From IMG/VR virus record IMGVR_UViG_3300025704_002294, positions 30,201-94,200 of that record: a DNA stretch of 64,000 nucleotides. The stretch is one strand, 5' to 3'. Source of the stretch: a virus. Positions 1 to 64,000 of this stretch are shown here, one piece after another (positions within the stretch are counted from its first letter, which is position 1; each line of letters starts with the position of its first letter). The notes under the pieces are model-generated. The model was not told the origin of the DNA, searched no databases, and saw only the letters and a program-made list of their open reading frames with translations. Made by a program: the position numbers and the translations under genes.

Positions 1-1
1 T

Positions 2-619
2 ATAACAGAAAATACACCAGACTCAGTAAAGTCTGACTCAAATAAAGTTGCAGACTTAGTTAGATCTGGGCAAGATATCAATTTGGCCGTAGATACATAT
101 AGAAATATTCATAGTGGACAATTAGATTATGACGCGGCTTTTTCTAAAGCATCTCAATCTAGATCAGGCTCTAACGAGCCTACTTCAGTAGGCAATACCG
201 CCGCTATGAATAAGAAAGAAATAGATGCCCTAGTTAGTAAGCAAGTTCAAGATAAATTAAATAAAAACGCCACTGCTAAAAAAGGATTAGGCGGTGAAAT
301 ACAAAAAGTAAAAGTTGAACCTTCGAGAAGTGAAGAGATGCCAGGTCAATATGTTACAGATCCAAAAACAGGTGCTTTAGTTCCTTCTAAACGTGCTTTT
401 AGAGGCAATCAATACACAGGAGGAATACCAGGTCCTACTAAAGCAATTCAGAAAGCAAAAGACATTATAGATGATCCTTTATCTTTTATTACTAATCCTT
501 TAGGTGCAACTGATACAGACGATGCTATAACTAAAGGCTCAGACCTTGGCAGAAGACTATTTACACCCAGAACGGGAATTAAGAAGAGCTCTAAATTATC
601 TATCCGGTCTCCGCAGTAA
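2..619 (+). CDS. Virion-associated protein, 5'-truncated by window edge
   Basis: The reading frame is open from base 2 and ends at the stop at 617-619, so the gene begins upstream of the window. The visible 205 residues are hydrophilic and low in complexity, rich in Ser, Lys, Asp and Gly, with no membrane segment and no family motif I recognise. The C-terminal part is basic (many KK and R pairs). Its position directly before small late genes with strong late promoters suggests a head or neck structural protein, but that is inference from context only. Confidence 0.6.
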   Translation: MTENTPDSVKSDSNKVADLVRSGQDINLAVDTYRNIHSGQLDYDAAFSKASQSRSGSNEPTSVGNTAAMNKKEIDALVSKQVQDKLNKNATAKKGLGGEIQKVKVEPSRSEEMPGQYVTDPKTGALVPSKRAFRGNQYTGGIPGPTKAIQKAKDIIDDPLSFITNPLGATDTDDAITKGSDLGRRLFTPRTGIKKSSKLSIRSPQ

Positions 620-654
620 ACTCCAAAATTTAAGACTATTATTTTATTATTTTT

Positions 655-662
655 GATAAATA
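655..662 (+). promoter_or_regulatory. T4-type late promoter (GATAAATA)
   Basis: The octamer GATAAATA matches the T4 late consensus TATAAATA at 7 of 8 positions. The predicted transcription start lies about 6 nt downstream, giving a leader of roughly 38 nt before the start at 706. The leader holds a small stem (GTGTT 674-678 with AACAC 685-689) followed by a strong AAGGAG ribosome site. Confidence 0.75.
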
Positions 663-705
663 AATGTAATAGAGTGTTTTAACGAACACAAAAAAGGAGA
701 TTAAA

Positions 706-1050
706 ATGGCACAATCAAAAGGAAATGGAGCCGGTGTTGCCCAGTTTGTAACTGGAACATTAGTTTCAAATCATAATTTACAATCAGTCCTAATTGACAC
801 AGGTGCAAACCTGCAAACAGAAGATGATGCAACAAGAGAAGCAGTAGAAAGAGCATTAGGTTTTATACAACCACTTATGTATGTTATACCATCAGCAAGT
901 AATGGTGAAATACATGCTATAGTTGATGCAAGTCAATTTGACGCGGCGTCTTTACAGAAACAAATCAGAGCAATTGGCACTGACGATGTAAACAGTTATA
1001 ACTTTGCAACTGCAACTGTAACAGCAGGAACAGGAATGGTTATTAGTTAA
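706..1050 (+). CDS. Small virion (capsid/decoration-like) protein, unknown family
   Basis: This 114-residue protein starts at an ATG preceded by a near-ideal Shine-Dalgarno site (AAGGAGATTAAA). It is followed by a strong intrinsic terminator and has its own late promoter, so it is a single-gene late unit that is probably made in large amounts. It is Ala, Thr, Gly and Val rich, fits a beta-rich fold, and has no signal peptide or membrane segment. The leader and the first codons (MAQ) resemble those of the next gene at 1180. A decoration or minor capsid role is inferred from expression architecture and neighbours; no family was recognised. Confidence 0.7.
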   Translation: MAQSKGNGAGVAQFVTGTLVSNHNLQSVLIDTGANLQTEDDATREAVERALGFIQPLMYVIPSASNGEIHAIVDASQFDAASLQKQIRAIGTDDVNSYNFATATVTAGTGMVIS

Positions 1051-1070
1051 TTTTAAATTAATTTAAGAAA

Positions 1071-1099
1071 AAATGGCGGTTTTAACTGCCATTTTTTTT
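1071..1099 (+). terminator. Intrinsic terminator
   Basis: The stem AATGGCGGTT pairs with AACTGCCATT (one G-U pair) and is followed by a run of T. It closes the transcript of the gene ending at 1050. Confidence 0.85.
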
Positions 1100-1108
1100 G
1101 GGTTTTTT

Positions 1109-1116
1109 GATAAATA
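1109..1116 (+). promoter_or_regulatory. T4-type late promoter (GATAAATA)
   Basis: The octamer sits immediately after the terminator at 1071-1099 and 63 nt before the start at 1180. It is the only promoter candidate for the next gene. Confidence 0.75.
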
Positions 1117-1131
1117 TTATTAACAACGCAT

Positions 1132-1160
1132 CATTAGACACTTCGGTGAAGAATTTAATG
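1132..1160 (+). other. 5' leader hairpin with UUCG tetraloop
   Basis: CACTTCGGTG folds into a CAC/GTG stem with a TTCG loop, and the flanking CATTA (1132-1136) pairs with TAATG (1156-1160). It would lie close to the predicted 5' end of the late mRNA of the gene at 1180, before its AAGGAG site. A role in mRNA stability is possible. Confidence 0.5.
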
Positions 1161-1179
1161 ATCAAAAAGGAGATTAAAA

Positions 1180-1449
1180 ATGGCACAAACGGATAGAAGA
1201 GCGGCGGCAAGCGGCGAGTTTATTGGTAAGGACGTATTCCTTAAAAGTTTCCAACAACAATCAGGAAACATTTCAGCAACTCAACTTACTTCATTAGTAA
1301 GCACAGTTCAAAGTTTAAACCTTTCAATTTTAAAAATAGGTAGTTTTACAGCAGGAACTTCAGACACAGTTAAAATGATTGTTGAAGGTGCAGACAACTT
1401 AGCAAACGGTGACATAGCGGCACACGTTATTGCTGACGTATCGTTCTAA
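1180..1449 (+). CDS. Small virion (capsid/decoration-like) protein, unknown family
   Basis: This 89-residue protein has a strong Shine-Dalgarno site (AAGGAGATTAAAA), its own late promoter and its own terminator, the same single-gene architecture as the gene at 706. It is soluble, rich in Ser, Ala, Thr and Gly, with alternating hydrophobic residues in the second half (IAAHVIADVSF at the end) that suggest a small beta fold. The paired leaders and matching starts (MAQ) hint that this and the 706 gene are controlled together and may both be abundant virion components. No family was recognised. Confidence 0.7.
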   Translation: MAQTDRRAAASGEFIGKDVFLKSFQQQSGNISATQLTSLVSTVQSLNLSILKIGSFTAGTSDTVKMIVEGADNLANGDIAAHVIADVSF

Positions 1450-1467
1450 GTTTTTATAACTTAATTT

Positions 1468-1495
1468 AAAAGCACTCTTCGGAGTGCTTTTTTTT
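1468..1495 (+). terminator. Intrinsic terminator with UUCG loop
   Basis: AAAGCACTC and GAGTGCTTT form a 9-bp stem around a TTCG tetraloop, followed by a T run. This is a textbook strong terminator after the gene ending at 1449. Confidence 0.92.
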
Positions 1496-1517
1496 GGCCC
1501 CATGGTCGACAACTTCT

Positions 1518-1525
1518 GATAAATA
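1518..1525 (+). promoter_or_regulatory. T4-type late promoter (GATAAATA)
   Basis: The octamer lies 22 nt before the start at 1548, leaving room for the AGGAGA ribosome site. Confidence 0.7.
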
Positions 1526-1547
1526 GTGTAATATACAGGAGACACAC

Positions 1548-1952
1548 ATGAGTTTAACAAGAAGTGGCGCAATGGGTAGTTCTGAAGTTGTTTCAGGCAA
1601 CATAGAATTTTTTACATTGTTTACAATGTTAGACATTACACAAACAGGCGATTACAATGACAACAGCCAAAAAGATTTCGAAAGTGTTGTCCAAGTAATA
1701 GGATTAAGAGCAATGCCTGTAGTGATGAATGAACCCGTAGAACTTAGCGGTTCTGGGGCATTTGTTTTAGAAAATTATGGAGCACCAACATTAACAGGAG
1801 CAGGTTGGATATTTAAATTTGCTTTTGAAAGAGAAGGAGTGCATACTATAACTACTTTGACAGATGAATTAAACGGAATAGTATTGAATAGTGGAACAAT
1901 TGATACTAAAATTTCAGTAAATATGGAATTTACTAAACAAGATTTATTATAA
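1548..1952 (+). CDS. Virion-associated beta-rich protein, unknown family
   Basis: This 134-residue protein is preceded by a late promoter and an AGGAGA ribosome site. It is acidic, without a signal peptide or membrane segment, and shows alternating hydrophobic stretches consistent with a beta-sandwich. It starts a late operon with the three following genes (gaps of 10 nt or small overlaps). A head or tail accessory role is inferred from its place among late structural genes. Confidence 0.65.
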   Translation: MSLTRSGAMGSSEVVSGNIEFFTLFTMLDITQTGDYNDNSQKDFESVVQVIGLRAMPVVMNEPVELSGSGAFVLENYGAPTLTGAGWIFKFAFEREGVHTITTLTDELNGIVLNSGTIDTKISVNMEFTKQDLL

Positions 1953-1962
1953 GAGATAAACG

Positions 1963-2202
1963 ATGCCAAGAAAATCAGAACCAGATAAAAACATAAAACC
2001 TTATGTTGAGTCAGGTAATATAGAAGCACATATTATTGCTGACATGCTAAGAATAGAAAGCATTACAGCAGAGTTACGAGAGTTTAAAGAAACAACAAAA
2101 AGCAGATTAGACAAATTAGAAAGTTGGATAATTGCTATCGTTGGATTAACATTTACTTCGTTGGTTAGTATTATAATAGGAATAGTAATTAATTTAATAT
2201 GA
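1963..2202 (+). CDS. Small coiled-coil/membrane protein, XhlA/holin-like candidate
   Basis: The 79-residue product has a charged N-terminus, a short coiled-coil around residues 28-52 and one strongly hydrophobic segment at about residues 53-79 ending at the C-terminus. This layout (helix, Trp, transmembrane tail) resembles XhlA-type cell-lysis accessory proteins, but the match is by architecture only. It sits 10 nt after the previous gene and overlaps the next start by 4 nt, so it is translated within the late operon. It could equally be a membrane-bound morphogenesis factor. Confidence 0.55.
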   Translation: MPRKSEPDKNIKPYVESGNIEAHIIADMLRIESITAELREFKETTKSRLDKLESWIIAIVGLTFTSLVSIIIGIVINLI

Positions 2203-2480
2203 TTTTAGAAGAAATAACAAAAGATATAATAGTCGAAAACAGAATGGTCTGGCGTAAGATGGGCAACAAAGTTGTCCGTGCTGTTCGATGCACATCTGGC
2301 AGACGTAAAGGTCGTGTTGTTTCTAAATCGCAACAATGTAGTGCGCCTATTAATATGAAAAAGCGAATGACTATTAAAAAGACAAGAGCAAAAATGGGCG
2401 GAAGAATTGCCAGAAAAGCACAAAGAACTAAACGTATGAATCCTGCTAGTCGAAGAGTAAGATCATTGAATAAGAGATGA
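2199..2480 (+). CDS. Small highly basic conserved phage protein
   Basis: This 93-residue product overlaps the previous gene by 4 nt. It is extremely basic in its second half (Lys/Arg-rich, ending NPASRRVRSLNKR), with a central RCTSGRRKGR segment and two Cys residues. Small proteins of this layout occur near structural genes in marine T4-like phages, as I recall. Nucleic-acid binding, for example in the packaged head, is plausible from the charge, but no enzymatic motif is present. Confidence 0.65.
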   Translation: MILEEITKDIIVENRMVWRKMGNKVVRAVRCTSGRRKGRVVSKSQQCSAPINMKKRMTIKKTRAKMGGRIARKAQRTKRMNPASRRVRSLNKR

Positions 2481-2483
2481 TAA

Positions 2484-5400
2484 ATGAAGTTTACTGAAGT
2501 AAAAACATTAGAACATTTATTGAAAGAATACGGAATGTCTAGTTCTGGTTCGCCAACACCTTCCGGGCAACAGCAGTCTGGTAATTTTATAAAAAAAGTT
2601 GCAGGAGATATAGCCAAAAAAGTTGGAGCAAAAGCAAGTTCGGTTGGGCAATCAATGACACAGGCAATAAAAGGAACAGACAGCAAAACAACTCAAAGGA
2701 TAAAAAGTATAGTTCCTCAAAGAGGAGGCAAGATATCTGCAAGTCCTACAATAGGAGGTCAGAAAAACACTCCAGATTCTGTGATTAAAACAAAAGCAGG
2801 AGAAGTAGAAGCAGGTGCAGACATATATGATCAGTATGGTAATTATACAGGCAAAATTGATTCTCCATTAGGAGATAATAAAGCCGGTGGCCCTGAAAAA
2901 ATAGCAATATTAAACAAACAAAACGATTATGAAATCATAGATCCTAATGATGACTTATTTGTATCAAATCCACAAGCAAACGAAGGGAAACTATCTAAAT
3001 TAGCCAAACGCAAAAGCAAACATTCAAGAATAAAAACACTTAGAGGTAAAATTAAAAAATTATCTAAAAAAAGATTAAAAGAAGCAGATCCTAAGTTATT
3101 TGAAATAAATTTTAACAGACAAAATTTAGCAAGACAAAGTTTAGACGCACCTGTGAAATGCGGCTTTGAAGCAGAAACATTTTTCTATAATGTAGATAGT
3201 AGAGGTTCTTCTGACCATATAGACAACATGAGCATCAGTGAAATTGAATACCAATATGGTGATATGCCAGACCAAGTATGGGAAGACTTTGAAGATTGGT
3301 TGTATACTAAAGGACAAGACGAATACCTAGATGACATTATATCTGATAAAGTAGAAGAAGTCAGAGAAGATGAAGACTATCTAAATGACTTTATAGATAG
3401 TGGGGCAGGACCAAGTTCAGAAGCAATCGAAATATACAAAAAAGATTTTGAAGAAAACGATCCAAAAGAATACGAAAACCGTGAGGAAGATGGTTGGGAC
3501 TATATGAACTGGGTCAGAGAATATGTAGAAGAAGAATACGAAGATGAGTATTTGGCTTGGTTAAAAAAAGACGTTGCAGACGGTGATCTAGACGATGAGG
3601 CCAGAGAAGCCGCAAGAGATGATTATAGTGTAGAAGATTGGATATACGACAACTACAGTTACATGAGCAGTTTCCTTGATGATTATGGTTATGAGTATAA
3701 TAGTAGCAGTGAAGGCAATGTTGAAGGTGTTGCAGATGAGTTATACAACTGGATAAAAGATAATAGTAAATTTACAGACTATCCGGAAATAGGTGAGTAT
3801 GACTCCACTAATACCACAACTGCTTGGTCAGTAGAAACTGATAGCAGTATAGAAGCCGATGAAGGAGCAGGTGCAGAATTAATTTCGCCAGTATTTGATT
3901 CACCTAGAAAAATGCTTACAGAAATGAAAAGTTTATTTGACTGGAGTGAAAAAAACTTTGGCACAAACAACTCTACAGGACTACATGTTACTATGAGTTG
4001 GCAAGGTGAAAAAAGAGATTTAGTAAAAACAGACGATGATGAATTTTGGGGAGATGAGGCATCAGAACCAAACAAATTAAAGATGGCATTGCTATTAGGT
4101 GATGAATACTTACTTGCAGAGTTTGGTAGATTGCGTAACAGTTACACAAAAAGTCAATATCAAAATGTATTAAAATATGCAGAAGGCATGAAACGTGGTG
4201 ATGCAAAAAGTTTTGAAGCATTTGAGAAAGAACTTGCTAAAGGCATAGACCCTGGTAAGTTTAACAGTATAAATTTTAAAGGCGAGACTGATAAAGACTC
4301 AGGAAATAACCTTATAGAGTTTAGAATTGCCGGCGGTGTAGACTATAACACAATGTATGATAAAGTTGTTAAAGCATGTGTGAGATATGCTACTGTAATG
4401 AAAGCAGGATATAGTAAAGATGCTTTTAGACCAGAATATGTTAAAGCAGTATTTAGATTATTGCGTAAGTCACAGGAAATAGATCCTAAAAAATTAAAAA
4501 ATTTAGAAGTAGTTAATCACGAAGTAATAGATGCCGCCAAGAGCATTGTAGGCAAAAAAGATTACTTTGATGTAATTAAATTTCTAAGTGCCAGTGTTGA
4601 GTATTTACAAAACTATGAAAAATTAAGTAGTCCAGATGCAGATAAAATATGGAAGCAGGAAATAAAAGATTTCGAAAAAGGTACTGGTACTAAAGTAGAA
4701 ATAGAAGAAGAAACAATCAAAGGATATGTACAGCCTAACAGTATGTCACCAAGCAAGAGAGCGGCAGGCGAATTAGACAAAGCACAAGATAGATTTGGAT
4801 CAGCAGTAACATTATTAGCAAAAGACATAGCAGACGGTAATAACAGAGCACCTGTTACTGCTAAAAACATTGCGTCGTTTAGAAAGTTTGCCAAAGAATT
4901 ACAACTAAACAGTGATAGCATGGAAACACTGGTTTTTTCAAGTATGGAGAATCATAACATTGAAGGTTCTGACAAAGACAAAGTATTAATATTACAAAAA
5001 GGAATAAACACTTTATTCAAGCAAGACATAATTAAAAACCCAGAATATTTATCTCCGCAAGATGTAGACCGCATTGCCAGTAAAATGTGGCAGTTCTATC
5101 AATCAGACGATAGCAAAGATAATGTCAAATTAGATAAACTTGCAGACTTACTGGTTGTTTTAACCCCTGCAAACAAAAAAATAGATGTCGAAAACACATT
5201 AAGAGAATTATCTCATGAAAGACAAGAAAATAGTTTTGTTGCTAAACTGAAAGGCCGTGGATGGAATGTAAGAAACGAGTTATTAAAAAGCAATAGAATT
5301 ACCACAAAAGATTCAGCACAAGAATTATTAAAATTCTTAGAACCATATCAAGGTTACAAACATCCAACAAGCAGAGATCATCATGTTAATATTAAAAGTG

Positions 5401-8400
5401 ATGACAAATATTCAGACGTATTCCAGATGAGGCTCACACAGAGATTAAGAGACAGGTTAGATCATTTGAAAGATCTAGAAAGGGAAGACAAAGAAAAATT
5501 TGTAACTATTGCTAAACAAGTAAGCAAATTAGGATTAGAATTATTGGAAGGCTTAAAACCTAGACCAGATCTTTGGGCCGAAGATGAAAATGGATACACA
5601 CAAATCAACCGTGGCTCCGATGGAGAATCAAACTTGGCTTCGCATAGTAGTTTAGAACGTTGGAACGATGTAATGGACAGGCTTGTAAAAGCAGACAGTG
5701 AAATAGAGGCAGATGAACAAACATTTAATTTGCCTGCTCTTATAGATGATTATGTAGTAGGATCTATGCATATGGATAGATATTTTGCTTGGAAAGAAAA
5801 CAACGGGCCTGAGCAAGGTGCTGTTCTAAGACAATTACATAAAGAAAGATTTGCGGCAATAAAAAAATTCTTATCAGGATTTGATAAAATATTCCAGAAA
5901 GAAGGATTTGTAAATCTTAAACAAGAAATACAAGCAAAAAATACATTAGATAGAAGAAATAGAGACTTTGAAAAGAATGTCAGAGACAACGCAAAAGCAA
6001 AACTTAATATACCAAGTCACAGTTGGGTGTATATAGACCGAGACTTTTTTGATACTATCACAGATGAAGACTATGACGACAGAGAAGCATATTTAGATAG
6101 CAATTTAGATCATTTTAACGACAAAGTAAACCAGAGTAAAGTTTATGTTATACCTTCCAGTCACTGGAGTGATGCCGAAGATGCCACAAACGGTTTAGAA
6201 CTTATAGACACTTTTGAAAAAAATAAAAACTATTATCACACTTGGCGTAAAAAGGGTTATAAAAAAATAGTAAATAGATTCAACAACAAATATGGTTATA
6301 GTTGGAAGGACTTAAATGTCAAAGAAGCATTCATTCAAGGCGATGGTGATGTATACCACAAATTAAAAAATATCGGTATTGAAGTCACTCACAAAGGCGA
6401 CAGCAGAAAAGGTGCACCTGGACAAGACGATTTATTCCCAGATGAAGAAACACAAAATCCCAAAAGCGGTGAACCACTAAACAGAAGCAGTGGTATAAGT
6501 TGGGAAAATATGGATGATGAGGCAGAGCAAAAACGTTTTGATGCATTTGATTGGGAACAGTACCCAGCAAAAATGAAAGATGTAGTTGCTAAAGAAATGG
6601 CCAACAAACAAAGCAGTGGTGGTAGTTTTAAGGTAGCATTAGATAATATACTTAAAAAAGTACTTGACGGCGATGTAGGTATAGACAAAGACGATCTAGG
6701 CAAACCCTTAGACAAGATGGCTATAGCGGCTGGTATTGAACCCGACAATGGTGGTTCCTCAAATGGCATAGCAGGTGAAACAGATTGGGGCAATTTAGCA
6801 GACCATTTAGGAATAGAACGTGGCGTAAATGACCAGGGTGTAAACTTATTGAGAAAAGTATATCAACAGTTTGATGGCGACCACAACTGGAGACCTGCTG
6901 AAACCGACGAGAACGGCAAAAATGTAATTGGATTAGCAAGATGGGGTGCCGCAGTAAGAGATGCAGAAAAATATATCAGAGACAACTACAATGTGAGTGG
7001 TGGTAACTATTTTAGAAAAGATGCAGACGGTAATGATGACGATGATGTAAGCGGAGTATACGGAAGTTCAGATTGGACAAATACAGATTACGATAAAGCC
7101 AGGAAACACAGATTGTTTAATATTATGATGCAACAGGGAATGCAGAATTACTTACCAAAAGGCGAAGTAAATAAATTGGTAGCATTTTTAAACAATCCTC
7201 AGCAAGACACCAACTTTAAGAAAGAGGTTTTAGCAATACTTAGACTTAATGGACCTTTTGATACGTTTATGGGTGCCGTAAATGCGGCAAAAGAAATTTC
7301 ACAAGAAAGTATCTTTACCAAGTTTGATAAACTGCCTTTACAAGAACAGTTGCGTATATTACACGAATCAAATGTATTAGAAAAATTTACAAGAAATGAA
7401 AATACAATAAATACTAATATGAAAAAGTTTAACGAAGGCGAAGAAAGAAGTATTATTGCTAACAGTTGTGTTGAAAAATTAGTAGATGAGTTTAGTGGAA
7501 GAGAAAATCAATTTGCAAACAAAGATGATTTAGAATATGCAATATACCAAGCACTAGAAGACCTAGATGTAGAAGATTGTGTAGACCCAGAGATGGAAGT
7601 AGGCGGACAACCAATTGGGCACTTTGCTAGTGGCAGAGTAATTGATTGTTGCAGTAGCAGTGACATTATATATGATGTTATGGCTCATATGGACGAAACA
7701 CAAATAGGTGAAGCAAAAAAACCAAAAATGCCAAAGCAGAATAATCCAGTAGCAAAGAACAGCAAAAACATGCCAGGTGCTGGCGCACACAAATCACCAA
7801 AAGATTACGATAGAAAAAAAATTAAAGCAGATATCCGCAAAGAATTAGATGACAGTACCTATGTAAATAATATTATGCCTAGTGTTTTTGAAAGATTTGA
7901 AAAATTACCAATACAAAAACAATTAGAATTATTGAACACACCTATTGTTGAGGGTTATTTTAAAAATTTAGATACTATAGACAAAGAACAGAAAAGACTA
8001 GGAGTAGGAAAATATAATAAAGTAAGTAAAAGTGTTAAAAAGCCTGCCGGATCATATAATAAAGAACAGCATATAAAAAATACTTACAACAAGTTTAAAA
8101 CACAACATGGCGAAGTAAAGGCACAGGCTATGTTAAATAAAATGATCGACCGTGGATACTTTGACAAATCAAAAACAGAAAGTTTGTTAGGCATAGATGT
8201 ATTATTAAGAACTAAAAGACTAACAGAAAACATGCCTAACAATAACAAACTTGCTATACTAAAAAAATTATTATCAAAACATTTTCCAGTTGGTAATTTA
8301 GATATGCAATTCCAGGCATATTTAGCATTACCAATACCAAGGATGATGACAGCATTTAGCCAATTAAAAAGCATAGAAGGGCCAGAAGCATGTGGTAGAG

Positions 8401-9548
8401 ACATCCTAATGCATTTTGCAAAAAATAGATTACCAGATGCAGAAGTAAAACAACTTAATCTCAATGAAAGTTATATCAAAGAGGATGCAACAGAAGACAG
8501 ATTAAACAGCATAATGACTGCATTAGAAAAAAATCCAAATTTTGCTAGACGAGTTTACAAAATGTTAAAACTTGATAAAGAGTCTGCAGACCATTTGGAT
8601 ATTGAAGATAGACTTAAAAATAATGACACTGGTAAGGAAAACGATCATAGAATTAATAAGAATATTATGAGACAATTAGTTTTATCACTTGAACAACTAG
8701 ATCATGATTTTGACGAAATAGATGCATTTGTTGAAACTTACGGACATGCAGATTATGTAAACACAGAATTATTAAACAAGTCTGGTGTATTTAAAATTTC
8801 AGACATGTTTGTCGGAACTGATGCAGTATCTAAAGAATTTATAGATGATCTTTATGAAAAATTATTTGACTTTAGAATTAATATATCTGGATCAAACAGA
8901 GGGCCAGGTGAACTTGGATTGTGTTTACTGTCACCTAATGTAGAACTTGCTTCGGTAGGTGATATCAAAGTTAATGGCGAAGAAATAGAAGTTAAAGGTG
9001 AGGTATCGTCAGGTGGCGGTAGAATGGTTAACGGTATTGACGACTTTAAGTTTAGTGGATTAGCACAGGTCAAATCACAACTAGTACCATTTTATGAAAA
9101 GCATGATATTCCAGAAGAATTAAGAATTTACAATTTAAAAGGTGCAGTTGGCGGAGGCCGTAATCAGGGTCAGGCTCATATACTAGATCAAGCACAACAA
9201 TTAGAACAAGTAAAACAAGGTGTAGGTGCTGAATTTTTAAAATTAATTGTTAGCACATATCAATTTGTTATTGACTCAGAAGAAGAAGCAGAATTAACAA
9301 GTTCATTTATGAATATGGATAAGACAAGGTTCTTAACACTTGTAGGATTAATGTCATTTAAAAATTATGCATACATGTTAAACAAAAAAGGATTCAATAG
9401 ATTAATATTTTTAAATTGGAGATATGATAAAGTAGTAAATTGTACAACAGAAGAATTTCCAAAATACAGTGAGCATTTAGCATTTACAAGTTTAGATATG
9501 GCAGACAGTCAAAATGGTCCAGCAGTACAGGTATCAGTGTTAAAATGA
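2484..9548 (+). CDS. Giant (2354 aa) virion protein with amidoligase-like and PD-(D/E)XK-like domains
   Basis: This is the largest gene here. After a basic N-terminal region (1-210), residues about 225-640 carry the hallmarks of the amidoligase (glutamine synthetase/GCS-like) fold: GFEAETFF near 226, an acidic insertion, GAELISPVF near 465, STGLHVTMSW near 497 and LIEFRIAGG near 610. Near the C-terminus (about 2139-2180) GELGL, then GDI, then IEVKGEVSSGGGR resemble a PD-(D/E)XK nuclease core. The long middle is helical and charged with no recognised domain. It starts 4 nt after the previous stop and overlaps the next gene (ATGA). The N-terminus (MKFTEV) resembles other head-region proteins here. 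A packaged or injected protein is a reasonable inference; a purely structural role is the alternative. Confidence 0.75.
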   Translation: MKFTEVKTLEHLLKEYGMSSSGSPTPSGQQQSGNFIKKVAGDIAKKVGAKASSVGQSMTQAIKGTDSKTTQRIKSIVPQRGGKISASPTIGGQKNTPDSVIKTKAGEVEAGADIYDQYGNYTGKIDSPLGDNKAGGPEKIAILNKQNDYEIIDPNDDLFVSNPQANEGKLSKLAKRKSKHSRIKTLRGKIKKLSKKRLKEADPKLFEINFNRQNLARQSLDAPVKCGFEAETFFYNVDSRGSSDHIDNMSISEIEYQYGDMPDQVWEDFEDWLYTKGQDEYLDDIISDKVEEVREDEDYLNDFIDSGAGPSSEAIEIYKKDFEENDPKEYENREEDGWDYMNWVREYVEEEYEDEYLAWLKKDVADGDLDDEAREAARDDYSVEDWIYDNYSYMSSFLDDYGYEYNSSSEGNVEGVADELYNWIKDNSKFTDYPEIGEYDSTNTTTAWSVETDSSIEADEGAGAELISPVFDSPRKMLTEMKSLFDWSEKNFGTNNSTGLHVTMSWQGEKRDLVKTDDDEFWGDEASEPNKLKMALLLGDEYLLAEFGRLRNSYTKSQYQNVLKYAEGMKRGDAKSFEAFEKELAKGIDPGKFNSINFKGETDKDSGNNLIEFRIAGGVDYNTMYDKVVKACVRYATVMKAGYSKDAFRPEYVKAVFRLLRKSQEIDPKKLKNLEVVNHEVIDAAKSIVGKKDYFDVIKFLSASVEYLQNYEKLSSPDADKIWKQEIKDFEKGTGTKVEIEEETIKGYVQPNSMSPSKRAAGELDKAQDRFGSAVTLLAKDIADGNNRAPVTAKNIASFRKFAKELQLNSDSMETLVFSSMENHNIEGSDKDKVLILQKGINTLFKQDIIKNPEYLSPQDVDRIASKMWQFYQSDDSKDNVKLDKLADLLVVLTPANKKIDVENTLRELSHERQENSFVAKLKGRGWNVRNELLKSNRITTKDSAQELLKFLEPYQGYKHPTSRDHHVNIKSDDKYSDVFQMRLTQRLRDRLDHLKDLEREDKEKFVTIAKQVSKLGLELLEGLKPRPDLWAEDENGYTQINRGSDGESNLASHSSLERWNDVMDRLVKADSEIEADEQTFNLPALIDDYVVGSMHMDRYFAWKENNGPEQGAVLRQLHKERFAAIKKFLSGFDKIFQKEGFVNLKQEIQAKNTLDRRNRDFEKNVRDNAKAKLNIPSHSWVYIDRDFFDTITDEDYDDREAYLDSNLDHFNDKVNQSKVYVIPSSHWSDAEDATNGLELIDTFEKNKNYYHTWRKKGYKKIVNRFNNKYGYSWKDLNVKEAFIQGDGDVYHKLKNIGIEVTHKGDSRKGAPGQDDLFPDEETQNPKSGEPLNRSSGISWENMDDEAEQKRFDAFDWEQYPAKMKDVVAKEMANKQSSGGSFKVALDNILKKVLDGDVGIDKDDLGKPLDKMAIAAGIEPDNGGSSNGIAGETDWGNLADHLGIERGVNDQGVNLLRKVYQQFDGDHNWRPAETDENGKNVIGLARWGAAVRDAEKYIRDNYNVSGGNYFRKDADGNDDDDVSGVYGSSDWTNTDYDKARKHRLFNIMMQQGMQNYLPKGEVNKLVAFLNNPQQDTNFKKEVLAILRLNGPFDTFMGAVNAAKEISQESIFTKFDKLPLQEQLRILHESNVLEKFTRNENTINTNMKKFNEGEERSIIANSCVEKLVDEFSGRENQFANKDDLEYAIYQALEDLDVEDCVDPEMEVGGQPIGHFASGRVIDCCSSSDIIYDVMAHMDETQIGEAKKPKMPKQNNPVAKNSKNMPGAGAHKSPKDYDRKKIKADIRKELDDSTYVNNIMPSVFERFEKLPIQKQLELLNTPIVEGYFKNLDTIDKEQKRLGVGKYNKVSKSVKKPAGSYNKEQHIKNTYNKFKTQHGEVKAQAMLNKMIDRGYFDKSKTESLLGIDVLLRTKRLTENMPNNNKLAILKKLLSKHFPVGNLDMQFQAYLALPIPRMMTAFSQLKSIEGPEACGRDILMHFAKNRLPDAEVKQLNLNESYIKEDATEDRLNSIMTALEKNPNFARRVYKMLKLDKESADHLDIEDRLKNNDTGKENDHRINKNIMRQLVLSLEQLDHDFDEIDAFVETYGHADYVNTELLNKSGVFKISDMFVGTDAVSKEFIDDLYEKLFDFRINISGSNRGPGELGLCLLSPNVELASVGDIKVNGEEIEVKGEVSSGGGRMVNGIDDFKFSGLAQVKSQLVPFYEKHDIPEELRIYNLKGAVGGGRNQGQAHILDQAQQLEQVKQGVGAEFLKLIVSTYQFVIDSEEEAELTSSFMNMDKTRFLTLVGLMSFKNYAYMLNKKGFNRLIFLNWRYDKVVNCTTEEFPKYSEHLAFTSLDMADSQNGPAVQVSVLK

Positions 9549-11575
9549 GATTATACGAAGTAACTAAACCTGGACAATGCCCAAGAACAAAAGCAACCGA
9601 ATGCAGTTGCGAAAGGCTAAGGCAATTATCAGAAGCAGAAAAGCCTATAAAAGCAGTTGCAGTACTAGAACACGGCGATGCTAAAGGCATAATTAATTTT
9701 GTACAAAAGCCAGGTAAAGCAACAATTATAAGCGGTACTATAAGCGGCTTAACAGAAGGCTTACATGGATTTCACATACACGAATTTGGCGATCTCAGTG
9801 ATGGATGCGATAGTGCAGGCGGTCATTATAATCCGCATGGTGTCGATCATGGCGATGTAGATAATGGTCATATCGGCGACTTAGGAAATATAGAAGCCAA
9901 CAGCAAAGGTGTAGCAGAATTTAAAATAAAATCCAAAACAATTCAATTACAAGGTGCCACAAGCATAGTTGGTAGAGCAGTTGTTGTACACCAAGACGAA
10001 GACGACTTAGGCAAAGGCGGCGATGAGGAAAGTTTAAAAACAGGCAACGCAGGTGATAGAGCAGGATGCGGTGTAATAAAATTATCTGAATTAACACAAT
10101 CAGCAATAGCAGATTTAGATAAAAACATTAGCGACAAGCATTTTAGTAGAAATGAAATGCCGCAAGTCAAAGAACCAGATTTAATAGATAATGATATACC
10201 TTATAAAAAAGGCAAAATAAGTGTAACAAATATTAAACCAGTTCAAACAGATAGAGTACCAGGATTAGCACAAAAAGTTGCAGAAGACTTTCACGGTAAA
10301 GACAAGCCTTTTATACTAGATAAAAACAATTACTTGGTTAATGGTCATCATAGATATGATGCGGCTAGATTATTAGGCATAGAAAAAGTAGATGCAATAA
10401 AAGTAAATGTGCCTATTGAATTATTAATGAAACAATTTAGCCATACCACTAGTGATACAATGGTCGAACATCTAAGCGACGAGGCATCAACGCCAGAAAT
10501 ACACAACAAAGCATTGCAAATGGCCAAGGATGCATATAGAAAGTCTAATAAACAAGTGTCATTTACTGCATTATATGATAAGGCACTAAATAAATTACAA
10601 CCCGGAAACCCACCAACAAAACTAAGTCCTGGTTTCAAGTTAGGTAAACTTCCACATGAAGAAGTAGAGTCAGTTATTCATCAATGGGTCAATCAAGAAG
10701 ATCACATAGAATTAAGTAATGGCATGCATGTACTCAGTGGTGAGAATCACGGTTATGATGATAATGTAGCACTAATAGTTGATGCTGATTATAAAATATT
10801 GGACCATGATGATGACATTGTTGAACTAATGCAACAATTCACAGCACAAGAAATAAACCCAAGCATTGTAGAAAACTTTGACGATGGTAAAAAGAAAGGC
10901 AAAAGCAGACCAGGTAGAGTAAAACGTAGTGGAGCAAGTTGCAATGGTAGTGTTACAGCATTACGCAAACGTGCAAAAAACAGCAGTGGTGAAAAAGCAA
11001 AAATGTATCATTGGTGTGCTAATATGAAGTCTGGCAAAAAGAAAACAAATGAAGATATGGAGAATTTATCTCCTAGTGCAAAACTGGCAGGCGAATATAT
11101 TGACAGTGACGTTAAGAGTGGCAAAATTAAAAACCTAGATGACCTCAAAAGATATATAGTAGAATTACGACTTTCAAGGATAATAGATCATGCCGAAGAT
11201 GCCAGAGCACTTTGGATACATCACTTGACCGTCAATCCACACAATTTACCAGATGCAGTCAACGAATCAGCATTTGAAAATTTAAAATTACCAACTTGGA
11301 TGTCACATACCAGTTTAGAAAAATTATTTGCACAAGAGTACGGTCCTAGATACGGTGACTATGTTGCACATATGGACCTAGACAGTGACGACGATTTGGC
11401 AATGAATGCCAGTGGCATGGGTGATATGGCTTTTGAAATGGTTAAAGCAAATGATATCAAAGTTATGCAAAAATTCTTAGCACAAATGCCTGTGCAGTTT
11501 ACAGTAGATGACCTTAGATTAGACGACGGTATTCAAGTTTGGCATCTAGTTCAACAAAACAAAACTGTACACTAA
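9545..11575 (+). CDS. Cu/Zn superoxide dismutase - ParB-like domain fusion virion protein
   Basis: The 676-residue protein overlaps the giant gene by 4 nt (ATGA). Residues about 36-183 form a Cu/Zn SOD domain: GFHIHEFGD with copper-ligand histidines, GGHYNPHG, GHIGDLGNI, and the C-terminal VVVHQDEDDL...GCGVI. Residues about 215-300 match a ParB/sulfiredoxin-like fold, with ILDKNNYLVNGHHRYDAARL as the nucleotide-binding signature. A basic Cys-containing block (SCNGSVTALRKRAKN, then WCANMKSGKKK) follows at about 455-500. SOD converts superoxide to peroxide and oxygen; ParB-type domains bind nucleotides and some are nucleases. The short leader before the SOD domain starts MRLYEV. The position suggests a virion-carried protein; this is inference. 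Confidence 0.82.
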   Translation: MRLYEVTKPGQCPRTKATECSCERLRQLSEAEKPIKAVAVLEHGDAKGIINFVQKPGKATIISGTISGLTEGLHGFHIHEFGDLSDGCDSAGGHYNPHGVDHGDVDNGHIGDLGNIEANSKGVAEFKIKSKTIQLQGATSIVGRAVVVHQDEDDLGKGGDEESLKTGNAGDRAGCGVIKLSELTQSAIADLDKNISDKHFSRNEMPQVKEPDLIDNDIPYKKGKISVTNIKPVQTDRVPGLAQKVAEDFHGKDKPFILDKNNYLVNGHHRYDAARLLGIEKVDAIKVNVPIELLMKQFSHTTSDTMVEHLSDEASTPEIHNKALQMAKDAYRKSNKQVSFTALYDKALNKLQPGNPPTKLSPGFKLGKLPHEEVESVIHQWVNQEDHIELSNGMHVLSGENHGYDDNVALIVDADYKILDHDDDIVELMQQFTAQEINPSIVENFDDGKKKGKSRPGRVKRSGASCNGSVTALRKRAKNSSGEKAKMYHWCANMKSGKKKTNEDMENLSPSAKLAGEYIDSDVKSGKIKNLDDLKRYIVELRLSRIIDHAEDARALWIHHLTVNPHNLPDAVNESAFENLKLPTWMSHTSLEKLFAQEYGPRYGDYVAHMDLDSDDDLAMNASGMGDMAFEMVKANDIKVMQKFLAQMPVQFTVDDLRLDDGIQVWHLVQQNKTVH

Positions 11576-11581
11576 ACATTC

Positions 11582-11589
11582 AATAAATA
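11582..11589 (+). promoter_or_regulatory. T4-type late promoter (AATAAATA)
   Basis: The octamer ends 6 nt before the ATG at 11596, so the expected transcription start falls at or next to the start codon. Confidence 0.6.
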
Positions 11590-11595
11590 TGTACT

Positions 11596-13053
11596 ATGCA
11601 AATAGTACATCATCCTAATTGGTATAGAGATTTTTTAGAAGACATGGCCCGCAGAGGCCCAACACATCTTAGAGATGCCAGTCGACATTGTCCTATTGAC
11701 AATACCATTAATAGTTTTACACACTTCCTGGGAGATAAAAGTTTTATCAAACCTAGAGATCAGATTGATGAATCAAAAAGTTTCTTTTACATGATTAGTA
11801 TTGATTGCTGTGACGATGACAGTATTGCAGAACTAATTTACTATGGCAGAGAACTTGTAAATCAAAAATTAGTAAGACCTTACATTACACAAGAAGCAAT
11901 AGATGATTTAAATAACTTTCACAACTGCGGATTAATAATAGAAAATGCGGCTGAAGGGCATGCCAGTGATAAACTGTTTGACGCATTGCATATATTAGTT
12001 AGCCAAGTAGGTATACCATTTGAAAAAACTTATTACACAAATAGCACTCAAAATTTAAGAGAAATGTATGACAAATATTTACTTAATAAACCTTATGCTA
12101 CAATAGACAAAATTAAAATGTTTAATTGCGGCGGGTGGAATGAATTGGTATGTCAACAAATGCTCGATGACAATTATCAGATTGAAAAAGAGGAAGACAT
12201 GTGCGAGTTTAGAGCAGAAAATCTTATTGATTCTGATGAAATGTGGAGTTTATCTGTGGAATGCTCTAAGCCATTAGAACATATTAGAGAGGATGTTAAT
12301 AAACCGCATTTATTCTTGTATAAACATATGAATGCAAAACGTGGGTTTAGAACATTGTTTTTAGCATTACTTCACAAAGAACATTTACTTGACAATAATT
12401 TATACAGCACACCTGAAGAATGGAGAGGTACGCAAAGTAGTGCTGTAAAATATATTAATTCTATAACATGGGACAGAAATTGGGCAGAAGGTTTCGAAGA
12501 ATTGTACCCTACATTATTAAATGTTAGAGGCAAAATACCAACATACATTGATAGAGAACACAACCATTTAGACTTTGATCCTAACACAAATTTTAGTAGC
12601 GATAATTATATGTACTACAATGCTAGAAGAAACTGTGATATTGAAATTGTAGGCGAAAGTGAATTTGAAGGTTCTATATTTTTAACAGAAAAGTTTCTCA
12701 AAGCAATTATATTTAAACAACCTTTTATAATACTAGGCTCTACTGGCAGTTGGGAAAAGATTAAACAAATGGGTTATATATCATACGAGCCATATATTAA
12801 AGAATCTTATGATAAAAACGATGACGAACTACACCGTATGAATGAAATAATTCAAGAAATCAAACGATTAACAGACTTAAAACGCGATAAACAAGCATGG
12901 AAGGATTGGCTACAAGGTGTGAATAGAATTGCTGTACAAAATTATAATATCTATTTGAACAACCTAATACGTCGTGTAAGAATGAAAACACTAGATGATT
13001 ATGTAGCAGGCACAGGTGAATTAGGAATTCCTATACAAGAGTTAGGCGATTAA
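11596..13053 (+). CDS. Glycosyltransferase-like protein (paralogous family member 1)
   Basis: The 485-residue product ends in a block shared with three other genes in this window (47129, 53342 and 54717): a T-E-K-F-x-K-A element, then PFIILGS, then a GY aromatic segment and ESYDKNDD, at about residues 365-415. The same order (E-K-x-F-K, PF-h-h-h-G, G-h-h, ESYD) recurs in all members. The fold is likely glycosyltransferase-like, a judgement from this C-terminal pattern and envelope-enzyme neighbours; donor and acceptor are unknown. The late octamer sits 6 nt upstream and no Shine-Dalgarno site is visible. Confidence 0.6.
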   Translation: MQIVHHPNWYRDFLEDMARRGPTHLRDASRHCPIDNTINSFTHFLGDKSFIKPRDQIDESKSFFYMISIDCCDDDSIAELIYYGRELVNQKLVRPYITQEAIDDLNNFHNCGLIIENAAEGHASDKLFDALHILVSQVGIPFEKTYYTNSTQNLREMYDKYLLNKPYATIDKIKMFNCGGWNELVCQQMLDDNYQIEKEEDMCEFRAENLIDSDEMWSLSVECSKPLEHIREDVNKPHLFLYKHMNAKRGFRTLFLALLHKEHLLDNNLYSTPEEWRGTQSSAVKYINSITWDRNWAEGFEELYPTLLNVRGKIPTYIDREHNHLDFDPNTNFSSDNYMYYNARRNCDIEIVGESEFEGSIFLTEKFLKAIIFKQPFIILGSTGSWEKIKQMGYISYEPYIKESYDKNDDELHRMNEIIQEIKRLTDLKRDKQAWKDWLQGVNRIAVQNYNIYLNNLIRRVRMKTLDDYVAGTGELGIPIQELGD

Positions 13054-13054
13054 A

Positions 13055-13062
13055 GATAAATA
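13055..13062 (+). promoter_or_regulatory. T4-type late promoter (GATAAATA), 5 nt before start codon
   Basis: The spacing of exactly 5 nt to the ATG at 13068 predicts a leaderless transcript. Confidence 0.65.
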
Positions 13063-13067
13063 CATAT

Positions 13068-13223
13068 ATGCGTATAAAAGAGGTTGACATAAACATAGAT
13101 TCGTTCTATAATAGTATCAATGAAACAGTAGCAGGTGCTATTGGTGGCGTGGCAATGCCTCTATTCAAAGAACCAATAAAACGCAAGCCTACTAAGAAAA
13201 AGAAGAAAAAGAAAAATGCGTAG
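13068..13223 (+). CDS. 51-residue basic-tailed virion-type peptide
   Basis: This small ORF reads MRIKEVDINIDS..., followed by a Gly/Ala patch (VAGAIGGVAMP) and a C-terminal run of nine lysines mixed with Pro and Thr. It begins 5 nt after a late octamer and overlaps the next gene by 8 nt. The N-terminus (M-K/R, hydrophobic, x-E-V) resembles those of the genes at 2484 and 9545. A head-internal or DNA-contact peptide is plausible; function is unknown. Confidence 0.6.
   Translation: MRIKEVDINIDSFYNSINETVAGAIGGVAMPLFKEPIKRKPTKKKKKKKNA
13084..13112 (+). promoter_or_regulatory. Perfect sigma70 promoter TTGACA-17-TATAAT
   Basis: TTGACA at 13084-13089 and TATAAT at 13107-13112 are separated by 17 bp, matching the bacterial consensus at all 12 positions. 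It lies inside the 51-codon gene and points at the gene at 13216, suggesting early or middle expression of that gene by host polymerase. Confidence 0.65.
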
Positions 13224-13437
13224 CATAGACAGTAAATACGGATTAACATACATAATGGGCGAAGAAATCTCATTTTGTGAAACATTAAAAGAGTTTGGAA
13301 CATATTACAAAGGCAAAATGAGCGAAAGGCAAATTCAGATTGCTGAAGATTTAAGAAAAAGAGAGATAATTAAACTAGTAAAACTCAAAGATGGACAAGA
13401 CGGATATAGACTATATGCAACAAGTAAACGAATCTGA
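13216..13437 (+). CDS. Small phage protein, possible winged-helix
   Basis: The 73-residue product overlaps the previous gene by 8 nt. It is helical and basic: residues 36-52 (ERQIQIAEDLRKREIIK) look like a helix, and the C-terminal strand-like LKDGQDGYRLYA would fit the wing of a small winged-helix protein. That is only a shape argument. A perfect sigma70 promoter lies about 100 bp upstream inside the preceding gene. Confidence 0.5.
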   Translation: MRSIDSKYGLTYIMGEEISFCETLKEFGTYYKGKMSERQIQIAEDLRKREIIKLVKLKDGQDGYRLYATSKRI

Positions 13438-13834
13438 TTTAAAATCACAACTTCAAGAAGTACTAAGTGGTATTATTGCTACTTTAGATATATATGAAGT
13501 CGTTGACAATGGCGATACTTACGATATAGTAAATCTTAAAAACAATGAAATAGTATGCGAAGAAATACATTTAAACATTGTTGCAAATATTGTTGCCGCG
13601 GCAATGAATACTGGCGAAGATCTAAATACGTCTACTATAGATAAGATATTAAAAACAGAAAAATATGCTGTATCTAAAATGGTAGAAGTCAAAATATACG
13701 AAGAGTTGACGGAAAATTCTACAAATTTTGACAGAATGGCAATTTATGAAACCAAACTTACAGAGGCAGAACACAAATCTAGTAATGCAATTAACAATTT
13801 GCTGTCACAATGTCAACTGTTAATCTCCTTATAA
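13391..13834 (+). CDS. Helical phage protein, unknown function
   Basis: The 147-residue product overlaps the previous gene in another frame. ATG 13391 and ATG 13415 are both possible; neither has a clear ribosome site, and the later start would cut the overlap to about 23 nt. It is mostly helical with a central beta segment (VVDNGDTYDIVNLKNNEIV) and no catalytic motif. It ends shortly before a late promoter and is likely a structural or head-assembly accessory protein by position. Confidence 0.6.
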   Translation: MDKTDIDYMQQVNESDLKSQLQEVLSGIIATLDIYEVVDNGDTYDIVNLKNNEIVCEEIHLNIVANIVAAAMNTGEDLNTSTIDKILKTEKYAVSKMVEVKIYEELTENSTNFDRMAIYETKLTEAEHKSSNAINNLLSQCQLLISL

Positions 13835-13846
13835 AAGTACTTCTTT

Positions 13847-13854
13847 GATAAATA
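13847..13854 (+). promoter_or_regulatory. T4-type late promoter (GATAAATA)
   Basis: The octamer lies 21 nt upstream of the ATG at 13876, leaving a short leader with an AGAAGGG ribosome site. Confidence 0.7.
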
Positions 13855-13875
13855 TAACTATTAGAAGGGACTACT

Positions 13876-15075
13876 ATGGAAGTAAAACATTTAAATTCAG
13901 ATAACTTAACTAGATTAGGTAAACTTCAGAATTACCTAACAGAAAATTATGACATCAACGTCAACAAAGTTTTACCTAAGCAGAAGTTAGAACAAGCATA
14001 TCAAAATGTTGAAAAAAGACTTGTAAATTTAAGAAATAAAAGTAACAAGTTTCAACAAGATCCTAACTATGGTATGAATATTATGGTTAGAGATGCATTA
14101 GGCATCATGATAAACGAAGGTCTATACTACGAAGGTGAAACATATCGCAGACTAATGGACGAACTGCATGAATACAGTTGCTCATTAGCAGAAAGTGGCG
14201 ACGACTACGATACTATAATGGACAGTTGCAGTAAAAAATATGAGGCCATGCCTGCTAGATATCCAAAAGATATGATACTAGCCGCTATTGCAGAAAAAAT
14301 AATGCCTATGTTCGATGGCAGTATGCAAGAAGACATAGAAGACGAAATAATGGACGTTATTGACGAACCAGAAGTAAAAATTAATGTAGATAATTCAGAA
14401 GATATCCCTTCAAACTTCGAAAATGCTACGGAAGAAATGTTAGCAGAACTAATTGGTGATTATCTAGGAAAAGATAATTGGAAAGAATTTGCATTAGGCG
14501 AACTATTTTCAGAATTAGAAAGTGTTGATATAGAAAAAGCAAATAAGGTAGATAATATGGCAAAAAAATATGGAATAACAGACTTAAAAGAAATGAAGCA
14601 ATTTGAAACATTCTTAGATGATCTAGTAAGCGAGATGGTTGGAGATGACACAATTACTGAAGAAATTTCAGGTACTAGTGTTGAAGAAGCAGAAGTTGTT
14701 ATGGCGGCAAGAGCCTTAAGTAACGACATTCAAGACCACATTGAAAGAATCGGTAGAATGGCAAACGAAGATATACCTTCAATTGCTGATTCAATGGCAC
14801 ATGAATTTGGTGCACAAAAAGCCGCAGAATTCAAAAATCAAATGGAAGGATTACTAAGTTCTTTACTTGATGCTAACAAAAGTTCAAAAGAAGGTGTCGA
14901 CGCTCTTATTGGTACAATGACTGGAGAAGAATCAGCCGCACCAATGCCATCAGAAGATCCACTAGGTGGTGACATGATGGAACCAGCACTAGATGAACCA
15001 GTAGATGATTTTGCTGGTGCAGACGCAGAAGCAGGACCTGAAGAAGAACCTCTAGGTAGAGCAGAAAAGATTTAA
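13876..15075 (+). CDS. Acidic helical virion/scaffold-like protein
   Basis: This 399-residue protein is helical and strongly acidic, ending in a Pro/Glu/Asp/Ala-rich tail (about residues 350-399). The middle holds a conserved-looking segment (about 278-345) with IERIGRMANED, SMAHEFGAQKA and MTGEESAA, a pattern I associate with a structural protein of marine T4-like phages. It has a late promoter and ribosome site, and is followed 2 nt later by the next gene. A head-core or scaffold role is inferred from acidity, helicity and late expression. Confidence 0.65.
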   Translation: MEVKHLNSDNLTRLGKLQNYLTENYDINVNKVLPKQKLEQAYQNVEKRLVNLRNKSNKFQQDPNYGMNIMVRDALGIMINEGLYYEGETYRRLMDELHEYSCSLAESGDDYDTIMDSCSKKYEAMPARYPKDMILAAIAEKIMPMFDGSMQEDIEDEIMDVIDEPEVKINVDNSEDIPSNFENATEEMLAELIGDYLGKDNWKEFALGELFSELESVDIEKANKVDNMAKKYGITDLKEMKQFETFLDDLVSEMVGDDTITEEISGTSVEEAEVVMAARALSNDIQDHIERIGRMANEDIPSIADSMAHEFGAQKAAEFKNQMEGLLSSLLDANKSSKEGVDALIGTMTGEESAAPMPSEDPLGGDMMEPALDEPVDDFAGADAEAGPEEEPLGRAEKI

Positions 15076-15077
15076 TC

Positions 15078-15434
15078 ATGAGGTTTACGGACTTTGCACT
15101 CACAGAATCTGACATGAATGATGTTACATCAGACGTTAAGGAACTTGTTATTAACAAAATAGACGGTGGTGTGCAGTCTGCAAGTCTTGATGCATTTGTA
15201 GAAGAAGTAAACAATTTAGGTATTCCAATTTCAAAAGCAATGCTTAGATTAATTTTAGAGTCACCAGAGTTTGAAAACTTAATTGCAAACGTAGACAATT
15301 CAGAAATAGAATTTAATACACCTGGAAATGTGCCAGACGAAATGGTACCAGAACCAGAAGACATGGAAAATAATGTTTCTAACTTGGCAACATCGGCCGC
15401 TAACCAAGGCATAGGAGATGAACTAAATGTCTGA
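15078..15434 (+). CDS. Small virion-associated protein with T4 CTS-like N-terminus
   Basis: The 118-residue protein begins MRFTDFALTES, which resembles the T4 capsid-targeting leader (MKTYQEFIAEA) in length and pattern, including an L-x-E site where the T4 prohead protease would cut. The rest is helical then acidic and Asn/Pro-rich. It starts 2 nt after the previous stop and overlaps the next gene by 8 nt. Packaging into the head is a hypothesis based on the leader and operon. Confidence 0.6.
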   Translation: MRFTDFALTESDMNDVTSDVKELVINKIDGGVQSASLDAFVEEVNNLGIPISKAMLRLILESPEFENLIANVDNSEIEFNTPGNVPDEMVPEPEDMENNVSNLATSAANQGIGDELNV

Positions 15435-15750
15435 TAGTATTTTTATAAACGCAACAGAGGCTCGTAGAAGAAGCCGAGATAGTGTTGTAATTCTTAATGA
15501 AGTCAGAGCACTCGAAGCCAATGTCTTATCAAACATAAGTGCAGGTTCATTGCAACTAATACAATCAACAGGAACAACAATGACTGGTAATACTTCTTAT
15601 TACCAAGCCTACAATGGCATAACAACTAACACTACTATAACTGATCAAATCAGTACAGTCAAAAAACATTTCACTGACAAAGGGTATTCGGTAAATATTA
15701 CTACAAATTCATCAACCGGAAATACAATTCAGTGGACAATCAAGTGGTAG
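15427..15750 (+). CDS. Small phage protein, unknown function
   Basis: The 107-residue product starts in an overlap with the previous gene and overlaps the next by 19 nt, so translation is coupled. The first 45 residues are helical and polar; the rest is Thr/Asn/Ser-rich and probably beta, ending TIQWTIKW. No motif was recognised. Its tight coupling to structural genes suggests a virion component. Confidence 0.6.
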   Translation: MSDSIFINATEARRRSRDSVVILNEVRALEANVLSNISAGSLQLIQSTGTTMTGNTSYYQAYNGITTNTTITDQISTVKKHFTDKGYSVNITTNSSTGNTIQWTIKW

Positions 15751-16448
15751 CAGAAAGCCTTTTAGAAAACAAATACAATTACCCCCAATTAAAAAGAGTT
15801 ACAGCAAAGTCAGGACAACGCCAATACACTGGTGATGACAACAAGCCTGTACCTAGTGTCACAACCATCCTATCAGATACAGGAGACAAGTCGGCATTGA
15901 TTGCCTGGCGTAAACGTGTAGGAGATGCAGAAGCAACTCGCATAAGCACAGAAGCCGCAGGCCTTGGTACCAAAGTCCATAATGCATTAGAAAAGTATAT
16001 ACTTGGCGAGGAATGGAACACTTTTGGTAATAATCATGTTAGTGTGTTAGCAGAATCAATGACGTCAGAAATGATCGACAATGGATTAACTAAAATAGAT
16101 GAACTATGGGGTGTTGAAGTAGCCTTAATTGCCAAAGGATTATATGCAGGTACGTCAGATGCTATCGGTATATACGAAGGCGAACATGCTATTATCGATT
16201 TTAAAACTGCTAAAAAAATTAAAAAACGCGAATGGATCGAAGACTACTTTATGCAAGGATGTGCATACGCATTAGCACATAATGAAATGTTCGAAACAAA
16301 GATACGAAAAGTAGTCATACTCATGGTAGACAGAGAATCCAAATTTAAAGAATTCATTATTGAAGGTGAAGAATTTGACAAGTACTGTGGTAAGTGGGCC
16401 GAAAGATTGGCTGATTACTATGGAAAAGTTGATGCACAAAAAGTCTAG
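15732..16448 (+). CDS. PD-(D/E)XK exonuclease (MGME1/Cas4-like)
   Basis: This 238-residue protein has the ordered core of PD-(D/E)XK exonucleases: PSVTTIL near residue 37, GLGTKVHNALEKYI near 77-90, YAGTSDAIGIYEG near 140 supplying the metal-binding Asp, and AIIDFKTAKKI near 155 (the D-h-K signature), followed by a Q-x-x-x-Y-A helix (MQGCAYALAHNE). The layout resembles MGME1/RecB-like 5'-3' exonucleases found in marine T4-like phages. It likely processes DNA ends in recombination or packaging. It overlaps the upstream gene by 19 nt. Confidence in the fold is high; the substrate is inferred. Confidence 0.85.
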   Translation: MDNQVVAESLLENKYNYPQLKRVTAKSGQRQYTGDDNKPVPSVTTILSDTGDKSALIAWRKRVGDAEATRISTEAAGLGTKVHNALEKYILGEEWNTFGNNHVSVLAESMTSEMIDNGLTKIDELWGVEVALIAKGLYAGTSDAIGIYEGEHAIIDFKTAKKIKKREWIEDYFMQGCAYALAHNEMFETKIRKVVILMVDRESKFKEFIIEGEEFDKYCGKWAERLADYYGKVDAQKV

Positions 16449-16478
16449 CATACGTTTATCTGCAAAGTAAACAAAAAA

Positions 16479-16486
16479 GATAAATA
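16479..16486 (+). promoter_or_regulatory. T4-type late promoter (GATAAATA), 5 nt before start codon
   Basis: The octamer is followed by GTTGT and the ATG at 16492; no Shine-Dalgarno site fits in between. Confidence 0.65.
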
Positions 16487-16491
16487 GTTGT

Positions 16492-18240
16492 ATGGCAGAA
16501 AAAGAAATAATTATATCACGAATGCAACAACGCAGAGGTAATCGTATAGATTTACCTCAACCCTTACGAGCGGGGGAGATAGCATTAGCATCAGACAGCA
16601 AAGAAGTATTCATAGGCTTAGATCCTGAGATAGGAGTCACGGCTCAAAATGCAAATGTTGTTTCAGTTAATAATATAGCAGAAGGCTTTAATTATGCTAA
16701 TTCATATCTAAATAATAATTTTGTAAGACTTATCATGCCTAGTAAAAGATTCCCTACAGGAACTTTTAACGGTACTACAAATAACACAACTTTTATAGTC
16801 AGTAGCAGTAGCGGTCAAGCACACGGACAACCTGTATTTAATGCAAGTATAACAACAGGAAATATTAAAAACGTGTTTGATTCCAGTGCATTTGAATCAA
16901 CAGATTTTACAGGTGCTAAAAATGGAGTTGCATTAAGTACAAATGCCACAAGAACTGCGGCTAACTTGCTTAATAACGAATTTTTTGTATCTTCGCCAAC
17001 AAGTACAGGTCAAAACACTACCATAACATTCGGCAATAATCCAACTGGTACAGATGATATCACAATAAACTACTATAGTAATGTCGATATTATTAATGCT
17101 ATGTTTGACACAGGTGTTATAGGAACTACATCAACAACAGGATTTTATGAAGCAAAAAGTGTTGCTAGTTATAGACAATTTAATAATGCGTATATTAGAG
17201 CAGATTACGAAGTAGGCACAGCATTTATTGGTTTAGAAAATAAACACACAGAAGTTTTTGCAGAGTCAACAGTAGTTACTGCTAGTTTAAGCACTCTTAC
17301 AGATATAAAAATTACACCTGCAGGCCTTACTGAAAGAACAGTTTCTTTTCCATCAAATATTTCTAGTATTGCTAATGTTATTAATACGATCAACACAACT
17401 GCAAACGTAAATGCGTATGTTAAGGCTTACGATGTATCTGTTGGTGATAATGTATATTGGTATATATCATCAGATGACGAATTTGCAATTGATCATACAG
17501 TAGGGAGCGATGGAACTGCATTAGGTATAGCAAATATTTCATATACCAAAGCAAACAATTCTATTAAAGGCCAATTAGAAAACTGGATTCATGGCTCATT
17601 AAATGACCCTGCGTTTAACATGTTTGTAGCGGCGCAGGTTGGCAATAAATTTAATTCAGGTGCAACTAGAATTAGTAAGTATACACCATCGACTAGCAGT
17701 GAAAATTTGACATTAACTTTTACAGGTAATCAAGAAGCAGAAAACTTTTCAACAATAACAAATAAAATTTTTGGTGCCAGTGCAAATTCTGATATTACTG
17801 GACTAACAAATGTAAAAACAAACCAAAGACTATTAACACAAGACGACTATGCTGTTCTATTAACAGGTTCCGCTAATTCATTATTCGAAGCAATACCAAA
17901 AACATGTCTAAAAGGTGCAACAACCGATATTGCATCGTTCCAAATTTCAGATGTCGATAGTGCCATTATAGAATATTCAGTAAGAGCATCCGGTGGTTCT
18001 GGTAATGCGTATACTAGAACTGGAACAGTACACATGACAGGCAGTAGTGTACTTGCAGACGCAACACTTAATGACACTGGTGCTGTGATGCAAAACGGTT
18101 TTGGCTCAACTACATTTGATTTAAGTGCAGTATGGGACGGCTTATCAAATACAATGATATTAAGAGCAACAAATAATTTATCAGATGGAACAACAAGACC
18201 AGCCACATTTAAATATCTAGTTAGAAAATGGTTGGGATAA
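16492..18240 (+). CDS. Tail-fibre/tailspike-like structural protein
   Basis: This 582-residue protein begins with a segment typical of phage fibre N-termini: MQQRRGNRIDLPQPLRAGE and then an ALASDSKEVFIGLDP stretch (residues 10-45), the tail-associated 'RRG...LPQPL.PGE...D...hFIG' pattern. The rest is Ser/Thr/Asn/Gly-rich and beta-predicted with repeated short T-N-T and S-S-S motifs, as in receptor-binding fibres. It is predicted to bind the virion at its N-terminus and host surface at its C-terminus. Single late unit with a 5-nt octamer spacing, no leader. The family call rests on the N-terminal pattern and composition. Confidence 0.7.
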   Translation: MAEKEIIISRMQQRRGNRIDLPQPLRAGEIALASDSKEVFIGLDPEIGVTAQNANVVSVNNIAEGFNYANSYLNNNFVRLIMPSKRFPTGTFNGTTNNTTFIVSSSSGQAHGQPVFNASITTGNIKNVFDSSAFESTDFTGAKNGVALSTNATRTAANLLNNEFFVSSPTSTGQNTTITFGNNPTGTDDITINYYSNVDIINAMFDTGVIGTTSTTGFYEAKSVASYRQFNNAYIRADYEVGTAFIGLENKHTEVFAESTVVTASLSTLTDIKITPAGLTERTVSFPSNISSIANVINTINTTANVNAYVKAYDVSVGDNVYWYISSDDEFAIDHTVGSDGTALGIANISYTKANNSIKGQLENWIHGSLNDPAFNMFVAAQVGNKFNSGATRISKYTPSTSSENLTLTFTGNQEAENFSTITNKIFGASANSDITGLTNVKTNQRLLTQDDYAVLLTGSANSLFEAIPKTCLKGATTDIASFQISDVDSAIIEYSVRASGGSGNAYTRTGTVHMTGSSVLADATLNDTGAVMQNGFGSTTFDLSAVWDGLSNTMILRATNNLSDGTTRPATFKYLVRKWLG

Positions 18241-18693
18241 TTGCTTGACCAAATAACAAATCCCCAGCAACGATTATCTATATGGCGAGACTATAAAAAC
18301 GGTCGCCCAACACTGGAAAATGTGTTACAATACATCAATTGTATAAAACCAATAAGTAGAACTTTTGATTACTATACTCCTAGTCATTGGCCCACACCAT
18401 GGGAAATATTAGACCAAGGCTTGTTTTGTGTAAGTGGTAAAGCAATTTTATTATACCATACACTAGCACAATTAGAATATATAGATACAAAAAATGTTAG
18501 GTGGATTGTAGCAGAAAATAAAGAAATTTTTGAAGAAGGACTTGTGTTTTTTGACGGAGTATGTTATTATAACGTTTTACCGGATACAAGTGTAAATATT
18601 GAAAATTTTGATAATTACATAACAGTTAGAGAAATTATTAGACAGGAAAAACTCACAAAGATTTATGAAAGTTACAAAGAGAGACGGCACTAA
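18241..18693 (+). CDS. Conserved marine-phage hypothetical protein (TTG start)
   Basis: The 150-residue product begins at a TTG directly after the preceding stop. Its core is distinctive: RLSIWRDYKNGRPTLENV near residue 10, INCIKPISRTFDYYTP near 32 and SHWPTPWEILDQGLFC near 50. I have seen this pattern in T4-like marine phage proteins of unknown function next to structural or nrd genes. It overlaps nrdA by 29 nt, which suggests translational coupling to ribonucleotide reductase expression. Confidence 0.65.
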   Translation: MLDQITNPQQRLSIWRDYKNGRPTLENVLQYINCIKPISRTFDYYTPSHWPTPWEILDQGLFCVSGKAILLYHTLAQLEYIDTKNVRWIVAENKEIFEEGLVFFDGVCYYNVLPDTSVNIENFDNYITVREIIRQEKLTKIYESYKERRH

Positions 18694-20953
18694 AGAAGAC
18701 CTAAACATTGACAAATTACACAAGGTTGTGATGTATGCAGTAGAAAACCTCACTGGAGTAAGTGCATCACAAGTAGAAATCAACAGCCGGATACAATTCT
18801 ATGACGGCATTAATTCAACTGATATACAAGAAACTTTGATTAAAAGTACAGCAGATCTTATATCAGAAGAAACACCAAACTATCAATATGTTGCTGGTAG
18901 ATTAATCAATTACCATTTGCGTAAGCAAGTATACAACACATTTGAACCACCATGTCTTTGTGATATTGTACAAAAAAATATTGATGCTGGTTTTTATGAT
19001 CCAGAATTTGTAGAACTATACACAAAAGAAGAAATCAATGTATTGCAATCTTATATTAAGCATGACAGAGATGAAGATTTAACCTATGCGGCTATGGAAC
19101 AATTTCGTGGCAAGTACCTAGTACAAAATAGAAGTACAGGTGAGATATACGAAACACCACAAGTAGCATATATGATGATTGCGGCAACATTGTTTAGCAA
19201 GTACCCTGCTAAGAAAAGAATGGCGTATGTGAAAGCATACTACGATGCTATTAGTACATTTAGAATTAGTTTACCTACACCAGTAATGGCAGGTGTGCGT
19301 ACACCACAAAGACAATTTAGCAGTTGCGTACTCATTGAAACTGATGATAGTTTGGATAGCATTAACGCAACGTCTAGTGCTGTAGTTAAGTATGTAAGTC
19401 AAAAGGCAGGCATTGGTATAGGTGCAGGTAGTATTAGAGCAATTGGTTCTAAGATTAGGAGTGGAGACGCAACTCACACAGGAGTTATTCCCTTCTACAA
19501 ACTATTCCAATCAGCAGTTAAGTCTTGCTCACAAGGTGGAGTAAGAGGTGGAGCGGCTACACTATACTATCCTATTTGGCATTTAGAAGTTGAAGACTTG
19601 CTAGTATTAAAGAACAACAAAGGTACAGAAGATAATCGTGTACGTCATATGGACTATGGTGTACAGTTTAACAAATTAATGTACGAAAGACTTATTAGTG
19701 GAGGCAATATCACATTGTTCTCGCCTAAAGATGTTCCTGGTTTATATGATTCATTCTTTACCAACCAAGATAAATTTAAAGAATTATATGAAGCGGCAGA
19801 ACGTAAAACAAGTATTAGGAAAAAGTCTATTCCTGCCATTGAATTGTTTAGTTCGTTTGTTCAAGAACGTAAAGATACAGGAAGAATTTATTTAATGAAT
19901 GTTGACCATGCTAATACCCATGGAGCATTTATAGAAGACTTAGCACCAATTAGACAAAGTAATTTATGTTGTGAAATTAATTTACCGACTAAACCGCTTT
20001 CACATATTAATGATAAGGAAGGTGAAATCAGTTTGTGTACATTAAGTGCAGTAAATTGGGGTGTTATCAAAGACTTTGAGGAAATGAACAAAGTATGTAA
20101 GTTAGCAGTTAGAGGGTTAGATGAGTTATTAGACTATCAACAGTATCCTGTGTTAGCGGCTGAACTCAGCACAATGAATAGACGTCCATTAGGTATTGGT
20201 ATTATTAACTTTGCTTATTGGATGGTTAAACACGACATGACATATCAAGAGCCTAACTTAGAATTAATTGATGAGTGGGCAGAAGCATGGAGTTACAGTT
20301 TAATCAAAGCCAGTAATAAACTAGCAATGGAAAAAGGTGCTTGTCCTAAGTCAATGGAAACAAAATACGGACACGGTATTACTCCTAACCAAACATACAA
20401 AAAAGATTTAGATGAACTAGTTAAACACAAAGAAAGACAGAATTGGAAAGAACTAAGAAAGAATCTAGTAGAACATGGTATAAGAAACAGTACGTTAATG
20501 GCACTTATGCCTGCTGAAACATCCGCACAGATTAGTAATAGCACAAATGGTATTGAACCACCACGTGGATATATCAGTATTAAGCAAAGTAAACACGGCG
20601 TATTAAAACAAGTAGTACCAGGCTTTCCTTACTACAAAAACAAATACGACTTGTTATGGGACCAAAAGTCTCCGCAAGGCTATTTAAAAATAATGGCGGT
20701 GTTACAAAAGTACATAGACCAAGGTATTTCGGTAAATACATCGTATAATCCAGAACACTATGAAGACGAAAAAGTACCAATGAGCGTACTGATTCAGGAC
20801 CTCCTAATGTTTTATAAGTATGGCGGCAAACAGTTATACTACAATAACACATACGATGGCCAAGGTGAAATTGATATTAACAAAGATGACAAATTAGAAG
20901 ATTTGCCAATGGGGGAAATCGATGACGAAGACTGCGAATCGTGTAAAATTTAA
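18665..20953 (+). CDS. nrdA: Ribonucleoside-diphosphate reductase class Ia, large subunit
   Basis: The 762-residue protein matches NrdA in length. It has an N-terminal ATP-cone (MKVTKRDGTKEDLNIDKL), the active-site half-cystine in FSSCVL near 221, the radical-relay site NLCCEINLP near 436 (E. coli Cys439/Glu441 equivalent), MPAETSAQISNS near 617, and the C-terminal shuttle pair CESC. It makes deoxynucleotides from ribonucleoside diphosphates for phage replication. It overlaps nrdB (TAATG) and the gene upstream. The glutaredoxin at 37817 can reduce its C-terminal cysteines. All catalytic residues look intact. Confidence 0.97.
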   Translation: MKVTKRDGTKEDLNIDKLHKVVMYAVENLTGVSASQVEINSRIQFYDGINSTDIQETLIKSTADLISEETPNYQYVAGRLINYHLRKQVYNTFEPPCLCDIVQKNIDAGFYDPEFVELYTKEEINVLQSYIKHDRDEDLTYAAMEQFRGKYLVQNRSTGEIYETPQVAYMMIAATLFSKYPAKKRMAYVKAYYDAISTFRISLPTPVMAGVRTPQRQFSSCVLIETDDSLDSINATSSAVVKYVSQKAGIGIGAGSIRAIGSKIRSGDATHTGVIPFYKLFQSAVKSCSQGGVRGGAATLYYPIWHLEVEDLLVLKNNKGTEDNRVRHMDYGVQFNKLMYERLISGGNITLFSPKDVPGLYDSFFTNQDKFKELYEAAERKTSIRKKSIPAIELFSSFVQERKDTGRIYLMNVDHANTHGAFIEDLAPIRQSNLCCEINLPTKPLSHINDKEGEISLCTLSAVNWGVIKDFEEMNKVCKLAVRGLDELLDYQQYPVLAAELSTMNRRPLGIGIINFAYWMVKHDMTYQEPNLELIDEWAEAWSYSLIKASNKLAMEKGACPKSMETKYGHGITPNQTYKKDLDELVKHKERQNWKELRKNLVEHGIRNSTLMALMPAETSAQISNSTNGIEPPRGYISIKQSKHGVLKQVVPGFPYYKNKYDLLWDQKSPQGYLKIMAVLQKYIDQGISVNTSYNPEHYEDEKVPMSVLIQDLLMFYKYGGKQLYYNNTYDGQGEIDINKDDKLEDLPMGEIDDEDCESCKI

Positions 20954-22041
20954 TGAGCGTACTTAATACTAAATCAAAATATACTGACAAAAGTAAAATG
21001 TTTTTATCAGAAGACATGGGCATTCAGCGATTTGATGTTTTAAAATATAGACAGTTTGATAAACTCACAGAAAAACAGTTAGGGTTCTTTTGGCGTCCAG
21101 AAGAAGTTGACATTACCAAAGACAGCAAGGATTTTAAAGACTTAACAGACTTTGAACAACACATCTTTACTAGTAATTTAAAAAGACAAATACTGTTAGA
21201 TAGTGTACAAGGACGATCACCTAACTTGGCGTTACTGCCAATTGTCAGTCTACCAGAATTAGAAACTTGGATTGAAACTTGGGCATTCAGTGAAACAATC
21301 CACAGTAAAAGTTATACACATATTATTAGAAATGTGTACCCAGATCCTAGTAAAGTGTTTGATGAGATGATGAGCATTAAAGAAATCATTGATTGTTCAG
21401 ACAGTATAACACAATACTACGATTCATTAATTGAGTATAACAGACTTAGAGAAAACGGCAGTTCTAAATACAGCGAGTATGAACACAAGAGACGTATTTG
21501 GATGTGTTTAATGAGTGTAAACATTTTAGAAGGTGTACGTTTTTATGTATCTTTTGCTTGTAGTTGGGCATTTGCTGAACTTAAGAAAATGGAAGGTAAT
21601 GCTAAGATTATAAAACTTATTGCTAGAGATGAAAATGTTCACCTGGCAAGTACACAACAAATGCTAAAACTTTTACCGCGTGAAGATAAGGACTTTGAAA
21701 AAATATCCAAAGAAACCTATGATGACTGTACACAATTATTTTTAGATGCAGTTGAGCAAGAAAAGAAATGGGCGGACTATTTGTTTAAAGATGGTAGTAT
21801 TATTGGATTAAATGCAGAACTATTAAAACAATATGTAGAATACATTGCAGGTAAAAGAATGCATGCCGTAGGGCAAGAAAAAATTTTTAACACTGGAACT
21901 AATCCGTTACCTTGGACACAAGCATGGATTACAGGTGGCGAAGTTCAAGTAGCACCACAAGAAACTGAAATAAGTAGTTATGTAATTGGTGGTACAAAAC
22001 AAGATGTCGACAAAGAATCCTTTAGCGGCTTTTCATTATAA
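20953..22041 (+). CDS. nrdB: Ribonucleoside-diphosphate reductase class Ia, small subunit
   Basis: The 362-residue protein carries the NrdB signature ELETWIETWAFSETIHSKSY, with di-iron ligands and the radical tyrosine in the SYTHII element near residue 117, plus the second ligand helix LIARDENVHL near 217. The C-terminus (ESFSGFSL) resembles the NrdA-docking tail. It generates the tyrosyl radical used by NrdA. Its start overlaps the nrdA stop by 1 nt, so both are made together. No inactivation is seen. Confidence 0.97.
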   Translation: MSVLNTKSKYTDKSKMFLSEDMGIQRFDVLKYRQFDKLTEKQLGFFWRPEEVDITKDSKDFKDLTDFEQHIFTSNLKRQILLDSVQGRSPNLALLPIVSLPELETWIETWAFSETIHSKSYTHIIRNVYPDPSKVFDEMMSIKEIIDCSDSITQYYDSLIEYNRLRENGSSKYSEYEHKRRIWMCLMSVNILEGVRFYVSFACSWAFAELKKMEGNAKIIKLIARDENVHLASTQQMLKLLPREDKDFEKISKETYDDCTQLFLDAVEQEKKWADYLFKDGSIIGLNAELLKQYVEYIAGKRMHAVGQEKIFNTGTNPLPWTQAWITGGEVQVAPQETEISSYVIGGTKQDVDKESFSGFSL

Positions 22042-22049
22042 TATAAATA
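22042..22049 (+). promoter_or_regulatory. T4 late promoter, exact consensus TATAAATA
   Basis: The octamer lies 19 nt before the ATG at 22069, with an AGAGGAA ribosome site between them. Confidence 0.75.
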
Positions 22050-22068
22050 TTCACACACAGAGGAACAC

Positions 22069-22365
22069 ATGTTAGTAAATAAATCTCATACAAAAGGTGA
22101 CGTTGTCACAATCAAATTAACCAGCGATACAGAAATCATTACACGTTTTATCAGGCAAGATGAAAATGGTATCACAATAGAAAAGCCTATGGCAGTACAA
22201 ATTACTCAACAAGGATTAGGATTAATGCCGTGGTTGTTTAGTGCTGATGCTTCTAAAGAAATTACTATTTCAAATGAAAAAGTGTTTTGCACTATGGATA
22301 CACTAAAGGATCTTGCTGATCAGTATCTTGAAGGCACTACTGGAATAAGTTTAGCAAAGGCTTAA
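22069..22365 (+). CDS. Sm-like (LSm-fold) phage protein
   Basis: The 98-residue product opens with a strand pattern typical of an Sm-like barrel: GDVVTIKLTSDTEIITRFI, then DENGITIEKPMAVQIT, then the MPWLFSA and ITISNEKVF strands. It ends LADQYLEGTTGISLAKA. Similar small proteins occur in marine T4-like phages next to structural or nrd genes (from memory). Sm folds often form rings that bind RNA, but no RNA-binding residues can be confirmed. It has its own late promoter and ribosome site and ends against a convergent gene, overlapping its stop by 4 nt. Confidence 0.65.
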   Translation: MLVNKSHTKGDVVTIKLTSDTEIITRFIRQDENGITIEKPMAVQITQQGLGLMPWLFSADASKEITISNEKVFCTMDTLKDLADQYLEGTTGISLAKA

Positions 22366-22943
22366 ATAGTAGACAAATCCAAACGGTGTTCAGCAATCAA
22401 AGATTGTTTTTCATCTTCACTTAGTTCTGTTCTACCGGGATTGTTTGGAAATACACAACAAGGTTGCACATTGTAAAAACTGTTATTTTCTTCGCACCAT
22501 TCTCTTCTATAGAACTTGTCAGTACCGTATTTGTCCCATTCGATATGAAGTTTTTTAGCAGGGTCTTGTATTACTGTTATCATATCTTTACCAACTTGCA
22601 CATTAGTATCTCTCTGTAAGCGATCTAAATATCTACCTTCAAATAAACCATAGGCAGGAAATGCCTCAGTATATTCAGGGTGGTCATTATGCCATTGTTC
22701 CATTTCCTGTGGACCAGCCGTTAAAGGCTGATATACACTGAATCTATCTGAATAATTATCACTAATCCATTTCTTTTCATTTTCCCATGGGTCTCCTACA
22801 TCATATTTGCCCATATTAGCAACTTCGTTGCCGTCGGTAATCTTAAGTATGTTGTCGCCGCCGTTATATGACTTGTACATAATATTGTCTATTTTGCAAT
22901 AAACAAAACCTTCTGCTTGATTGTGGGTCCATTCTAGTTTCAT
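22362..22943 (-). CDS. Unknown 193-residue phage protein
   Basis: The start at ATG 22943 is chosen because a minus-strand late octamer sits exactly 5 nt upstream; a longer open frame would run antisense through the PAAR gene. The protein is acidic and Tyr/Trp-rich (KLEWTHNQAEGFVYCK at the N-terminus; WHNDHPEYTEAFPAYG in the middle) with a Cys pair near the C-terminus (QPCCVFPNNPG). No family was recognised. It lies convergent to the Sm-like gene and divergent from the PAAR gene. Confidence 0.6.
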   Translation of the reverse strand: MKLEWTHNQAEGFVYCKIDNIMYKSYNGGDNILKITDGNEVANMGKYDVGDPWENEKKWISDNYSDRFSVYQPLTAGPQEMEQWHNDHPEYTEAFPAYGLFEGRYLDRLQRDTNVQVGKDMITVIQDPAKKLHIEWDKYGTDKFYRREWCEENNSFYNVQPCCVFPNNPGRTELSEDEKQSLIAEHRLDLSTI

Positions 22944-22948
22944 ACATG

Positions 22949-22956
22949 TATTTATT
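22949..22956 (-). promoter_or_regulatory. T4-type late promoter (AATAAATA), minus strand
   Basis: It is 5 nt from the start codon at 22943. It abuts an oppositely oriented octamer at 22959-22966, forming a divergent pair with 2 nt between them. Confidence 0.65.
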
Positions 22957-22958
22957 AT

Positions 22959-22966
22959 GATAAATA
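22959..22966 (+). promoter_or_regulatory. T4-type late promoter (GATAAATA), plus strand
   Basis: It is 8 nt before the ATG of the PAAR gene at 22975 and is the right half of a divergent late promoter pair. Confidence 0.65.
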
Positions 22967-22974
22967 ATATTACT

Positions 22975-23238
22975 ATGTCAAAAGCCGCACTTAATGGAAT
23001 ATCAGTTGCAGGAGGTCCTGCAGTTGCATCAGCAACAAAAACAACTATTGAATCTTTACAGCCTGTAAGAATAGACGATTCAGTTACAGGGCACGGTGAT
23101 TCACCGCATGGCAATCCCACAGTTGCAGAAGCCTCATCTAAAGTTAGAATTGAAGGTAAATTTGCTTCAAGAGTAGGAGATGCCGCTTCATGTGGCCATG
23201 CATTAGAAAGTGGTGCTAGTAGAACAAACATTGGATAA
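22975..23238 (+). CDS. PAAR-motif tail spike tip protein
   Basis: The 87-residue protein has the PAAR layout: AALNGISVAGGP at residues 4-15 (Pro-Ala-Ala-Arg-type repeat), GHGDSPHGNP near 43, VRIEGKFASRVGDAASCGHAL near 60-78 with the zinc-binding Cys/His, and a short SGASRTNIG tail. Such proteins (T4 gp5.4-like) form a conical tip on the central spike that sharpens the tail for outer membrane penetration. The start is set by the late promoter 8 nt upstream; a longer frame would run into the divergent promoter. It overlaps the next gene. Confidence 0.85.
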   Translation: MSKAALNGISVAGGPAVASATKTTIESLQPVRIDDSVTGHGDSPHGNPTVAEASSKVRIEGKFASRVGDAASCGHALESGASRTNIG

Positions 23239-24271
23239 ACTATTTAATAACAAATGTGAACTAGACGAACGCAAATATTTCAAAGTTTTGCGTGACGACA
23301 TAGATAAGACCGAACTTAGAGAATACAAAAAAGACATTCTATATCTTGGTGGCGAAATTGAGCGACAAAAAGCATTAACTACTCGTGCAAATACAAACAA
23401 AACTTTATCGGAGTTTGACGACAGTTACGAGTACATTGTCTCCACTGTAAAAAAAGATCTTAATTATAAAAACTTTGATGACCTATTCGAAAAGGTATAT
23501 AGAGAAAAGTTAGAGTCAATACCTCATAATGTTTTCATAAGTGGTGGTATTGATAGCACCACATTATATAACGTGCTTAAACGCAAGGACATTGCGTTTA
23601 AACCGTATTGTATACGATACAAATCGCAGGGCACAGTATTCAACGATTATGAAATAAAAAATATTGCTGACGATGTTGTAACAATAGATTTTGATATTTT
23701 AAAGTTTTTTGATAGTGGCGATTTTTTAGAAACAGCACAAAAATATCATTGCGTTACTCCACAGTTTTTACCATTATTAAAAGCATTTGAATCAATAGAC
23801 GGGCCTATAATAGAAACATCAAGTGCACCAAATGGCAGTATAAATAACAATGTATCAGTTGATAGATTAAGTACAAAGTACTTGTCTTATAGATATGCTC
23901 TAGATTTAAGAAACGACAATAGTATATTTAATTTTTATAGAAGTCATCATTTTATAGATCAATTATCTACAAATGTGTATAAAAAGTTAAATAGCAAATA
24001 TAAAAGAGATGTATCGCGAGGAGCAGGCGTAGATGCATGGGATCAGGAATACAACATCAAAATACAATTATATAAAAATATTTTTGATACAGTTGGCCAT
24101 AAGGCTGTCAAATTCACTGGTTTTGAGGCACTGAAAACTTGGTATGCAGATAAATATATAGGTAACGATCCTTATCTGCAAGTGTTCGATAAACATTTTA
24201 GACAACCATTGCTAAAACGCAACATTGACAAGTTTAAGGATTTATTAATTATAAACATATTAAAGGGATAA
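23231..24271 (+). CDS. PP-loop ATP pyrophosphatase, asparagine-synthase-like
   Basis: The start is either TTG 23231 (overlapping the PAAR stop by 8 nt) or GTG 23210 in the same frame. The product (346 residues from 23231) contains the PP-loop SGGIDSTTLYNVL near residue 106, which binds ATP and adenylates a substrate in asparagine synthetase, QueC and tRNA-thiolation enzymes. There is no N-terminal glutaminase domain and no zinc cluster like that of QueC. A conserved-looking TSSAPNGS follows near 198. It sits between the PAAR tip and a protease. Activity (amidation, thiolation or nucleobase modification) is open. Confidence 0.7.
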   Translation: MDKLFNNKCELDERKYFKVLRDDIDKTELREYKKDILYLGGEIERQKALTTRANTNKTLSEFDDSYEYIVSTVKKDLNYKNFDDLFEKVYREKLESIPHNVFISGGIDSTTLYNVLKRKDIAFKPYCIRYKSQGTVFNDYEIKNIADDVVTIDFDILKFFDSGDFLETAQKYHCVTPQFLPLLKAFESIDGPIIETSSAPNGSINNNVSVDRLSTKYLSYRYALDLRNDNSIFNFYRSHHFIDQLSTNVYKKLNSKYKRDVSRGAGVDAWDQEYNIKIQLYKNIFDTVGHKAVKFTGFEALKTWYADKYIGNDPYLQVFDKHFRQPLLKRNIDKFKDLLIINILKG

Positions 24272-24275
24272 TAAA

Positions 24276-25979
24276 ATGGCTGTTAAATCATATATCGTAT
24301 CGTTTGAACACGAACACATAGATGGTGATTCTGTTACTTTTAACCAGTCTGGGACAGAATCTGCACTAACGGGTGCAGGTGCAACAATAGATAGTAGTTT
24401 TGATCATGCTAAGTCTGGTATGTACAAGATAGATATTGACGAGACTAACATAAGTAGCATTTCATCACTTTCAGGTTACGTTGCATCAGAAAATGTAACA
24501 GACCAAGCAGATGCCACACTATTAATAAGTGAAGCAACAAGCGAATGGCACAAACAAAGAATAGTAACTAGAAACTTACCACTAAGGACAACATTTGATC
24601 CTGTATATACAGGCTCTGGCTCAATGGTGTATTTAATGGACAGTGGTGTTGACCAAGGTCACCCAGAGTTCTCAGGAAAAAGTTTTGAACCTATATATTC
24701 AGTATTAGAATCACCCGGTGGATTTGCTGAATTTATAGAAGACGGCAACGCCGGTACAGATTTTGATACATCAGACAAACACGGTCATGGAACAGCAATG
24801 GCTAGTTTAATCAATGGTGCTACATACGGTGTAGCCGGAGATGCCACAATAGGAATTGTAAAAATTTCCGATCCCTCAGTAGATGGCGGTGCTATCAAAT
24901 TAGAAAATGTACTAAATGCATTCAAGGCAATGAGATTAGCAGACATTAATTTCCTTGATTCCAGTCTTGAATCCTCTTATACTAATACACCAACTGTATG
25001 CATGGCTTGGAGTTTTCCAAAATCACAAGTACTAGACAGATATGTTTCCTTAATGCAAAATCGCGAAGGCTTCTTAATGGTTGCCGCGGCAGGTAATAAT
25101 GGTGCTGATGTTGATAATTATTCACCAAGCGGTATCAATGAAATTTTAACAGTAGGCGCAAGTGACAGTTCAGATAACGTACCTTCATTCTCAAATGATG
25201 CAGGTGCTATCGTAGAACAAGGTACTGGACTACAAACAAACGGTGGTGAAGAAGTTGATGTATTTGCTCCAGGTGTTGCAGTAAACTATGCAGACATCAG
25301 CAATAGATTAAATGACAGCAATTATACAGGCGTTACAGGCGATGACTTAAAAACTACAGGTAGTGGAACAAGTATATCTTGTGCCATAGTTGCAGGTATG
25401 GGTGCTATGTCTTCACAAAGATTTGGAAGTGCTAGGGCAACAGCAAATGCACTCAAAGAACTAATTATCGAGCAATCATTAACTGGACTACTTTTCCAAG
25501 ATCCAGCATTATACAGTAGTACACCAAATAACATCGTGTTTGCAGAAAACGAATATTATGCAACTGTTTGGAATACAGCCGCTGGTAATTTAGGTGACTT
25601 CCTATTAACAGGAGCAGGCGATATTAATATTAGTTTAGATGTAGCAAATACTGTAACAGATATTTCTGGTTCAGAGTTTGCCGCTATGCCTCCAGCATTA
25701 ACTTTAAGTGGTAATGCATCAGCAGGTTGGAATATTACAGCAGATACTAGTGTAACAGGTACTATGAGCAACACAACCATTTATAACTTTATCCTTACAG
25801 CAACCAAAAACGATAATACCAAATACAACAGACATTTTTCAGTAAGTTTGTTTGGTGGTAGTGAAATTACAGAAGATGAAAGAACTGCAGGTAATGAAAC
25901 ATACTTTGTAAACGATGGCGGCACATTAAGTGAAGTTGTTTATGGTTCAGGTCAATATGCAGGTAGACAGTTAAAATAA
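24276..25979 (+). CDS. Subtilisin-like serine protease (peptidase S8) with Ig-like C-terminus
   Basis: The 567-residue protein has a complete S8 triad: MDSGVDQGHPEF (Asp, near residue 122), DKHGHGTAMASL (His, near 170) and GSGTSISCAIVAG (Ser, near 366), plus oxyanion-region AAAGNNG near 270. The N-terminus (KSYIVSFEHEH) resembles an I9-type propeptide. A beta-rich domain (about 430-530) looks Ig/cadherin-like. There is no signal peptide, so it acts in the cytoplasm or as a virion part. It has a ribosome site 4 nt after the previous stop and a strong terminator behind it. Confidence 0.88.
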   Translation: MAVKSYIVSFEHEHIDGDSVTFNQSGTESALTGAGATIDSSFDHAKSGMYKIDIDETNISSISSLSGYVASENVTDQADATLLISEATSEWHKQRIVTRNLPLRTTFDPVYTGSGSMVYLMDSGVDQGHPEFSGKSFEPIYSVLESPGGFAEFIEDGNAGTDFDTSDKHGHGTAMASLINGATYGVAGDATIGIVKISDPSVDGGAIKLENVLNAFKAMRLADINFLDSSLESSYTNTPTVCMAWSFPKSQVLDRYVSLMQNREGFLMVAAAGNNGADVDNYSPSGINEILTVGASDSSDNVPSFSNDAGAIVEQGTGLQTNGGEEVDVFAPGVAVNYADISNRLNDSNYTGVTGDDLKTTGSGTSISCAIVAGMGAMSSQRFGSARATANALKELIIEQSLTGLLFQDPALYSSTPNNIVFAENEYYATVWNTAAGNLGDFLLTGAGDINISLDVANTVTDISGSEFAAMPPALTLSGNASAGWNITADTSVTGTMSNTTIYNFILTATKNDNTKYNRHFSVSLFGGSEITEDERTAGNETYFVNDGGTLSEVVYGSGQYAGRQLK

Positions 25980-25994
25980 AATTAATTTATAATA

Positions 25995-26024
25995 AAAAGT
26001 AGGCTGGGAACAGCCTATTTTTTT
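25995..26024 (+). terminator. Intrinsic terminator
   Basis: TAGGCTG and CAGCCTA form a 7-bp stem around a GGAA loop, flanked by A and T runs. It follows the protease gene. Confidence 0.9.
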
Positions 26025-26034
26025 GACTGTACAA

Positions 26035-26042
26035 AATAAATA
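26035..26042 (+). promoter_or_regulatory. T4-type late promoter (AATAAATA), 5 nt before start codon
   Basis: It comes directly after the terminator and exactly 5 nt before a GTG start at 26048. Confidence 0.65.
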
Positions 26043-26047
26043 CTACT

Positions 26048-26524
26048 GTGGAAACAACCAATATATCATTTGAAACTATTTGTCACGTATGGCAGAAACA
26101 TTTATGGCAAAATAGAGTAAGTCCAATTGAAACCCATAGTGCTATGACTTGGCCATATGATGGAAATCCACTAGAATTTGACATGGATATTTTTGACTAT
26201 GAGCCTTCATTTTTTGGTGTAATTACAAATGGTAGAGTTGTTGGTGTAAACAGCGGCCACAGAACAAAAGACAATATTTATAGAAGCAGGGGAATTTGGG
26301 TTGACCATGATGTTAGAAAAAAAGGTGTTGCTCAATTACTATTTAATGCTACAGAAAAACAAGCAATCAAAGAAGGTTGTAATATGATATGGAGCATACC
26401 TCGTAAAAGTGCCTTACCGGCATATACTAAATTTGGCTTTGAAACTATAGGTAACTTTTTTGATGAAGGCATGGAGTTTGGGCCTAACATTTATGTGACT
26501 AAGGTGTTAAATGTATCCAACTAA
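26048..26524 (+). CDS. GNAT-family N-acetyltransferase
   Basis: The 158-residue product uses a GTG start, chosen by the 5-nt spacing to the late octamer. Motif A of the GNAT acetyl-CoA site is visible: GIWVDHDVRKKGVAQLLFNA near residue 80-99, and later a conserved YTKFGFETIG (near 129). It transfers an acetyl group to an unknown amine. It overlaps the radical SAM gene, suggesting joint action on one substrate, perhaps a nucleotide sugar or peptide. Confidence 0.8.
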   Translation: METTNISFETICHVWQKHLWQNRVSPIETHSAMTWPYDGNPLEFDMDIFDYEPSFFGVITNGRVVGVNSGHRTKDNIYRSRGIWVDHDVRKKGVAQLLFNATEKQAIKEGCNMIWSIPRKSALPAYTKFGFETIGNFFDEGMEFGPNIYVTKVLNVSN

Positions 26525-27530
26525 AGTACACGGACCACGTCCGGAGCACCTGCCTAAAGACATTACTATACAATGGAGCATGGGAAACAGTTGTAACTTT
26601 GAATGTGAATACTGCCCTACCCAATTACACGATGGCAGTTTAGGTTGGCACGACACAAACAAGTATATTGATATAATAGAAAAAATATGTAAACACTATC
26701 AAGAACAAGACAAAGTAGTAAACTTTGAATTTATTGGCGGTGAAGTCACAGTTATACCTGGCTTTATTGATATACTAGAAAAAGTAAAAGAGTACAACGG
26801 ACACAATATAATTTTTACAAATGGTAGCAGAACAGTTAATTGGTGGAGCAAAGCAAAGCATTTAATTGATGACTTAGTTATCAGTTACCACCCACAATCA
26901 ATGGATGAAGACTCGCTTATAGAAATTGCAGAAGAAATAAAAGACTCAGTATATACAAGTTATCAATTAGCAGGTGTAAAAGATTACTTACCTAGATTAG
27001 AACTGTTAGCAGAGAGGCTTAGAACAGTATATAAGCATAGTACAGTACAAGACTACTGGGGTGTTAATATTGCAATAAAAACCATGTACAAAAAACTATT
27101 AGGTCCAGGTGCTAAACAAGATACATTTTATGACTATAGTGGCAATGATTGGCGTATTTTAAATTTACCTACATGGAAAGAAAATCCAGACACGCCCCCA
27201 CCACCACCAGATCCAAATGCACCGCCTCCACCAGAGCCGCACCCAGGTAGATTTTTATTTACATACCAGACACCTGAAGAAACAAACTACTACAATGCAG
27301 ATCAAATTATGGATCAAGGACTAAACAAATTTCAGGGAATGATGTGCCACATAGGTGAGCGAGGTTTTAATATCGACATGCGTGGCAACATTGTTAGCAG
27401 TTGGTGTGGTGCAAAAACTTACGGAAATGTATTTGAAAAAGATTTTGAATTACCTACACCTGATGGTGTAGTGTGTCCACATGAACATTGTAATAATCCA
27501 AAAGATATCCAGATTCTCAAAACTGCCTAA
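26511..27530 (+). CDS. Radical SAM protein with SPASM-like C-terminal cysteines
   Basis: The 339-residue protein has the radical SAM cluster motif CNFECEYC (Cys28, Cys32, Cys35) after IQWSMGNS and a GGEV segment near residue 78 that fits the SAM-binding GGE motif. A run of prolines (about 224-246) interrupts the C-terminal half. Cysteines in MMCHIGERGF, SSWCGAK and VVCPHEHC could hold a second iron-sulfur cluster. Such enzymes start radical chemistry on peptides, sugars or nucleotides. It overlaps the GNAT gene by 14 nt. Confidence 0.87.
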   Translation: MYPTKVHGPRPEHLPKDITIQWSMGNSCNFECEYCPTQLHDGSLGWHDTNKYIDIIEKICKHYQEQDKVVNFEFIGGEVTVIPGFIDILEKVKEYNGHNIIFTNGSRTVNWWSKAKHLIDDLVISYHPQSMDEDSLIEIAEEIKDSVYTSYQLAGVKDYLPRLELLAERLRTVYKHSTVQDYWGVNIAIKTMYKKLLGPGAKQDTFYDYSGNDWRILNLPTWKENPDTPPPPPDPNAPPPPEPHPGRFLFTYQTPEETNYYNADQIMDQGLNKFQGMMCHIGERGFNIDMRGNIVSSWCGAKTYGNVFEKDFELPTPDGVVCPHEHCNNPKDIQILKTA

Positions 27531-27555
27531 AACCCCTATAAAATCAATAACATAA

Positions 27556-27563
27556 TATAAATA
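27556..27563 (+). promoter_or_regulatory. T4 late promoter, exact consensus TATAAATA
   Basis: It precedes a leader of about 118 nt before the first small membrane-protein gene. A possible 22-codon ORF at 27631 lies in this leader but has no support. TTGCCCA and TGGGCA elements in the leader could pair. Confidence 0.6.
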
Positions 27564-27686
27564 GACTGTATAAAAGGATATAACTTACTTTTATATTATT
27601 TTTGCCCACATTCAAGATAAAAATTAATAACATGCTAGGTTGTGTGTTGTGTTATTCTATTTTTGGGCATATACAACAGACAACAA

Positions 27687-27773
27687 ATGGAAAAACTTAG
27701 AGACAAAGCAGAGTTATTTACACTAATATCAATATTTTTATTCAGTGTTATCGCACTAACACCTGTAACATGA
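27687..27773 (+). CDS. 28-residue membrane peptide
   Basis: Begins MEKLRDKAEL and continues as one hydrophobic stretch (LISIFLFSVIALTPV), the right length to span a membrane once. It overlaps the next start by 4 nt. Coupled small ORFs follow, which supports reality. No family can be assigned to such a short peptide. Confidence 0.45.
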   Translation: MEKLRDKAELFTLISIFLFSVIALTPVT

Positions 27774-27898
27774 AATATGCTTTATGTTACATGATGCTAC
27801 TATTTGCCGCACAGACTGATAACATAGCAGGCATTTTACGTGGCTTACGAGATGTAAATCATACACCTTATTATTTGGAACCTAAAAATGAACATTAA
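27770..27898 (+). CDS. 42-residue peptide with hydrophobic N-terminus
   Basis: Starts MKYALCYMMLLFAAQ, a short hydrophobic or signal-like segment, then a polar tail. It overlaps the genes before and after it by a few nucleotides, typical of phage operons with coupled translation. Confidence 0.45.
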   Translation: MKYALCYMMLLFAAQTDNIAGILRGLRDVNHTPYYLEPKNEH

Positions 27899-27956
27899 TC
27901 GACTTTTAAAAACAATTTACAAATACTGGATAGCACCATGGCACCCGATCAAGTAA
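27888..27956 (+). CDS. 22-residue basic/aromatic peptide
   Basis: A very short ORF (MNINRLLKTIYKYWIAPWHPIK) nested between two overlapping neighbours; amphipathic, basic and Trp-rich. Coding status rests only on tight overlap with neighbours and is uncertain. Confidence 0.3.
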   Translation: MNINRLLKTIYKYWIAPWHPIK

Positions 27957-28120
27957 GAGACGCAACACCTGAAGAACAAGCAGAGTGGTTTGAAACAGAC
28001 TTCTTTATGAAAGGTGACTTTGATGTACTACAAATGTTTGTGGTTATACCAGCAGTAATCCAAGTAGTAGTATTTGGCTTAATGTTAGCAGTAATGTATT
28101 TAAATACATTCTTCTTTTGA
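27938..28120 (+). CDS. 60-residue single-span membrane protein
   Basis: The acidic N-terminal half (PDQVRDATPEEQAEW) is followed by a long hydrophobic span (VVIPAVIQVVVFGLMLAVMY) at about residues 33-53. It lies in a chain of overlapping small ORFs and shares 3 to 4 nt with the next one. An inner-membrane role is inferred. Confidence 0.6.
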   Translation: MAPDQVRDATPEEQAEWFETDFFMKGDFDVLQMFVVIPAVIQVVVFGLMLAVMYLNTFFF

Positions 28121-28278
28121 TCAAAGAAGCAATACAGGCCGTTGTTGGTGTAGGCAAAGACAACAGCCAAATAAAAATCACACCCTTGCGAGTTCTTCTA
28201 TTTGCATTTTTAGTAGCAGGAATATTTTTAGGCACAATTACATTGTTGCTTTTGTTTGCTTCTTTTGTAACAAATTAA
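28117..28278 (+). CDS. 53-residue single-span membrane protein (TTG start)
   Basis: The TTG start overlaps the preceding stop. An N-terminal amphipathic part is followed by a hydrophobic span (VLLFAFLVAGIFLGTITLLL) at about residues 26-48. It continues the small membrane-protein cluster; no family recognised. Confidence 0.55.
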   Translation: MIKEAIQAVVGVGKDNSQIKITPLRVLLFAFLVAGIFLGTITLLLLFASFVTN

Positions 28279-28346
28279 GGATTTAATAAACCAATTTATC
28301 TGGCAAATAAGGTAAATACATGTAACAATTTATTAAAGTAAAAAAT

Positions 28347-28508
28347 ATGTCAAATAAAACACCATATGAAATCCGTCTAGAACTTATCCAAGAGGCTAGG
28401 CTTATTCTTCAAGCAAAAGCAAACAAGCCTGAGTACATGCCAACGGCAGAAGAAGTTATTGAAGAAGCAGAAAAACTTAATAAGTTTGTATCCAAAAGAC
28501 CCGAATAA
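28347..28508 (+). CDS. 53-residue conserved small phage protein
   Basis: Reads MSNKTPYEIRLELIQEARLI, then a helical acidic tail. The 'YEIRLE' opening is, as I recall, common to small helical proteins of T4-like marine phages. It lies just upstream of the tRNA gene. Confidence 0.6.
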   Translation: MSNKTPYEIRLELIQEARLILQAKANKPEYMPTAEEVIEEAEKLNKFVSKRPE

Positions 28509-28542
28509 TCACTCTCCTATCAAGTAAATAATATCTAGTAAC

Positions 28543-28618
28543 GCCACCGTAACTCAGTTGGTAGAGTAACTGATTTGTAATCAGTAGGTCGTCAGTTCGA
28601 GTCTGACCGGTGGCTCCA
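28543..28618 (+). tRNA. tRNA-Thr (anticodon TGT), CCA encoded
   Basis: GCCACCG at 28543-28549 pairs with CGGTGGC at 28608-28614. The anticodon stem ACTGA/TCAGT holds the loop TTTGTAA with TGT at 28576-28578, decoding ACA. The T-arm contains GTTCGAG. The discriminator T is followed by an encoded CCA. ACA is a frequent codon in these AT-rich genes, which suits a phage tRNA that supplements the host pool. Confidence 0.95.
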
Positions 28619-28622
28619 TTTA

Positions 28623-28630
28623 TATAAATA
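28623..28630 (+). promoter_or_regulatory. T4 late promoter, exact consensus TATAAATA
   Basis: It lies between the tRNA and the gene at 28660 and leaves a leader with an ACAGGAA ribosome site. Confidence 0.7.
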
Positions 28631-28659
28631 AATGCGACTCACAAATAACAGGAACACAA

Positions 28660-29739
28660 ATGGCACGGAATAAAAAGTCCAGAAATAAAAAATACGATCC
28701 AGAAAAATCACAGAATACAATTAAAGGTTCTCAAGACGTTAAATCAGGTATATCTGAGGATCTTACACCTCAACAAATAGCAGAGCAAGAAACACTTTTT
28801 AATCTATTAGAAAGAAAGATTGAAATTCCTGTACAAAGTTTTGAAAATAAACATCTGTTTATTGCAACACCGTGTTACGGTGGTCAAGTAACAGAACCGT
28901 ATCTTAGAAGTATGGTTAGACTTATTTTGCTTATGAATAGATTCAATGTTAAATTTACAATGAGCACACTAGCAAATGAAAGTTTAATTACAAGAGGTAG
29001 AAATACCCTTGTTAGTTTCTTTATGGAAAATAAAGATGCAACACATCTAATGTTTATTGATGCTGATATTGAATTTAATCCTGAAGATGCACTTAGAATG
29101 TTAGCATACGATAAACCAATTATTGTTGGTGCATATCCTAAGAAAGCATTAAACTGGGATAGTATCTTACAAGCGGCTAGAACACCTGGATTAAATGAGA
29201 CCCCACAGACTATTGAAGGACATAGTTCTAATTATGTTACAAATTTTGCATTTGCAGAGGATGAAAACGGCAATAAAATACCTTCAGTACAAATTAAAGA
29301 TAACTTAATTAAACTCTTAGATGGCGGTACAGGATTTATGACAATTAAGAAAGAAGTTATACAAACTATGTTTGACAAGTATCCTGAAACAAAGTATAAC
29401 AATGATTTAAACATTGATCAAAAGTTTGAGCCATTTATGTATGCATTGTTTGATTGTATTATTGATCCAGAAAGCAGACGTTACTTGTCAGAAGATTATA
29501 CATTCTGCAGACGTTGGCAACAAATCGACGGAGATATTTGGCTAGATCCTAGAGTAAGCCTTAATCATGTTGGTCACTATACATTTAATGGTAATGTTAG
29601 AAAAATGCTTACAGGTGAAGCAAGAGTGCAACAACAATATGTATCACCTGACGATAGACCATTTGTTATTGGTGCATCAGATAAAGTTACAGAACAACCA
29701 CAACCACAAAAATCCATACAAATAAGTAAAAAGAAATGA
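28660..29739 (+). CDS. GT2-like glycosyltransferase
   Basis: The 359-residue protein opens with a Lys-rich segment, then a GT-A-type core: HLFIATPCYGGQV near residue 67, TRGRNTLVSFFMENKDATHL near 111-130, and FIDADIEFNPED (the metal-binding D-x-D region) near 133. GGTGFMTIKKEVI near 223 and a C-terminal HVGHYTF complete the pattern. It probably transfers a sugar onto lipopolysaccharide, protein or DNA; donor unknown. It shares 4 nt with the next glycosyltransferase. Confidence 0.82.
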   Translation: MARNKKSRNKKYDPEKSQNTIKGSQDVKSGISEDLTPQQIAEQETLFNLLERKIEIPVQSFENKHLFIATPCYGGQVTEPYLRSMVRLILLMNRFNVKFTMSTLANESLITRGRNTLVSFFMENKDATHLMFIDADIEFNPEDALRMLAYDKPIIVGAYPKKALNWDSILQAARTPGLNETPQTIEGHSSNYVTNFAFAEDENGNKIPSVQIKDNLIKLLDGGTGFMTIKKEVIQTMFDKYPETKYNNDLNIDQKFEPFMYALFDCIIDPESRRYLSEDYTFCRRWQQIDGDIWLDPRVSLNHVGHYTFNGNVRKMLTGEARVQQQYVSPDDRPFVIGASDKVTEQPQPQKSIQISKKK

Positions 29740-30554
29740 AAAAAATAAGTGTACTATTAGCAACAAGACAAAGAACAGAAATGCTTGATAAAAGCATTGA
29801 CAGTTTATTAAAAAATGTAAGCAATACAGATAATGTTGAAATTATGTTAGGTATTGACAATGATGATCACGAAACATTAGATTTTGTACAGTCAGATGAC
29901 TTTCAAAATAAAATGCAAGATGAATATAACGTTGATGTACAAGCAGTAGTATTTGATAGACTAGGTTATAAAAATTTACATCAATATATGAATCAACTTT
30001 GGGGTAAAGCAAATGGCGAATGGCTAATGCTGTGGAACGATGATGCTATTATGGAAAGCAAAGATTGGGATTTAGAAATAGGCAAATTTGATGAAGAATT
30101 TGCATTACTTAAATTTAATCAAACAAATCATGACCACCCATACGCATTGTTTCCTGTAATACCCACAGACTGGTGCAGACTTATTGGTACCTTTAGTATG
30201 AATTCACAAAACGATGCTTGGCTTAATTTAATTGCTAAACCATTAGGTATTATTAAAGATATTCCTGTAGATGTATTACATGATAGATTTGATCTTACTG
30301 GTAATAATGACGATGAAATATTTAGAAGCAGAGAATATGCTGAAGGAAATCCGCAAGATCCAAATGATTTAATGAGCGAAAATAATATCAGAATGAGAGA
30401 TGCAATTATACACAAGATTGCATGGTATTGTAACCGTATAGGGCAAACAGAAACTAGCGATTACTTCGATAAAGTAAAAGCAGGGGATTTAGATCCTTTT
30501 GAAGATTGGAAAAAAGTTAGGGAAAGTGCAGTAGGATTAGGCTCTGGTTTATAA
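29736..30554 (+). CDS. GT-A fold glycosyltransferase
   Basis: The 272-residue protein starts with a nucleotide-sugar fold (KKISVLLATRQRTEMLDKSI) and has LGIDNDDHET near 38 and MLWNDDAIMES near 96-106, in the place of the D-x-D metal site. It starts in an ATGA overlap with the preceding glycosyltransferase, so they are co-translated and may act in sequence. Confidence 0.78.
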   Translation: MKKISVLLATRQRTEMLDKSIDSLLKNVSNTDNVEIMLGIDNDDHETLDFVQSDDFQNKMQDEYNVDVQAVVFDRLGYKNLHQYMNQLWGKANGEWLMLWNDDAIMESKDWDLEIGKFDEEFALLKFNQTNHDHPYALFPVIPTDWCRLIGTFSMNSQNDAWLNLIAKPLGIIKDIPVDVLHDRFDLTGNNDDEIFRSREYAEGNPQDPNDLMSENNIRMRDAIIHKIAWYCNRIGQTETSDYFDKVKAGDLDPFEDWKKVRESAVGLGSGL

Positions 30555-30557
30555 ATA
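30550..30557 (+). promoter_or_regulatory. T4 late promoter TATAAATA, 5 nt before start codon
   Basis: The octamer overlaps the preceding stop codon and is exactly 5 nt from the ATG at 30563 (bL33). Confidence 0.7.
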
Positions 30558-30562
30558 GTAGC

Positions 30563-30766
30563 ATGGCAAAGAAAGATAAAAGACGAACAATAGTATACCT
30601 AATACCGGAAGGCGAAACAAGGGATCACCACACATATCATTATACCGCAGTGAAAACAAAAGCACTGGTAATTGAAAATAGAAAATTAAAACTTAAAAAA
30701 TTTAATCCTGTTAAGCAAAAACACGAGTATTTTGTAGAAGCAAAACTACCACCACATAGCAAATAA
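30563..30766 (+). CDS. rpmG: Ribosomal protein bL33 homologue
   Basis: The 67-residue protein matches bL33 by order of motifs: basic N-terminus MAKKDKRRTIVYLIP, a strand-loop with His/Thr (DHHTYHYTAVKTKA), and the conserved KLKLKKFNPVKQKHEYFVEAKL, aligning with bacterial bL33 'KLELKKFDPVVRKH...EAK'. It lacks the Cys pairs of the zinc-binding form. It probably enters the host 50S subunit near the E site. It has its own late promoter with a 5-nt gap, placing it next to the deformylase operon. Confidence 0.8.
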   Translation: MAKKDKRRTIVYLIPEGETRDHHTYHYTAVKTKALVIENRKLKLKKFNPVKQKHEYFVEAKLPPHSK

Positions 30767-30770
30767 ATAG

Positions 30771-30799
30771 TTGACATATACTATAAATAGTAGTATAAT
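30771..30799 (+). promoter_or_regulatory. Perfect sigma70 promoter TTGACA-17-TATAAT
   Basis: TTGACA at 30771-30776 and TATAAT at 30794-30799 match the consensus at 12 of 12 positions with a 17-bp spacer. It should drive the cyclotransferase-deformylase operon with host polymerase. A late octamer lies in the spacer. Confidence 0.8.
30782..30789 (+). promoter_or_regulatory. T4 late promoter TATAAATA inside a sigma70 spacer
   Basis: This exact octamer lies within the spacer of the sigma70 promoter at 30771-30799. The two could give early and late expression of one operon, with mutually exclusive occupancy. Confidence 0.6.
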
Positions 30800-30808
30800 A
30801 AGGGCACT

Positions 30809-31231
30809 ATGGAAGAAACAATAAAAATATTTGTATACGGCACACTGAAATCAGGCAATTCTACACGAGGATTAGATAGTCCTCAATTTGCAGACATTGA
30901 TAAAACAAAGTTAGGTATTGCTAAAACTACTGGAAGTAAATTCAACATGGTTGACTTAGGTGCATTCCCAGGAGTAATTGTAAACGGCGAGCATGATATA
31001 GTTGGCGAAGTTTGGGAAGGTGGCAAAGACTTCTTAGAACTATGCGATAGCATTGAAGGACACGAGGGCGATAAACTAAACAATTTCTATCACAGAGATT
31101 TAGTTGGTACCACAGAAGGCCCAGCATACATATATCATTTAGACCCTTGGTATTGGAGTGATTACGGAGACGATTACGAAAATGTTCCTAGTATCACATT
31201 GTCTAATAACACACTAACTTGGAACAGATAA
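30809..31231 (+). CDS. Gamma-glutamylcyclotransferase-like (AIG2/GGCT) protein
   Basis: The 140-residue product has the family signature FVYGTLKSGNS near residue 8, GAFPGVIV near 52, a conserved acidic site in LCDSIEGHEG near 80, and a YHRDLV segment. Family members cleave gamma-glutamyl peptides or amines and release 5-oxoproline. It overlaps the deformylase start by 1 nt (TAATG). Confidence 0.8.
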   Translation: MEETIKIFVYGTLKSGNSTRGLDSPQFADIDKTKLGIAKTTGSKFNMVDLGAFPGVIVNGEHDIVGEVWEGGKDFLELCDSIEGHEGDKLNNFYHRDLVGTTEGPAYIYHLDPWYWSDYGDDYENVPSITLSNNTLTWNR

Positions 31232-31776
31232 TGGAATACGCATCACAATGGAATACTACTCTAGTAGATCCTAAACACCCAGTATTAAGAAATGAATGCA
31301 CAATAGACCCGTTGACTACTGACATAGTGTGGCAAACAGTTGAGCAAGAAATGTTTAAACTCATGCATGAAAGACTAGGCCTAGGCCTTGCCGCACCGCA
31401 ACTTGGTAATCCTGTAAAAATGTTTGTAATGAGACACAGCACAGAAGGTGACATTGCTGTTTACAATCCTAAAATTATAAATGTGTCTGAAGAAAAAGTT
31501 ACATTAGAAGAAGGATGCTTAACATTTCCAGGATTGTTTTTTCATATAACTAGACCCGAAGGCGTACAAGTTACTTTTCAAAACAGAAAAGGCGAAGAGC
31601 AAAGCATGGAACTAATTGGAATGGATTCACGTTGCTTTCAGCATGAAACCGATCATTTACATGGTATACTTAATCTAACGTATGTGAGTGATCTCAAATT
31701 ACAACGTGCAATAAACAAAAGAGATAAACTCATTAAAAAATATTCCAAGATGAAAAGATCAGTTAGTCGTGTATGA
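31231..31776 (+). CDS. def: Peptide deformylase
   Basis: The 181-residue protein has all three deformylase motifs: GLGLAAPQ (residues 50-57), EGCLTFPG (94-101) and HETDHLHG (138-145) with the metal-binding Cys96, His138 and His142. It removes formyl groups from new N-termini. The ATG at 31231 overlaps the previous stop; an upstream TTG at 31219 is less likely. It overlaps the next gene by 4 nt. Deformylase genes occur in other marine phages; here it lies beside bL33. Confidence 0.93.
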   Translation: MEYASQWNTTLVDPKHPVLRNECTIDPLTTDIVWQTVEQEMFKLMHERLGLGLAAPQLGNPVKMFVMRHSTEGDIAVYNPKIINVSEEKVTLEEGCLTFPGLFFHITRPEGVQVTFQNRKGEEQSMELIGMDSRCFQHETDHLHGILNLTYVSDLKLQRAINKRDKLIKKYSKMKRSVSRV

Positions 31777-32354
31777 TTCCGAAATACATATATGACATTC
31801 CTAGTTTTATGTCTAAATCAGACTTAGAATCTATTTACGACTTAGCATATACATTACCAAGCAATAGCAATATATTAGAAATTGGCTGTTTTTTAGGCAG
31901 TACTACTTGTACATTAAAAGAAGCAAGACAAGATTCTAATTTATATTGCGTAGACAAATGGACAAATGAAGAACATAATGATTATTTAATAGGATATGAT
32001 AGGAAGACAATATATGAAAACATAGAGTCTGATAAAAATACATGGAGGCAAAATACAAAGCATTTAAAAAATGTTTTTATGTATCATGAAAAGTCGCTAG
32101 ATGTTGAATTTGATAAAGACTTAAAATTTGATTTGATATTTTTAGACGGTGACCACACATATGGTAATGTAATGGGGGAATTGATAAAATTTTCTAGTCT
32201 ATTAAAACCAAACGGTATATTAGCAGGTCATGATTACGGATGTGCACCATGCACAAACGCAATTACAAAATTTGCCACAGATAATAATTTAGCAGTATGG
32301 ACATTATTAGATAGTGTATGGTACTATAAACCTTATAGGACTAGGCAGAAATGA
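31773..32354 (+). CDS. Class I SAM-dependent methyltransferase
   Basis: The 193-residue protein has the SAM-binding loop ILEIGCFLGSTTC near residue 31-43, the acidic CVDKW after strand 2, and FDLIFLDGDHTYGNV near 118. This suits a methyltransferase_24 fold often seen next to glycan genes. The substrate is unknown. It overlaps the deformylase and the GH6 gene by 4 nt each. Confidence 0.8.
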   Translation: MIPKYIYDIPSFMSKSDLESIYDLAYTLPSNSNILEIGCFLGSTTCTLKEARQDSNLYCVDKWTNEEHNDYLIGYDRKTIYENIESDKNTWRQNTKHLKNVFMYHEKSLDVEFDKDLKFDLIFLDGDHTYGNVMGELIKFSSLLKPNGILAGHDYGCAPCTNAITKFATDNNLAVWTLLDSVWYYKPYRTRQK

Positions 32355-33196
32355 ATTATCCTTTTTGGGTCTTTGATTGGAATCGTGTAAGAGACTATCA
32401 AGAACAATACCCACTTTCAAAAGAAATATTTAAACACCCATTAAGTTTATGGTATGGTAATCGTAGTGCAAAACCTATTAAAGGTTTAGATAAAAGTTTA
32501 CGCAGATTATTTAAACGTAGTGGTGATAAAATGCCTATACTTGTAGTGTACAACATGCCTAACAGAGACATTGGGCAATACAGTAAAGGTGGTGCCCAAA
32601 CCCATGCTGAGTATCTAGAATTTATACAAGACTTTTCTAATGGCATAGGCAACAACAAACCAATTGTTGTATTTGAACCAGATGCTATTCCACATTTAAC
32701 ACACTTAGATAAAAGCGAAGCAGATAGTAGAATACAATTGATTAAAGAAGCATTAGAAATCTTAACACAAACAGGTGCATTTGTTTATATAGATGTTGGG
32801 CACAGTAACTGGTTAAGTCCCGAAGAAGTAAATCTTTATTTAAATAAAGTTTCCAATACTAAAGTAAGAGGCTTTAGTGTTAATGTAAGTAACTATAGAA
32901 CAACATTAGAGTCGGCAAAGTGGGCAAACAAAATATGCGAACTAAGACCGCATGATTATTATGTTATAGATACTAGCCGTAACGGCAATGGTCCACATGG
33001 TAACGATTGGTGTAATCCACCAGGTAGAGCATTAGGAGAGTCGCCTACATGCGATACAGGATTAGAAAAATGCGATGCTTATCTGTGGATTAAAATACCC
33101 GGTGAAAGCGACGGTAAATGCAATGGCGGACCAAGAGCAGGAAGAATGTGGGGCGAAATGGCCGAGGAACTAGTAAGGAATACAACATGGATTTAA
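32351..33196 (+). CDS. Glycoside hydrolase family 6 (cellulase/cellobiohydrolase) protein
   Basis: The 281-residue protein follows the GH6 signature closely: LVVYNMPNRDIGQYSKGG near residue 64-81 (first aspartate), VVFEPDAIPHL near 106 (acid Asp), YIDVGHSNWLSP near 145, FSVNVSNYRT near 175, VIDTSRNGNGP near 205, WCNPPGRALGESP near 221, and AYLWIKIPGESDGKC with the base-region Asp near 240. All catalytic positions known from Cel6A are kept. GH6 enzymes invert beta-1,4-glucan bonds. There is no secretion signal or cellulose-binding module. Its neighbours are methyltransferase and oxygenase genes. Confidence 0.92.
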   Translation: MNYPFWVFDWNRVRDYQEQYPLSKEIFKHPLSLWYGNRSAKPIKGLDKSLRRLFKRSGDKMPILVVYNMPNRDIGQYSKGGAQTHAEYLEFIQDFSNGIGNNKPIVVFEPDAIPHLTHLDKSEADSRIQLIKEALEILTQTGAFVYIDVGHSNWLSPEEVNLYLNKVSNTKVRGFSVNVSNYRTTLESAKWANKICELRPHDYYVIDTSRNGNGPHGNDWCNPPGRALGESPTCDTGLEKCDAYLWIKIPGESDGKCNGGPRAGRMWGEMAEELVRNTTWI

Positions 33197-33765
33197 ACTT
33201 TTTTATAATGGATAACTTTTATACTAACCCTGACCAAGTTCGAGAATTTGCACTTAGTAGAGAATTTATTACAGAAGGCAATTACCCTGGATACAGGACT
33301 GGCCCAGAAGAAACACAACAACATAACTATTTAAAAACATTTTTTGAAGAAAGTATAATTAAAAAACCAATTTCGTATTGGCCGGAAGAATATAATACTG
33401 CATATCAAATTACCACACAAGAATCTAAAACATGGATTCACCACGACGAAACTACATGGGCGGCAGTATTATACTTAACACCAGACGCACCTGCAGAATC
33501 AGGTACTGGTATTTATAGACACAAACCAACAGGCATATACGAATGGGACGGTGTTAAAGATTCTGCATCTGATTTTAATAATTCTGATTTTCTAGGTGAG
33601 GAACATATGGACCAATGGGAACAGATTGCATTTGTTGGTAATGTGTATAATAGGCTAGTATGTTACAAAGGAAGCCTATACCATAGAAGTGTATTACCTG
33701 GATTTGGAACAGATAAATATTCAGGTAGATTGTTTCAAACATTCTTTTTTAGTACACAGGAATAG
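33187..33765 (+). CDS. 2OG-Fe(II) oxygenase-like protein
   Basis: The start at ATG 33187, overlapping the GH6 gene by 10 nt, gives 192 residues. It has an iron-site pattern: WIHHDETTWAAVLYLTP (H-x-D at about 93-95) and a distal His in SLYHRSVLPG near 170, with a final RLFQTFFF strand. It resembles DUF6445-type oxygenases of phages. It is one of five such genes in this window. Hydroxylation of a protein or sugar is likely; the substrate is unknown. Confidence 0.7.
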   Translation: MDLNFFIMDNFYTNPDQVREFALSREFITEGNYPGYRTGPEETQQHNYLKTFFEESIIKKPISYWPEEYNTAYQITTQESKTWIHHDETTWAAVLYLTPDAPAESGTGIYRHKPTGIYEWDGVKDSASDFNNSDFLGEEHMDQWEQIAFVGNVYNRLVCYKGSLYHRSVLPGFGTDKYSGRLFQTFFFSTQE

Positions 33766-33766
33766 T

Positions 33767-34444
33767 ATGGATAGTTATTGGCAATGGAATAAAGAAAACT
33801 TTGATTGGCATTACGATCCTGCGTCTAAACATTCCGATGTGCAATATGTAGGAAAATATATATCTAATCCAACAACGTTGCTTACAGACGTTGTAAGTGC
33901 GTCTAGTGATGCCTTATCCGACGACGATGCATACGATGAAGTAAGTATCAAAGGTACTCCTTACAACAAAGAAGCCGCAGAAATAATGGAAGGATATCAT
34001 AACGATTTAACTCGAGCAGGGTTTACTCCACATAATACAGGCGGCAGACAAACATGGAATGTATGCGATACATTTCGTAGAATGGGAGAGTTAAGTGGAT
34101 TAAAAAACCCACAAATAATGTTTTTAGAACAACCACCAGGAAAAGCAATTCCTTGGCATAGAGATAGTTATAATAATTATAGACGTAACTTTGCTAAAGT
34201 TAGTGATGATACAGAAGTAATACGTTACTTAGTACAACTAAATGATTGGCAATGGGGACATTATGTTAGTGTTGGCAATGATGTACTGCACCAATACAGC
34301 ATAGGTGACATACATTGTTGGAAAGAAGGCATATATCATGCTACAGGAAATGTAGGATATTGGCCTAGATGGAGTTTAACTATTACTGGCCAAGTAACAC
34401 CCGAGTCATTGCATTTACACCAACCTAAAGAAATACTGATATGA
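33767..34444 (+). CDS. 2OG-Fe(II) oxygenase (aspartyl hydroxylase-like)
   Basis: The start at ATG 33767 gives 225 residues. The core has [13 protein letters not shown] with the H-x-D iron motif near residue 128, [14 protein letters not shown] near 150, and a distal His in GIYHATGN near 190, followed by RWSLTITG. This order (HxD, strands, His, Arg) is the double-stranded beta-helix oxygenase pattern. It begins one nucleotide after the previous stop. Confidence 0.75.
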
Positions 34445-34770
34445 CATTTGTAGTAGGAAGTCCGTGTGTAGGCTGTAAAGATACCGCCTGTGTCACTGTG
34501 TGCCCAGTAGATTGTTTTTACGAAGGCCCTGACATGCTTTACATTGATCCGGATGAATGTATTGACTGTGCATTATGTGAACCTGAATGTCCTGTAGAAG
34601 CAATATGGAGCGATGACGAACTTCCAAACGAACAAATTCCTTTTATTGATATTAATATCAAAGGTTCTGAAAAATATAGAGATGCTAACATAGTGGATCA
34701 ACAAGAACCATTAGCACATAAATCACCATATACTACTGCTGAAGCAATCAAGGTAGTACAGATAGATTAG
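34441..34770 (+). CDS. fdxA: 7Fe (3Fe-4S/4Fe-4S) ferredoxin, FdxA type
   Basis: The 109-residue protein matches Azotobacter FdI-type ferredoxins: [21 protein letters not shown] and [19 protein letters not shown], with Cys at 9, 12, 17, 21, 25, 40, 43, 46 and 50. This places one 3Fe-4S and one 4Fe-4S cluster. It is a low-potential electron carrier; the neighbouring oxygenases and the radical SAM enzyme are possible consumers, as inference. It overlaps the preceding oxygenase by 4 nt. Confidence 0.93.
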
Positions 34771-34777
34771 AAAAAAA

Positions 34778-34785
34778 GATAAATA
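34778..34785 (+). promoter_or_regulatory. T4-type late promoter (GATAAATA), 5 nt before start codon
   Basis: It is followed by CTACT and the ATG at 34791, with no room for a ribosome site. Confidence 0.7.
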
Positions 34786-34790
34786 CTACT

Positions 34791-36704
34791 ATGGACCGTT
34801 CAAATATCATAGTAGTATACCCAGGTAGATTCCAACCTTTTCACAAAGGACACAAATCAGTGTTCGAACATCTTAAAAAAGACTGGGCAAATGTGTATAT
34901 TGCTACCACAAACAAAGTGCAACCAGGTAAATCACCATTTAACTTTCAAGATAAATTAAATTTTATGCAACTGCTAGGCATCGACAGTAATGAAGTACTA
35001 GAAGTAAAAAATACATACAATGGACAAGAATATATAGACCAATTTGGCAAGAAATTTACTGCTAGTGATACAGGATTGATCATGGTTGTTAGCGAAAAAG
35101 ATATGGTAGATGACCCAAGATTTAACTTTCCTAACATGGGTGTATCACTTAAAAAAGACGGCAATCCTGCATATTTACAAAAATTTACACACGAAGATGA
35201 CATGAAAAGCATGGCTGAGCATGGTTATATTATGACTGCTCCTATCTTTCCATTTAAAATAGCAGGACACGATTTAGATAGTGCTAGTCAAATTAGAGAA
35301 CTAATGAAAGGTGATGAAGAACTAGCAAAACAGGTTTTTGTGGACTTATATGATAAATACAACGAAGACTTATTTAAACTTATACGAGAGAAACTTATGA
35401 TAACTGAACAAGAAATATTAGATTTAAACTATATGCGTAAAATGGCAGGTTTAAACGAAATAGATGTCGAGGACGACGACTATGCAGATGCACCAGGATA
35501 CAAGGAAATGCCTATGTTTGACCAATTAGGAAAAATCATAGACAGTGACGAGATGTCCAAAGATGGCGATGACATAAAAAATCCTAAATCAACTGTGAAA
35601 ACAGATGACGGTTCAGAAGTTGAAGTAAGTGTAGGCGAAGCAAAAGCAGTTAGAAAAATGTTAAACATGCTGGGCTCTAATAGAGGAGCAGATGCAAAAT
35701 CACCTAGAGAAAAGTTTCAAGATGCAATTCAAAAAGAAGAAGGTTTAACAAATATGATTGAATTTGCTAATTCAAAAGGATTAGTAGAAGAAAGTGACGT
35801 AGTAGACAGTGAGGAATACGCATTAGAAGATTTAGACTTAAATGATATCAGATATGACTATGGTGTTAAGCCAGTATCAGAAGGTGGCAATGCATTTGAT
35901 ATAGCAATGACAGATTCAGAAGATATTATTATGACATGCCAAGATCAAGAAGAATGTTTAAAAGAGTTAGAAGCATTAATAGTAGATAATGCAGATGAGT
36001 GGGATAGCAAATATGCAAACGAAGTAGTGCAAGACTACATCACATTGGTAGTTGATAAAGGTATTGAAGGTGCCAAAGAATATGTAGAGCAACAAGATAA
36101 AGAACCAGAAGGTGCACCATTAGAAAGTAAAGGTTCAAAGCCTGACTACATTGATATAGACGGCGATGGCGACAAAGAAGAGCCAATGAAAAAAGCAGTC
36201 AAAGATAAAAACAAGAAAGACGAAAGTTTTGACGCAAGTGCAGAACAAAGTCGTGAAGAAGAAGCATACGAAGAATTAATGAATGCCCTACAAAGTGGTG
36301 GTGAAGAAGCATACGCAGAAGCATGTGGTTTATCAATGGAAGAACTTGATCAGGAAATGGGCGAGATTTCCAGAGACTTAAACTTACACATGGATGATGA
36401 CAGAGATGAAATTATTCAAAGACATGCTGAAGATACTGTAGATAGTGCAGATTGGAAAGACCATGGCGAACCTGAAGTAGACGAAGATATTCAAAGAATG
36501 CGAGACCTAGCAGGATTAGGTGAAATGTTAGGTAAGGATGGTAAAAAGCCAGGAGTACCTTATAGCAAATCTACTCAAAAAGATTTAGATGACAGAATAG
36601 CAGTCGCAACTCCTCCTAAAGGCGATACTGGCGAAGCAGATGCAGAAGAAGGTGAAACAGCACGTTTCTTAAGACATATGAAAAATATAAAGAAAGCAAA
36701 GTAA
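34791..36704 (+). CDS. HxGH nucleotidyltransferase - virion protein fusion
   Basis: The first about 200 residues form a cytidylyltransferase/NMN adenylyltransferase-like domain: IVVYPGRFQPFHKGHKSV with the HxGH motif (His18-His21) and a C-terminal SASQIRELM segment near 165. The remaining 430 residues are acidic and low-complexity, with MRKMAGLNE near 221 and a related MRDLAGLGE near 570, a motif seen in other virion-type proteins here. It may catalyse NAD-type or nucleotide-sugar chemistry and be incorporated in the virion. It is a leaderless-type late gene. Confidence 0.75.
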   Translation: MDRSNIIVVYPGRFQPFHKGHKSVFEHLKKDWANVYIATTNKVQPGKSPFNFQDKLNFMQLLGIDSNEVLEVKNTYNGQEYIDQFGKKFTASDTGLIMVVSEKDMVDDPRFNFPNMGVSLKKDGNPAYLQKFTHEDDMKSMAEHGYIMTAPIFPFKIAGHDLDSASQIRELMKGDEELAKQVFVDLYDKYNEDLFKLIREKLMITEQEILDLNYMRKMAGLNEIDVEDDDYADAPGYKEMPMFDQLGKIIDSDEMSKDGDDIKNPKSTVKTDDGSEVEVSVGEAKAVRKMLNMLGSNRGADAKSPREKFQDAIQKEEGLTNMIEFANSKGLVEESDVVDSEEYALEDLDLNDIRYDYGVKPVSEGGNAFDIAMTDSEDIIMTCQDQEECLKELEALIVDNADEWDSKYANEVVQDYITLVVDKGIEGAKEYVEQQDKEPEGAPLESKGSKPDYIDIDGDGDKEEPMKKAVKDKNKKDESFDASAEQSREEEAYEELMNALQSGGEEAYAEACGLSMEELDQEMGEISRDLNLHMDDDRDEIIQRHAEDTVDSADWKDHGEPEVDEDIQRMRDLAGLGEMLGKDGKKPGVPYSKSTQKDLDDRIAVATPPKGDTGEADAEEGETARFLRHMKNIKKAK

Positions 36705-36705
36705 T

Positions 36706-37113
36706 ATGAGTAAAGTTAGCAAAGAAGATTTAAAAAGATTACAGGAATTAGCAGGCATATACGGCCAACTATTCGAAAAAGATGCTGGTGACAGCGACAA
36801 TGTAAAAGTGGCAATTGGTCATGTTGATAATGAAAGAGATATGATTAGACGCCAATTATACCAAATGGGAAAATATAGTGTAGAGATCGCAAAGACTCTA
36901 AAAGAATTGCCAGATTCAGATTTCCCAAATTGGTGGCAAGCAAAGATTACTAAAGCAGGAGCATATCTAAGTGACTGTGCTCACTATTTAGAAAACACAA
37001 TGCAAGTACCGCCAGGCGATGATATGACTGGTGACGGTAGTCAAGGTGACATAGAAGTATCAGATCCAAACTACAACGACGACAGAGATCAAGACCCAAG
37101 CGGCGTAAGTTAA
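36706..37113 (+). CDS. Virion-associated helical protein with LAGI motif
   Basis: The 135-residue product begins SKEDLKRLQELAGI, has a conserved-looking WWQAKITKAGAYLSDCAHYLE near residue 71 and an acidic Asp-rich tail. It starts 1 nt after the previous stop. Similar helical proteins with a WWQ segment occur in marine T4-like phages (memory only). It probably assembles with the preceding protein. Confidence 0.6.
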   Translation: MSKVSKEDLKRLQELAGIYGQLFEKDAGDSDNVKVAIGHVDNERDMIRRQLYQMGKYSVEIAKTLKELPDSDFPNWWQAKITKAGAYLSDCAHYLENTMQVPPGDDMTGDGSQGDIEVSDPNYNDDRDQDPSGVS

Positions 37114-37141
37114 AAACTCCATAAATATCCATAGTAAACAA

Positions 37142-37149
37142 GATAAATA
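37142..37149 (+). promoter_or_regulatory. T4-type late promoter (GATAAATA), 5 nt before start codon
   Basis: It is followed by TTACT and the ATG at 37155. Confidence 0.7.
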
Positions 37150-37154
37150 TTACT

Positions 37155-37808
37155 ATGGCGGCTACAAAACAAGAGCAATATATTGATAAGATATCCAGAG
37201 ACGGTGCAATAGAATTTGTAGGGTCAGAAAGTCGACTTGATTTTGATTTAATGGGTAAAGATCATTTTGAATATCTATTATATCACGGACTAAACCCTAA
37301 TCATGTATTATTTGATGTTGGTTGTGGTGCACTGAGAACAGGGCAGTTTGTTATTCCATATTTAGATTCAACTAATTACTTTGGATTAGATCGAATGCCA
37401 GAACTAATTGAATACGGTTTAAATGAAGTATTAACACCCGAAACTGTGTTTGATAAAACTCCTAGATTTTCTGTAAATAGCGAGTTTAATTGTGCATTTG
37501 TAGACAAACCAGTTGATTATGCATGGTGTCAAAGTTTGATGTCACATCTAAGTGTAGCAGATATAAAGCATTGCTTAAACAATGTTAAAGACACATTATC
37601 GCCTGATGGTAAAATTTACTTTACTTACTTCCAGTTAGAAGGGTTAGAAGAAAATCAAGCAAATCAACAAGCAACTCATTCCAAAGAAGATTTATTCTAC
37701 AGCGAACAACATATGGATAATATTGTTGCAAGTTGTGGATTAAAGAAAATATTTAACGGTCCAATTGGCCATCCAAGAGGTCAATGGATGTACATTAGCA
37801 AGGTATAA
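37155..37808 (+). CDS. Class I SAM-dependent methyltransferase
   Basis: The 217-residue protein has the SAM loop LFDVGCGALRTGQFV near residue 55-69, acidic YFGLDRMPELIEYG near 79, and VDYAWCQSLMSHLS near 116, followed by SPDGKIYFTYF. This is the standard order for class I methyltransferases. The N-terminus is short and polar. Substrate unknown; a 5-nt late octamer points to late expression. Confidence 0.82.
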   Translation: MAATKQEQYIDKISRDGAIEFVGSESRLDFDLMGKDHFEYLLYHGLNPNHVLFDVGCGALRTGQFVIPYLDSTNYFGLDRMPELIEYGLNEVLTPETVFDKTPRFSVNSEFNCAFVDKPVDYAWCQSLMSHLSVADIKHCLNNVKDTLSPDGKIYFTYFQLEGLEENQANQQATHSKEDLFYSEQHMDNIVASCGLKKIFNGPIGHPRGQWMYISKV

Positions 37809-37811
37809 ATA
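37804..37811 (+). promoter_or_regulatory. T4 late promoter TATAAATA, 5 nt before start codon
   Basis: It overlaps the preceding stop codon and is exactly 5 nt from the ATG at 37817 (glutaredoxin). Confidence 0.7.
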
Positions 37812-37816
37812 AAATT

Positions 37817-38044
37817 ATGAAAGTTGAAATATATAGCAAACCACAATGTCCTTATTGCGTTCAAGCAAAAGCATTAGCAGAAAGAGAAGGTCACAAACTA
37901 ACATATAAAATGTTAGATGAGGACTTTAATAGAGAACAGTTAATGGAAACATTTCCTGGTGCTAGGACATTCCCACAAATTATAGTAGACGGTAATAAGA
38001 TTGGCGGTTTTACAGAGTATAAGGCATTAGTAGACGCAAGTTAA
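37817..38044 (+). CDS. Glutaredoxin
   Basis: The 75-residue protein has the thioredoxin-fold active site CPYC (Cys11, Cys14), the cis-Pro segment TFPQIIVDG near 55 and GGFTEY near 63. It reduces disulfides with glutathione and is the likely electron donor for NrdA. It overlaps a minus-strand oxygenase gene by 4 nt, tail to tail. Confidence 0.92.
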   Translation: MKVEIYSKPQCPYCVQAKALAEREGHKLTYKMLDEDFNREQLMETFPGARTFPQIIVDGNKIGGFTEYKALVDAS

Positions 38045-38583
38045 ATCTGTGTTGCTACAATGTGTATTCGATCATCATTGCTGAAATTAACTGCTGAATG
38101 CAAATAATTAGTACGCATCAAGTACGCATTTCCAGGTTCTAAATTGTAATGTTTAATAGAGATATCAGTACCTGTATCACTTGCTACAGGCTTATCCGTG
38201 TAGAACATTAAAAAGTTTTGATCGTTCGTTATAACAGGTATGTGTAGGCGCATTACATGGTCTGTGCCGTCATGATGAACACTATAACATGTGCGTCTTG
38301 CTTTATTCATTATACGCCATCTACAGTAATTAGGTGCTAAACTTTGTATTAATTCGCCTATATAACGGTCTTTTATGCTGTTATTAATAGTAGTAAACTC
38401 GTGTTCGCTATAGTTTAAATTAGCAATTTTGCCTATGCTACAATCCCAATCGTCATTGCCTGTGATACTTGTAAGGCTGATTTGTTGATTAGGCCACAAT
38501 GGTGTTAACCCAAGTATATACTCGACATCTTCTAATAATTGTTTTTGATCTATTTGTATAGATAGTTTGTTTATATATTCCAT
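38041..38583 (-). CDS. 2OG-Fe(II) oxygenase-like protein
   Basis: The 180-residue protein shows an iron-site pattern: CYSVHHDGTDHVMRLHIPVI (H-x-D near residue 103) and a distal His in NYLHSAVNFSNDDRIH near 160 followed by the 2OG-binding Arg. It overlaps the next upstream gene by 13 nt. It resembles the paralogue at 39196 in the order RLHIPVITND versus RIHIPIVTND. Confidence 0.75.
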   Translation of the reverse strand: MEYINKLSIQIDQKQLLEDVEYILGLTPLWPNQQISLTSITGNDDWDCSIGKIANLNYSEHEFTTINNSIKDRYIGELIQSLAPNYCRWRIMNKARRTCYSVHHDGTDHVMRLHIPVITNDQNFLMFYTDKPVASDTGTDISIKHYNLEPGNAYLMRTNYLHSAVNFSNDDRIHIVATQI

Positions 38584-39206
38584 GGTACTAACTTAAATCT
38601 CTCTTTTGGTAAGCCTAAGTATTTAGTAGTCCATTTGCTTTGCCCAACAAAATCTAAGTGTGCCCATTCTTCTTTTTTAGCAAGTTTTTCTTTGGCAAAG
38701 TTATTCCAATCTGTATTTACTAATAGTTCTTCTATGACAGATTTTTTACTTTCTACTTCATCTAAACTATTACTATCCCATTCGTAATGAAATAACTCCA
38801 TAGTCTTATATCTATTGCTATCAACATAATCTATACTTATATCAATACCCCACTTAGGTTTAAGTTGAGTCATTTTGTGTATAAGATGATTGCCTTCTGC
38901 CCAATGCCCTAACTGTTCTAGAGCATATCCGTGATAGCCTTTGCGTTCAAACAAATAAGAATGATTTATATGTGGACCTGTTTTACTATCACTTAGTAAC
39001 CAAGGTTTAGCAATAGCACGTCTATATCTTACAAAGTATGCTTCGCCCATATTTACTTTGGCATACTCTTGTTCAAGTGGACATAAATCATAACCACTTT
39101 GATCAAATAGTTGTAATGATTCTGCATTAGGACAATGCATTTGTTCTATGGCTGTGCCCCAAGTACCTTGTGAATTAAATATATTTTTGCTTTTACTAAT
39201 GTGCAT
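38571..39206 (-). CDS. Unknown 211-residue protein between two oxygenases
   Basis: The gene overlaps both neighbouring oxygenases by 11 to 13 nt, so the three are probably translated together. It is polar with Trp and Tyr clusters (WGTAIEQMHCPNAESL at the N-terminus, YHGYALEQLGHWAEG in the middle, WTTKYLGLPKERFKLVPW at the end). I recognise no family. A substrate or partner of the oxygenases is possible. Confidence 0.55.
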   Translation of the reverse strand: MHISKSKNIFNSQGTWGTAIEQMHCPNAESLQLFDQSGYDLCPLEQEYAKVNMGEAYFVRYRRAIAKPWLLSDSKTGPHINHSYLFERKGYHGYALEQLGHWAEGNHLIHKMTQLKPKWGIDISIDYVDSNRYKTMELFHYEWDSNSLDEVESKKSVIEELLVNTDWNNFAKEKLAKKEEWAHLDFVGQSKWTTKYLGLPKERFKLVPWNI

Positions 39207-39735
39207 GCCAATCCAAAATTAAATGTATTCTATCTTCGTCTGAGTTATTATAAACTGAATGCATATCCTGATTATCAATTTCAAATATTTCTCCTTGCTT
39301 CATATAGATAGTCTCAGATCCTACTGTGAATTCAACTTTATCATTAGTGACTATGGGTATATGTATTCTACTATTTACAGAAAAAGAATCACCTGTATCA
39401 GTGTGCGGATATATAAAACATTGTGCTGGTAGAAGAGCAAACATAACTCTTATAGGATGACCAGTTTTATAAGTATTAATTTTTTTAAATAACTCTTTAA
39501 AAAATACTTTATCAACATATTTGTCCCAATATTCTGTTTTAGGTGCACTTTTAGATGTATATTCAAACTTGATAGATTCCAAAGACCACATCAATGGAAT
39601 TATATGTGTATCACTGTGAACTGCATAGTAGGAATGTCGAATTATGGAATAAGGATTATTCCAGTCATTGTTATTAGATAATTTATTAGCAATAGAATCA
39701 ATATTGATATCACCAATATAAACAAATGGTTTCAT
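39196..39735 (-). CDS. 2OG-Fe(II) oxygenase (aspartyl beta-hydroxylase-like)
   Basis: The 179-residue protein has the H-x-D iron motif in CFIYPHTDTGD near residue 110, RIHIPIVTNDKVEF near 126, and a distal His in DNQDMHSVYNNSDEDRIHLI near 155, with the following Arg fitting 2OG binding. It starts 1 nt after the large minus-strand virion gene ends, in the same operon. Confidence 0.8.
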   Translation of the reverse strand: MKPFVYIGDINIDSIANKLSNNNDWNNPYSIIRHSYYAVHSDTHIIPLMWSLESIKFEYTSKSAPKTEYWDKYVDKVFFKELFKKINTYKTGHPIRVMFALLPAQCFIYPHTDTGDSFSVNSRIHIPIVTNDKVEFTVGSETIYMKQGEIFEIDNQDMHSVYNNSDEDRIHLILDWHAH

Positions 39736-42117
39736 CTACCAGGCGCGGCAACTCCAGTACCTTGCTTTAGTACGAGGACCCGGATTATCACAGTTGTGTC
39801 TTGCTCTAAAACTCTTGCGTCTTGCTGGATTAGACTTTTTAATTTTCATAGTCTTTTGCCCGGCTTTTTTAGCACTAGTACCACCATGTCCAAAGTTTAC
39901 CTTTTTCACATTTCCTGTTTTAGGATCTTTTACATAAACTTTAAACTTCTTAACATCGCCTCTAGTTGGTTTGCCCAACTTAACTTTACGTCCTTGATAT
40001 TCTGCTTCATTCTTAACTAATTTAAGTTCAGGCTTTTTATATCCTTTAAGGTAATAATCTACTTCCTTATCTGATAGTCTTGGAAAATAGTTTCTAAACT
40101 CTGTTTCTAAATCAACATCTTTACCATAACTGTTTATTATTTGCATAATAACTTCTTTGGCAGATGCATCTGTGATTTCATTGAGTTGATCTAAGCCTGC
40201 TAATTTTTTTAATTCTGCTAATTGTCTAGCACCTTCGACAACAATGTCTTCTGCTAGTTCGTCCCAACCAATTAATATGTTTTCGTTTACAACATGTAAC
40301 ACAGGTACAACAATACCTTCGCCATCTGCTGTTTCAATCATTAACTCGTCGCCTGCTTGTATGCTTTCTTCCTTTTTCCTCTTTTTAGGCTTATCGTGTT
40401 TGTCGACAGTATCAGTTCCAAATGTATCTTCAATTCTGCCTTCGTTCTTTTTACAAGAACCTTTTTCGCCTGCTTTTTTACCTGGGACTTTGCTGTAACC
40501 TGTCCAGCACTTTTTATATATTTTGCTATTACCATGCTGTTCGCCTTCAGCAATACCAAGTTCGTGTTTGGCATTTTTTACATAATTACTAAAACGTAAA
40601 CTTGCTCTATTTTTTTTTGTTTCTCCATGTGACTGTTCCCATTCCCAGTATGTGGGCCAATCTAATGGCCTATTATCCATTGTTACTGGCAACATATAGT
40701 CACTAGTGGTTTCTATTTCTTTCCATTTATTTTCGTTCATGTTCTCTCCCATACTAGCATGTTTGGCCGCCATGTGATTTTTGTATTTTGCTGAGCCTTT
40801 CTTATGTGGGGATTTGCCTTCTAAATACTTGTCAAGATATTTTTCTTGTTGTTTTGTTCCTAATTCTTTAAAATCCTCTTCTGTTTTACCAGGATTCAAC
40901 TTTTTAAAATCATCTACTGCTTTTTTATACCCTGAATTTGATCGTTGTAAAAATGGCACTTGATCTTCAGTGGTTAAACCTGCTTTCTTCATTCCTTTGG
41001 CAACTAAACTGGCTCTTTGTGCTCTGCCCAAATTTGGATATTCCTGATTAACATACTGTAATGTATCTCTAGGATCTTGCCCACTTGACTTTAATTGCTT
41101 GGCTGTACTAGCCGCAAAGTCTATAACTGCTTCGTCGCCCGGATAGTTATCTTTTGCTTGTTGTCTTTGTGCTTGACGTTCATCATGGTCTTTAATTGCC
41201 TTCCAACTTACTGTGTCGCCATCATAAGTTAATTCACCATCGTCACAACCATAATTACCAAATCCATAACAATCTTCATTATCCTCTACATTAGGACATT
41301 CTGGACAATGGCCGTCTTTAACATACTCTGCTTCGACACTATTTGATTGTGCTAACGCATCCTGTAATTGATCGTATGCTTCTTGTCTTTCTTCAGCATC
41401 GTAATAACCATCAGGTTCGCCTATCATGTTATTTGTATAACCACCTCTTGCTGGATTATAATCAGGTGCACCCATCATCTTTTGTTCGATTTCGTTTAAA
41501 TCGTTTGTCATATCTATCTCTTCATTTGCGTGGTCGTGTCCTGGACACTCGCAATCTTTTTCCATTCTGCCACAGTCTACACATTTGTTAAGTCCTTTAG
41601 CCTTATTAATAGGATCTGCATTTACATAAGGTAAATGTCCTTTAGCCTTATTAATAGGAGCCATCTGTCTCATATGTCTATCCCACGGATCTTCCTCTGC
41701 TTCTTCTATGTTTTCTGGATCTGCTTTTTTGACTGTATATTTGACTTTTGGACTTCTTTGTTGTAATTCTTCTGCCGCCTTTTTGGCATCTGATAAACTA
41801 CTATACCTAGCAGTAACATCCTTGCCATCAGCAAAAATACCATAAATTGCATCACTTGGTGCTTTCTCTTCGATGTTATCATCATCCATACCTACATAAC
41901 GCCAGTTCCAAGCACCTGCGCCTATGTAACCATCTTGTACATAGCCTGCCATGTGCATAGCATCATCGCTCTTTATACCCTTCTTATCAGCCCATTGACC
42001 AATGTACCAGGTACGGGTTTTAGCATCTACATCAGCAAACTTCCTGACTATTTCAGGGTTTGCCTTGGGATTGTCTGATGCGTAGTTTATTGCTTCTAGT
42101 AATGATTGTAAATTCAT
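39736..42117 (-). CDS. Large virion-type protein with Cys motifs and LAGL element
   Basis: The 793-residue protein is charged and modular. It has a repeated PINKAKG element near residue 154-170, zinc-type pairs (CVDCGRMEKDCECPGHD near 178; CPECPNVEDNEDC near 274), a CWTGYSKVPGKKAGEKGSC block near 535, LKKLAGLDQLNEI near 645, and a basic C-terminal module with ARRKSFRARHNCDNPG and ARYWSCRAW. That terminal module recurs in marine T4-like virion proteins, as I recall. The start is fixed by a late octamer 5 nt upstream. Confidence 0.7.
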   Translation of the reverse strand: MNLQSLLEAINYASDNPKANPEIVRKFADVDAKTRTWYIGQWADKKGIKSDDAMHMAGYVQDGYIGAGAWNWRYVGMDDDNIEEKAPSDAIYGIFADGKDVTARYSSLSDAKKAAEELQQRSPKVKYTVKKADPENIEEAEEDPWDRHMRQMAPINKAKGHLPYVNADPINKAKGLNKCVDCGRMEKDCECPGHDHANEEIDMTNDLNEIEQKMMGAPDYNPARGGYTNNMIGEPDGYYDAEERQEAYDQLQDALAQSNSVEAEYVKDGHCPECPNVEDNEDCYGFGNYGCDDGELTYDGDTVSWKAIKDHDERQAQRQQAKDNYPGDEAVIDFAASTAKQLKSSGQDPRDTLQYVNQEYPNLGRAQRASLVAKGMKKAGLTTEDQVPFLQRSNSGYKKAVDDFKKLNPGKTEEDFKELGTKQQEKYLDKYLEGKSPHKKGSAKYKNHMAAKHASMGENMNENKWKEIETTSDYMLPVTMDNRPLDWPTYWEWEQSHGETKKNRASLRFSNYVKNAKHELGIAEGEQHGNSKIYKKCWTGYSKVPGKKAGEKGSCKKNEGRIEDTFGTDTVDKHDKPKKRKKEESIQAGDELMIETADGEGIVVPVLHVVNENILIGWDELAEDIVVEGARQLAELKKLAGLDQLNEITDASAKEVIMQIINSYGKDVDLETEFRNYFPRLSDKEVDYYLKGYKKPELKLVKNEAEYQGRKVKLGKPTRGDVKKFKVYVKDPKTGNVKKVNFGHGGTSAKKAGQKTMKIKKSNPARRKSFRARHNCDNPGPRTKARYWSCRAW

Positions 42118-42122
42118 ACTAG

Positions 42123-42130
42123 TATTTATC
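42123..42130 (-). promoter_or_regulatory. T4-type late promoter (GATAAATA), 5 nt before start codon
   Basis: Minus-strand octamer, CTAGT spacer, then the ATG at 42117. It heads the operon running down to 38041. Confidence 0.7.
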
Positions 42131-42164
42131 AGAACTTATTCGTCTGAAGGAGTTTTCCAAATAC

Positions 42165-42659
42165 TTATATATCATCTTTTAGCCACATAGCAAGAGAGTA
42201 TCTTTCACCCGATGTTAGCATTTTAACACCGTGTACAGAATCTATATTTGAAAAAATTACAGCATCGCCTTTATTCATTGGAATTACTTCGTTGTTGTAA
42301 ACAAAATCCCCACCAGTATAAGAGGAATTTAATTGTATAATAATTGTTTTTTCTGTTGGATCTACATGGGGGACGCAAAACTCTCCTTCTTGATATCTAA
42401 TCACATACATCCTATTGTCCATTGCAGATACTTGCTTTTCTAACAACTTGCTAATTTTTGATAGGATTGTATGAGATACATTAAGTTCAATTCTTGTGGG
42501 TAATAATTCTAACCTATACCAAGTGTCTAACGGTACTTCCTCGTTTTCTCTATCTATTGCTGGTGCTGTATTGATATCTAATAATGGCAACTTACCAATA
42601 AAGTTATCGCATTCTATTGGGGAAAGAAAATTTTTGATAAATTTATACTGAGTAGGCAT
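42165..42659 (-). CDS. 2OG-Fe(II) oxygenase (prolyl 4-hydroxylase-like)
   Basis: The 164-residue protein has YQEGEFCVPHVDPTEKT with the H-x-D motif near residue 115, TIIIQLNSSYTGGDFVY near 123, GDAVIFSNIDSVHGVKML with the distal His near 149, and Arg in GERYSLAMWL. This is the full P4H-type order (HxD, GG, H, R). It is a single late gene with a 5-nt octamer spacing. Confidence 0.87.
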   Translation of the reverse strand: MPTQYKFIKNFLSPIECDNFIGKLPLLDINTAPAIDRENEEVPLDTWYRLELLPTRIELNVSHTILSKISKLLEKQVSAMDNRMYVIRYQEGEFCVPHVDPTEKTIIIQLNSSYTGGDFVYNNEVIPMNKGDAVIFSNIDSVHGVKMLTSGERYSLAMWLKDDI

Positions 42660-42664
42660 AAATT

Positions 42665-42672
42665 TATTTATA
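42665..42672 (-). promoter_or_regulatory. T4 late promoter TATAAATA, 5 nt before start codon
   Basis: An exact consensus octamer on the minus strand, 5 nt from the ATG at 42659. Confidence 0.72.
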
Positions 42673-42678
42673 GATATT

Positions 42679-42885
42679 TTATTGTTCTGAAGGAGTTTTC
42701 CAAACTATCTCAATGCCGCGTCTAACAAGTTCATTGCTACACTTCTGTTTGATTTTAGGCTTCTGTCCTTTGTTTAGATAATCTATTAATTCCTGTTTAG
42801 GAGTATTTTTGATGTAAAAGTGTTCTATGTTAGTACCTTTACCTTTGATGAATGTTTTTTGTGATGGTTTAAATTTTATCGGCAT
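42679..42885 (-). CDS. Conserved 68-residue phage protein
   Basis: Basic and helical: FKPSQKTFIKGKG at the N-terminus, YIKNTPKQELIDYLNKG near 24, and KCSNELVRRGIEIVW near 48. The 'NELVRRG' element is, as I recall, shared by small proteins of T4-like marine phages. It is 1 nt from the preceding small gene, in one operon. Confidence 0.65.
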   Translation of the reverse strand: MPIKFKPSQKTFIKGKGTNIEHFYIKNTPKQELIDYLNKGQKPKIKQKCSNELVRRGIEIVWKTPSEQ

Positions 42886-42886
42886 G

Positions 42887-43042
42887 TTATCTCCCTTGTC
42901 CGTTGTATTTTTTATGTGAGCGTTTTTTGTGTTTATTCATTGTAGACATGCCAATTTTACAACGTCTACCTCTGCCGCCACTGCCTATACTGGAACATTT
43001 CCTAGTTTGGGTTCTGTTTGATTTCTTTGCCGCTTTTGCCAT
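42887..43042 (-). CDS. 51-residue very basic, Cys-containing peptide
   Basis: Reads MAKAAKKSNRTQTRKCSSIG, then GGRGRRCKIGMSTMN and a Lys/Arg/His tail. About 40% of residues are basic, with two Cys. A GGAGAGAG ribosome site and a late octamer lie upstream. It may bind nucleic acid or pack in the head; unknown. Confidence 0.55.
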   Translation of the reverse strand: MAKAAKKSNRTQTRKCSSIGSGGRGRRCKIGMSTMNKHKKRSHKKYNGQGR

Positions 43043-43068
43043 CTCTCTCCTGGTTTAATTACAGGAAT

Positions 43069-43076
43069 TATTTATG
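43069..43076 (-). promoter_or_regulatory. T4-type late promoter (CATAAATA)
   Basis: The octamer lies 26 nt upstream of the start at 43042 with a Shine-Dalgarno site between, unlike the leaderless class. Confidence 0.6.
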
Positions 43077-43085
43077 ATGAATGAT

Positions 43086-43343
43086 TTACTTTTTCTTTTT
43101 AAGATTGGCAACTTCTTTTTCAAGTTGTACTATGCGGTTGCCTAATAGGGGATATTGTGCTAACCATTTTTCTTCTCTACTTGCTATTTCTAAGTCGTAT
43201 CGCTTTGCTACCCATTCCATGGTGTTGTCCATTTTGATTTGGAACCATACGCCCATCTTTGTGTTTTTAAACCATTGATAAAAACTACTGCCTATAATAC
43301 TTGATAGTATTGCCTTAAGTGATAAGATTAATAACCAGTTCAT
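43086..43343 (-). CDS. 85-residue membrane-anchored coiled-coil protein
   Basis: An N-terminal hydrophobic segment (LLILSLKAILSSIIGSSF, residues 4-21) is followed by an amphipathic middle and a C-terminal coiled coil ending in four lysines. It overlaps the upstream gene by 1 nt, so it is coupled to that gene. A membrane accessory role is inferred. Confidence 0.55.
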   Translation of the reverse strand: MNWLLILSLKAILSSIIGSSFYQWFKNTKMGVWFQIKMDNTMEWVAKRYDLEIASREEKWLAQYPLLGNRIVQLEKEVANLKKKK

Positions 43344-44107
43344 TAACTAATTTCGTTCCTAGGATCAACCTTACCTACCGCGGCTGTATTGTTACGATGA
43401 TTTGCTCTAGTAATAGGACTGTTAATAGGATTCTTGCTTACTTTTGTATTAATAGGTGCTCTTCTTTTAAATGCTGGTTCATCATACTTACTGAAATCTT
43501 GTTTAGGCTTATTAAGTTCTTTTTCTGCTCTTGCTTTGTTTTGAGCATTTTGGAATTCAGTTTGATACTTAACTAAATTTTGATTAACTGCGTCATAAGT
43601 TTTGCTACCATGCATCTGCACCATATACTTTCTAAATTCTTCGTGATTAAATACTGTTCGTGCCGCATTTGCAAGATCTCTTTGTATTTGCATATCGGCT
43701 TTAGTAGATTGTCTAGCAGGTTTTTTAGTAGTTGCCATTTGGTCTTTATTCATATACATTCCGCCCATTTTGTCTGGTGCTTCGCCTACCATTTTACCAC
43801 GCATTTTATTAGGGGATTCATGTCCAGTAGTTGGTTTTACTTTCATAGTGTTTTTATCACTAGTCTTTGCATACTTCTTACTTGCATATTTTTCTTTTAA
43901 TTTGTTTAATATTGGATCGTTATTTTCCACTTCGTCTTCTCCTAACTTTGATAAGTCTATACTTAAAGGACCTTTTGGCTTTTTAAAATTTTTATGTTTT
44001 TTACCTGAGACAATTTTCTCAATCTTTTTTGCTTTTCTAACGCGAGGCATTTCGCCACCGTTATTATTGAGTCCTTGTAATCCGTTTAGTGCCTCATCTA
44101 TCTTCAT
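43343..44107 (-). CDS. Basic virion-type protein
   Basis: The start at 44107 (MKIDEAL) is set by a late octamer exactly 5 nt upstream; a longer frame to 44143 would remove the promoter. The 254-residue protein is very basic, with Lys-rich N-terminal third, a Met/Asn/Gly-rich centre and an Arg-rich tail. No enzymatic motif. It may contact DNA in the head. Confidence 0.6.
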   Translation of the reverse strand: MKIDEALNGLQGLNNNGGEMPRVRKAKKIEKIVSGKKHKNFKKPKGPLSIDLSKLGEDEVENNDPILNKLKEKYASKKYAKTSDKNTMKVKPTTGHESPNKMRGKMVGEAPDKMGGMYMNKDQMATTKKPARQSTKADMQIQRDLANAARTVFNHEEFRKYMVQMHGSKTYDAVNQNLVKYQTEFQNAQNKARAEKELNKPKQDFSKYDEPAFKRRAPINTKVSKNPINSPITRANHRNNTAAVGKVDPRNEIS

Positions 44108-44112
44108 ACATG

Positions 44113-44120
44113 TATTTATC
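44113..44120 (-). promoter_or_regulatory. T4-type late promoter (GATAAATA), 5 nt before start codon
   Basis: Octamer, CATGT spacer and the ATG at 44107. The same spacer occurs upstream of the gene at 22943. Confidence 0.7.
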
Positions 44121-44145
44121 TCAGAGATAGAAATTTTGGCCAAAA

Positions 44146-44171
44146 AAATCCCCCTAAAATAAGGGGGATTT
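44146..44171 (-). terminator. Intrinsic terminator, minus strand
   Basis: AAATCCCCC and GGGGGATTT form a 9-bp stem with an 8-nt loop; on the minus strand it is followed by a T run. It ends the tail operon 44188-47017. Confidence 0.92.
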
Positions 44172-44187
44172 GATTTCTATCTTTGGA

Positions 44188-45165
44188 TTATATTGAACCG
44201 TTATCTGTAACAAGTCCGTAATCTGTAGGTTGTATAGAACCTTCTGTTTCAATTTCCACGGAAACTCTGGCTGTACCTGCCGAAGCGGTACCTTGAGTTA
44301 CCTCTGCTACTAATTGCACCGTTGAACTGCTTGGCCATATGTAATGGAAGTCTGATCTATATTGTCCGGCTGATGTTAAATCAATATCACTTGCCTTAAA
44401 TAATAAATCTGTATCTGTGCTAGAACCAACAGTAATTGCTGTTGTGTTATTAGCATCAGTCCATGCCGCATCAACTTCGATTATAACTGCTGAGGCTCTG
44501 ACTGCATTATTGACTAGGAATATATTTGCAGTACCGCTATCGTATGAAACGTTAGCAGTTGCAAAAACCAAGCCATTTGCACTAGAACTAGCACCAACAC
44601 CTTTTGTACCAACGTATTGGTGAGCAACTAAAAATACATTGCTACTAATACCTGATGGTACATTATTTGGGAAGTGTAAAATACCTGCCGCATAATCGAA
44701 CACCCATTCTTCATTGGAACTTAACGCATTCATCTTACTTGAATCTGCTTTAGCATTTGATTCAGTTGTATAAACCTTAGCAAGATATGTACTACCAATC
44801 GAAGGTGGTATAAAGTCTCTTAGTCTATTAGCACTACCTGGAACAACGTTACCTGTCGGATCGGCCACTGCTATCCATGTCTTACCTCCTGAAACGGTTG
44901 GGTCAGCAACCATTTGAATTGGTTCAGCAACGTAATCGCCACTGGCCGAGTTCGCACCATAATATTTCACTGGTGTGTCTGCACTACTTGTAGGTGCTGT
45001 TGCAGGTATATCTGAGGATTTTTGCCAAACGTCTTGTGCAAGGGTTAAAGTTTCACTCTTGTAAATTTCGTTAGGTCCGTCTTTGCCATCAATGTTCGTT
45101 TCGGTTACACCGTATACGACCTTCTTCCAAAGGAAATCTAATTTATCGCTATCTGTAATTGCCAT
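44188..45165 (-). CDS. Tail/virion structural protein
   Basis: The 325-residue product opens with DSDKLDFLWKKVVYGVT, a pattern I associate with marine T4-like tail or fibre-attachment proteins. It then has beta-rich, Ala/Ser/Thr/Asn-rich segments and ends QPTDYGLVTDNGSI. A GGAGGAAT ribosome site lies before the start and the gene follows the large structural gene by 13 nt. It is followed by a strong terminator. Confidence 0.72.
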   Translation of the reverse strand: MAITDSDKLDFLWKKVVYGVTETNIDGKDGPNEIYKSETLTLAQDVWQKSSDIPATAPTSSADTPVKYYGANSASGDYVAEPIQMVADPTVSGGKTWIAVADPTGNVVPGSANRLRDFIPPSIGSTYLAKVYTTESNAKADSSKMNALSSNEEWVFDYAAGILHFPNNVPSGISSNVFLVAHQYVGTKGVGASSSANGLVFATANVSYDSGTANIFLVNNAVRASAVIIEVDAAWTDANNTTAITVGSSTDTDLLFKASDIDLTSAGQYRSDFHYIWPSSSTVQLVAEVTQGTASAGTARVSVEIETEGSIQPTDYGLVTDNGSI

Positions 45166-45178
45166 TATTCATTCCTCC

Positions 45179-47017
45179 TTAAGAAACACTAATTGCTGAT
45201 ATAGAGTCTGAACTACCTAGTTTGACTCTAATCAAAACAACGTTATTGGTGGCGTTTGTTGTGCTTTCTGTACCTAATGTAATCGAAACTGAGCCGGAAC
45301 TCCCACTTGCAATTGAACCATTACCACAGCCTGCGCCATTGCCTACCCCACCTGGGTTACCTGAGCCATCATATAATGTAAATGCATCATACCATGCTCC
45401 GCCAGTTGCGTTAGGTGATGTGCTATTGCTATCACTAACCCCTGGCAATCCTATATATAGTCCTGTATAAGAACCTGTTATGCTAATACTAAAAGTACTA
45501 ACGGCTGATTTGGCAAAATAGAATGTCATATACTGAGTAGCATCTTTGCCACTATAGTCTACAACATTTTCATTTGGCCAATAGCCTGATGTGTAATCAG
45601 TTTGATCAGAGGATAAAATACCTGCAACTACACCAGCCTCGTGAGCATAGCCACTTGCTGTTAAGTCTTGAGTACTGTCCCATGTTAAACTACTACTTGG
45701 AAGGTTGCCTGCGCCTAAAGGTGTATCACCTGTTGCACTTGAACCTAAGTCTACTCTATTACCGCCAGTTGCTCCTGATGGTATAGATATGTTTTGCTCA
45801 TCTACATCACTGCTTCGCGCCGTGCCTGCTTTGAGTAATATTGTACCTGATACAGACTGAGAGCCTGAACCATTTACGTTTGTACCTGTTACTGTTAATG
45901 TTCCTGACGTGTGTCTGTTAGAACCATTAACATTTACTGTTAAAGCACTCAAGGATTGAGCACTTGTTGTTTGTCTGGTAATCGGAGTTGATACGCCTAC
46001 GTCTGAATAAGAGTAAGACTGTGTACTGATTATGCTATCAGAGCCAGATACGGAAATAGGGTTACCATTTCTATATGTCTCTCCTGCCAAATTCGTCATT
46101 GTCAAATTGCCAATAGTTACAGCACCGCTTGAACCAAAATGTTCAATACCTGAACTGTATGCTGTTGTACCATTAGTGTCACCTGTTATAGTTCCTGACG
46201 CAACTGTTGGTGATCCTGTTAGATCATCTACTACAAAGTACACTTCATTAGTGTCACTTGTATCAGTTTTTGTCATTTGGATTCTATTCCACCCTGTACT
46301 TAGAGCCGATGCAATTCTAATTTGTGCATCACTTTCTGTATAAAATCCTGGGGTATCACTTGGTGAGTCTGCATATCCGCTAACGAGTAAATCAGTATAA
46401 GTACCATCTTTGTCTGTGCCGTCAAATGTAACACTACCTGAGGTAGAGCCATTGACTACAGCCGCTAACGTTCCTGAGTCTGATCTAAAGTTGTCTACTT
46501 GACTTGAATTTGGAGTTGTATCAGTAACACGAGTCACACTTGCACCTGCACTTGCTGGTAGTGTGCCTCCTGAGGTTCTATCTGGAACTGAGCCATCTGC
46601 TAGGTAAGGTGCACTTCCAACACTTGAAACTGTTAAAGTTTCACTGTTTGGAAAATCACCTGGTGCTGTTGGTACTAACAAGCCTAACGTTTCATTTAGT
46701 GTATCGATCGCACTTGAAATTTTAGTACTATCTGTTAGTGTTATTGCACCGCCGGCATAACTTCCGTCACCATAAGACGTAACGTCGCCCAAACTAATTT
46801 GGAATCCATCAGCACTACCAGATAGACCTGCGTCCATCTGTGCTTTTGTTACGAAATGACTTGAAGCAGTACCGTTTGCTCCTGCGATTGTGGCCAATGC
46901 ACCAGCGGTCGTTTTAAGGATGACGTTTCCGCCATCGCTCTCGATCGTGTTGCCTCTTTTGCCTAATTCTATATTGGCGCCTACACCTTTTAATCCATAA
47001 TTTTTAGTGTCTGCCAT
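45179..47017 (-). CDS. Large tail-fibre-like structural protein
   Basis: The 612-residue protein is almost wholly Ser, Thr, Gly, Asp and Asn with repeated beta-strand motifs (TSGTLTVTG, SGSVTF and similar), as in phage fibres or surface adhesins. The first 60 residues (YGLKGVGANIELGKRGNTI) likely attach to the virion. There is no catalytic motif. It is expressed from a late promoter about 62 nt upstream and is followed by a second tail protein. Confidence 0.72.
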   Translation of the reverse strand: MADTKNYGLKGVGANIELGKRGNTIESDGGNVILKTTAGALATIAGANGTASSHFVTKAQMDAGLSGSADGFQISLGDVTSYGDGSYAGGAITLTDSTKISSAIDTLNETLGLLVPTAPGDFPNSETLTVSSVGSAPYLADGSVPDRTSGGTLPASAGASVTRVTDTTPNSSQVDNFRSDSGTLAAVVNGSTSGSVTFDGTDKDGTYTDLLVSGYADSPSDTPGFYTESDAQIRIASALSTGWNRIQMTKTDTSDTNEVYFVVDDLTGSPTVASGTITGDTNGTTAYSSGIEHFGSSGAVTIGNLTMTNLAGETYRNGNPISVSGSDSIISTQSYSYSDVGVSTPITRQTTSAQSLSALTVNVNGSNRHTSGTLTVTGTNVNGSGSQSVSGTILLKAGTARSSDVDEQNISIPSGATGGNRVDLGSSATGDTPLGAGNLPSSSLTWDSTQDLTASGYAHEAGVVAGILSSDQTDYTSGYWPNENVVDYSGKDATQYMTFYFAKSAVSTFSISITGSYTGLYIGLPGVSDSNSTSPNATGGAWYDAFTLYDGSGNPGGVGNGAGCGNGSIASGSSGSVSITLGTESTTNATNNVVLIRVKLGSSDSISAISVS

Positions 47018-47078
47018 TATTTTTTCTCCACTTATATTTTTAACCGGTTATAGTATATGTGTGTATGTTTGATAAAAG

Positions 47079-47086
47079 TATTTATC
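47079..47086 (-). promoter_or_regulatory. T4-type late promoter (GATAAATA), minus strand
   Basis: It lies 61 nt upstream of the start at 47017, so this tail operon has a real leader, in which GTGGAGA serves as ribosome site. Confidence 0.6.
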
Positions 47087-47115
47087 GTAAATCAAAGAAT
47101 AGTGACAGGTTACTT

Positions 47116-47123
47116 ATTAAATA
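47116..47123 (+). promoter_or_regulatory. Late-promoter-like octamer (ATTAAATA), 5 nt before start codon
   Basis: One mismatch to NATAAATA, but with the same 5-nt spacing to the ATG at 47129 as in the other leaderless genes. It fixes the start of that gene. Confidence 0.5.
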
Positions 47124-47128
47124 CACAC

Positions 47129-48184
47129 ATGTCACTAATGTCATTACTACCTAGTACGCAAAAAAATAAGATTATGCAGTTCTATGATCGTATGAACCTA
47201 ATAGATGTGTATGACTTACCTATACCAAAGCCACTAAAGCAAGGTGAGAACTTTGAAGCAATAGACTTAGATAAAATTTTAGAGTATTGTGTCAGTAACT
47301 CAATTGACCCAAGCAGGGTGGTTTTAGCAGAGCCAACATTAAACGGAATTAAAAATACACCCTTTTTACATGTACATTATCCGTTGCACCTCATAACACA
47401 TTATATTATTCACGAAATTCCTGATACTACACCAACTAAACATTTTAATTTCTTAGCAGGTAATTTTCATTATGATAGATTTATGCTACTGCAAGGTTTG
47501 TTTGAAAAAGATTTATTAAAAGATACGCATTGGTCAGCATACAGAACAATTAATACTGATATGCATAAGCAACATCATTTTACAAACGAGTTTATGCAAT
47601 ACTGTAAATTACAAATACCACGCACAATGATACAACTTGATGTGCATAATTCTTACCCAGAAGAAATACCAGAATCTAGTAGGTTTACTGGCGGCTTTCA
47701 TTTAAATGATCGTAACAATCTGGACGGAATTATTTTTAAAGATAGTGCAGTCACAATTACTGTAGATTCAATGGCAAACACAGTACCTGGTGTTTACGAA
47801 AAAGACTGGCATGATGTAGAACAAAAGGTAGGTGCTACTATGTTCTATACTGCAAAAATAATCAAACCTATAAAACACAAAAGACCATTCATACACTTAA
47901 TAGGTAAAGGTAAAGGGGTAGATAAGTATCTCACAGACATGGGTTTTAAAACATTTAATAGCATGTGGAATGAAGATTACTATAATGCAAATACACCAAA
48001 AGAAAGAGTTGACCTAGCAGTTGAATTATGCTATAATTTATCTAAATTAGAAGTAACCGAGATACATGATAAAACTAAAGAAATTTGCGAACATAATTAC
48101 AATGTACTCACAAAAACGGATTGGGTAGAATGGTATCTGAATCAAATACAGACAACTTTACATATACGGCAGGCGACTACATAA
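47129..48184 (+). CDS. Glycosyltransferase-like protein (paralogous family member 2)
   Basis: The 351-residue product (start chosen by the octamer) carries the shared C-terminal block of the family at 11596, 53342 and 54717: TAKIIKPI, RPFIHLIGKG, then MGFKTFNSMWNEDY at about 270-310. The start-to-middle region is divergent. It overlaps the next gene by 55 nt. A glycosyltransferase role is inferred from the shared block and neighbours. Confidence 0.55.
   Translation: MSLMSLLPSTQKNKIMQFYDRMNLIDVYDLPIPKPLKQGENFEAIDLDKILEYCVSNSIDPSRVVLAEPTLNGIKNTPFLHVHYPLHLITHYIIHEIPDTTPTKHFNFLAGNFHYDRFMLLQGLFEKDLLKDTHWSAYRTINTDMHKQHHFTNEFMQYCKLQIPRTMIQLDVHNSYPEEIPESSRFTGGFHLNDRNNLDGIIFKDSAVTITVDSMANTVPGVYEKDWHDVEQKVGATMFYTAKIIKPIKHKRPFIHLIGKGKGVDKYLTDMGFKTFNSMWNEDYYNANTPKERVDLAVELCYNLSKLEVTEIHDKTKEICEHNYNVLTKTDWVEWYLNQIQTTLHIRQATT
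48009..48037 (+). promoter_or_regulatory. sigma70-like promoter (TTGACC-17-TATAAT)
   Basis: TTGACC at 48009-48014 and TATAAT at 48032-48037 are 17 bp apart inside the preceding gene, directed at the nucleotidyltransferase and UV-endonuclease genes. One mismatch to consensus. Confidence 0.5.
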
Positions 48185-48699
48185 AAACAGACATTGCTTG
48201 GAATCCGCCAGACGTCAAAACTTTTTGCGAATTTGCTGTAGAGCATTTAGTTAATGCTTTTCCAAATCATGATATCTTTATGCACGGTGCATTTCCGCAT
48301 TTGCCTACATGGGACATAGACATTGCAATAATAGGCAAGCCAACCGACGAAGCAGGTAAAACAATAATAGACTTGACAAACACCAGCCTAAACCAGTATA
48401 ATATGCTTGTGGATATATCATTATACGAAACACCTGCATTATTCGAAGGTGTACATACATACAATCAAACAGGTGATGTCAGCAAGTTAGGCAGAACAGA
48501 TATGTACAAACCTTATTATGAAGTATACAAAAACGGAGAACCATTGCATTATCTAGAACGTAAAGTTGAAAAAATTTCAGAACATTTGTACAAACACTAC
48601 ACTTCACTAGAAGCACCACAACCTAAATTCAATAAAGAAAGAAAACACATATATGAAGCAAAACATATATCAACATTCCTAAAGGTGTATAATGTTTAA
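48130..48699 (+). CDS. Nucleotidyltransferase-fold protein
   Basis: The start at ATG 48130 gives 189 residues. HGAFPHLPTWDIDIAIIGKP near 57-76 and MLVDISLYE near 98 resemble the G-x-D-x-D and third Asp of the DNA-polymerase-beta-like nucleotidyltransferase fold. Such proteins transfer nucleotides to sugars, proteins or RNA. It overlaps UvsE by 8 nt. Confidence 0.5.
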   Translation: MVSESNTDNFTYTAGDYIKTDIAWNPPDVKTFCEFAVEHLVNAFPNHDIFMHGAFPHLPTWDIDIAIIGKPTDEAGKTIIDLTNTSLNQYNMLVDISLYETPALFEGVHTYNQTGDVSKLGRTDMYKPYYEVYKNGEPLHYLERKVEKISEHLYKHYTSLEAPQPKFNKERKHIYEAKHISTFLKVYNV

Positions 48700-49771
48700 C
48701 AACTCAGTTAAAAGAATTGGTTTTTGTTGTAAATACTTAGACAGCGATCAAACACAGAAACCTAAAGTATTAAAAGAAATACAACAACAATACACCGAGA
48801 AAGGCACAACTGTTGCATGGTGCAATAGACAAGAAAAAAGTGTTGCTGAACAAAAACTATTAGACATAGTTGAACACAACATGCAAAGTGCCTACAACCT
48901 CGTTGATTACGCCAGCAGTTTACCTGCAGGCAGGAGAATGGTTAGACTGGGCAGTAACCAAATACCAATGGCAACTGAACCCAGTTGGAGATATGTTTTC
49001 GAAGATAAAACAGTTCGTAAGGAACTTGCCCGTGGATTTGGAAGAATTGGTGATCATGCTCGTGAGCGTGATGTTCGGATTAGTTTTCATCCTGGTCAGT
49101 TTTGTGTCCTTGCTTCGGACAATGATGACGTCGTAGAACGTAGCATTGACGAATTCGAGTATCATGCTGATATGGCCAGATGGATGGGTTACGGCAAAGA
49201 GTTTATGGATATGAAACTAAATGTACACATATCAGGTAGACGTGGATATCAGGGTATCATAGATGTATTGCCTAGGCTTTCCCCTGAGGCTAGGAACACT
49301 ATTGCTATTGAGAATGACGAAATGTGTCATGGCTTAGACGCAAGTCTTATGCTGAAAGATCATGTTGCACTAGTGCTAGACATACATCATCATTGGATTA
49401 GAGATGAAGAATATATACAAGCAGATGATGACCGTGTTAAAATGGTCATTGACAGTTGGCGTGGTGTTAGGCCTACTATACATTATAGTTATAGCAGGGA
49501 TGAATGGCTCAATCAGTCAAGTAGAATTGATGAGTCGAACAGGCACACTACCTTACACTCCATACCCGATCTATTAGAGACAGGCGGCAAGAAACAAAAA
49601 CTAAGAGCACATTCTGACTACTATCCTAATCAAGATGCAAATGACTGGGCATTAACGTTTTTAGATGAGTTCGATATACAATGCGAGGCAAAGGCTAAGA
49701 ATCTAGCAAGTGAGCAACTATACAATAGAGCAGTTGAAACTAAAAAAGTAAATGAGGTGGATGTATTCTGA
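48692..49771 (+). CDS. uvsE: UV damage endonuclease (UvdE/UvsE)
   Basis: The 359-residue protein matches UvsE: RIGFCCKYLDSDQ at the N-terminus, RRMVRLGSNQIPM near 82, RISFHPGQFCVLAS near 130, NVHISGRRG near 177, TIAIENDEMCHGLD near 203, and ALVLDIHHHWI near 225. Metal-binding His/Asp/Glu of the TIM barrel are present. It nicks 5' to UV photoproducts and starts repair. This is a distinct repair route from T4 DenV and is common in marine phages. Confidence 0.93.
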   Translation: MFNNSVKRIGFCCKYLDSDQTQKPKVLKEIQQQYTEKGTTVAWCNRQEKSVAEQKLLDIVEHNMQSAYNLVDYASSLPAGRRMVRLGSNQIPMATEPSWRYVFEDKTVRKELARGFGRIGDHARERDVRISFHPGQFCVLASDNDDVVERSIDEFEYHADMARWMGYGKEFMDMKLNVHISGRRGYQGIIDVLPRLSPEARNTIAIENDEMCHGLDASLMLKDHVALVLDIHHHWIRDEEYIQADDDRVKMVIDSWRGVRPTIHYSYSRDEWLNQSSRIDESNRHTTLHSIPDLLETGGKKQKLRAHSDYYPNQDANDWALTFLDEFDIQCEAKAKNLASEQLYNRAVETKKVNEVDVF

Positions 49772-49815
49772 TATCGTGTATCTTAGAGTTTCATCAGAGG
49801 GACTCAAATTGTTAA

Positions 49816-49841
49816 AGGTTGTGAGAATTTTATCACAACCT
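49816..49841 (+). terminator. Terminator-like hairpin
   Basis: AGGTTGTGA pairs with TCACAACCT over an 8-nt loop, 45 nt after the uvsE stop. The tail is AT-rich but not a clean T run, so efficiency is uncertain. Confidence 0.6.
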
Positions 49842-49930
49842 CATTTACATAATATATTTACAGGATCTGCCTTAAACCGTTTCATAATAGGTAAAAAACA
49901 GTTAAATATGAGCAAGAATAGGAAAAAACC

Positions 49931-50758
49931 ATGTCAAACATAGTCTCAATGGCCCTTTGCCGTATTAAGAACAACGATAAATTAGAATATAATACAGACC
50001 AGGGTGCGGATAATACATTTAAACTGTATTCTAGTATGAGCGAAATAGTATGCGAAAGTGTTGATACATTTCTAGAAGGCGACTGGGATTTTGAAATCAT
50101 TGAAAATGAAGTAGACAGTTACCAGGAAGTTTTTGATAAAAACTTTGGCGAAGTTTATGAAATGTGGGATGGTGGCAAAAACAATATACTGTTTTTAGAC
50201 TTAGATACAATTATGCTAAAGCCAGTAAATGTGTTTGATCAACTGGAACACTTTCAAATGTTTAATTACACAGATCCTAAAACATTAGGCGGCAAAGATG
50301 CAAACAACAAATATGGATTACAACATCAACATTACTTTAATGCAGGTGTACGATACTATCCTAAAACAATGTCACAGGAAGTTTGGGACTTAGGTTGGAA
50401 GTATGCTAACGATTGGGACTACAACATTTGGGGAACAGAACAAATTATATTTAATGAAATGATGTACAGCGAAAACAAAGATGTTAACCAATGGCATAAC
50501 CCAACAATGAATTTTCAAATGATGAATGCTGTACCACAAGCAATATCTAATCCACATTACATAGCACAAATAGAAGCATGGAATGGAGCAAACATAGACG
50601 ATGCAAAAATTATGCATCTGCATGGAACAAGAGGCGCCGACAAAACTGTCATGACACAATGGCAATTGTGGAAACAAGTAACAGGGGACGAGTTTGAATT
50701 TGAACACATAAATATTGTTCAAGATAACGGCATGGCCGTAGAAGTAGAATACAAATAA
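49931..50758 (+). CDS. GT-A (GT8-like) glycosyltransferase-like protein
   Basis: The 275-residue protein has NNILFLDLDTIMLKP near residue 76-90, with the D-x-D sugar-nucleotide metal site, and HYFNAGVRYYPK near 135 and WGTEQIIFNEMMY near 165. These suit GT8/GT32-type glycosyltransferases. A GGAAAAAA ribosome site precedes the ATG. It overlaps the next small gene by 1 nt. Confidence 0.72.
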   Translation: MSNIVSMALCRIKNNDKLEYNTDQGADNTFKLYSSMSEIVCESVDTFLEGDWDFEIIENEVDSYQEVFDKNFGEVYEMWDGGKNNILFLDLDTIMLKPVNVFDQLEHFQMFNYTDPKTLGGKDANNKYGLQHQHYFNAGVRYYPKTMSQEVWDLGWKYANDWDYNIWGTEQIIFNEMMYSENKDVNQWHNPTMNFQMMNAVPQAISNPHYIAQIEAWNGANIDDAKIMHLHGTRGADKTVMTQWQLWKQVTGDEFEFEHINIVQDNGMAVEVEYK

Positions 50759-50922
50759 TGGACGGAGTAATATTAGCGGCAGGTATGATAGCAAGTTTGA
50801 TTGCTATTGTGAGTTTACTGCTGAGTGAAGGTGGCGGTACCAAAGGCATCACAAATGAATATGTTACTAAGTCAGGTGTTAAGCACACAGCAAAGAAGAG
50901 TAGAGAGCAACACATAGTATGA
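50758..50922 (+). CDS. 54-residue single-span membrane protein
   Basis: One N-terminal hydrophobic span (VILAAGMIASLIAIVSLLL, residues 4-22) is followed by a basic tail (KHTAKKSREQH). It overlaps the genes on both sides by a few nucleotides. Function unknown. Confidence 0.55.
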   Translation: MDGVILAAGMIASLIAIVSLLLSEGGGTKGITNEYVTKSGVKHTAKKSREQHIV

Positions 50923-51107
50923 AAATTATCAGAGCAACAATCACAGTAGAAGTTCCTTACAGCAATGAACTACTAAACGATGGAACTAAGTTAGATAAAG
51001 AACTTAGAAAAGTTATTAACAATGCTAAATTTATTCCTTGCAAGATTACAGCAGGTGAGTTAGATTACAGTAAACAACCAGTAGTCAGAGATGAAATTAA
51101 ATTATAA
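50919..51107 (+). CDS. 62-residue small phage protein
   Basis: A mixed alpha/beta small protein: IIRATITVEVPYS strand-like opening and a central helix (TKLDKELRKVINNAKF). No motif recognised. Overlaps the genes before and after it, so it is likely coupled in translation. Confidence 0.55.
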   Translation: MKIIRATITVEVPYSNELLNDGTKLDKELRKVINNAKFIPCKITAGELDYSKQPVVRDEIKL

Positions 51108-51537
51108 AGATTGCGGAAAGATAGGATTTACTTGTTCTACTTTTGACTTGCTACATGCAGGACATATCACAATGCTAGAAGAAGCAAAACATCACTGTGA
51201 TTATTTAATTGTAGGATTACAAAACGATCCAACAGAAGACAGACCAGAAAAAAATAAACCTGTACAAACAATAGTCGAAAGACAAATACAACTAGCGGCA
51301 GTTAAGTATGTAGATGAAATAGTTATTTACAACACCGAGCAAGACTTACTAGACTTACTTCTTACATTACCAATAGATGTTAGAGTACTAGGTGACGAAT
51401 ATAAAAACAAAGACTTTACAGGCAAAGATATTGCTAAACAACGTGGCAGTAAGATAGTGTATAACGGCAGAGATCACAGTTTTAGCAGTACGTCTTTACG
51501 CAAAAGAGTGCATAGAGCAGAAGACACTAAAGTATAA
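51091..51537 (+). CDS. Cytidylyltransferase (glycerol-3-phosphate/RfaE-like)
   Basis: The 148-residue protein has FTCSTFDLLHAGHITML with the HxGH motif (His22-His25) and the conserved SSTSLRKRV near the C-terminus (the ISSTxxR-type nucleotide-binding element). It activates a phosphorylated sugar or alcohol as a CDP derivative, probably for envelope or glycan synthesis. Confidence 0.87.
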   Translation: MKLNYKDCGKIGFTCSTFDLLHAGHITMLEEAKHHCDYLIVGLQNDPTEDRPEKNKPVQTIVERQIQLAAVKYVDEIVIYNTEQDLLDLLLTLPIDVRVLGDEYKNKDFTGKDIAKQRGSKIVYNGRDHSFSSTSLRKRVHRAEDTKV

Positions 51538-51540
51538 ATA
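51533..51540 (+). promoter_or_regulatory. T4 late promoter, exact consensus TATAAATA
   Basis: Located over the stop of the preceding gene and adjacent to a perfect sigma70 promoter at 51542; together they would express the cell-wall hydrolase both early and late. Confidence 0.6.
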
Positions 51541-51541
51541 G

Positions 51542-51570
51542 TTGACACATTCACACAAATTTGTTATAAT
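51542..51570 (+). promoter_or_regulatory. Perfect sigma70 promoter TTGACA-17-TATAAT
   Basis: TTGACA 51542-51547 and TATAAT 51565-51570, 12 of 12 consensus bases, 17-bp spacer, 26 nt upstream of the hydrolase ATG. An AAGGGGCAAG ribosome site follows. Confidence 0.82.
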
Positions 51571-51596
51571 ATAGTTTATATAAAGGGGCAAGAGAT

Positions 51597-52139
51597 ATGA
51601 ACAAGTATAAGAAGTTGATGTTGATAGCAACATTTTTCTGTACATCAGTACAAGCATCAATGATAGGACCGTTAGATCTGCGTCAAGAAGCAGAATGCCT
51701 AGCATTGAATATCTATCACGAAGCAAGAAGCGAAAGAACCTCAGGAATGTGGGCAGTAGCAGATGTCACTATCAATAGAGTCAAAAGTGTGGCTTTTCCA
51801 AACACTATTTGTGAAGTAGTTAAACAAGGCCCTGTATATGAAAGTTGGAAAACTGCTAGGTTTGAAGACTTGCGTCAAGAAGAACGCATCTTCAATCCAG
51901 TAAAAGGTATGTGCCAGTTCAGTTGGTGGTGCGATGGTATCAGTGATGAACCTACCGAGCCAGACAGTTGGCAAAGAGCATTAGATGTTGCATATGGTGT
52001 AATCAATCATGATCTAGGTTTAGGATTAACAGATGGATCAGATCATTATCATGCAAACTTCATTGAGCCGTTTTGGGCACCTCATATGACACTCGTCACC
52101 ACAATTGGTAACCACAAATTTTATAAGTCTATTAGATAA
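51597..52139 (+). CDS. Cell wall hydrolase, SleB/CwlJ type, with signal peptide
   Basis: The 180-residue protein starts with a signal peptide (MNKYKKLMLIATFFCTSVQA, cut near residue 20) and then has the SleB pattern: CLALNIYHEARSE near 34, VADVTINRVKS near 54, ICEVVKQG near 71, MCQFSWWCDG near 100 and a C-terminal HKFYKS. It is a peptidoglycan hydrolase, most likely exported by Sec and acting in lysis or wall remodelling. A perfect sigma70 promoter is directly upstream. Confidence 0.9.
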   Translation: MNKYKKLMLIATFFCTSVQASMIGPLDLRQEAECLALNIYHEARSERTSGMWAVADVTINRVKSVAFPNTICEVVKQGPVYESWKTARFEDLRQEERIFNPVKGMCQFSWWCDGISDEPTEPDSWQRALDVAYGVINHDLGLGLTDGSDHYHANFIEPFWAPHMTLVTTIGNHKFYKSIR

Positions 52140-52142
52140 ATA
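52135..52142 (+). promoter_or_regulatory. T4-type late promoter (GATAAATA)
   Basis: It overlaps the preceding stop and is 37 nt before the ATG at 52180, leaving a leader with a GTAGGAG site. Confidence 0.55.
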
Positions 52143-52179
52143 CTCTTATAATCCCGTAGGTGGGAGTAGGAGTAAAACA

Positions 52180-52662
52180 ATGTACGAGTATAGATGTAAG
52201 ATACTCAAAGTTGTTGATGGCGACACAGTAGACGTAGACATAGATTTAGGCTTTGGTGTGGTACTCAGCGACGAACGAGTAAGAATAATGGGTATCGACA
52301 CCCCAGAAAGTCGAACAAGCGATAAGGTCGAAAAGGTATTTGGTATTGCGGCTAAGAATGCTCTTAAGGCAATGCTAGGTAAAACCTCAATTCTAAAAAC
52401 ACAAATCAATAGAGATGGCGAAGATATGAAAGGCAAGTTCGGACGTATCCTTGGTGATTTTATTATTGACAAAGATGGCGAGCAATGTAGTGTAGTAACA
52501 GCACTAATGGACGCAGGTCATTGTGTTGATTACTATGGTGGTAGCAAAGAAGAGTTATATGAAAGACATATGGCAAACAGAACAAGACTACTTGCTGAAG
52601 GCGTAATTGATAAAAAAGAATACGACAAAGCAGTTGCCATAATGGAAAAGAAAAAGAAGTAA
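52180..52662 (+). CDS. Thermonuclease-like (SNase) nuclease
   Basis: The start at ATG 52180 follows a GTAGGAGT ribosome site; 160 residues. It has VVDGDTVDVDIDLGFG near 10-25, RVRIMGIDTPESR near 33 and KFGRILGDFII near 89, matching staphylococcal nuclease motifs (catalytic Arg, Glu and second Arg all present). It cuts DNA or RNA with calcium. There is no signal peptide, so an intracellular or virion role is likely. Confidence 0.88.
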   Translation: MYEYRCKILKVVDGDTVDVDIDLGFGVVLSDERVRIMGIDTPESRTSDKVEKVFGIAAKNALKAMLGKTSILKTQINRDGEDMKGKFGRILGDFIIDKDGEQCSVVTALMDAGHCVDYYGGSKEELYERHMANRTRLLAEGVIDKKEYDKAVAIMEKKKK

Positions 52663-52686
52663 TTACCAGAATTTATAAAAAATAGG

Positions 52687-52715
52687 TTGACTGATGCCTA
52701 AATAGATCTTATAAT
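52687..52715 (+). promoter_or_regulatory. sigma70-like promoter (TTGACT-17-TATAAT)
   Basis: TTGACT 52687-52692 and TATAAT 52710-52715, 17 bp apart, 24 nt upstream of the QueD-like gene. Confidence 0.75.
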
Positions 52716-52739
52716 AGTAAAACTATTTGAGGCATATAG

Positions 52740-53228
52740 ATGAACAAAAGATTTTATTCAGGTAAAACATATTCGCATTCAACTGGCCACAGTTGTGCGT
52801 TTAGGCAGTGGAAGGCAGATAGTCACTGTAACTTAATCCATGGTTATGCTCTACAGTTTGAATTCACCTTTGGTGGAGACGAACTTGACGAGAGTAACTG
52901 GATAGTAGACTTTGGTGGATTGAAGCCACTTAAAGAATGGTTGAAACACATGTTTGATCATACTTACTTGGTAGCAGAGAATGATCCAGAAATGGAAACC
53001 ATTGAGTTGTTACAAGCCAAAGGTCTAATTGATATGCGAGTAGTATCGCATACAGGTTGTGAAAGGTTTGCTGAAATGGCTTTTGACAAAGCAGATGAAA
53101 TTGTTAAGGAATTAACAAATGGAAGATGTTGGGTACAAAAGACCACAGTAAGAGAACATGAGCATAATAGTGCTACTGTTGAACTTAACGACCATCAAAA
53201 ATTGCGTTTCATAGAAGACGTACAATAA
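52740..53228 (+). CDS. 6-carboxytetrahydropterin synthase-like (QueD-like) protein
   Basis: The 162-residue protein belongs to the QueD/PTPS family: the catalytic Cys30 in SHCNLIHGY, WIVDFGGLKPLKEWL near 54, MFDHTYLVAENDP near 71, and REHEHNSATVE near 139. Two of the three zinc histidines look replaced: the first (normally 'AAH') by Phe in SCAFRQW, and the last of HGH by Tyr in HGY. QueD makes the precursor of 7-deazaguanine, used for queuosine or phage DNA modification; altered metal ligands make the activity uncertain. Confidence 0.8.
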   Translation: MNKRFYSGKTYSHSTGHSCAFRQWKADSHCNLIHGYALQFEFTFGGDELDESNWIVDFGGLKPLKEWLKHMFDHTYLVAENDPEMETIELLQAKGLIDMRVVSHTGCERFAEMAFDKADEIVKELTNGRCWVQKTTVREHEHNSATVELNDHQKLRFIEDVQ

Positions 53229-53237
53229 ACGGAGAAA

Positions 53238-53340
53238 GAATAGTTAAACTATTCCTAATTGCATAGAGGACGGCACCCTTAACTGCTCGAGCAATTAGAT
53301 ATATAATGATATAGAGAACGTAGAAAAAGTAACCGGTGCC
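53238..53340 (+). ncRNA. Candidate structured RNA (hairpin plus pseudoknot) between convergent genes
   Basis: GAATAGT (53238-53244) pairs with ACTATTC (53248-53254) in a 7-bp hairpin. CTAATTGC (53255-53262) pairs with GCAATTAG (53291-53298), and GGCACC (53272-53277), inside that loop, pairs with GGTGCC (53335-53340) outside it, so both helices would form a pseudoknot. A palindrome TGCTCGAGCA lies between. It sits after the QueD-like gene. A bidirectional terminator is the simplest alternative, but no T run follows. Confidence 0.4.
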
Positions 53341-53341
53341 C

Positions 53342-54724
53342 TTACTGATTGAATTCTTCGTCTACTTTCCTTCTAAAATTATAATAATTGTTTACACACA
53401 GATTTGCCATGTCGGCAAATTGATTTAATTGAAAATCTGTGCTATAAAATAAATCTAAATTAAATTTACAAATTTCCAAAACTTTATCTCTATCAGGGGG
53501 ATTATCTAGAAATGTTTTTATAGAATCTAGTACCATCTTGTATCTAACTTCAGCATCAGTTTCTTTGTCATACGATTCATCTATAAGACCGTCGAATGTT
53601 TTAAACCCTAATTGTCTAACTTTAAGTAAACTAAAAGCATTTCCTAAAATTACAAAAGGCATTCCCCATGCAATTGGTTTGAACACTTTTTCACTGATAA
53701 ACCTAATAGGGTAATGCGTATAACCCTGCTGAAGTAGTTGAGATTCCACTGACATATAACTTTCTGTGCCAACATATAATTTTGATTTAAGAATCCAGTC
53801 ATAATTTGCAACAGAGTCATGTTGCATAAATCCATCAACACTTATATTATGCTCTGGTTCGCTATCAGCAAGAATAGGCAACGTGAAATCTTTTAAAATA
53901 TCACTTGCTTCTCCTACTTCATTAATTTCTTGTAAACTATAAAAACTATTATCTAAATACCCATCCTTGTACAAATCGTTAACTATAGCGGCTCTGTGTG
54001 CTTTGTATGTACGGTTTAACAGTAACAAATCTTTACTTTTTTCTGTTTTTTGTTGCAATTCAAAAAATGAATTTATATCAAAGTCTGTCTTGTTATCTAA
54101 CTTAGACCCATGGTAGGTGACACCACTTTGCACCCATGTATCATATAAAAAATATTCAAATACTACAATACTTGCAGGAATTTTATTTACAGTTAACCAT
54201 TTTTGTAAACCATTATGTGAATTAGGTTTTATAATATTGATATTAAAAGGTGCTACTGCATCGTTGCATTCTTTAATAAACTCAAAAACATTATACATAG
54301 ATAGTGTTGGATTATGGTCTAAAAATTCTGGTTCCCATACATCTGATATAACTATATTAAAATTAGGAACTGCCTTTAGCCAAAATTCACGCGAAAGGAC
54401 ACAGGCAAGATGCTCACTCATAGTAATATAAATTATTATTTCGTCGTCGTATGAATCAGACAGTCGTCTGCCTATTTGATCTAATAAATCAATATCATCC
54501 ACTGCAAGCCTAAATGGACTGATCGACACTTTTTTATCATACTTCGAAAAATCCAAATCGCTATTGTACATCGGAGATCTTGAAAGTACATGAAAAATAT
54601 CGTGTTCAATATAATCCTTACCTGTTAGACTTAATTCGTTTTCCATATGTTGAACTTTTGTTTCATCAACAAAATATCCAGTTGCATAAGTGCTTATATC
54701 TAAAGGTACAAAAATATTAATCAT
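53342..54724 (-). CDS. Glycosyltransferase-like protein (paralogous family member 3)
   Basis: The 460-residue product shares the C-terminal block with the genes at 11596, 47129 and 54717: SEKVFKPIAWGMPFVILGN, then RQLGFKTFDGLIDESYDKE at about 345-385. It overlaps the paralogue at 54717 by 8 nt. The N-terminal halves differ, suggesting different acceptors. No signal peptide or membrane segment. Confidence 0.6.
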   Translation of the reverse strand: MINIFVPLDISTYATGYFVDETKVQHMENELSLTGKDYIEHDIFHVLSRSPMYNSDLDFSKYDKKVSISPFRLAVDDIDLLDQIGRRLSDSYDDEIIIYITMSEHLACVLSREFWLKAVPNFNIVISDVWEPEFLDHNPTLSMYNVFEFIKECNDAVAPFNINIIKPNSHNGLQKWLTVNKIPASIVVFEYFLYDTWVQSGVTYHGSKLDNKTDFDINSFFELQQKTEKSKDLLLLNRTYKAHRAAIVNDLYKDGYLDNSFYSLQEINEVGEASDILKDFTLPILADSEPEHNISVDGFMQHDSVANYDWILKSKLYVGTESYMSVESQLLQQGYTHYPIRFISEKVFKPIAWGMPFVILGNAFSLLKVRQLGFKTFDGLIDESYDKETDAEVRYKMVLDSIKTFLDNPPDRDKVLEICKFNLDLFYSTDFQLNQFADMANLCVNNYYNFRRKVDEEFNQ

Positions 54725-56171
54725 CTATATTTTGTTCGTCAATTCTATCAATTATAATTCGCATCGGATCTACTAATCTGCTAGATACCCAATATGTGTC
54801 ATGTATCATATTAAAATTATGTACAAGCGAATCTTTGATTTCTTCAATGCTATGCTCTTCTGATAGAAATTTTTCGAAGGAATCAAACATGGCTTGTATT
54901 CGTAAATTAAAATTCTCTAGGTCATCATAACTTTCATCAAACCACTCTGGAAATGTTTTAAAACCTAAATCTCTTATACGTTGCAGGCCATGTTGGTTGC
55001 CTACAAATAGAAAAGGCATTCCCCACGCCATTGCTTTAAATGTTTTTTCTGTTAAAAATCTTACCGGGTGTGGAGGTGTATGCTCAATGATCAAATCTCT
55101 TGCTTGACTTTCTGTAATTATGTTTACTTTGCATTTTTGTGGCCATTTTAAATTAAATTTCCTGTCGTGGCGAATAGGTATATTGTTTCCTGATATGTTA
55201 TCATGCGGTTCAAATTCTGCTTGTTTTGGTAACATATTAATAATTTTACTATCTAATTCATGATCCTCTCCAGGTGTTACCATGCCCATTGGTTCTGCGC
55301 CACAACTCCATATCATGTTATCTAGCAATCCGCGTTTTTCTGCTTCTATAATAGTTGTTAGTCTGTGTTGCTTTGGCATCCTATTTAAAAGCAATGCATC
55401 ATATTCCTTGTCATCATGCCAAACACTATCCATAACTTTTTCTATATCAAATGGCTGATCGTCCATTGCTTCTTCCCAATCCATCATATCCATATTTCTG
55501 GAAGACTTTATACCACATGTATTGTTTACATCGAATAAAAAATATTCAAATGGCACAACTTCGAAATCTACGCCTTGTGACTGTAAAAAATGTGTATAAT
55601 CCTTGTCTGAATTAGATTTTATATAAAATCGTTTATGTTTACATTCTCCTGCAGGTCTAAGATGTCGTTTACAATTTTCTACAAAGTATTCCCATACTTC
55701 AACGTTATCATCACTTCCTGTTTGCGGTTTAGTATCTTTTTGAGGACCACATTCCCAAATATCACTCACCATAGCACTAAATTCTGGATGATTAAAAAAT
55801 TTACTAAAAATTGCACCTTGCAAACTAAATGCCGCTTTCTCCGAAATAGATATAACAACACGCCAATCTTGAATAGGTTCAAACCTTTTTACTAAATCTA
55901 CCCAAAACGGACTTTCAACATTGATTGCTTCGTTAATATCAATTGATACTGGATATATAAAATGATCTGATGTCAAATTAACGGAAATTTCTCTTCGTAA
56001 ACGTTTAGACCTGTGTAATACCCACCTAATATAATCATGTTTATTAACATAATTAAGTGTGTTATAGTCTTTATCATGTATAGAATCTGAGATAAAGGCT
56101 TTTGCTATTTTTTTCTGTACTGTATTATAATCGGTAGGATTTACAGTTGCGTTAACGAAAATTGTTCTCAT
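54717..56171 (-). CDS. Glycosyltransferase-like protein (paralogous family member 4)
   Basis: The 484-residue protein has TEKTFKAMAWGMPFLFVGN and RDLGFKTFPEWFDESYDD near 368-411, nearly the same as member 3, to which it is translationally coupled (8-nt overlap). A tandem duplication followed by divergence is likely. The 5' region has no clear late octamer. Confidence 0.6.
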   Translation of the reverse strand: MRTIFVNATVNPTDYNTVQKKIAKAFISDSIHDKDYNTLNYVNKHDYIRWVLHRSKRLRREISVNLTSDHFIYPVSIDINEAINVESPFWVDLVKRFEPIQDWRVVISISEKAAFSLQGAIFSKFFNHPEFSAMVSDIWECGPQKDTKPQTGSDDNVEVWEYFVENCKRHLRPAGECKHKRFYIKSNSDKDYTHFLQSQGVDFEVVPFEYFLFDVNNTCGIKSSRNMDMMDWEEAMDDQPFDIEKVMDSVWHDDKEYDALLLNRMPKQHRLTTIIEAEKRGLLDNMIWSCGAEPMGMVTPGEDHELDSKIINMLPKQAEFEPHDNISGNNIPIRHDRKFNLKWPQKCKVNIITESQARDLIIEHTPPHPVRFLTEKTFKAMAWGMPFLFVGNQHGLQRIRDLGFKTFPEWFDESYDDLENFNLRIQAMFDSFEKFLSEEHSIEEIKDSLVHNFNMIHDTYWVSSRLVDPMRIIIDRIDEQNIDD

Positions 56172-56186
56172 ATGTGTATATTATCC

Positions 56187-56194
56187 GATAAATA
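56187..56194 (+). promoter_or_regulatory. T4-type late promoter (GATAAATA), 5 nt before start codon
   Basis: The spacing rule points to the ATG at 56200 rather than the ATG at 56194, which overlaps the octamer. Confidence 0.65.
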
Positions 56195-56199
56195 TGTAT

Positions 56200-57804
56200 A
56201 TGATATTTGGTATTCTAACATTAATAACTGCTCTGGCTATTGCCGGTGTTGCCGCATGGTTTTCCATAGTCGGCTTAATGCTACTATTTAGTGGTATGCC
56301 ACTGAGTATAGCCGTAATGGCTGGCACACTTGAAGTAGGTAAACTACTAACAGCAAGTTGGCTGTACAGATATTGGAACGAAACATCCTTAATGTTACGG
56401 GCCTACCTCACGACCGCAGTTGTCATACTAATGGTTATTACAAGTATAGGTATCTTTGGTTATCTCAGCAAAGCCGCTGGAGATCAAGCAAGTAACACAG
56501 GAGATGCTGTAGCAATAGTAGAACGTGTAGATGCTCAAATAGCCAGAGAAGAAAATAAAATTGTAATATTAGAAGACAGAATACAAAGCATCGGTGGTTC
56601 CATTGATGTTAGTTCTAGCATAACACAACAAGAAGAAATCAGAGATGGTGCTTGGATTAGAGTTCAAGGTGACATTGATTACAACCAAGAACAAATAACC
56701 ACAGTTAGAGAACAACTCACAGTAGATCTCTCTCAACAGGATAGTAGATTAGCAGAACTAGATAAAGCAGTAAATGATTTAAGAAGTAAAGGTATAGAAA
56801 TTATCACACTCGACGAAGGCGGAATATTCCAAGGTGCTGAAACAGAAAAGATAGATTATGTAGCACAGGCTAACGAACTGCGAAATAGCCAAACAGATGA
56901 AAGAGATGAAATCAGAGATGAGAAGATTAGACTAAGAGATCAAGCAAGTAAAGACATTAAAGTTTTCCAAGATGCAATTGACAATTACAGGGCACAGGCG
57001 CAAGACACTATTAAAGGTGCTAATGATGAAATTAACAGATTGCGTGGCCAGAGTTCATCGCAGGCAGATGATAACTTAATAAAGATAGATACTTTTAACA
57101 GCGACATTGACGCCATTTACAGTAACATAGTAGCACTTAAAGACGAGAAATTTGACGCAGAACAAAAAGTTAGGACACTAGATAGAGAAGTAGGACCAAT
57201 TAAATACTTGGCACAATTAATATATGGTAATGACGAACGTGATGTGTTAGACCAGGCAATACGTTTATTCATTCTACTATTAGTATTTGTATTTGATCCA
57301 CTAGCAGTTATGCTAGTTATTGCCGCTAACCAAACATTATTACGTCATGGTATTAACTTAGAAAGCAGTGGTCCTCCACTACCACCAAAAGATCCAGACC
57401 CAGAACCGGAAGAAAGTGTGGAAGAATTTGAAATCGATGAAGCAACAGGCAGAGAAGTAGTAGAGGAAATATCAGACGAAGATTACAAACCACTGCCAAG
57501 TGCTGTTGATGATGCCGCTGATGTGATGAGTGATTACAATGGTAGAGATAAAACTTTCTTTGAAAGTATCAATGAGCCAATTGTTAATATTGACAATCAA
57601 AAAACAGCAGACATTGTAAATCAAATTGAGAAAACAGAAAAACTAGAAGACGACCTAAACAAAATATTAGGTGGCAAGACTAAATCGCAACTTTTACAAA
57701 TGGCACTAGATGGTGGTGTTGAAATACCTGCTCAATTTTCTAAAGCAGAAATTGTTGCCAACGTTATTGCTAACTACGACAGTATCACCAAAAAAAAAAT
57801 TTAA
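56200..57804 (+). CDS. Membrane/coiled-coil protein, 0-frame product of a probable -1 frameshift gene
   Basis: The 534-residue 0-frame product has three N-terminal hydrophobic segments (about residues 1-30, 33-58 and 68-92), a long coiled coil (about 105-330), another hydrophobic span (LFILLLVFVFDPLAVMLVIAA near 353) and an acidic Pro-rich tail. It ends abruptly after an A10 run (57790-57799) followed within two codons by TAA. The -1 frame from the same run stays open for 171 more codons with no start codon in its first 84 codons, so a frameshifted, longer protein is expected. A membrane-associated phage factor of unknown function. Confidence 0.75.
   Translation: MIFGILTLITALAIAGVAAWFSIVGLMLLFSGMPLSIAVMAGTLEVGKLLTASWLYRYWNETSLMLRAYLTTAVVILMVITSIGIFGYLSKAAGDQASNTGDAVAIVERVDAQIAREENKIVILEDRIQSIGGSIDVSSSITQQEEIRDGAWIRVQGDIDYNQEQITTVREQLTVDLSQQDSRLAELDKAVNDLRSKGIEIITLDEGGIFQGAETEKIDYVAQANELRNSQTDERDEIRDEKIRLRDQASKDIKVFQDAIDNYRAQAQDTIKGANDEINRLRGQSSSQADDNLIKIDTFNSDIDAIYSNIVALKDEKFDAEQKVRTLDREVGPIKYLAQLIYGNDERDVLDQAIRLFILLLVFVFDPLAVMLVIAANQTLLRHGINLESSGPPLPPKDPDPEPEESVEEFEIDEATGREVVEEISDEDYKPLPSAVDDAADVMSDYNGRDKTFFESINEPIVNIDNQKTADIVNQIEKTEKLEDDLNKILGGKTKSQLLQMALDGGVEIPAQFSKAEIVANVIANYDSITKKKI
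57790..57799 (+). promoter_or_regulatory. A10 slippery run for -1 frameshift
   Basis: Ten adenines contain the classical heptamer A AAA AAA in the 0 frame, followed by ATT TAA. Slipping back one base reads AAT TTA and enters the long open frame to 58313. Transcriptional slippage, or a homopolymer sequencing error, would give the same fused protein. Confidence 0.7.
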
Positions 57805-58313
57805 AAATCGACGAACTTGAAACCGAATTAAAAGATTCAGAATATAGGTATCAAAAGCAATTAGACGAATTAAACGATAAGTATAAACGAACACTAGAAA
57901 ATCTCGAAGATGTTAAGAATTCGCTTGACATAAAACCTAAAGAAGTTATAATAGAAAAAGAAATCATTAAGGAAGTTATTAAGGAGGTTCCTGTTGAGGT
58001 CGAGAAGGTTGTCACAATTGAGAAGGAGGTCCCTGTCACAAAGGAGGTCGTGGTCACTCGCGAAGTCGAAGTTCCCGGACCAGAGCGAATTGTTGAAGTC
58101 CCCGGACCAGAGCGAATCGTGGAAAGAATCGTGGAAGTCGAAGTCCCCGGACCAGAGCGAATTGTTGAAAAAATAGTCGAAGTTCCAGTAGCACCTAAAC
58201 CAAAACCAAAAGTACCAAACAGTTGGACATTTACTCCCAAAACTGAATTGCCAGTAGATAACAAAGAAAATCCTACAGATAGTAAATACTACATTAAGAA
58301 ACCTAAAAGTTAA
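57798..58313 (+). CDS. -1 frame extension: coiled coil, EVPGPERIV repeats and Pro-rich tail
   Basis: The -1 frame from the A10 run encodes a coiled coil (DELETELKDSEYRYQKQLDE and onward), a Val/Glu/Pro block of alternating V-P-V-E and K-E-V motifs, three near-perfect EVPGPERIV units, and a basic Pro/Lys tail ending KYYIKKPKS. The only start candidate in frame is a GTG at 58050 in mid-repeat, so the extension is best read as the C-terminus of the 56200 gene (full product about 704 residues). It overlaps clpX by 1 nt. Confidence 0.7.
   Translation, partial: NLKIDELETELKDSEYRYQKQLDELNDKYKRTLENLEDVKNSLDIKPKEVIIEKEIIKEVIKEVPVEVEKVVTIEKEVPVTKEVVVTREVEVPGPERIVEVPGPERIVERIVEVEVPGPERIVEKIVEVPVAPKPKPKVPNSWTFTPKTELPVDNKENPTDSKYYIKKPKS
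57925..57952 (+). promoter_or_regulatory. sigma70-like promoter (TTGACA-16-TATAAT)
   Basis: Both hexamers are perfect; the spacer is 16 bp. It lies inside the frameshift extension about 360 bp before clpX and could transcribe clpX separately. Confidence 0.45.
58068..58166 (+). repeat. Three 27-bp coding repeats (EVPGPERIV)
   Basis: Units at 58068-58094, 58095-58121 and 58140-58166 encode the same nonapeptide with only third-position changes. Codons such as CCC GGA CCA GAG CGA are GC-rich compared with the neighbourhood, suggesting recent amplification of a distinct unit. Confidence 0.85.
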
Positions 58314-59551
58314 TGACAGAAGACAACAGCACAGATAAAAACTCACTATCATGTAATTTTTGTGGCAAGCATAGAAGCGAAGTTAATAAACTTGTTGCAG
58401 GTCCAGATGTCTACATTTGCAACGAATGTATAGATTTATCATATAAAATTATAGACGATGAGTTCGACGATGATGACTTACAATTAGAAAACATTGCTGA
58501 TCCAAAAGAAATACGCGAGTACTTAGACCAATATATTGTAGGGCAAGAATATGCCAAAAAAGTTTTAAGTGTAAGTGCATACAATCATTATAAACGCATT
58601 GATTCACCTGTAGTAGATGGCGTCGAAATAGAAAAAAGTAATATACTAATGCTAGGTCCGTCTGGTGTTGGTAAAACATTACTTGCTAAAACACTATCTA
58701 AAAAACTAAAAGTACCTTTTACAATAGCAGATGCAACCACATTAACTGAAGCAGGGTATGTCGGTGAAGATGCAGAAAGTGTACTTGAAAGATTAATACA
58801 AGCCGCCAATGGAGATGTTGCTCTTGCTGAAAAAGGCATAGTGTTTATCGACGAATTAGATAAAAAGGCTCGTAGCAGTGAGTCTAACACATCTACACGT
58901 GATGTCAGTGGCGAAGGCGTCCAACAAGCACTCTTGAGATTAATAGAAGGCACAACAACGTACATAAACGTTGGTTCAAATAAATTATCAAGTGAAAAAA
59001 TAGAATTTAGCACTGATAATATTTTGTTTATATTGGGCGGAGCATTTGTCGGAATAGATAAAATTATTAAAGCAAGAGTAAACAAGAAAAATAAAATAGG
59101 ATTTAAATCTGCACTTGATAGCGAAAATGACTTAGACAAAGATGTTTATTTACATGCTACACATGAAGATATTATACAATACGGATTAATACCAGAACTA
59201 GTAGGAAGGGTACCTGTCTTAGCAGGTTTAACAACTTTGGATGTTAATGACTTAATACACATACAACAAGAAAGTAAAAATAGTGTTAGCAATCAAGTTA
59301 AGGCGTTATACAAACTTGAAGGAATAATTATAGGCTTTACAGATAACTTTTATAAAACAGTATCAGAAGAAGCAATCAAAATAAAAACAGGTGCTAGAGG
59401 TATAAGAAGTATTTTAGAAGCATATTTTATAGATTTAACATATAATATAACAGATCTTAAAGAGAAAAAAGTCAAAGAAATGTATATTAACGATCTAGAT
59501 CACAGTACAATTTCGTATATCAACGAGGTTGACAAACTAGATGATAACTAG
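58313..59551 (+). CDS. clpX: ATP-dependent protease unfoldase ClpX
   Basis: The 412-residue protein is a full ClpX: N-terminal zinc finger (Cys14, Cys17, Cys36, Cys39), Walker A GPSGVGKTLLAK near 118-128, pore loop AGYVGEDAE near 147, Walker B GIVFIDELDKKAR near 178, VSGEGVQQALLRL near 198, the ClpP-docking IGF loop in KKNKIGFKS, and the sensor-2 GARGIRS. It unfolds proteins and should dock host ClpP. Its start overlaps the preceding stop (TAATG). A perfect sigma70 promoter for bS21 lies in its 3' end. Confidence 0.95.
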   Translation: MTEDNSTDKNSLSCNFCGKHRSEVNKLVAGPDVYICNECIDLSYKIIDDEFDDDDLQLENIADPKEIREYLDQYIVGQEYAKKVLSVSAYNHYKRIDSPVVDGVEIEKSNILMLGPSGVGKTLLAKTLSKKLKVPFTIADATTLTEAGYVGEDAESVLERLIQAANGDVALAEKGIVFIDELDKKARSSESNTSTRDVSGEGVQQALLRLIEGTTTYINVGSNKLSSEKIEFSTDNILFILGGAFVGIDKIIKARVNKKNKIGFKSALDSENDLDKDVYLHATHEDIIQYGLIPELVGRVPVLAGLTTLDVNDLIHIQQESKNSVSNQVKALYKLEGIIIGFTDNFYKTVSEEAIKIKTGARGIRSILEAYFIDLTYNITDLKEKKVKEMYINDLDHSTISYINEVDKLDDN

Positions 59552-59557
59552 TATAAT
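59529..59557 (+). promoter_or_regulatory. Perfect sigma70 promoter TTGACA-17-TATAAT
   Basis: TTGACA 59529-59534 and TATAAT 59552-59557 overlap the clpX stop region; the ribosomal protein bS21 start is 27 nt downstream. Confidence 0.82.
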
Positions 59558-59584
59558 AAAAATAATATTAAAAAAGAGGTAAAG

Positions 59585-59998
59585 TTGAATAACAAATTTA
59601 AAGGAAATGATATCAAGAAAGGATATCAATATGATTACAAAAAGAAGCAAGACTTCAAAAAGAAGTTCGAGCCACGTGATCCATTTGATTCTGCAATATA
59701 CGTTCGCAATGGTAATGTAGACCAAGCAATCAGAACTTTAAAGAAAAAATTATTAAAAGATAATTTCCAAAAAGAACTTGCTAAAAGAGAATACTACGAA
59801 AAACCAAGTGCTAAACGTAAAAGAGTAAAAGCCACAGGTGTTAAAAAAGGACAAAAATTGTTGCGTGAGAAAATAATGAGAGGGGAAGCAATGCCTCCAG
59901 CAACAGTTGGCCAAAAACACCTTAAAGGTAAAAGATCACTAAACAAATATCGTGCAACTAAGAGGCTCATGCAACAAAGAGATTGGGCAAGGAAGTAA
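59585..59998 (+). CDS. rpsU: Ribosomal protein bS21 homologue with N- and C-terminal extensions
   Basis: The 137-residue protein uses a TTG start after GAGGT. Residues about 40-100 match bS21: AIYVRNGNVDQAIRTLKKK, REYYEKPSAKRKRVKA and GVKKGQKLLREK, equivalent to 'VRENEPFDVALRRFKR...REFYEKPTTERKRAKA' of bacterial bS21 (usual length 70-90). It has a Lys/Asp-rich N-terminal extension and a basic C-terminal tail of about 35 residues. bS21 binds the 30S platform near the Shine-Dalgarno helix and affects initiation. Expressed from a perfect sigma70 promoter. Confidence 0.87.
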   Translation: MNNKFKGNDIKKGYQYDYKKKQDFKKKFEPRDPFDSAIYVRNGNVDQAIRTLKKKLLKDNFQKELAKREYYEKPSAKRKRVKATGVKKGQKLLREKIMRGEAMPPATVGQKHLKGKRSLNKYRATKRLMQQRDWARK

Positions 59999-60000
59999 GA

Positions 60001-60798
60001 ATGAAATATGATTACGCACTCGTTAGTGGCGGGTTTGATCCTGTGCATCTTGGACATTTGCAAATGTTTAAAGATGCAAGTAAGTTAGCAGACAATGTAA
60101 TAGTGCTACTTAACAGCGACGAATGGCTTACTAGAAAGAAAGGCAGACCATTTATGGATCAAGTTCAGCGAAAAGCCATACTGGAAGAAATGAAGTGTGT
60201 AAGTCAAGTAATCATACAATCTCAAGATGTAGATGATAGTAGCAGTAATGCTATTATGAATTTTGCAATTAGAAATCCTGATGCAAGAATATGTTTTTGC
60301 AATGGCGGTGATCGTAGTGATACTAAAAGAATACGAGAAACAGATATATGCAATAAATACGATGTAGCACTAGAGTTCGGCATTGGCGGTGAAGCCAAAG
60401 TTGCAAGTAGTAGTAAGTTATTACAAGATTACACAACCACAGTCATTGAACGACCATGGGGCAGATACAGGCAACTATATGCCGGTGAAGGATATGTTGT
60501 TAAGGAACTTGAGATAGATCCAGGTAAAGAACTTAGTGATCAATTTCATTTTCACAGAAGCGAACACTGGATAGTATTAAGCGGTATAGGACATCTTAAA
60601 CAAGGTGCTACTAGACAAATGCCTGAAAGAGAATTTTATATTCCAGAAGGCGAAAGTGTGTATATTAGGCCAGCACAGACACACAAACTAAGTAACCCAG
60701 GCCAAGTGCCGTTGCGTATAGTCGAAGTTTGGGCAGGAGAGATATTAGAAGAAACCGACATTAAAAGATTGGATGTTGGACCAAATTACGGAGAATAA
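60001..60798 (+). CDS. Cytidylyltransferase-cupin (mannose-6-phosphate isomerase type) fusion
   Basis: The start at ATG 60001 gives 265 residues. The N-terminal half is an RfaE/TagD-like nucleotidyltransferase: GGFDPVHLGHLQMFKD with HxGH (His16-His19) and SSSKLLQDY near 137. The C-terminal half is a type II mannose-6-phosphate isomerase cupin: RPWGRYRQLY near 152, QFHFHRSEHWIVLSG near 180 with metal-binding His/Glu, QTHKLSNPG near 226 and EVWAGEILEETDIKR. It may activate and isomerise a sugar for envelope glycans. Confidence 0.88.
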   Translation: MKYDYALVSGGFDPVHLGHLQMFKDASKLADNVIVLLNSDEWLTRKKGRPFMDQVQRKAILEEMKCVSQVIIQSQDVDDSSSNAIMNFAIRNPDARICFCNGGDRSDTKRIRETDICNKYDVALEFGIGGEAKVASSSKLLQDYTTTVIERPWGRYRQLYAGEGYVVKELEIDPGKELSDQFHFHRSEHWIVLSGIGHLKQGATRQMPEREFYIPEGESVYIRPAQTHKLSNPGQVPLRIVEVWAGEILEETDIKRLDVGPNYGE

Positions 60799-60839
60799 TG
60801 AAAGAATTAGGAATGAGTTTATTAGGAAAATAAGGATAT

Positions 60840-61280
60840 ATGGAATTGAAAGATTTAAATGAATCGAAAGTATGCGATATACTTAATAGAATAGTGGAAT
60901 TAGAAATGGCTGGTGTAGTACGTTATGCTCACAGTTCACTAATGGTCAGAGGACCTAATAGGATTCCTATCGTGACATTCTTACAAGAACAAGCCAATGA
61001 AAGTTTAGCACACGCCTTGCAGGCAGGCGAATACATCACAGGCTTTAACGGTCACCCAAGTCAAAATATTTCGCCTATTGAAGAAAATCACAATCATAGT
61101 GTTGAACAAATTCTACAAGAAAGTTTAGCACATGAAATGGCGGCTGTAGAAATGTACAAAGTTCTATTAGAAGAAGTTGCAGATGCTAGTATAATGTTAG
61201 AAGAATATGCTAGAGGGCAGATTGGCATGGAAGAGCAACACGCATTAGAAATAAGGAAAATGCTACAAGACTACAGTTGA
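60840..61280 (+). CDS. Ferritin-like (bacterioferritin/Dps-type) protein
   Basis: The 146-residue protein is a four-helix bundle with di-iron-type Glu/His: ELEMAGVVRYAHSSLM near 20, QEQANESLAHALQAGEYIT near 50, LAHEMAAVEMYKVLLEE near 95 and ARGQIGMEEQHALEIRKML near 125. The E-x-x-H pairs occur in the ferritin places. It might store iron or detoxify peroxide. Its stop overlaps the next start (TGATG). Confidence 0.8.
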   Translation: MELKDLNESKVCDILNRIVELEMAGVVRYAHSSLMVRGPNRIPIVTFLQEQANESLAHALQAGEYITGFNGHPSQNISPIEENHNHSVEQILQESLAHEMAAVEMYKVLLEEVADASIMLEEYARGQIGMEEQHALEIRKMLQDYS

Positions 61281-61504
61281 TGGATAAATCGCAAAAACTT
61301 CACTTGTCAAAAGCAGTAACGTGGCGTATTATAGCATCAATAACAACAGCCTTGATAGCATTATCTTTTGGATTGCCACAAAAAGCAGTAGCAGGCGTGT
61401 TTGTAGCAGATTTAATTATTAAATTTATATTATACTATGGGCACGAAAGAATGTGGTATAATTTAGCAAAGTTGTTTGAGGATGATCAAAAAGGCAAGTT
61501 GTAA
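61280..61504 (+). CDS. DUF2061-type small membrane protein
   Basis: The 74-residue product starts at ATG 61280 in the TGATG overlap. KAVTWRIIASITTALIALSF, a second hydrophobic span (AVAGVFVADLIIKFILYY) and YYGHERMWYNL match DUF2061: a two-span membrane protein with HERxW. Its role is unknown; in bacteria it sits by envelope or stress genes. The 3' end overlaps a convergent sulfotransferase. Confidence 0.82.
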   Translation: MDKSQKLHLSKAVTWRIIASITTALIALSFGLPQKAVAGVFVADLIIKFILYYGHERMWYNLAKLFEDDQKGKL

Positions 61505-62181
61505 CCAAACAACTTACAATCCTCGTAGTAAAACTCAGTAAACAAATCCTTAAATTGTTGATTGCTTCCTTTGTGTTCTGTTGGTCTTTCTATTTTTCTA
61601 TCAAGAGTCTGGTTAATACTACCAGGTATAGTTATACCGTACTTGTTTGATATTTCAGGCCAGAACTTTGTATCCATTTCTTCAAACCAATAAATGTTCC
61701 AGTCACTAGTAACGTAATGATGTTGCGGTCGCATGTGGTTATCAAACACAAATGACAACTTATTTCTTAAAAATGCATCAGTGTCCATTCTATATTGAAA
61801 CTCGTTTGTTTTATATGCAGTAAGTCTTTGTATTGTAAATTCTTCTAAATATTTAAAAAAGTTATCAGTAAATCCTTCTGCTGTTACTAATTGCCCAATA
61901 TTAGTTTGCCACATAAATTCTGATATCAGTCTAGTATATGGATTTCTAATAACTGTAAATTGATCTGTGCAATTTTCACTGGGCATTATAAGTTTTTCTA
62001 TGAGTTCTGCATGGTAATGCTGTGGATTACATGGCTTTTCATCGTAGCCTGTCTTCATTGGCTCATTTAAATATCCCCAGTCGTAACCAGCATTTCTAAA
62101 AGAATTTTCTATAGCAGTACCACCGCATTTAGGAACATGAACAAATAAAACTAGGTCATCACCGTTATGAAATAGGGGCAT
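61486..62181 (-). CDS. Sulfotransferase family protein
   Basis: The start at ATG 62181 (MPLFHNGDD) gives 231 residues; a longer open frame to 62352 has no support. It has the 5'-phosphosulfate loop HVPKCGGTAIENSF near residue 16-29 and the 3'-phosphate motif VIRNPYTRLISEF near 84. It transfers sulfate from PAPS to a glycan or lipid. It overlaps a convergent gene by 19 nt and is driven by a late octamer. Confidence 0.88.
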   Translation of the reverse strand: MPLFHNGDDLVLFVHVPKCGGTAIENSFRNAGYDWGYLNEPMKTGYDEKPCNPQHYHAELIEKLIMPSENCTDQFTVIRNPYTRLISEFMWQTNIGQLVTAEGFTDNFFKYLEEFTIQRLTAYKTNEFQYRMDTDAFLRNKLSFVFDNHMRPQHHYVTSDWNIYWFEEMDTKFWPEISNKYGITIPGSINQTLDRKIERPTEHKGSNQQFKDLFTEFYYEDCKLFGYNLPF

Positions 62182-62188
62182 TTTTTTC

Positions 62189-62217
62189 TTGACCTTTGGT
62201 AGACATTGTGTTATATT
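62189..62217 (+). promoter_or_regulatory. sigma70-like promoter (TTGACC-17-TATATT)
   Basis: TTGACC 62189-62194 and TATATT 62212-62217, 17 bp apart, end 7 nt before the ATG at 62225. It lies between divergent genes. Confidence 0.5.
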
Positions 62218-62221
62218 TATA
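62214..62221 (-). promoter_or_regulatory. T4 late promoter, exact consensus TATAAATA (minus)
   Basis: It lies 32 nt upstream of the sulfotransferase ATG at 62181 and overlaps the -10 of the plus-strand promoter, a compact divergent control point. Confidence 0.6.
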
Positions 62222-62224
62222 ACT

Positions 62225-62713
62225 ATGACAATGCATCTACAACAAGGTCTGAGTACCATAAATACTCGTAAGACACGCAAGATGCCTAAGTTGACAAAAG
62301 CAAAGTTGCAAGAGGTAGAACTTAGGTGGCGTAAACACAACAAGGATTGCAAACGTAATCATATGCATGCCTTTAGATACGACACACTTGAAGATTACAT
62401 AGAGTACTGCTATGGTCTCAAGAAAAAACCTGATCCTCGTGATAGAAGTACATTTAAGATTAGAACACCTGAAACTAACTGGAGAGCAGAACTAGACAGA
62501 GAGCATAGAGAAAAATATCCTAGTCTTATGGAAGAGGCTATGAAGAAAGGCGAGTTCAACAAACTAGGTGATGGTAAAGGCACTAAGAAGGAGCCTATGA
62601 AGTACACAGGCGACCTTATAACAGGTATTGCTACAATGCATAAGTCTAACGCAGTACCAGTAATGAAAGGCACAACACAAGCAATAGACATTGCAAGAAT
62701 GAGAAGAGGATGA
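62225..62713 (+). CDS. Conserved marine-phage protein of unknown function
   Basis: The 162-residue product, starting at ATG 62225, reads LSTINTRKTRKMPKLTKAKL, EVELRWRKHNKDCKRNHMHA, TLEDYIEYCYG and a Lys/Glu/Pro-rich end. The RKHNK and TLEDYI elements recur in T4-like marine phages (memory). It is basic and helical with no known catalytic site. It starts an operon of small genes. Confidence 0.7.
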   Translation: MTMHLQQGLSTINTRKTRKMPKLTKAKLQEVELRWRKHNKDCKRNHMHAFRYDTLEDYIEYCYGLKKKPDPRDRSTFKIRTPETNWRAELDREHREKYPSLMEEAMKKGEFNKLGDGKGTKKEPMKYTGDLITGIATMHKSNAVPVMKGTTQAIDIARMRRG

Positions 62714-62901
62714 CAAAACAAGATCAAGAAGAGTTGAAACAGCACTATCGGAATCAAAATTTAGAAGTGCCAGACCATTTTGTTTTTCCTACATGCGATC
62801 ACCCAATAGAAAAATGGTGTAAGAATTGTGACTTTGATTGCGATACATATGAAAAGATACCGCATTTTAGAAAATATAAGGAACTGCATTTTTTTGATTA
62901 A
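62710..62901 (+). CDS. 63-residue Cys/His-containing small protein
   Basis: MTKQDQEELKQHYRNQN, then FPTCDHPIEKWCKNCDFDCDTY, which has C-x2-H, C-x2-C and a following Cys that could bind zinc. It overlaps the previous gene by 4 nt. Function unknown. Confidence 0.6.
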   Translation: MTKQDQEELKQHYRNQNLEVPDHFVFPTCDHPIEKWCKNCDFDCDTYEKIPHFRKYKELHFFD

Positions 62902-62918
62902 CACAAAGGAAAATATAC

Positions 62919-63071
62919 ATGTCAGCAGATAAACACTTCACAGGCAAAGGCTCTAAGCAAAGGCCTACTGATCCAAAGAACCCAAGAGCGTACCAGGATA
63001 ACTGGGAAAAGATTTTTGGTAATAACAAAAAGGAAAAAGATGATAAAGATAAATCCAAATCCAGTAATTGA
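62919..63071 (+). CDS. 50-residue basic small protein
   Basis: A short ORF with a GGAAAATA ribosome site: MSADKHFTGKGSKQRPTDPK, RAYQDNWEKIFGNNKK and an Asp/Lys tail. It overlaps the next start by 32 nt. The NWEKIFG element is reminiscent of small phage proteins; function unknown. Confidence 0.55.
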   Translation: MSADKHFTGKGSKQRPTDPKNPRAYQDNWEKIFGNNKKEKDDKDKSKSSN

Positions 63072-63663
63072 GGGACTTCCTATTTGGAATGGTTCTTTGA
63101 ACTGGAAACTGAAACCAGAAGAAATCAGCGAACAAACCGAATGGGATGAAATTGAAAAGGGTAAACATTTACTAGTCGAGCCTTCAGGAAATACCATAAA
63201 GAATTTAGAAAATTTATTAGGTTATTTTGGCTCTCATAGAATAATTGATAATCTACCAATAGAAGAAATTGGTGATTATTTGTACGACCAATGGGCAACC
63301 GATAACATAAGAGATCCTGACTATTTAAAAACAATATTAAGTTATCATTCTAGTATTGTTAAACACTCTGTGGGATATAAAAAAACACCATACAATGATA
63401 ACAGAATTATATTTGGTAAAATTATTGTAAATTTAAATGATTATTTACTAACGCCACCAGTTTTATTTACTAGTAACATGGATTGGCCAGTTACCGATGT
63501 AATAGTAGAAAAAGATTGGGATTACTTAGATGCACTTTTATTTTTAAATAGCAACGATTTTTATTATGGTACACAAAATAATACTAAAAGAGATTGCTAC
63601 TTTTTAGAGTGTGATTTAACACTTGAGCCACTTTTTCTGGTTGACAGAGACTTCTTAATTTAG
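63040..63663 (+). CDS. Unknown 207-residue phage protein
   Basis: The start at ATG 63040 follows an AAGGAAAAAG site; the gene overlaps the previous small ORF by 32 nt. It begins KINPNPVIEGLPIWNG and has DWDYLDALLFLNSNDFYYG near the end. Acidic, no membrane segment, no recognised domain. A perfect sigma70 promoter sits over its C-terminus. Confidence 0.6.
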   Translation: MIKINPNPVIEGLPIWNGSLNWKLKPEEISEQTEWDEIEKGKHLLVEPSGNTIKNLENLLGYFGSHRIIDNLPIEEIGDYLYDQWATDNIRDPDYLKTILSYHSSIVKHSVGYKKTPYNDNRIIFGKIIVNLNDYLLTPPVLFTSNMDWPVTDVIVEKDWDYLDALLFLNSNDFYYGTQNNTKRDCYFLECDLTLEPLFLVDRDFLI

Positions 63664-63669
63664 TATAAT
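63641..63669 (+). promoter_or_regulatory. Perfect sigma70 promoter TTGACA-17-TATAAT
   Basis: TTGACA 63641-63646 and TATAAT 63664-63669, 12 of 12, 17-bp spacer. A TTAGGAG ribosome site and ATG 63695 follow. Confidence 0.85.
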
Positions 63670-63694
63670 ATACTTAAATTGTTAGGAGTTACAT

Positions 63695-64000
63695 ATGATC
63701 GAAATACTACAAGAAATAACTGATTGGGGCAAATACCCAGTTGCAAATGGTGTTTATCATGTTAATAGTGCAGGACAACTTGTTCAGCATAATGATAAAG
63801 TATTTAAAAATCCAATTAAACAATTCTCTAAGAGCAGACGTAAGTTTACTAAGATAGGTGAAAGACCAGAAGAATTAGCCGCTGATGTAATACAAGTACA
63901 AGGTAGTAATGGTAAAGTATACACTATCGAAGATGGTAAATGCTCTTGTCCTGGTTATACATTTAGAGGAAATTGTAAGCATGTTAAACAAGTCGCTTAA
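63695..64000 (+). CDS. SWIM zinc-finger protein
   Basis: The 101-residue product ends with GKCSCPGYTFRGNCKHVKQVA at about residues 80-101, a SWIM zinc finger (C-x-C ... C-x-H). The first 75 residues are a small mixed alpha/beta domain (YHVNSAGQLVQHN). SWIM domains bind DNA or protein. The stop codon is the last codon of the window. Expressed from a perfect sigma70 promoter. Confidence 0.82.
   Translation: MIEILQEITDWGKYPVANGVYHVNSAGQLVQHNDKVFKNPIKQFSKSRRKFTKIGERPEELAADVIQVQGSNGKVYTIEDGKCSCPGYTFRGNCKHVKQVA

What the first reader, a model, noticed from the sequence alone, without database searches (positions are those of the whole stretch)
57790..58313. Probable programmed -1 frameshift (or transcriptional slippage) at an A10 run extends a membrane protein
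The gene at 56200 stops two codons after ten adenines that contain A AAA AAA in the 0 frame. The -1 frame from that run is open for 171 codons to 58313, has no ATG, GTG or TTG in its first 84 codons, and encodes a coiled coil, three EVPGPERIV repeats and a Pro-rich tail. The 0-frame protein also ends in a coiled-coil/acidic design, so the fused protein makes sense. Two products, short and long, would come from one gene, set by slippage frequency. Seen: run, frames, repeats. Inferred: recoding.
Basis: partly seen in the sequence, partly recalled or inferred. Interest (0 to 1): 0.75.

Follow-up and report, generated by a model that had tools for sequence, protein, structure and literature searches.

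The report
Poly-A slippage site in phage gene
A membrane-protein gene of an uncultured virus of bacteria carries a run of ten A's at which the copying machinery probably slips, so that one gene makes both a short and a long protein; relatives keep such a run at the same place although long A runs are avoided everywhere else in their DNA.

Summary
A10 lies at 57790-57799; the 536-aa 0-frame ORF (56194-57804) ends AAA AAA AAA ATT TAA; the -1 frame is open to 58313, with no ATG/GTG/TTG for 84 codons, and its stop overlaps the clpX-like gene's start (TAATG).

Homologues make recoding very likely. The -1 extension matches the in-frame C-terminus of relatives in which the gene is fused, and evolves under purifying selection in the -1 frame (dN/dS 0.16), with substitution periodicity switching at the run. 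A relative at about 84% DNA identity keeps the A10 and both frames. Three or four further lineages show the same arrangement at A9. Fused relatives mostly carry A9 in frame at the same junction, where slippage would give the SHORT product. In 610 kb around 58 relatives, 19 of 20 distinct A/T runs of nine or more lie at this junction; in other genes, 0 were seen against 39.5 expected.

Best mechanism: programmed transcriptional slippage making short and long membrane proteins, as in Citrobacter tssM1 and Thermus dnaX. Ribosomal -1 frameshifting is the main rival; no conserved stimulator was found. Expression is inferred, not shown; the protein's function is unknown. New member of a known kind, apparently unreported in tailed phages.

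The parts
56194..57804 (+). 0-frame ORF, 536 aa, short product: membrane helices, long coiled coil, last membrane helix, acidic/Pro linker, SAP/HeH-like C-terminal stretch, ends TKKKI*
57790..57799 (+). A10 slippery run; contains A AAA AAA in the 0 frame
   Evidence: conserved in L002 and as A9 in 17 further distinct contexts
57774..57804 (+). stretch in which both frames are open: the only place where the -1 shift can happen
   Evidence: overlap 31 nt
57802..57804 (+). 0-frame stop TAA, second codon after the run
57798..58313 (+). -1-frame extension, 171 aa: coiled coil, E/V/P/K repeats, Pro-rich tail; long product about 706 aa. No ATG/GTG/TTG before 58050
58068..58166 (+). three EVPGPERIV repeats within the -1-frame extension
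57595..57768 (+). residues 468-525, weak match to the C-terminal half of phrog_3281 (endonuclease VII), SAP/HeH-like
   Evidence: E 4.9e-5
58313..59551 (+). clpX-like gene (zf-C4_ClpX and AAA); its ATG overlaps the -1-frame stop (TAATG)

Best explanation
The A10 is a programmed transcriptional-slippage site. RNA polymerase copies it faithfully in most transcripts (10 A), giving the 536-aa membrane protein that ends TKKKI*. In a fraction of transcripts it adds one A (11 A, or any length equal to 11 modulo 3), and the ribosome then reads on without shifting into the coiled-coil/PGPERIV/Pro-rich tail, giving a protein of about 706 aa that ends where the clpX-like gene begins. The phage thus sets a short:long ratio from one gene. 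Relatives reach the same pair of products from the other side: they carry A9 in frame, so unslipped transcripts give the long form and slipped ones give a short form, often ending within a few codons. Other relatives give the tail its own overlapping start codon. SHOWN: run, frames, conservation of run and of the -1 frame, avoidance of such runs elsewhere. INFERRED: that slippage happens, that it happens in transcription, its rate, and that both forms have a function.
For: A10 and frames. A diverged virus (L002, nt identity 0.81 over the 0-frame part) keeps ACC-A10-TTTAAAAAT. Recoded relatives at A9: L055, L065, L068 (TCC AAA AAA AAA GAC TAG), L083 (CCT AAA AAA AAA GAA TAA, overlap only 13 nt), L257 (CAA AAA AAA AGA; -1 frame open 201 codons with no Met). 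On the N-domain tree the recoded state needs at least 4 changes, also when only well-supported branches count (L257 not in the tree). dN/dS 0.156 in the -1 part and 0.163 in the 0 part; window/L002 differences by position modulo 3 go from 8,3,28 upstream to 5,17,9 downstream of the run. The -1 extension is homologous by tblastn to in-frame tails of fused relatives and to second ORFs of split ones. 19 of 20 distinct A/T>=9 contexts in 610 kb are at this junction; other genes 0 observed, 39.5 +/- 4.3 expected. In an alignment of 18 junctions the only invariant columns are the nine A's. Avoidance of A7-A9 in other genes occurs in all three codon phases, also where no ribosomal heptamer forms. No downstream structure in window (z 0.08) or L083 (energy 0). 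Nine A's is the length at which Baranov et al. 2005 (PMC1088944) find selection against slippage in many bacteria.
Against: No RNA, protein or read data. L002, L055 and L068 have somewhat stable downstream folds (z about -2), at different positions, so a ribosomal contribution is not excluded; A AAA AAA is itself a good ribosomal slippery heptamer. Three fused relatives (L010, L085, L087) lack the A9, so two products are not obligatory in every lineage. The A9 runs in relatives are partly inherited, so they are not 19 independent events.
Confidence: 0.72

Rival explanations
1. Programmed -1 ribosomal frameshifting at A AAA AAA inside the A10: tandem slippage of two Lys-tRNAs in a fraction of ribosomes; same two products.
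For: A AAA AAA is present in the 0 frame in all recoded members; the shift is always -1; downstream folds of L002, L055 and L068 are modestly stable.
Against: No Shine-Dalgarno-like element upstream of the run (ACGACAGTATCACC); no downstream structure in window or L083. Ribosomes need only seven A's or A AAA AAG, yet the conserved unit is nine or ten. In fused relatives a -1 ribosomal shift would add 2 to 26 codons before a stop, whereas deletion of one A often stops two codons after the run.
Confidence: 0.18
2. DNA-level phase variation: slipped-strand mispairing at replication switches the genome between short and long forms.
For: Long mononucleotide runs are hypermutable; avoidance elsewhere would look the same (Baranov et al. 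say so).
Against: Run length is fixed within each state: both A10 viruses are A10, all fused lineages and the recoded L055/L065/L068 are exactly A9, with no A8, A11 or opposite-phase variants found. Fused and recoded classes differ by a base outside the run (TCC-C-A9 versus TCC-A9), not by run length.
Confidence: 0.05
3. The -1 ORF is a separate gene started at a non-canonical codon (ATC 57807) or by re-initiation after the TAA.
For: Many relatives express the tail as a second ORF with its own overlapping ATG.
Against: No ATG/GTG/TTG in the first 84 codons; L257 has no ATG in 201 codons and L083 no start at all, and their 0-frame stops lie at different distances from the run; such a model does not explain why the A run is conserved.
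Confidence: 0.03
4. Sequencing or assembly error, or a decaying gene.
For: Homopolymers are error-prone; relatives with a fused frame exist.
Against: Same A10 in L001 (99.99% identical, another record) and in L002 at about 84% identity; purifying selection in both frames; the pattern recurs in at least four lineages.
Confidence: 0.02

Closest known systems
Citrobacter rodentium tssM1 and Yersinia pseudotuberculosis tssM3 (transcriptional frameshifting, PMC4256274)
   Same: Poly-A run near the 0-frame stop; two length variants of an inner-membrane protein; in one species slippage gives the long form, in the other the short form, as in recoded versus fused members here.
   Different: Bacterial secretion gene, A11, demonstrated in the laboratory; there the run is rare in the family, here it recurs across a phage family at one junction.
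Thermus thermophilus dnaX (A9 transcriptional slippage; described in PMC1088944)
   Same: A9 in frame; unslipped RNA gives the long protein, slipped RNA meets a nearby stop and gives the short one: the arrangement of the fused relatives.
   Different: Unrelated protein; the window itself has the opposite default (short).
Phage lambda G/GT tail chaperone -1 ribosomal frameshift
   Same: Phage gene, -1 frame, C-terminally extended minor product, ratio probably matters.
   Different: Different gene, position and site; ribosomal. The gene here is a membrane protein beside clpX, not in the tail cassette.
Uncharacterised membrane-protein family of large phages (Salicola SCTP-2 gene 195, Pelagibacter phage Mosig_00157, XacN1 ORF242 and others)
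   Same: Homologous N-terminal membrane/coiled-coil domain; in SCTP-2 also directly before clpX.
   Different: The two inspected at sequence level, SCTP-2 and Mosig, lack the run of nine or more A's.

Membership tests
Programmed transcriptional-slippage genes | Homopolymeric A/T run of about nine or more in the coding region | tested here: met
   A10 at 57790-57799
Programmed transcriptional-slippage genes | Extension in the shifted frame conserved among homologues (criterion of Baranov et al. 2005) | tested here: met
   L002 plus L055/L065/L068, L083, L257; dN/dS 0.11-0.17 in the -1 part
Programmed transcriptional-slippage genes | Such runs are otherwise avoided in the genome | tested here: met
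   0 observed versus 39.5 expected in other genes of relatives; 2 versus about 7.5 in own genome
Programmed transcriptional-slippage genes | mRNA population with variable run length | not testable with these tools
   no RNA data
Programmed -1 ribosomal frameshifting | X XXY YYZ heptamer in the 0 frame | tested here: met
   A AAA AAA at 57792-57798
Programmed -1 ribosomal frameshifting | Downstream stem-loop/pseudoknot or upstream Shine-Dalgarno stimulator | tested here: inconclusive
   absent in window and L083; modest unshared folds in L002, L055, L068; no SD-like sequence. Pseudoknots not tested
Phase-variable gene (replication slippage) | Run length differs among close relatives so that the frame switches | tested here: not met
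   run length constant within each class; population reads not available
Lambda-type G/GT tail chaperone | Gene between major tail protein and tape measure; soluble chaperone | tested here: not met
   membrane protein followed by clpX-like gene

The most novel reading that the evidence does not exclude
A tailed-phage gene family uses programmed transcriptional slippage as a conserved device to set the ratio of a short and a long membrane protein. The default product has flipped repeatedly (slip-to-long, slip-to-short, or a separate start codon), while an A run of nine or more has been kept at one junction against strong avoidance everywhere else.
Probability: 0.6. Interest if true: 0.75.

Novelty: new member of a known kind. 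Interest (0 to 1): 0.66.

Why it matters
The known recoding sites of tailed phages that I found described are ribosomal and mostly in tail-chaperone genes. Here a non-tail membrane-protein gene of uncultured phages keeps a long A run at one junction in many lineages whose other genes are purged of such runs, a strong natural sign that slippage is used. The family also gives a comparative series (slip-to-long, slip-to-short, fused without a run, split with its own start) for studying how recoding sites arise and are lost. Practically, gene callers truncate the window-type protein and miss its tail. The two-product prediction can be tested with a simple reporter.

Tried and rejected
L124 and L133 also have A9 near the gene end and a long +1A product, but the next gene has an ordinary ATGA-coupled start, so they were not counted as recoded. 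L088 has an A9 at the junction but its ORF is broken upstream; left out of the tree. The automatic 'fused' label of L054 and L086 is doubtful (L054 has separate downstream ORFs, L086 has no tail), so the fused counts there are approximate; this does not touch the recoded class. The second A9 of the genome (40610-40618, minus-strand ORF) is not conserved in L002's homologue, whose corresponding region differs. Structure model of residues 1-400: pLDDT 70.6, pTM 0.38; PDB matches are generic coiled coils with no E below 0.001, and the best BFVD matches are uncharacterised phage proteins: no function. No Pfam family for either part, no PDB relative, no Rfam match in 55000-61000, and no relative confirmed in bacterial or archaeal genomes.

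Full report
CHECK. The run, frames, missing starts and repeats are as described. The A10 occupies 57790-57799 in codon phase 0; the 0-frame stop is TAA 57802-57804; the -1 frame can be entered only between 57774 and 57804 and runs to 58313, where its stop overlaps the ATG of a clpX-like gene. The window is part of a 94.2-kb virus record. In that record it is the only coding-strand A run longer than nine.

HOMOLOGUES. A search of viral contigs gave 28 and then 80 relatives, later extended. L001 is a near-identical copy (99.99% over 11.6 kb). L002 is a different virus: about 84% DNA identity over the aligned region and 82% amino-acid identity in the 0-frame part. It carries the same ACC-A10-TTTAAAAAT with the same frames. 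The -1 extension is 90% identical between them with dN/dS 0.156, against 0.163 for the 0-frame part. Substitutions by position modulo 3 move from 8,3,28 before the run to 5,17,9 after it, as expected if the reading frame changes there.

THREE ARCHITECTURES. (i) Recoded: window, L002, L055/L056, L065/L066, L068, L083, L257. (ii) Fused: one ORF of about 630-680 aa in the main clade, shorter in distant ones. (iii) Split: a short ORF plus a second ORF starting at an overlapping start codon in the +1 frame. The tails are homologous across all three. In recoded members outside the window clade the sequence is TCC AAA AAA AAA GAC TAG (L055, L065, L068), CCT AAA AAA AAA GAA TAA (L083) or CAA AAA AAA AGA with a stop further down (L257), and the -1 frame continues without an ATG near its beginning. 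A maximum-likelihood tree of the N-terminal domain needs at least four changes for the recoded state, and well-supported branches alone force four. Recombination of tails between lineages is possible: L068 has a tail close to L055's but a distant N-domain.

THE MIRROR IMAGE. Most fused members carry A9 in frame at the same junction, as CAA or GAA AAA AAA AG(A/T). Compare L015 GCC TCC CAA AAA AAA AGA with L055 GCC TCC AAA AAA AAA GAC TAG: one base upstream of the run is missing, so default and slipped products swap. In L009, L020 and also in split-type L014, L062 and L072, deletion of one A brings a stop two codons after the run (SASQKKD* in L009 against SASKKKD* encoded directly in L055); in L012, L013, L015 and L018 the stop is a few codons later. 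I did not test this stop spacing against chance.

STATISTICS. In 58 relatives with a clpX-like neighbour (610 kb) there are 20 distinct A/T runs of nine or more; 19 are at this junction and one is a T9 elsewhere (one of the 19, L088, lies in a gene copy broken upstream). In the other genes of 49 non-redundant loci (361 kb coding) runs of nine or more A's number 0 against 39.5 +/- 4.3 expected from synonymous shuffling, and A8 runs 6 against 60. The avoidance is seen in all codon phases, including A7 runs in a phase that makes no ribosomal heptamer. In an alignment of 18 junctions the nine A's are the only invariant columns. The sequences share ancestry, so 19 is not a count of independent events.

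MECHANISM. The conserved unit of at least nine A's, no SD-like element upstream, and no folded structure downstream in the window or L083 favour slippage of RNA polymerase over the ribosome. This is an inference: A AAA AAA is a good ribosomal site and three other members have modest folds. The precedents are direct: tssM1 and tssM3 show the same mirror-image use, with 15-25% slippage (PMC4256274); Thermus dnaX uses A9 to make a short form; and nine is the length at which selection against A/T runs is seen in many bacteria (PMC1088944). Constant run length within each class speaks against phase variation.

PROTEIN. Hydropathy and the model suggest membrane helices at residues 1-46 and 64-95, a long antiparallel coiled coil, and a last membrane helix near 350-383. 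The short product ends in a stretch weakly similar to the endonuclease VII C-terminus (phrog_3281, E 4.9e-5). The long product adds a coiled coil and PGPERIV repeats. In most relatives the tail also has a GFWAxPLP...Y-x-x-K end, of which the window keeps only the last part. The phage gene beside it keeps the ClpX zinc finger. A membrane-anchored scaffold whose tail contacts phage ClpX or another partner, with the ratio tuned by slippage, is my guess; nothing here tests it.

NOVELTY. Programmed transcriptional slippage is known in bacterial genes, IS elements and RNA viruses. The searches of the held papers found no report of it in a tailed-phage gene, but the library is partial. I file it as a new member of a known kind.

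Noticed in passing
window 40610-40618 (minus-strand ORF 39736-42117): The only other run of nine or more in the 94.2-kb genome: A9 on the coding strand (ACA AAA AAA AAT AGA); one extra A would stop the 793-aa protein at about 503 aa. The corresponding region in L002's virus differs and has no such run.
   Followed up: partly
L038, L039, L049, L053, L054, L070, L072: The tail is split further: a small middle ORF (about 75-85 aa) and a third ORF in another frame, each with its own start, both resembling the coiled-coil start of the tail.
   Followed up: no
L068 versus L055/L065: Tail and junction are much closer (82-86% nt) than the N-terminal parts (69% nt): likely exchange of tail modules by recombination.
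   Followed up: no
L022/L023, 6426-6433: A8 at the split junction; loss of one A would fuse the two overlapping ORFs into 736 aa, so this split pair may also be joined by slippage.
   Followed up: no
window 58313-61280: Neighbouring genes: clpX-like with zinc finger and IGF motif, S21-like ribosomal protein, cytidylyltransferase-like plus mannose-6-phosphate-isomerase-type cupin fusion, ferritin-like protein.
   Followed up: no
window 53342-56171 (minus strand): Two adjacent 460- and 484-aa ORFs with similar closing motifs (VFKPIAWGMPFVILGN / TFKAMAWGMPFLFVGN) and no family match; perhaps a duplicated pair.
   Followed up: no
L088, about codon 131 of the gene: The relative's ORF is broken by a frameshift inside the coiled coil, upstream of its junction A9; error or real, not determined.
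   Followed up: no
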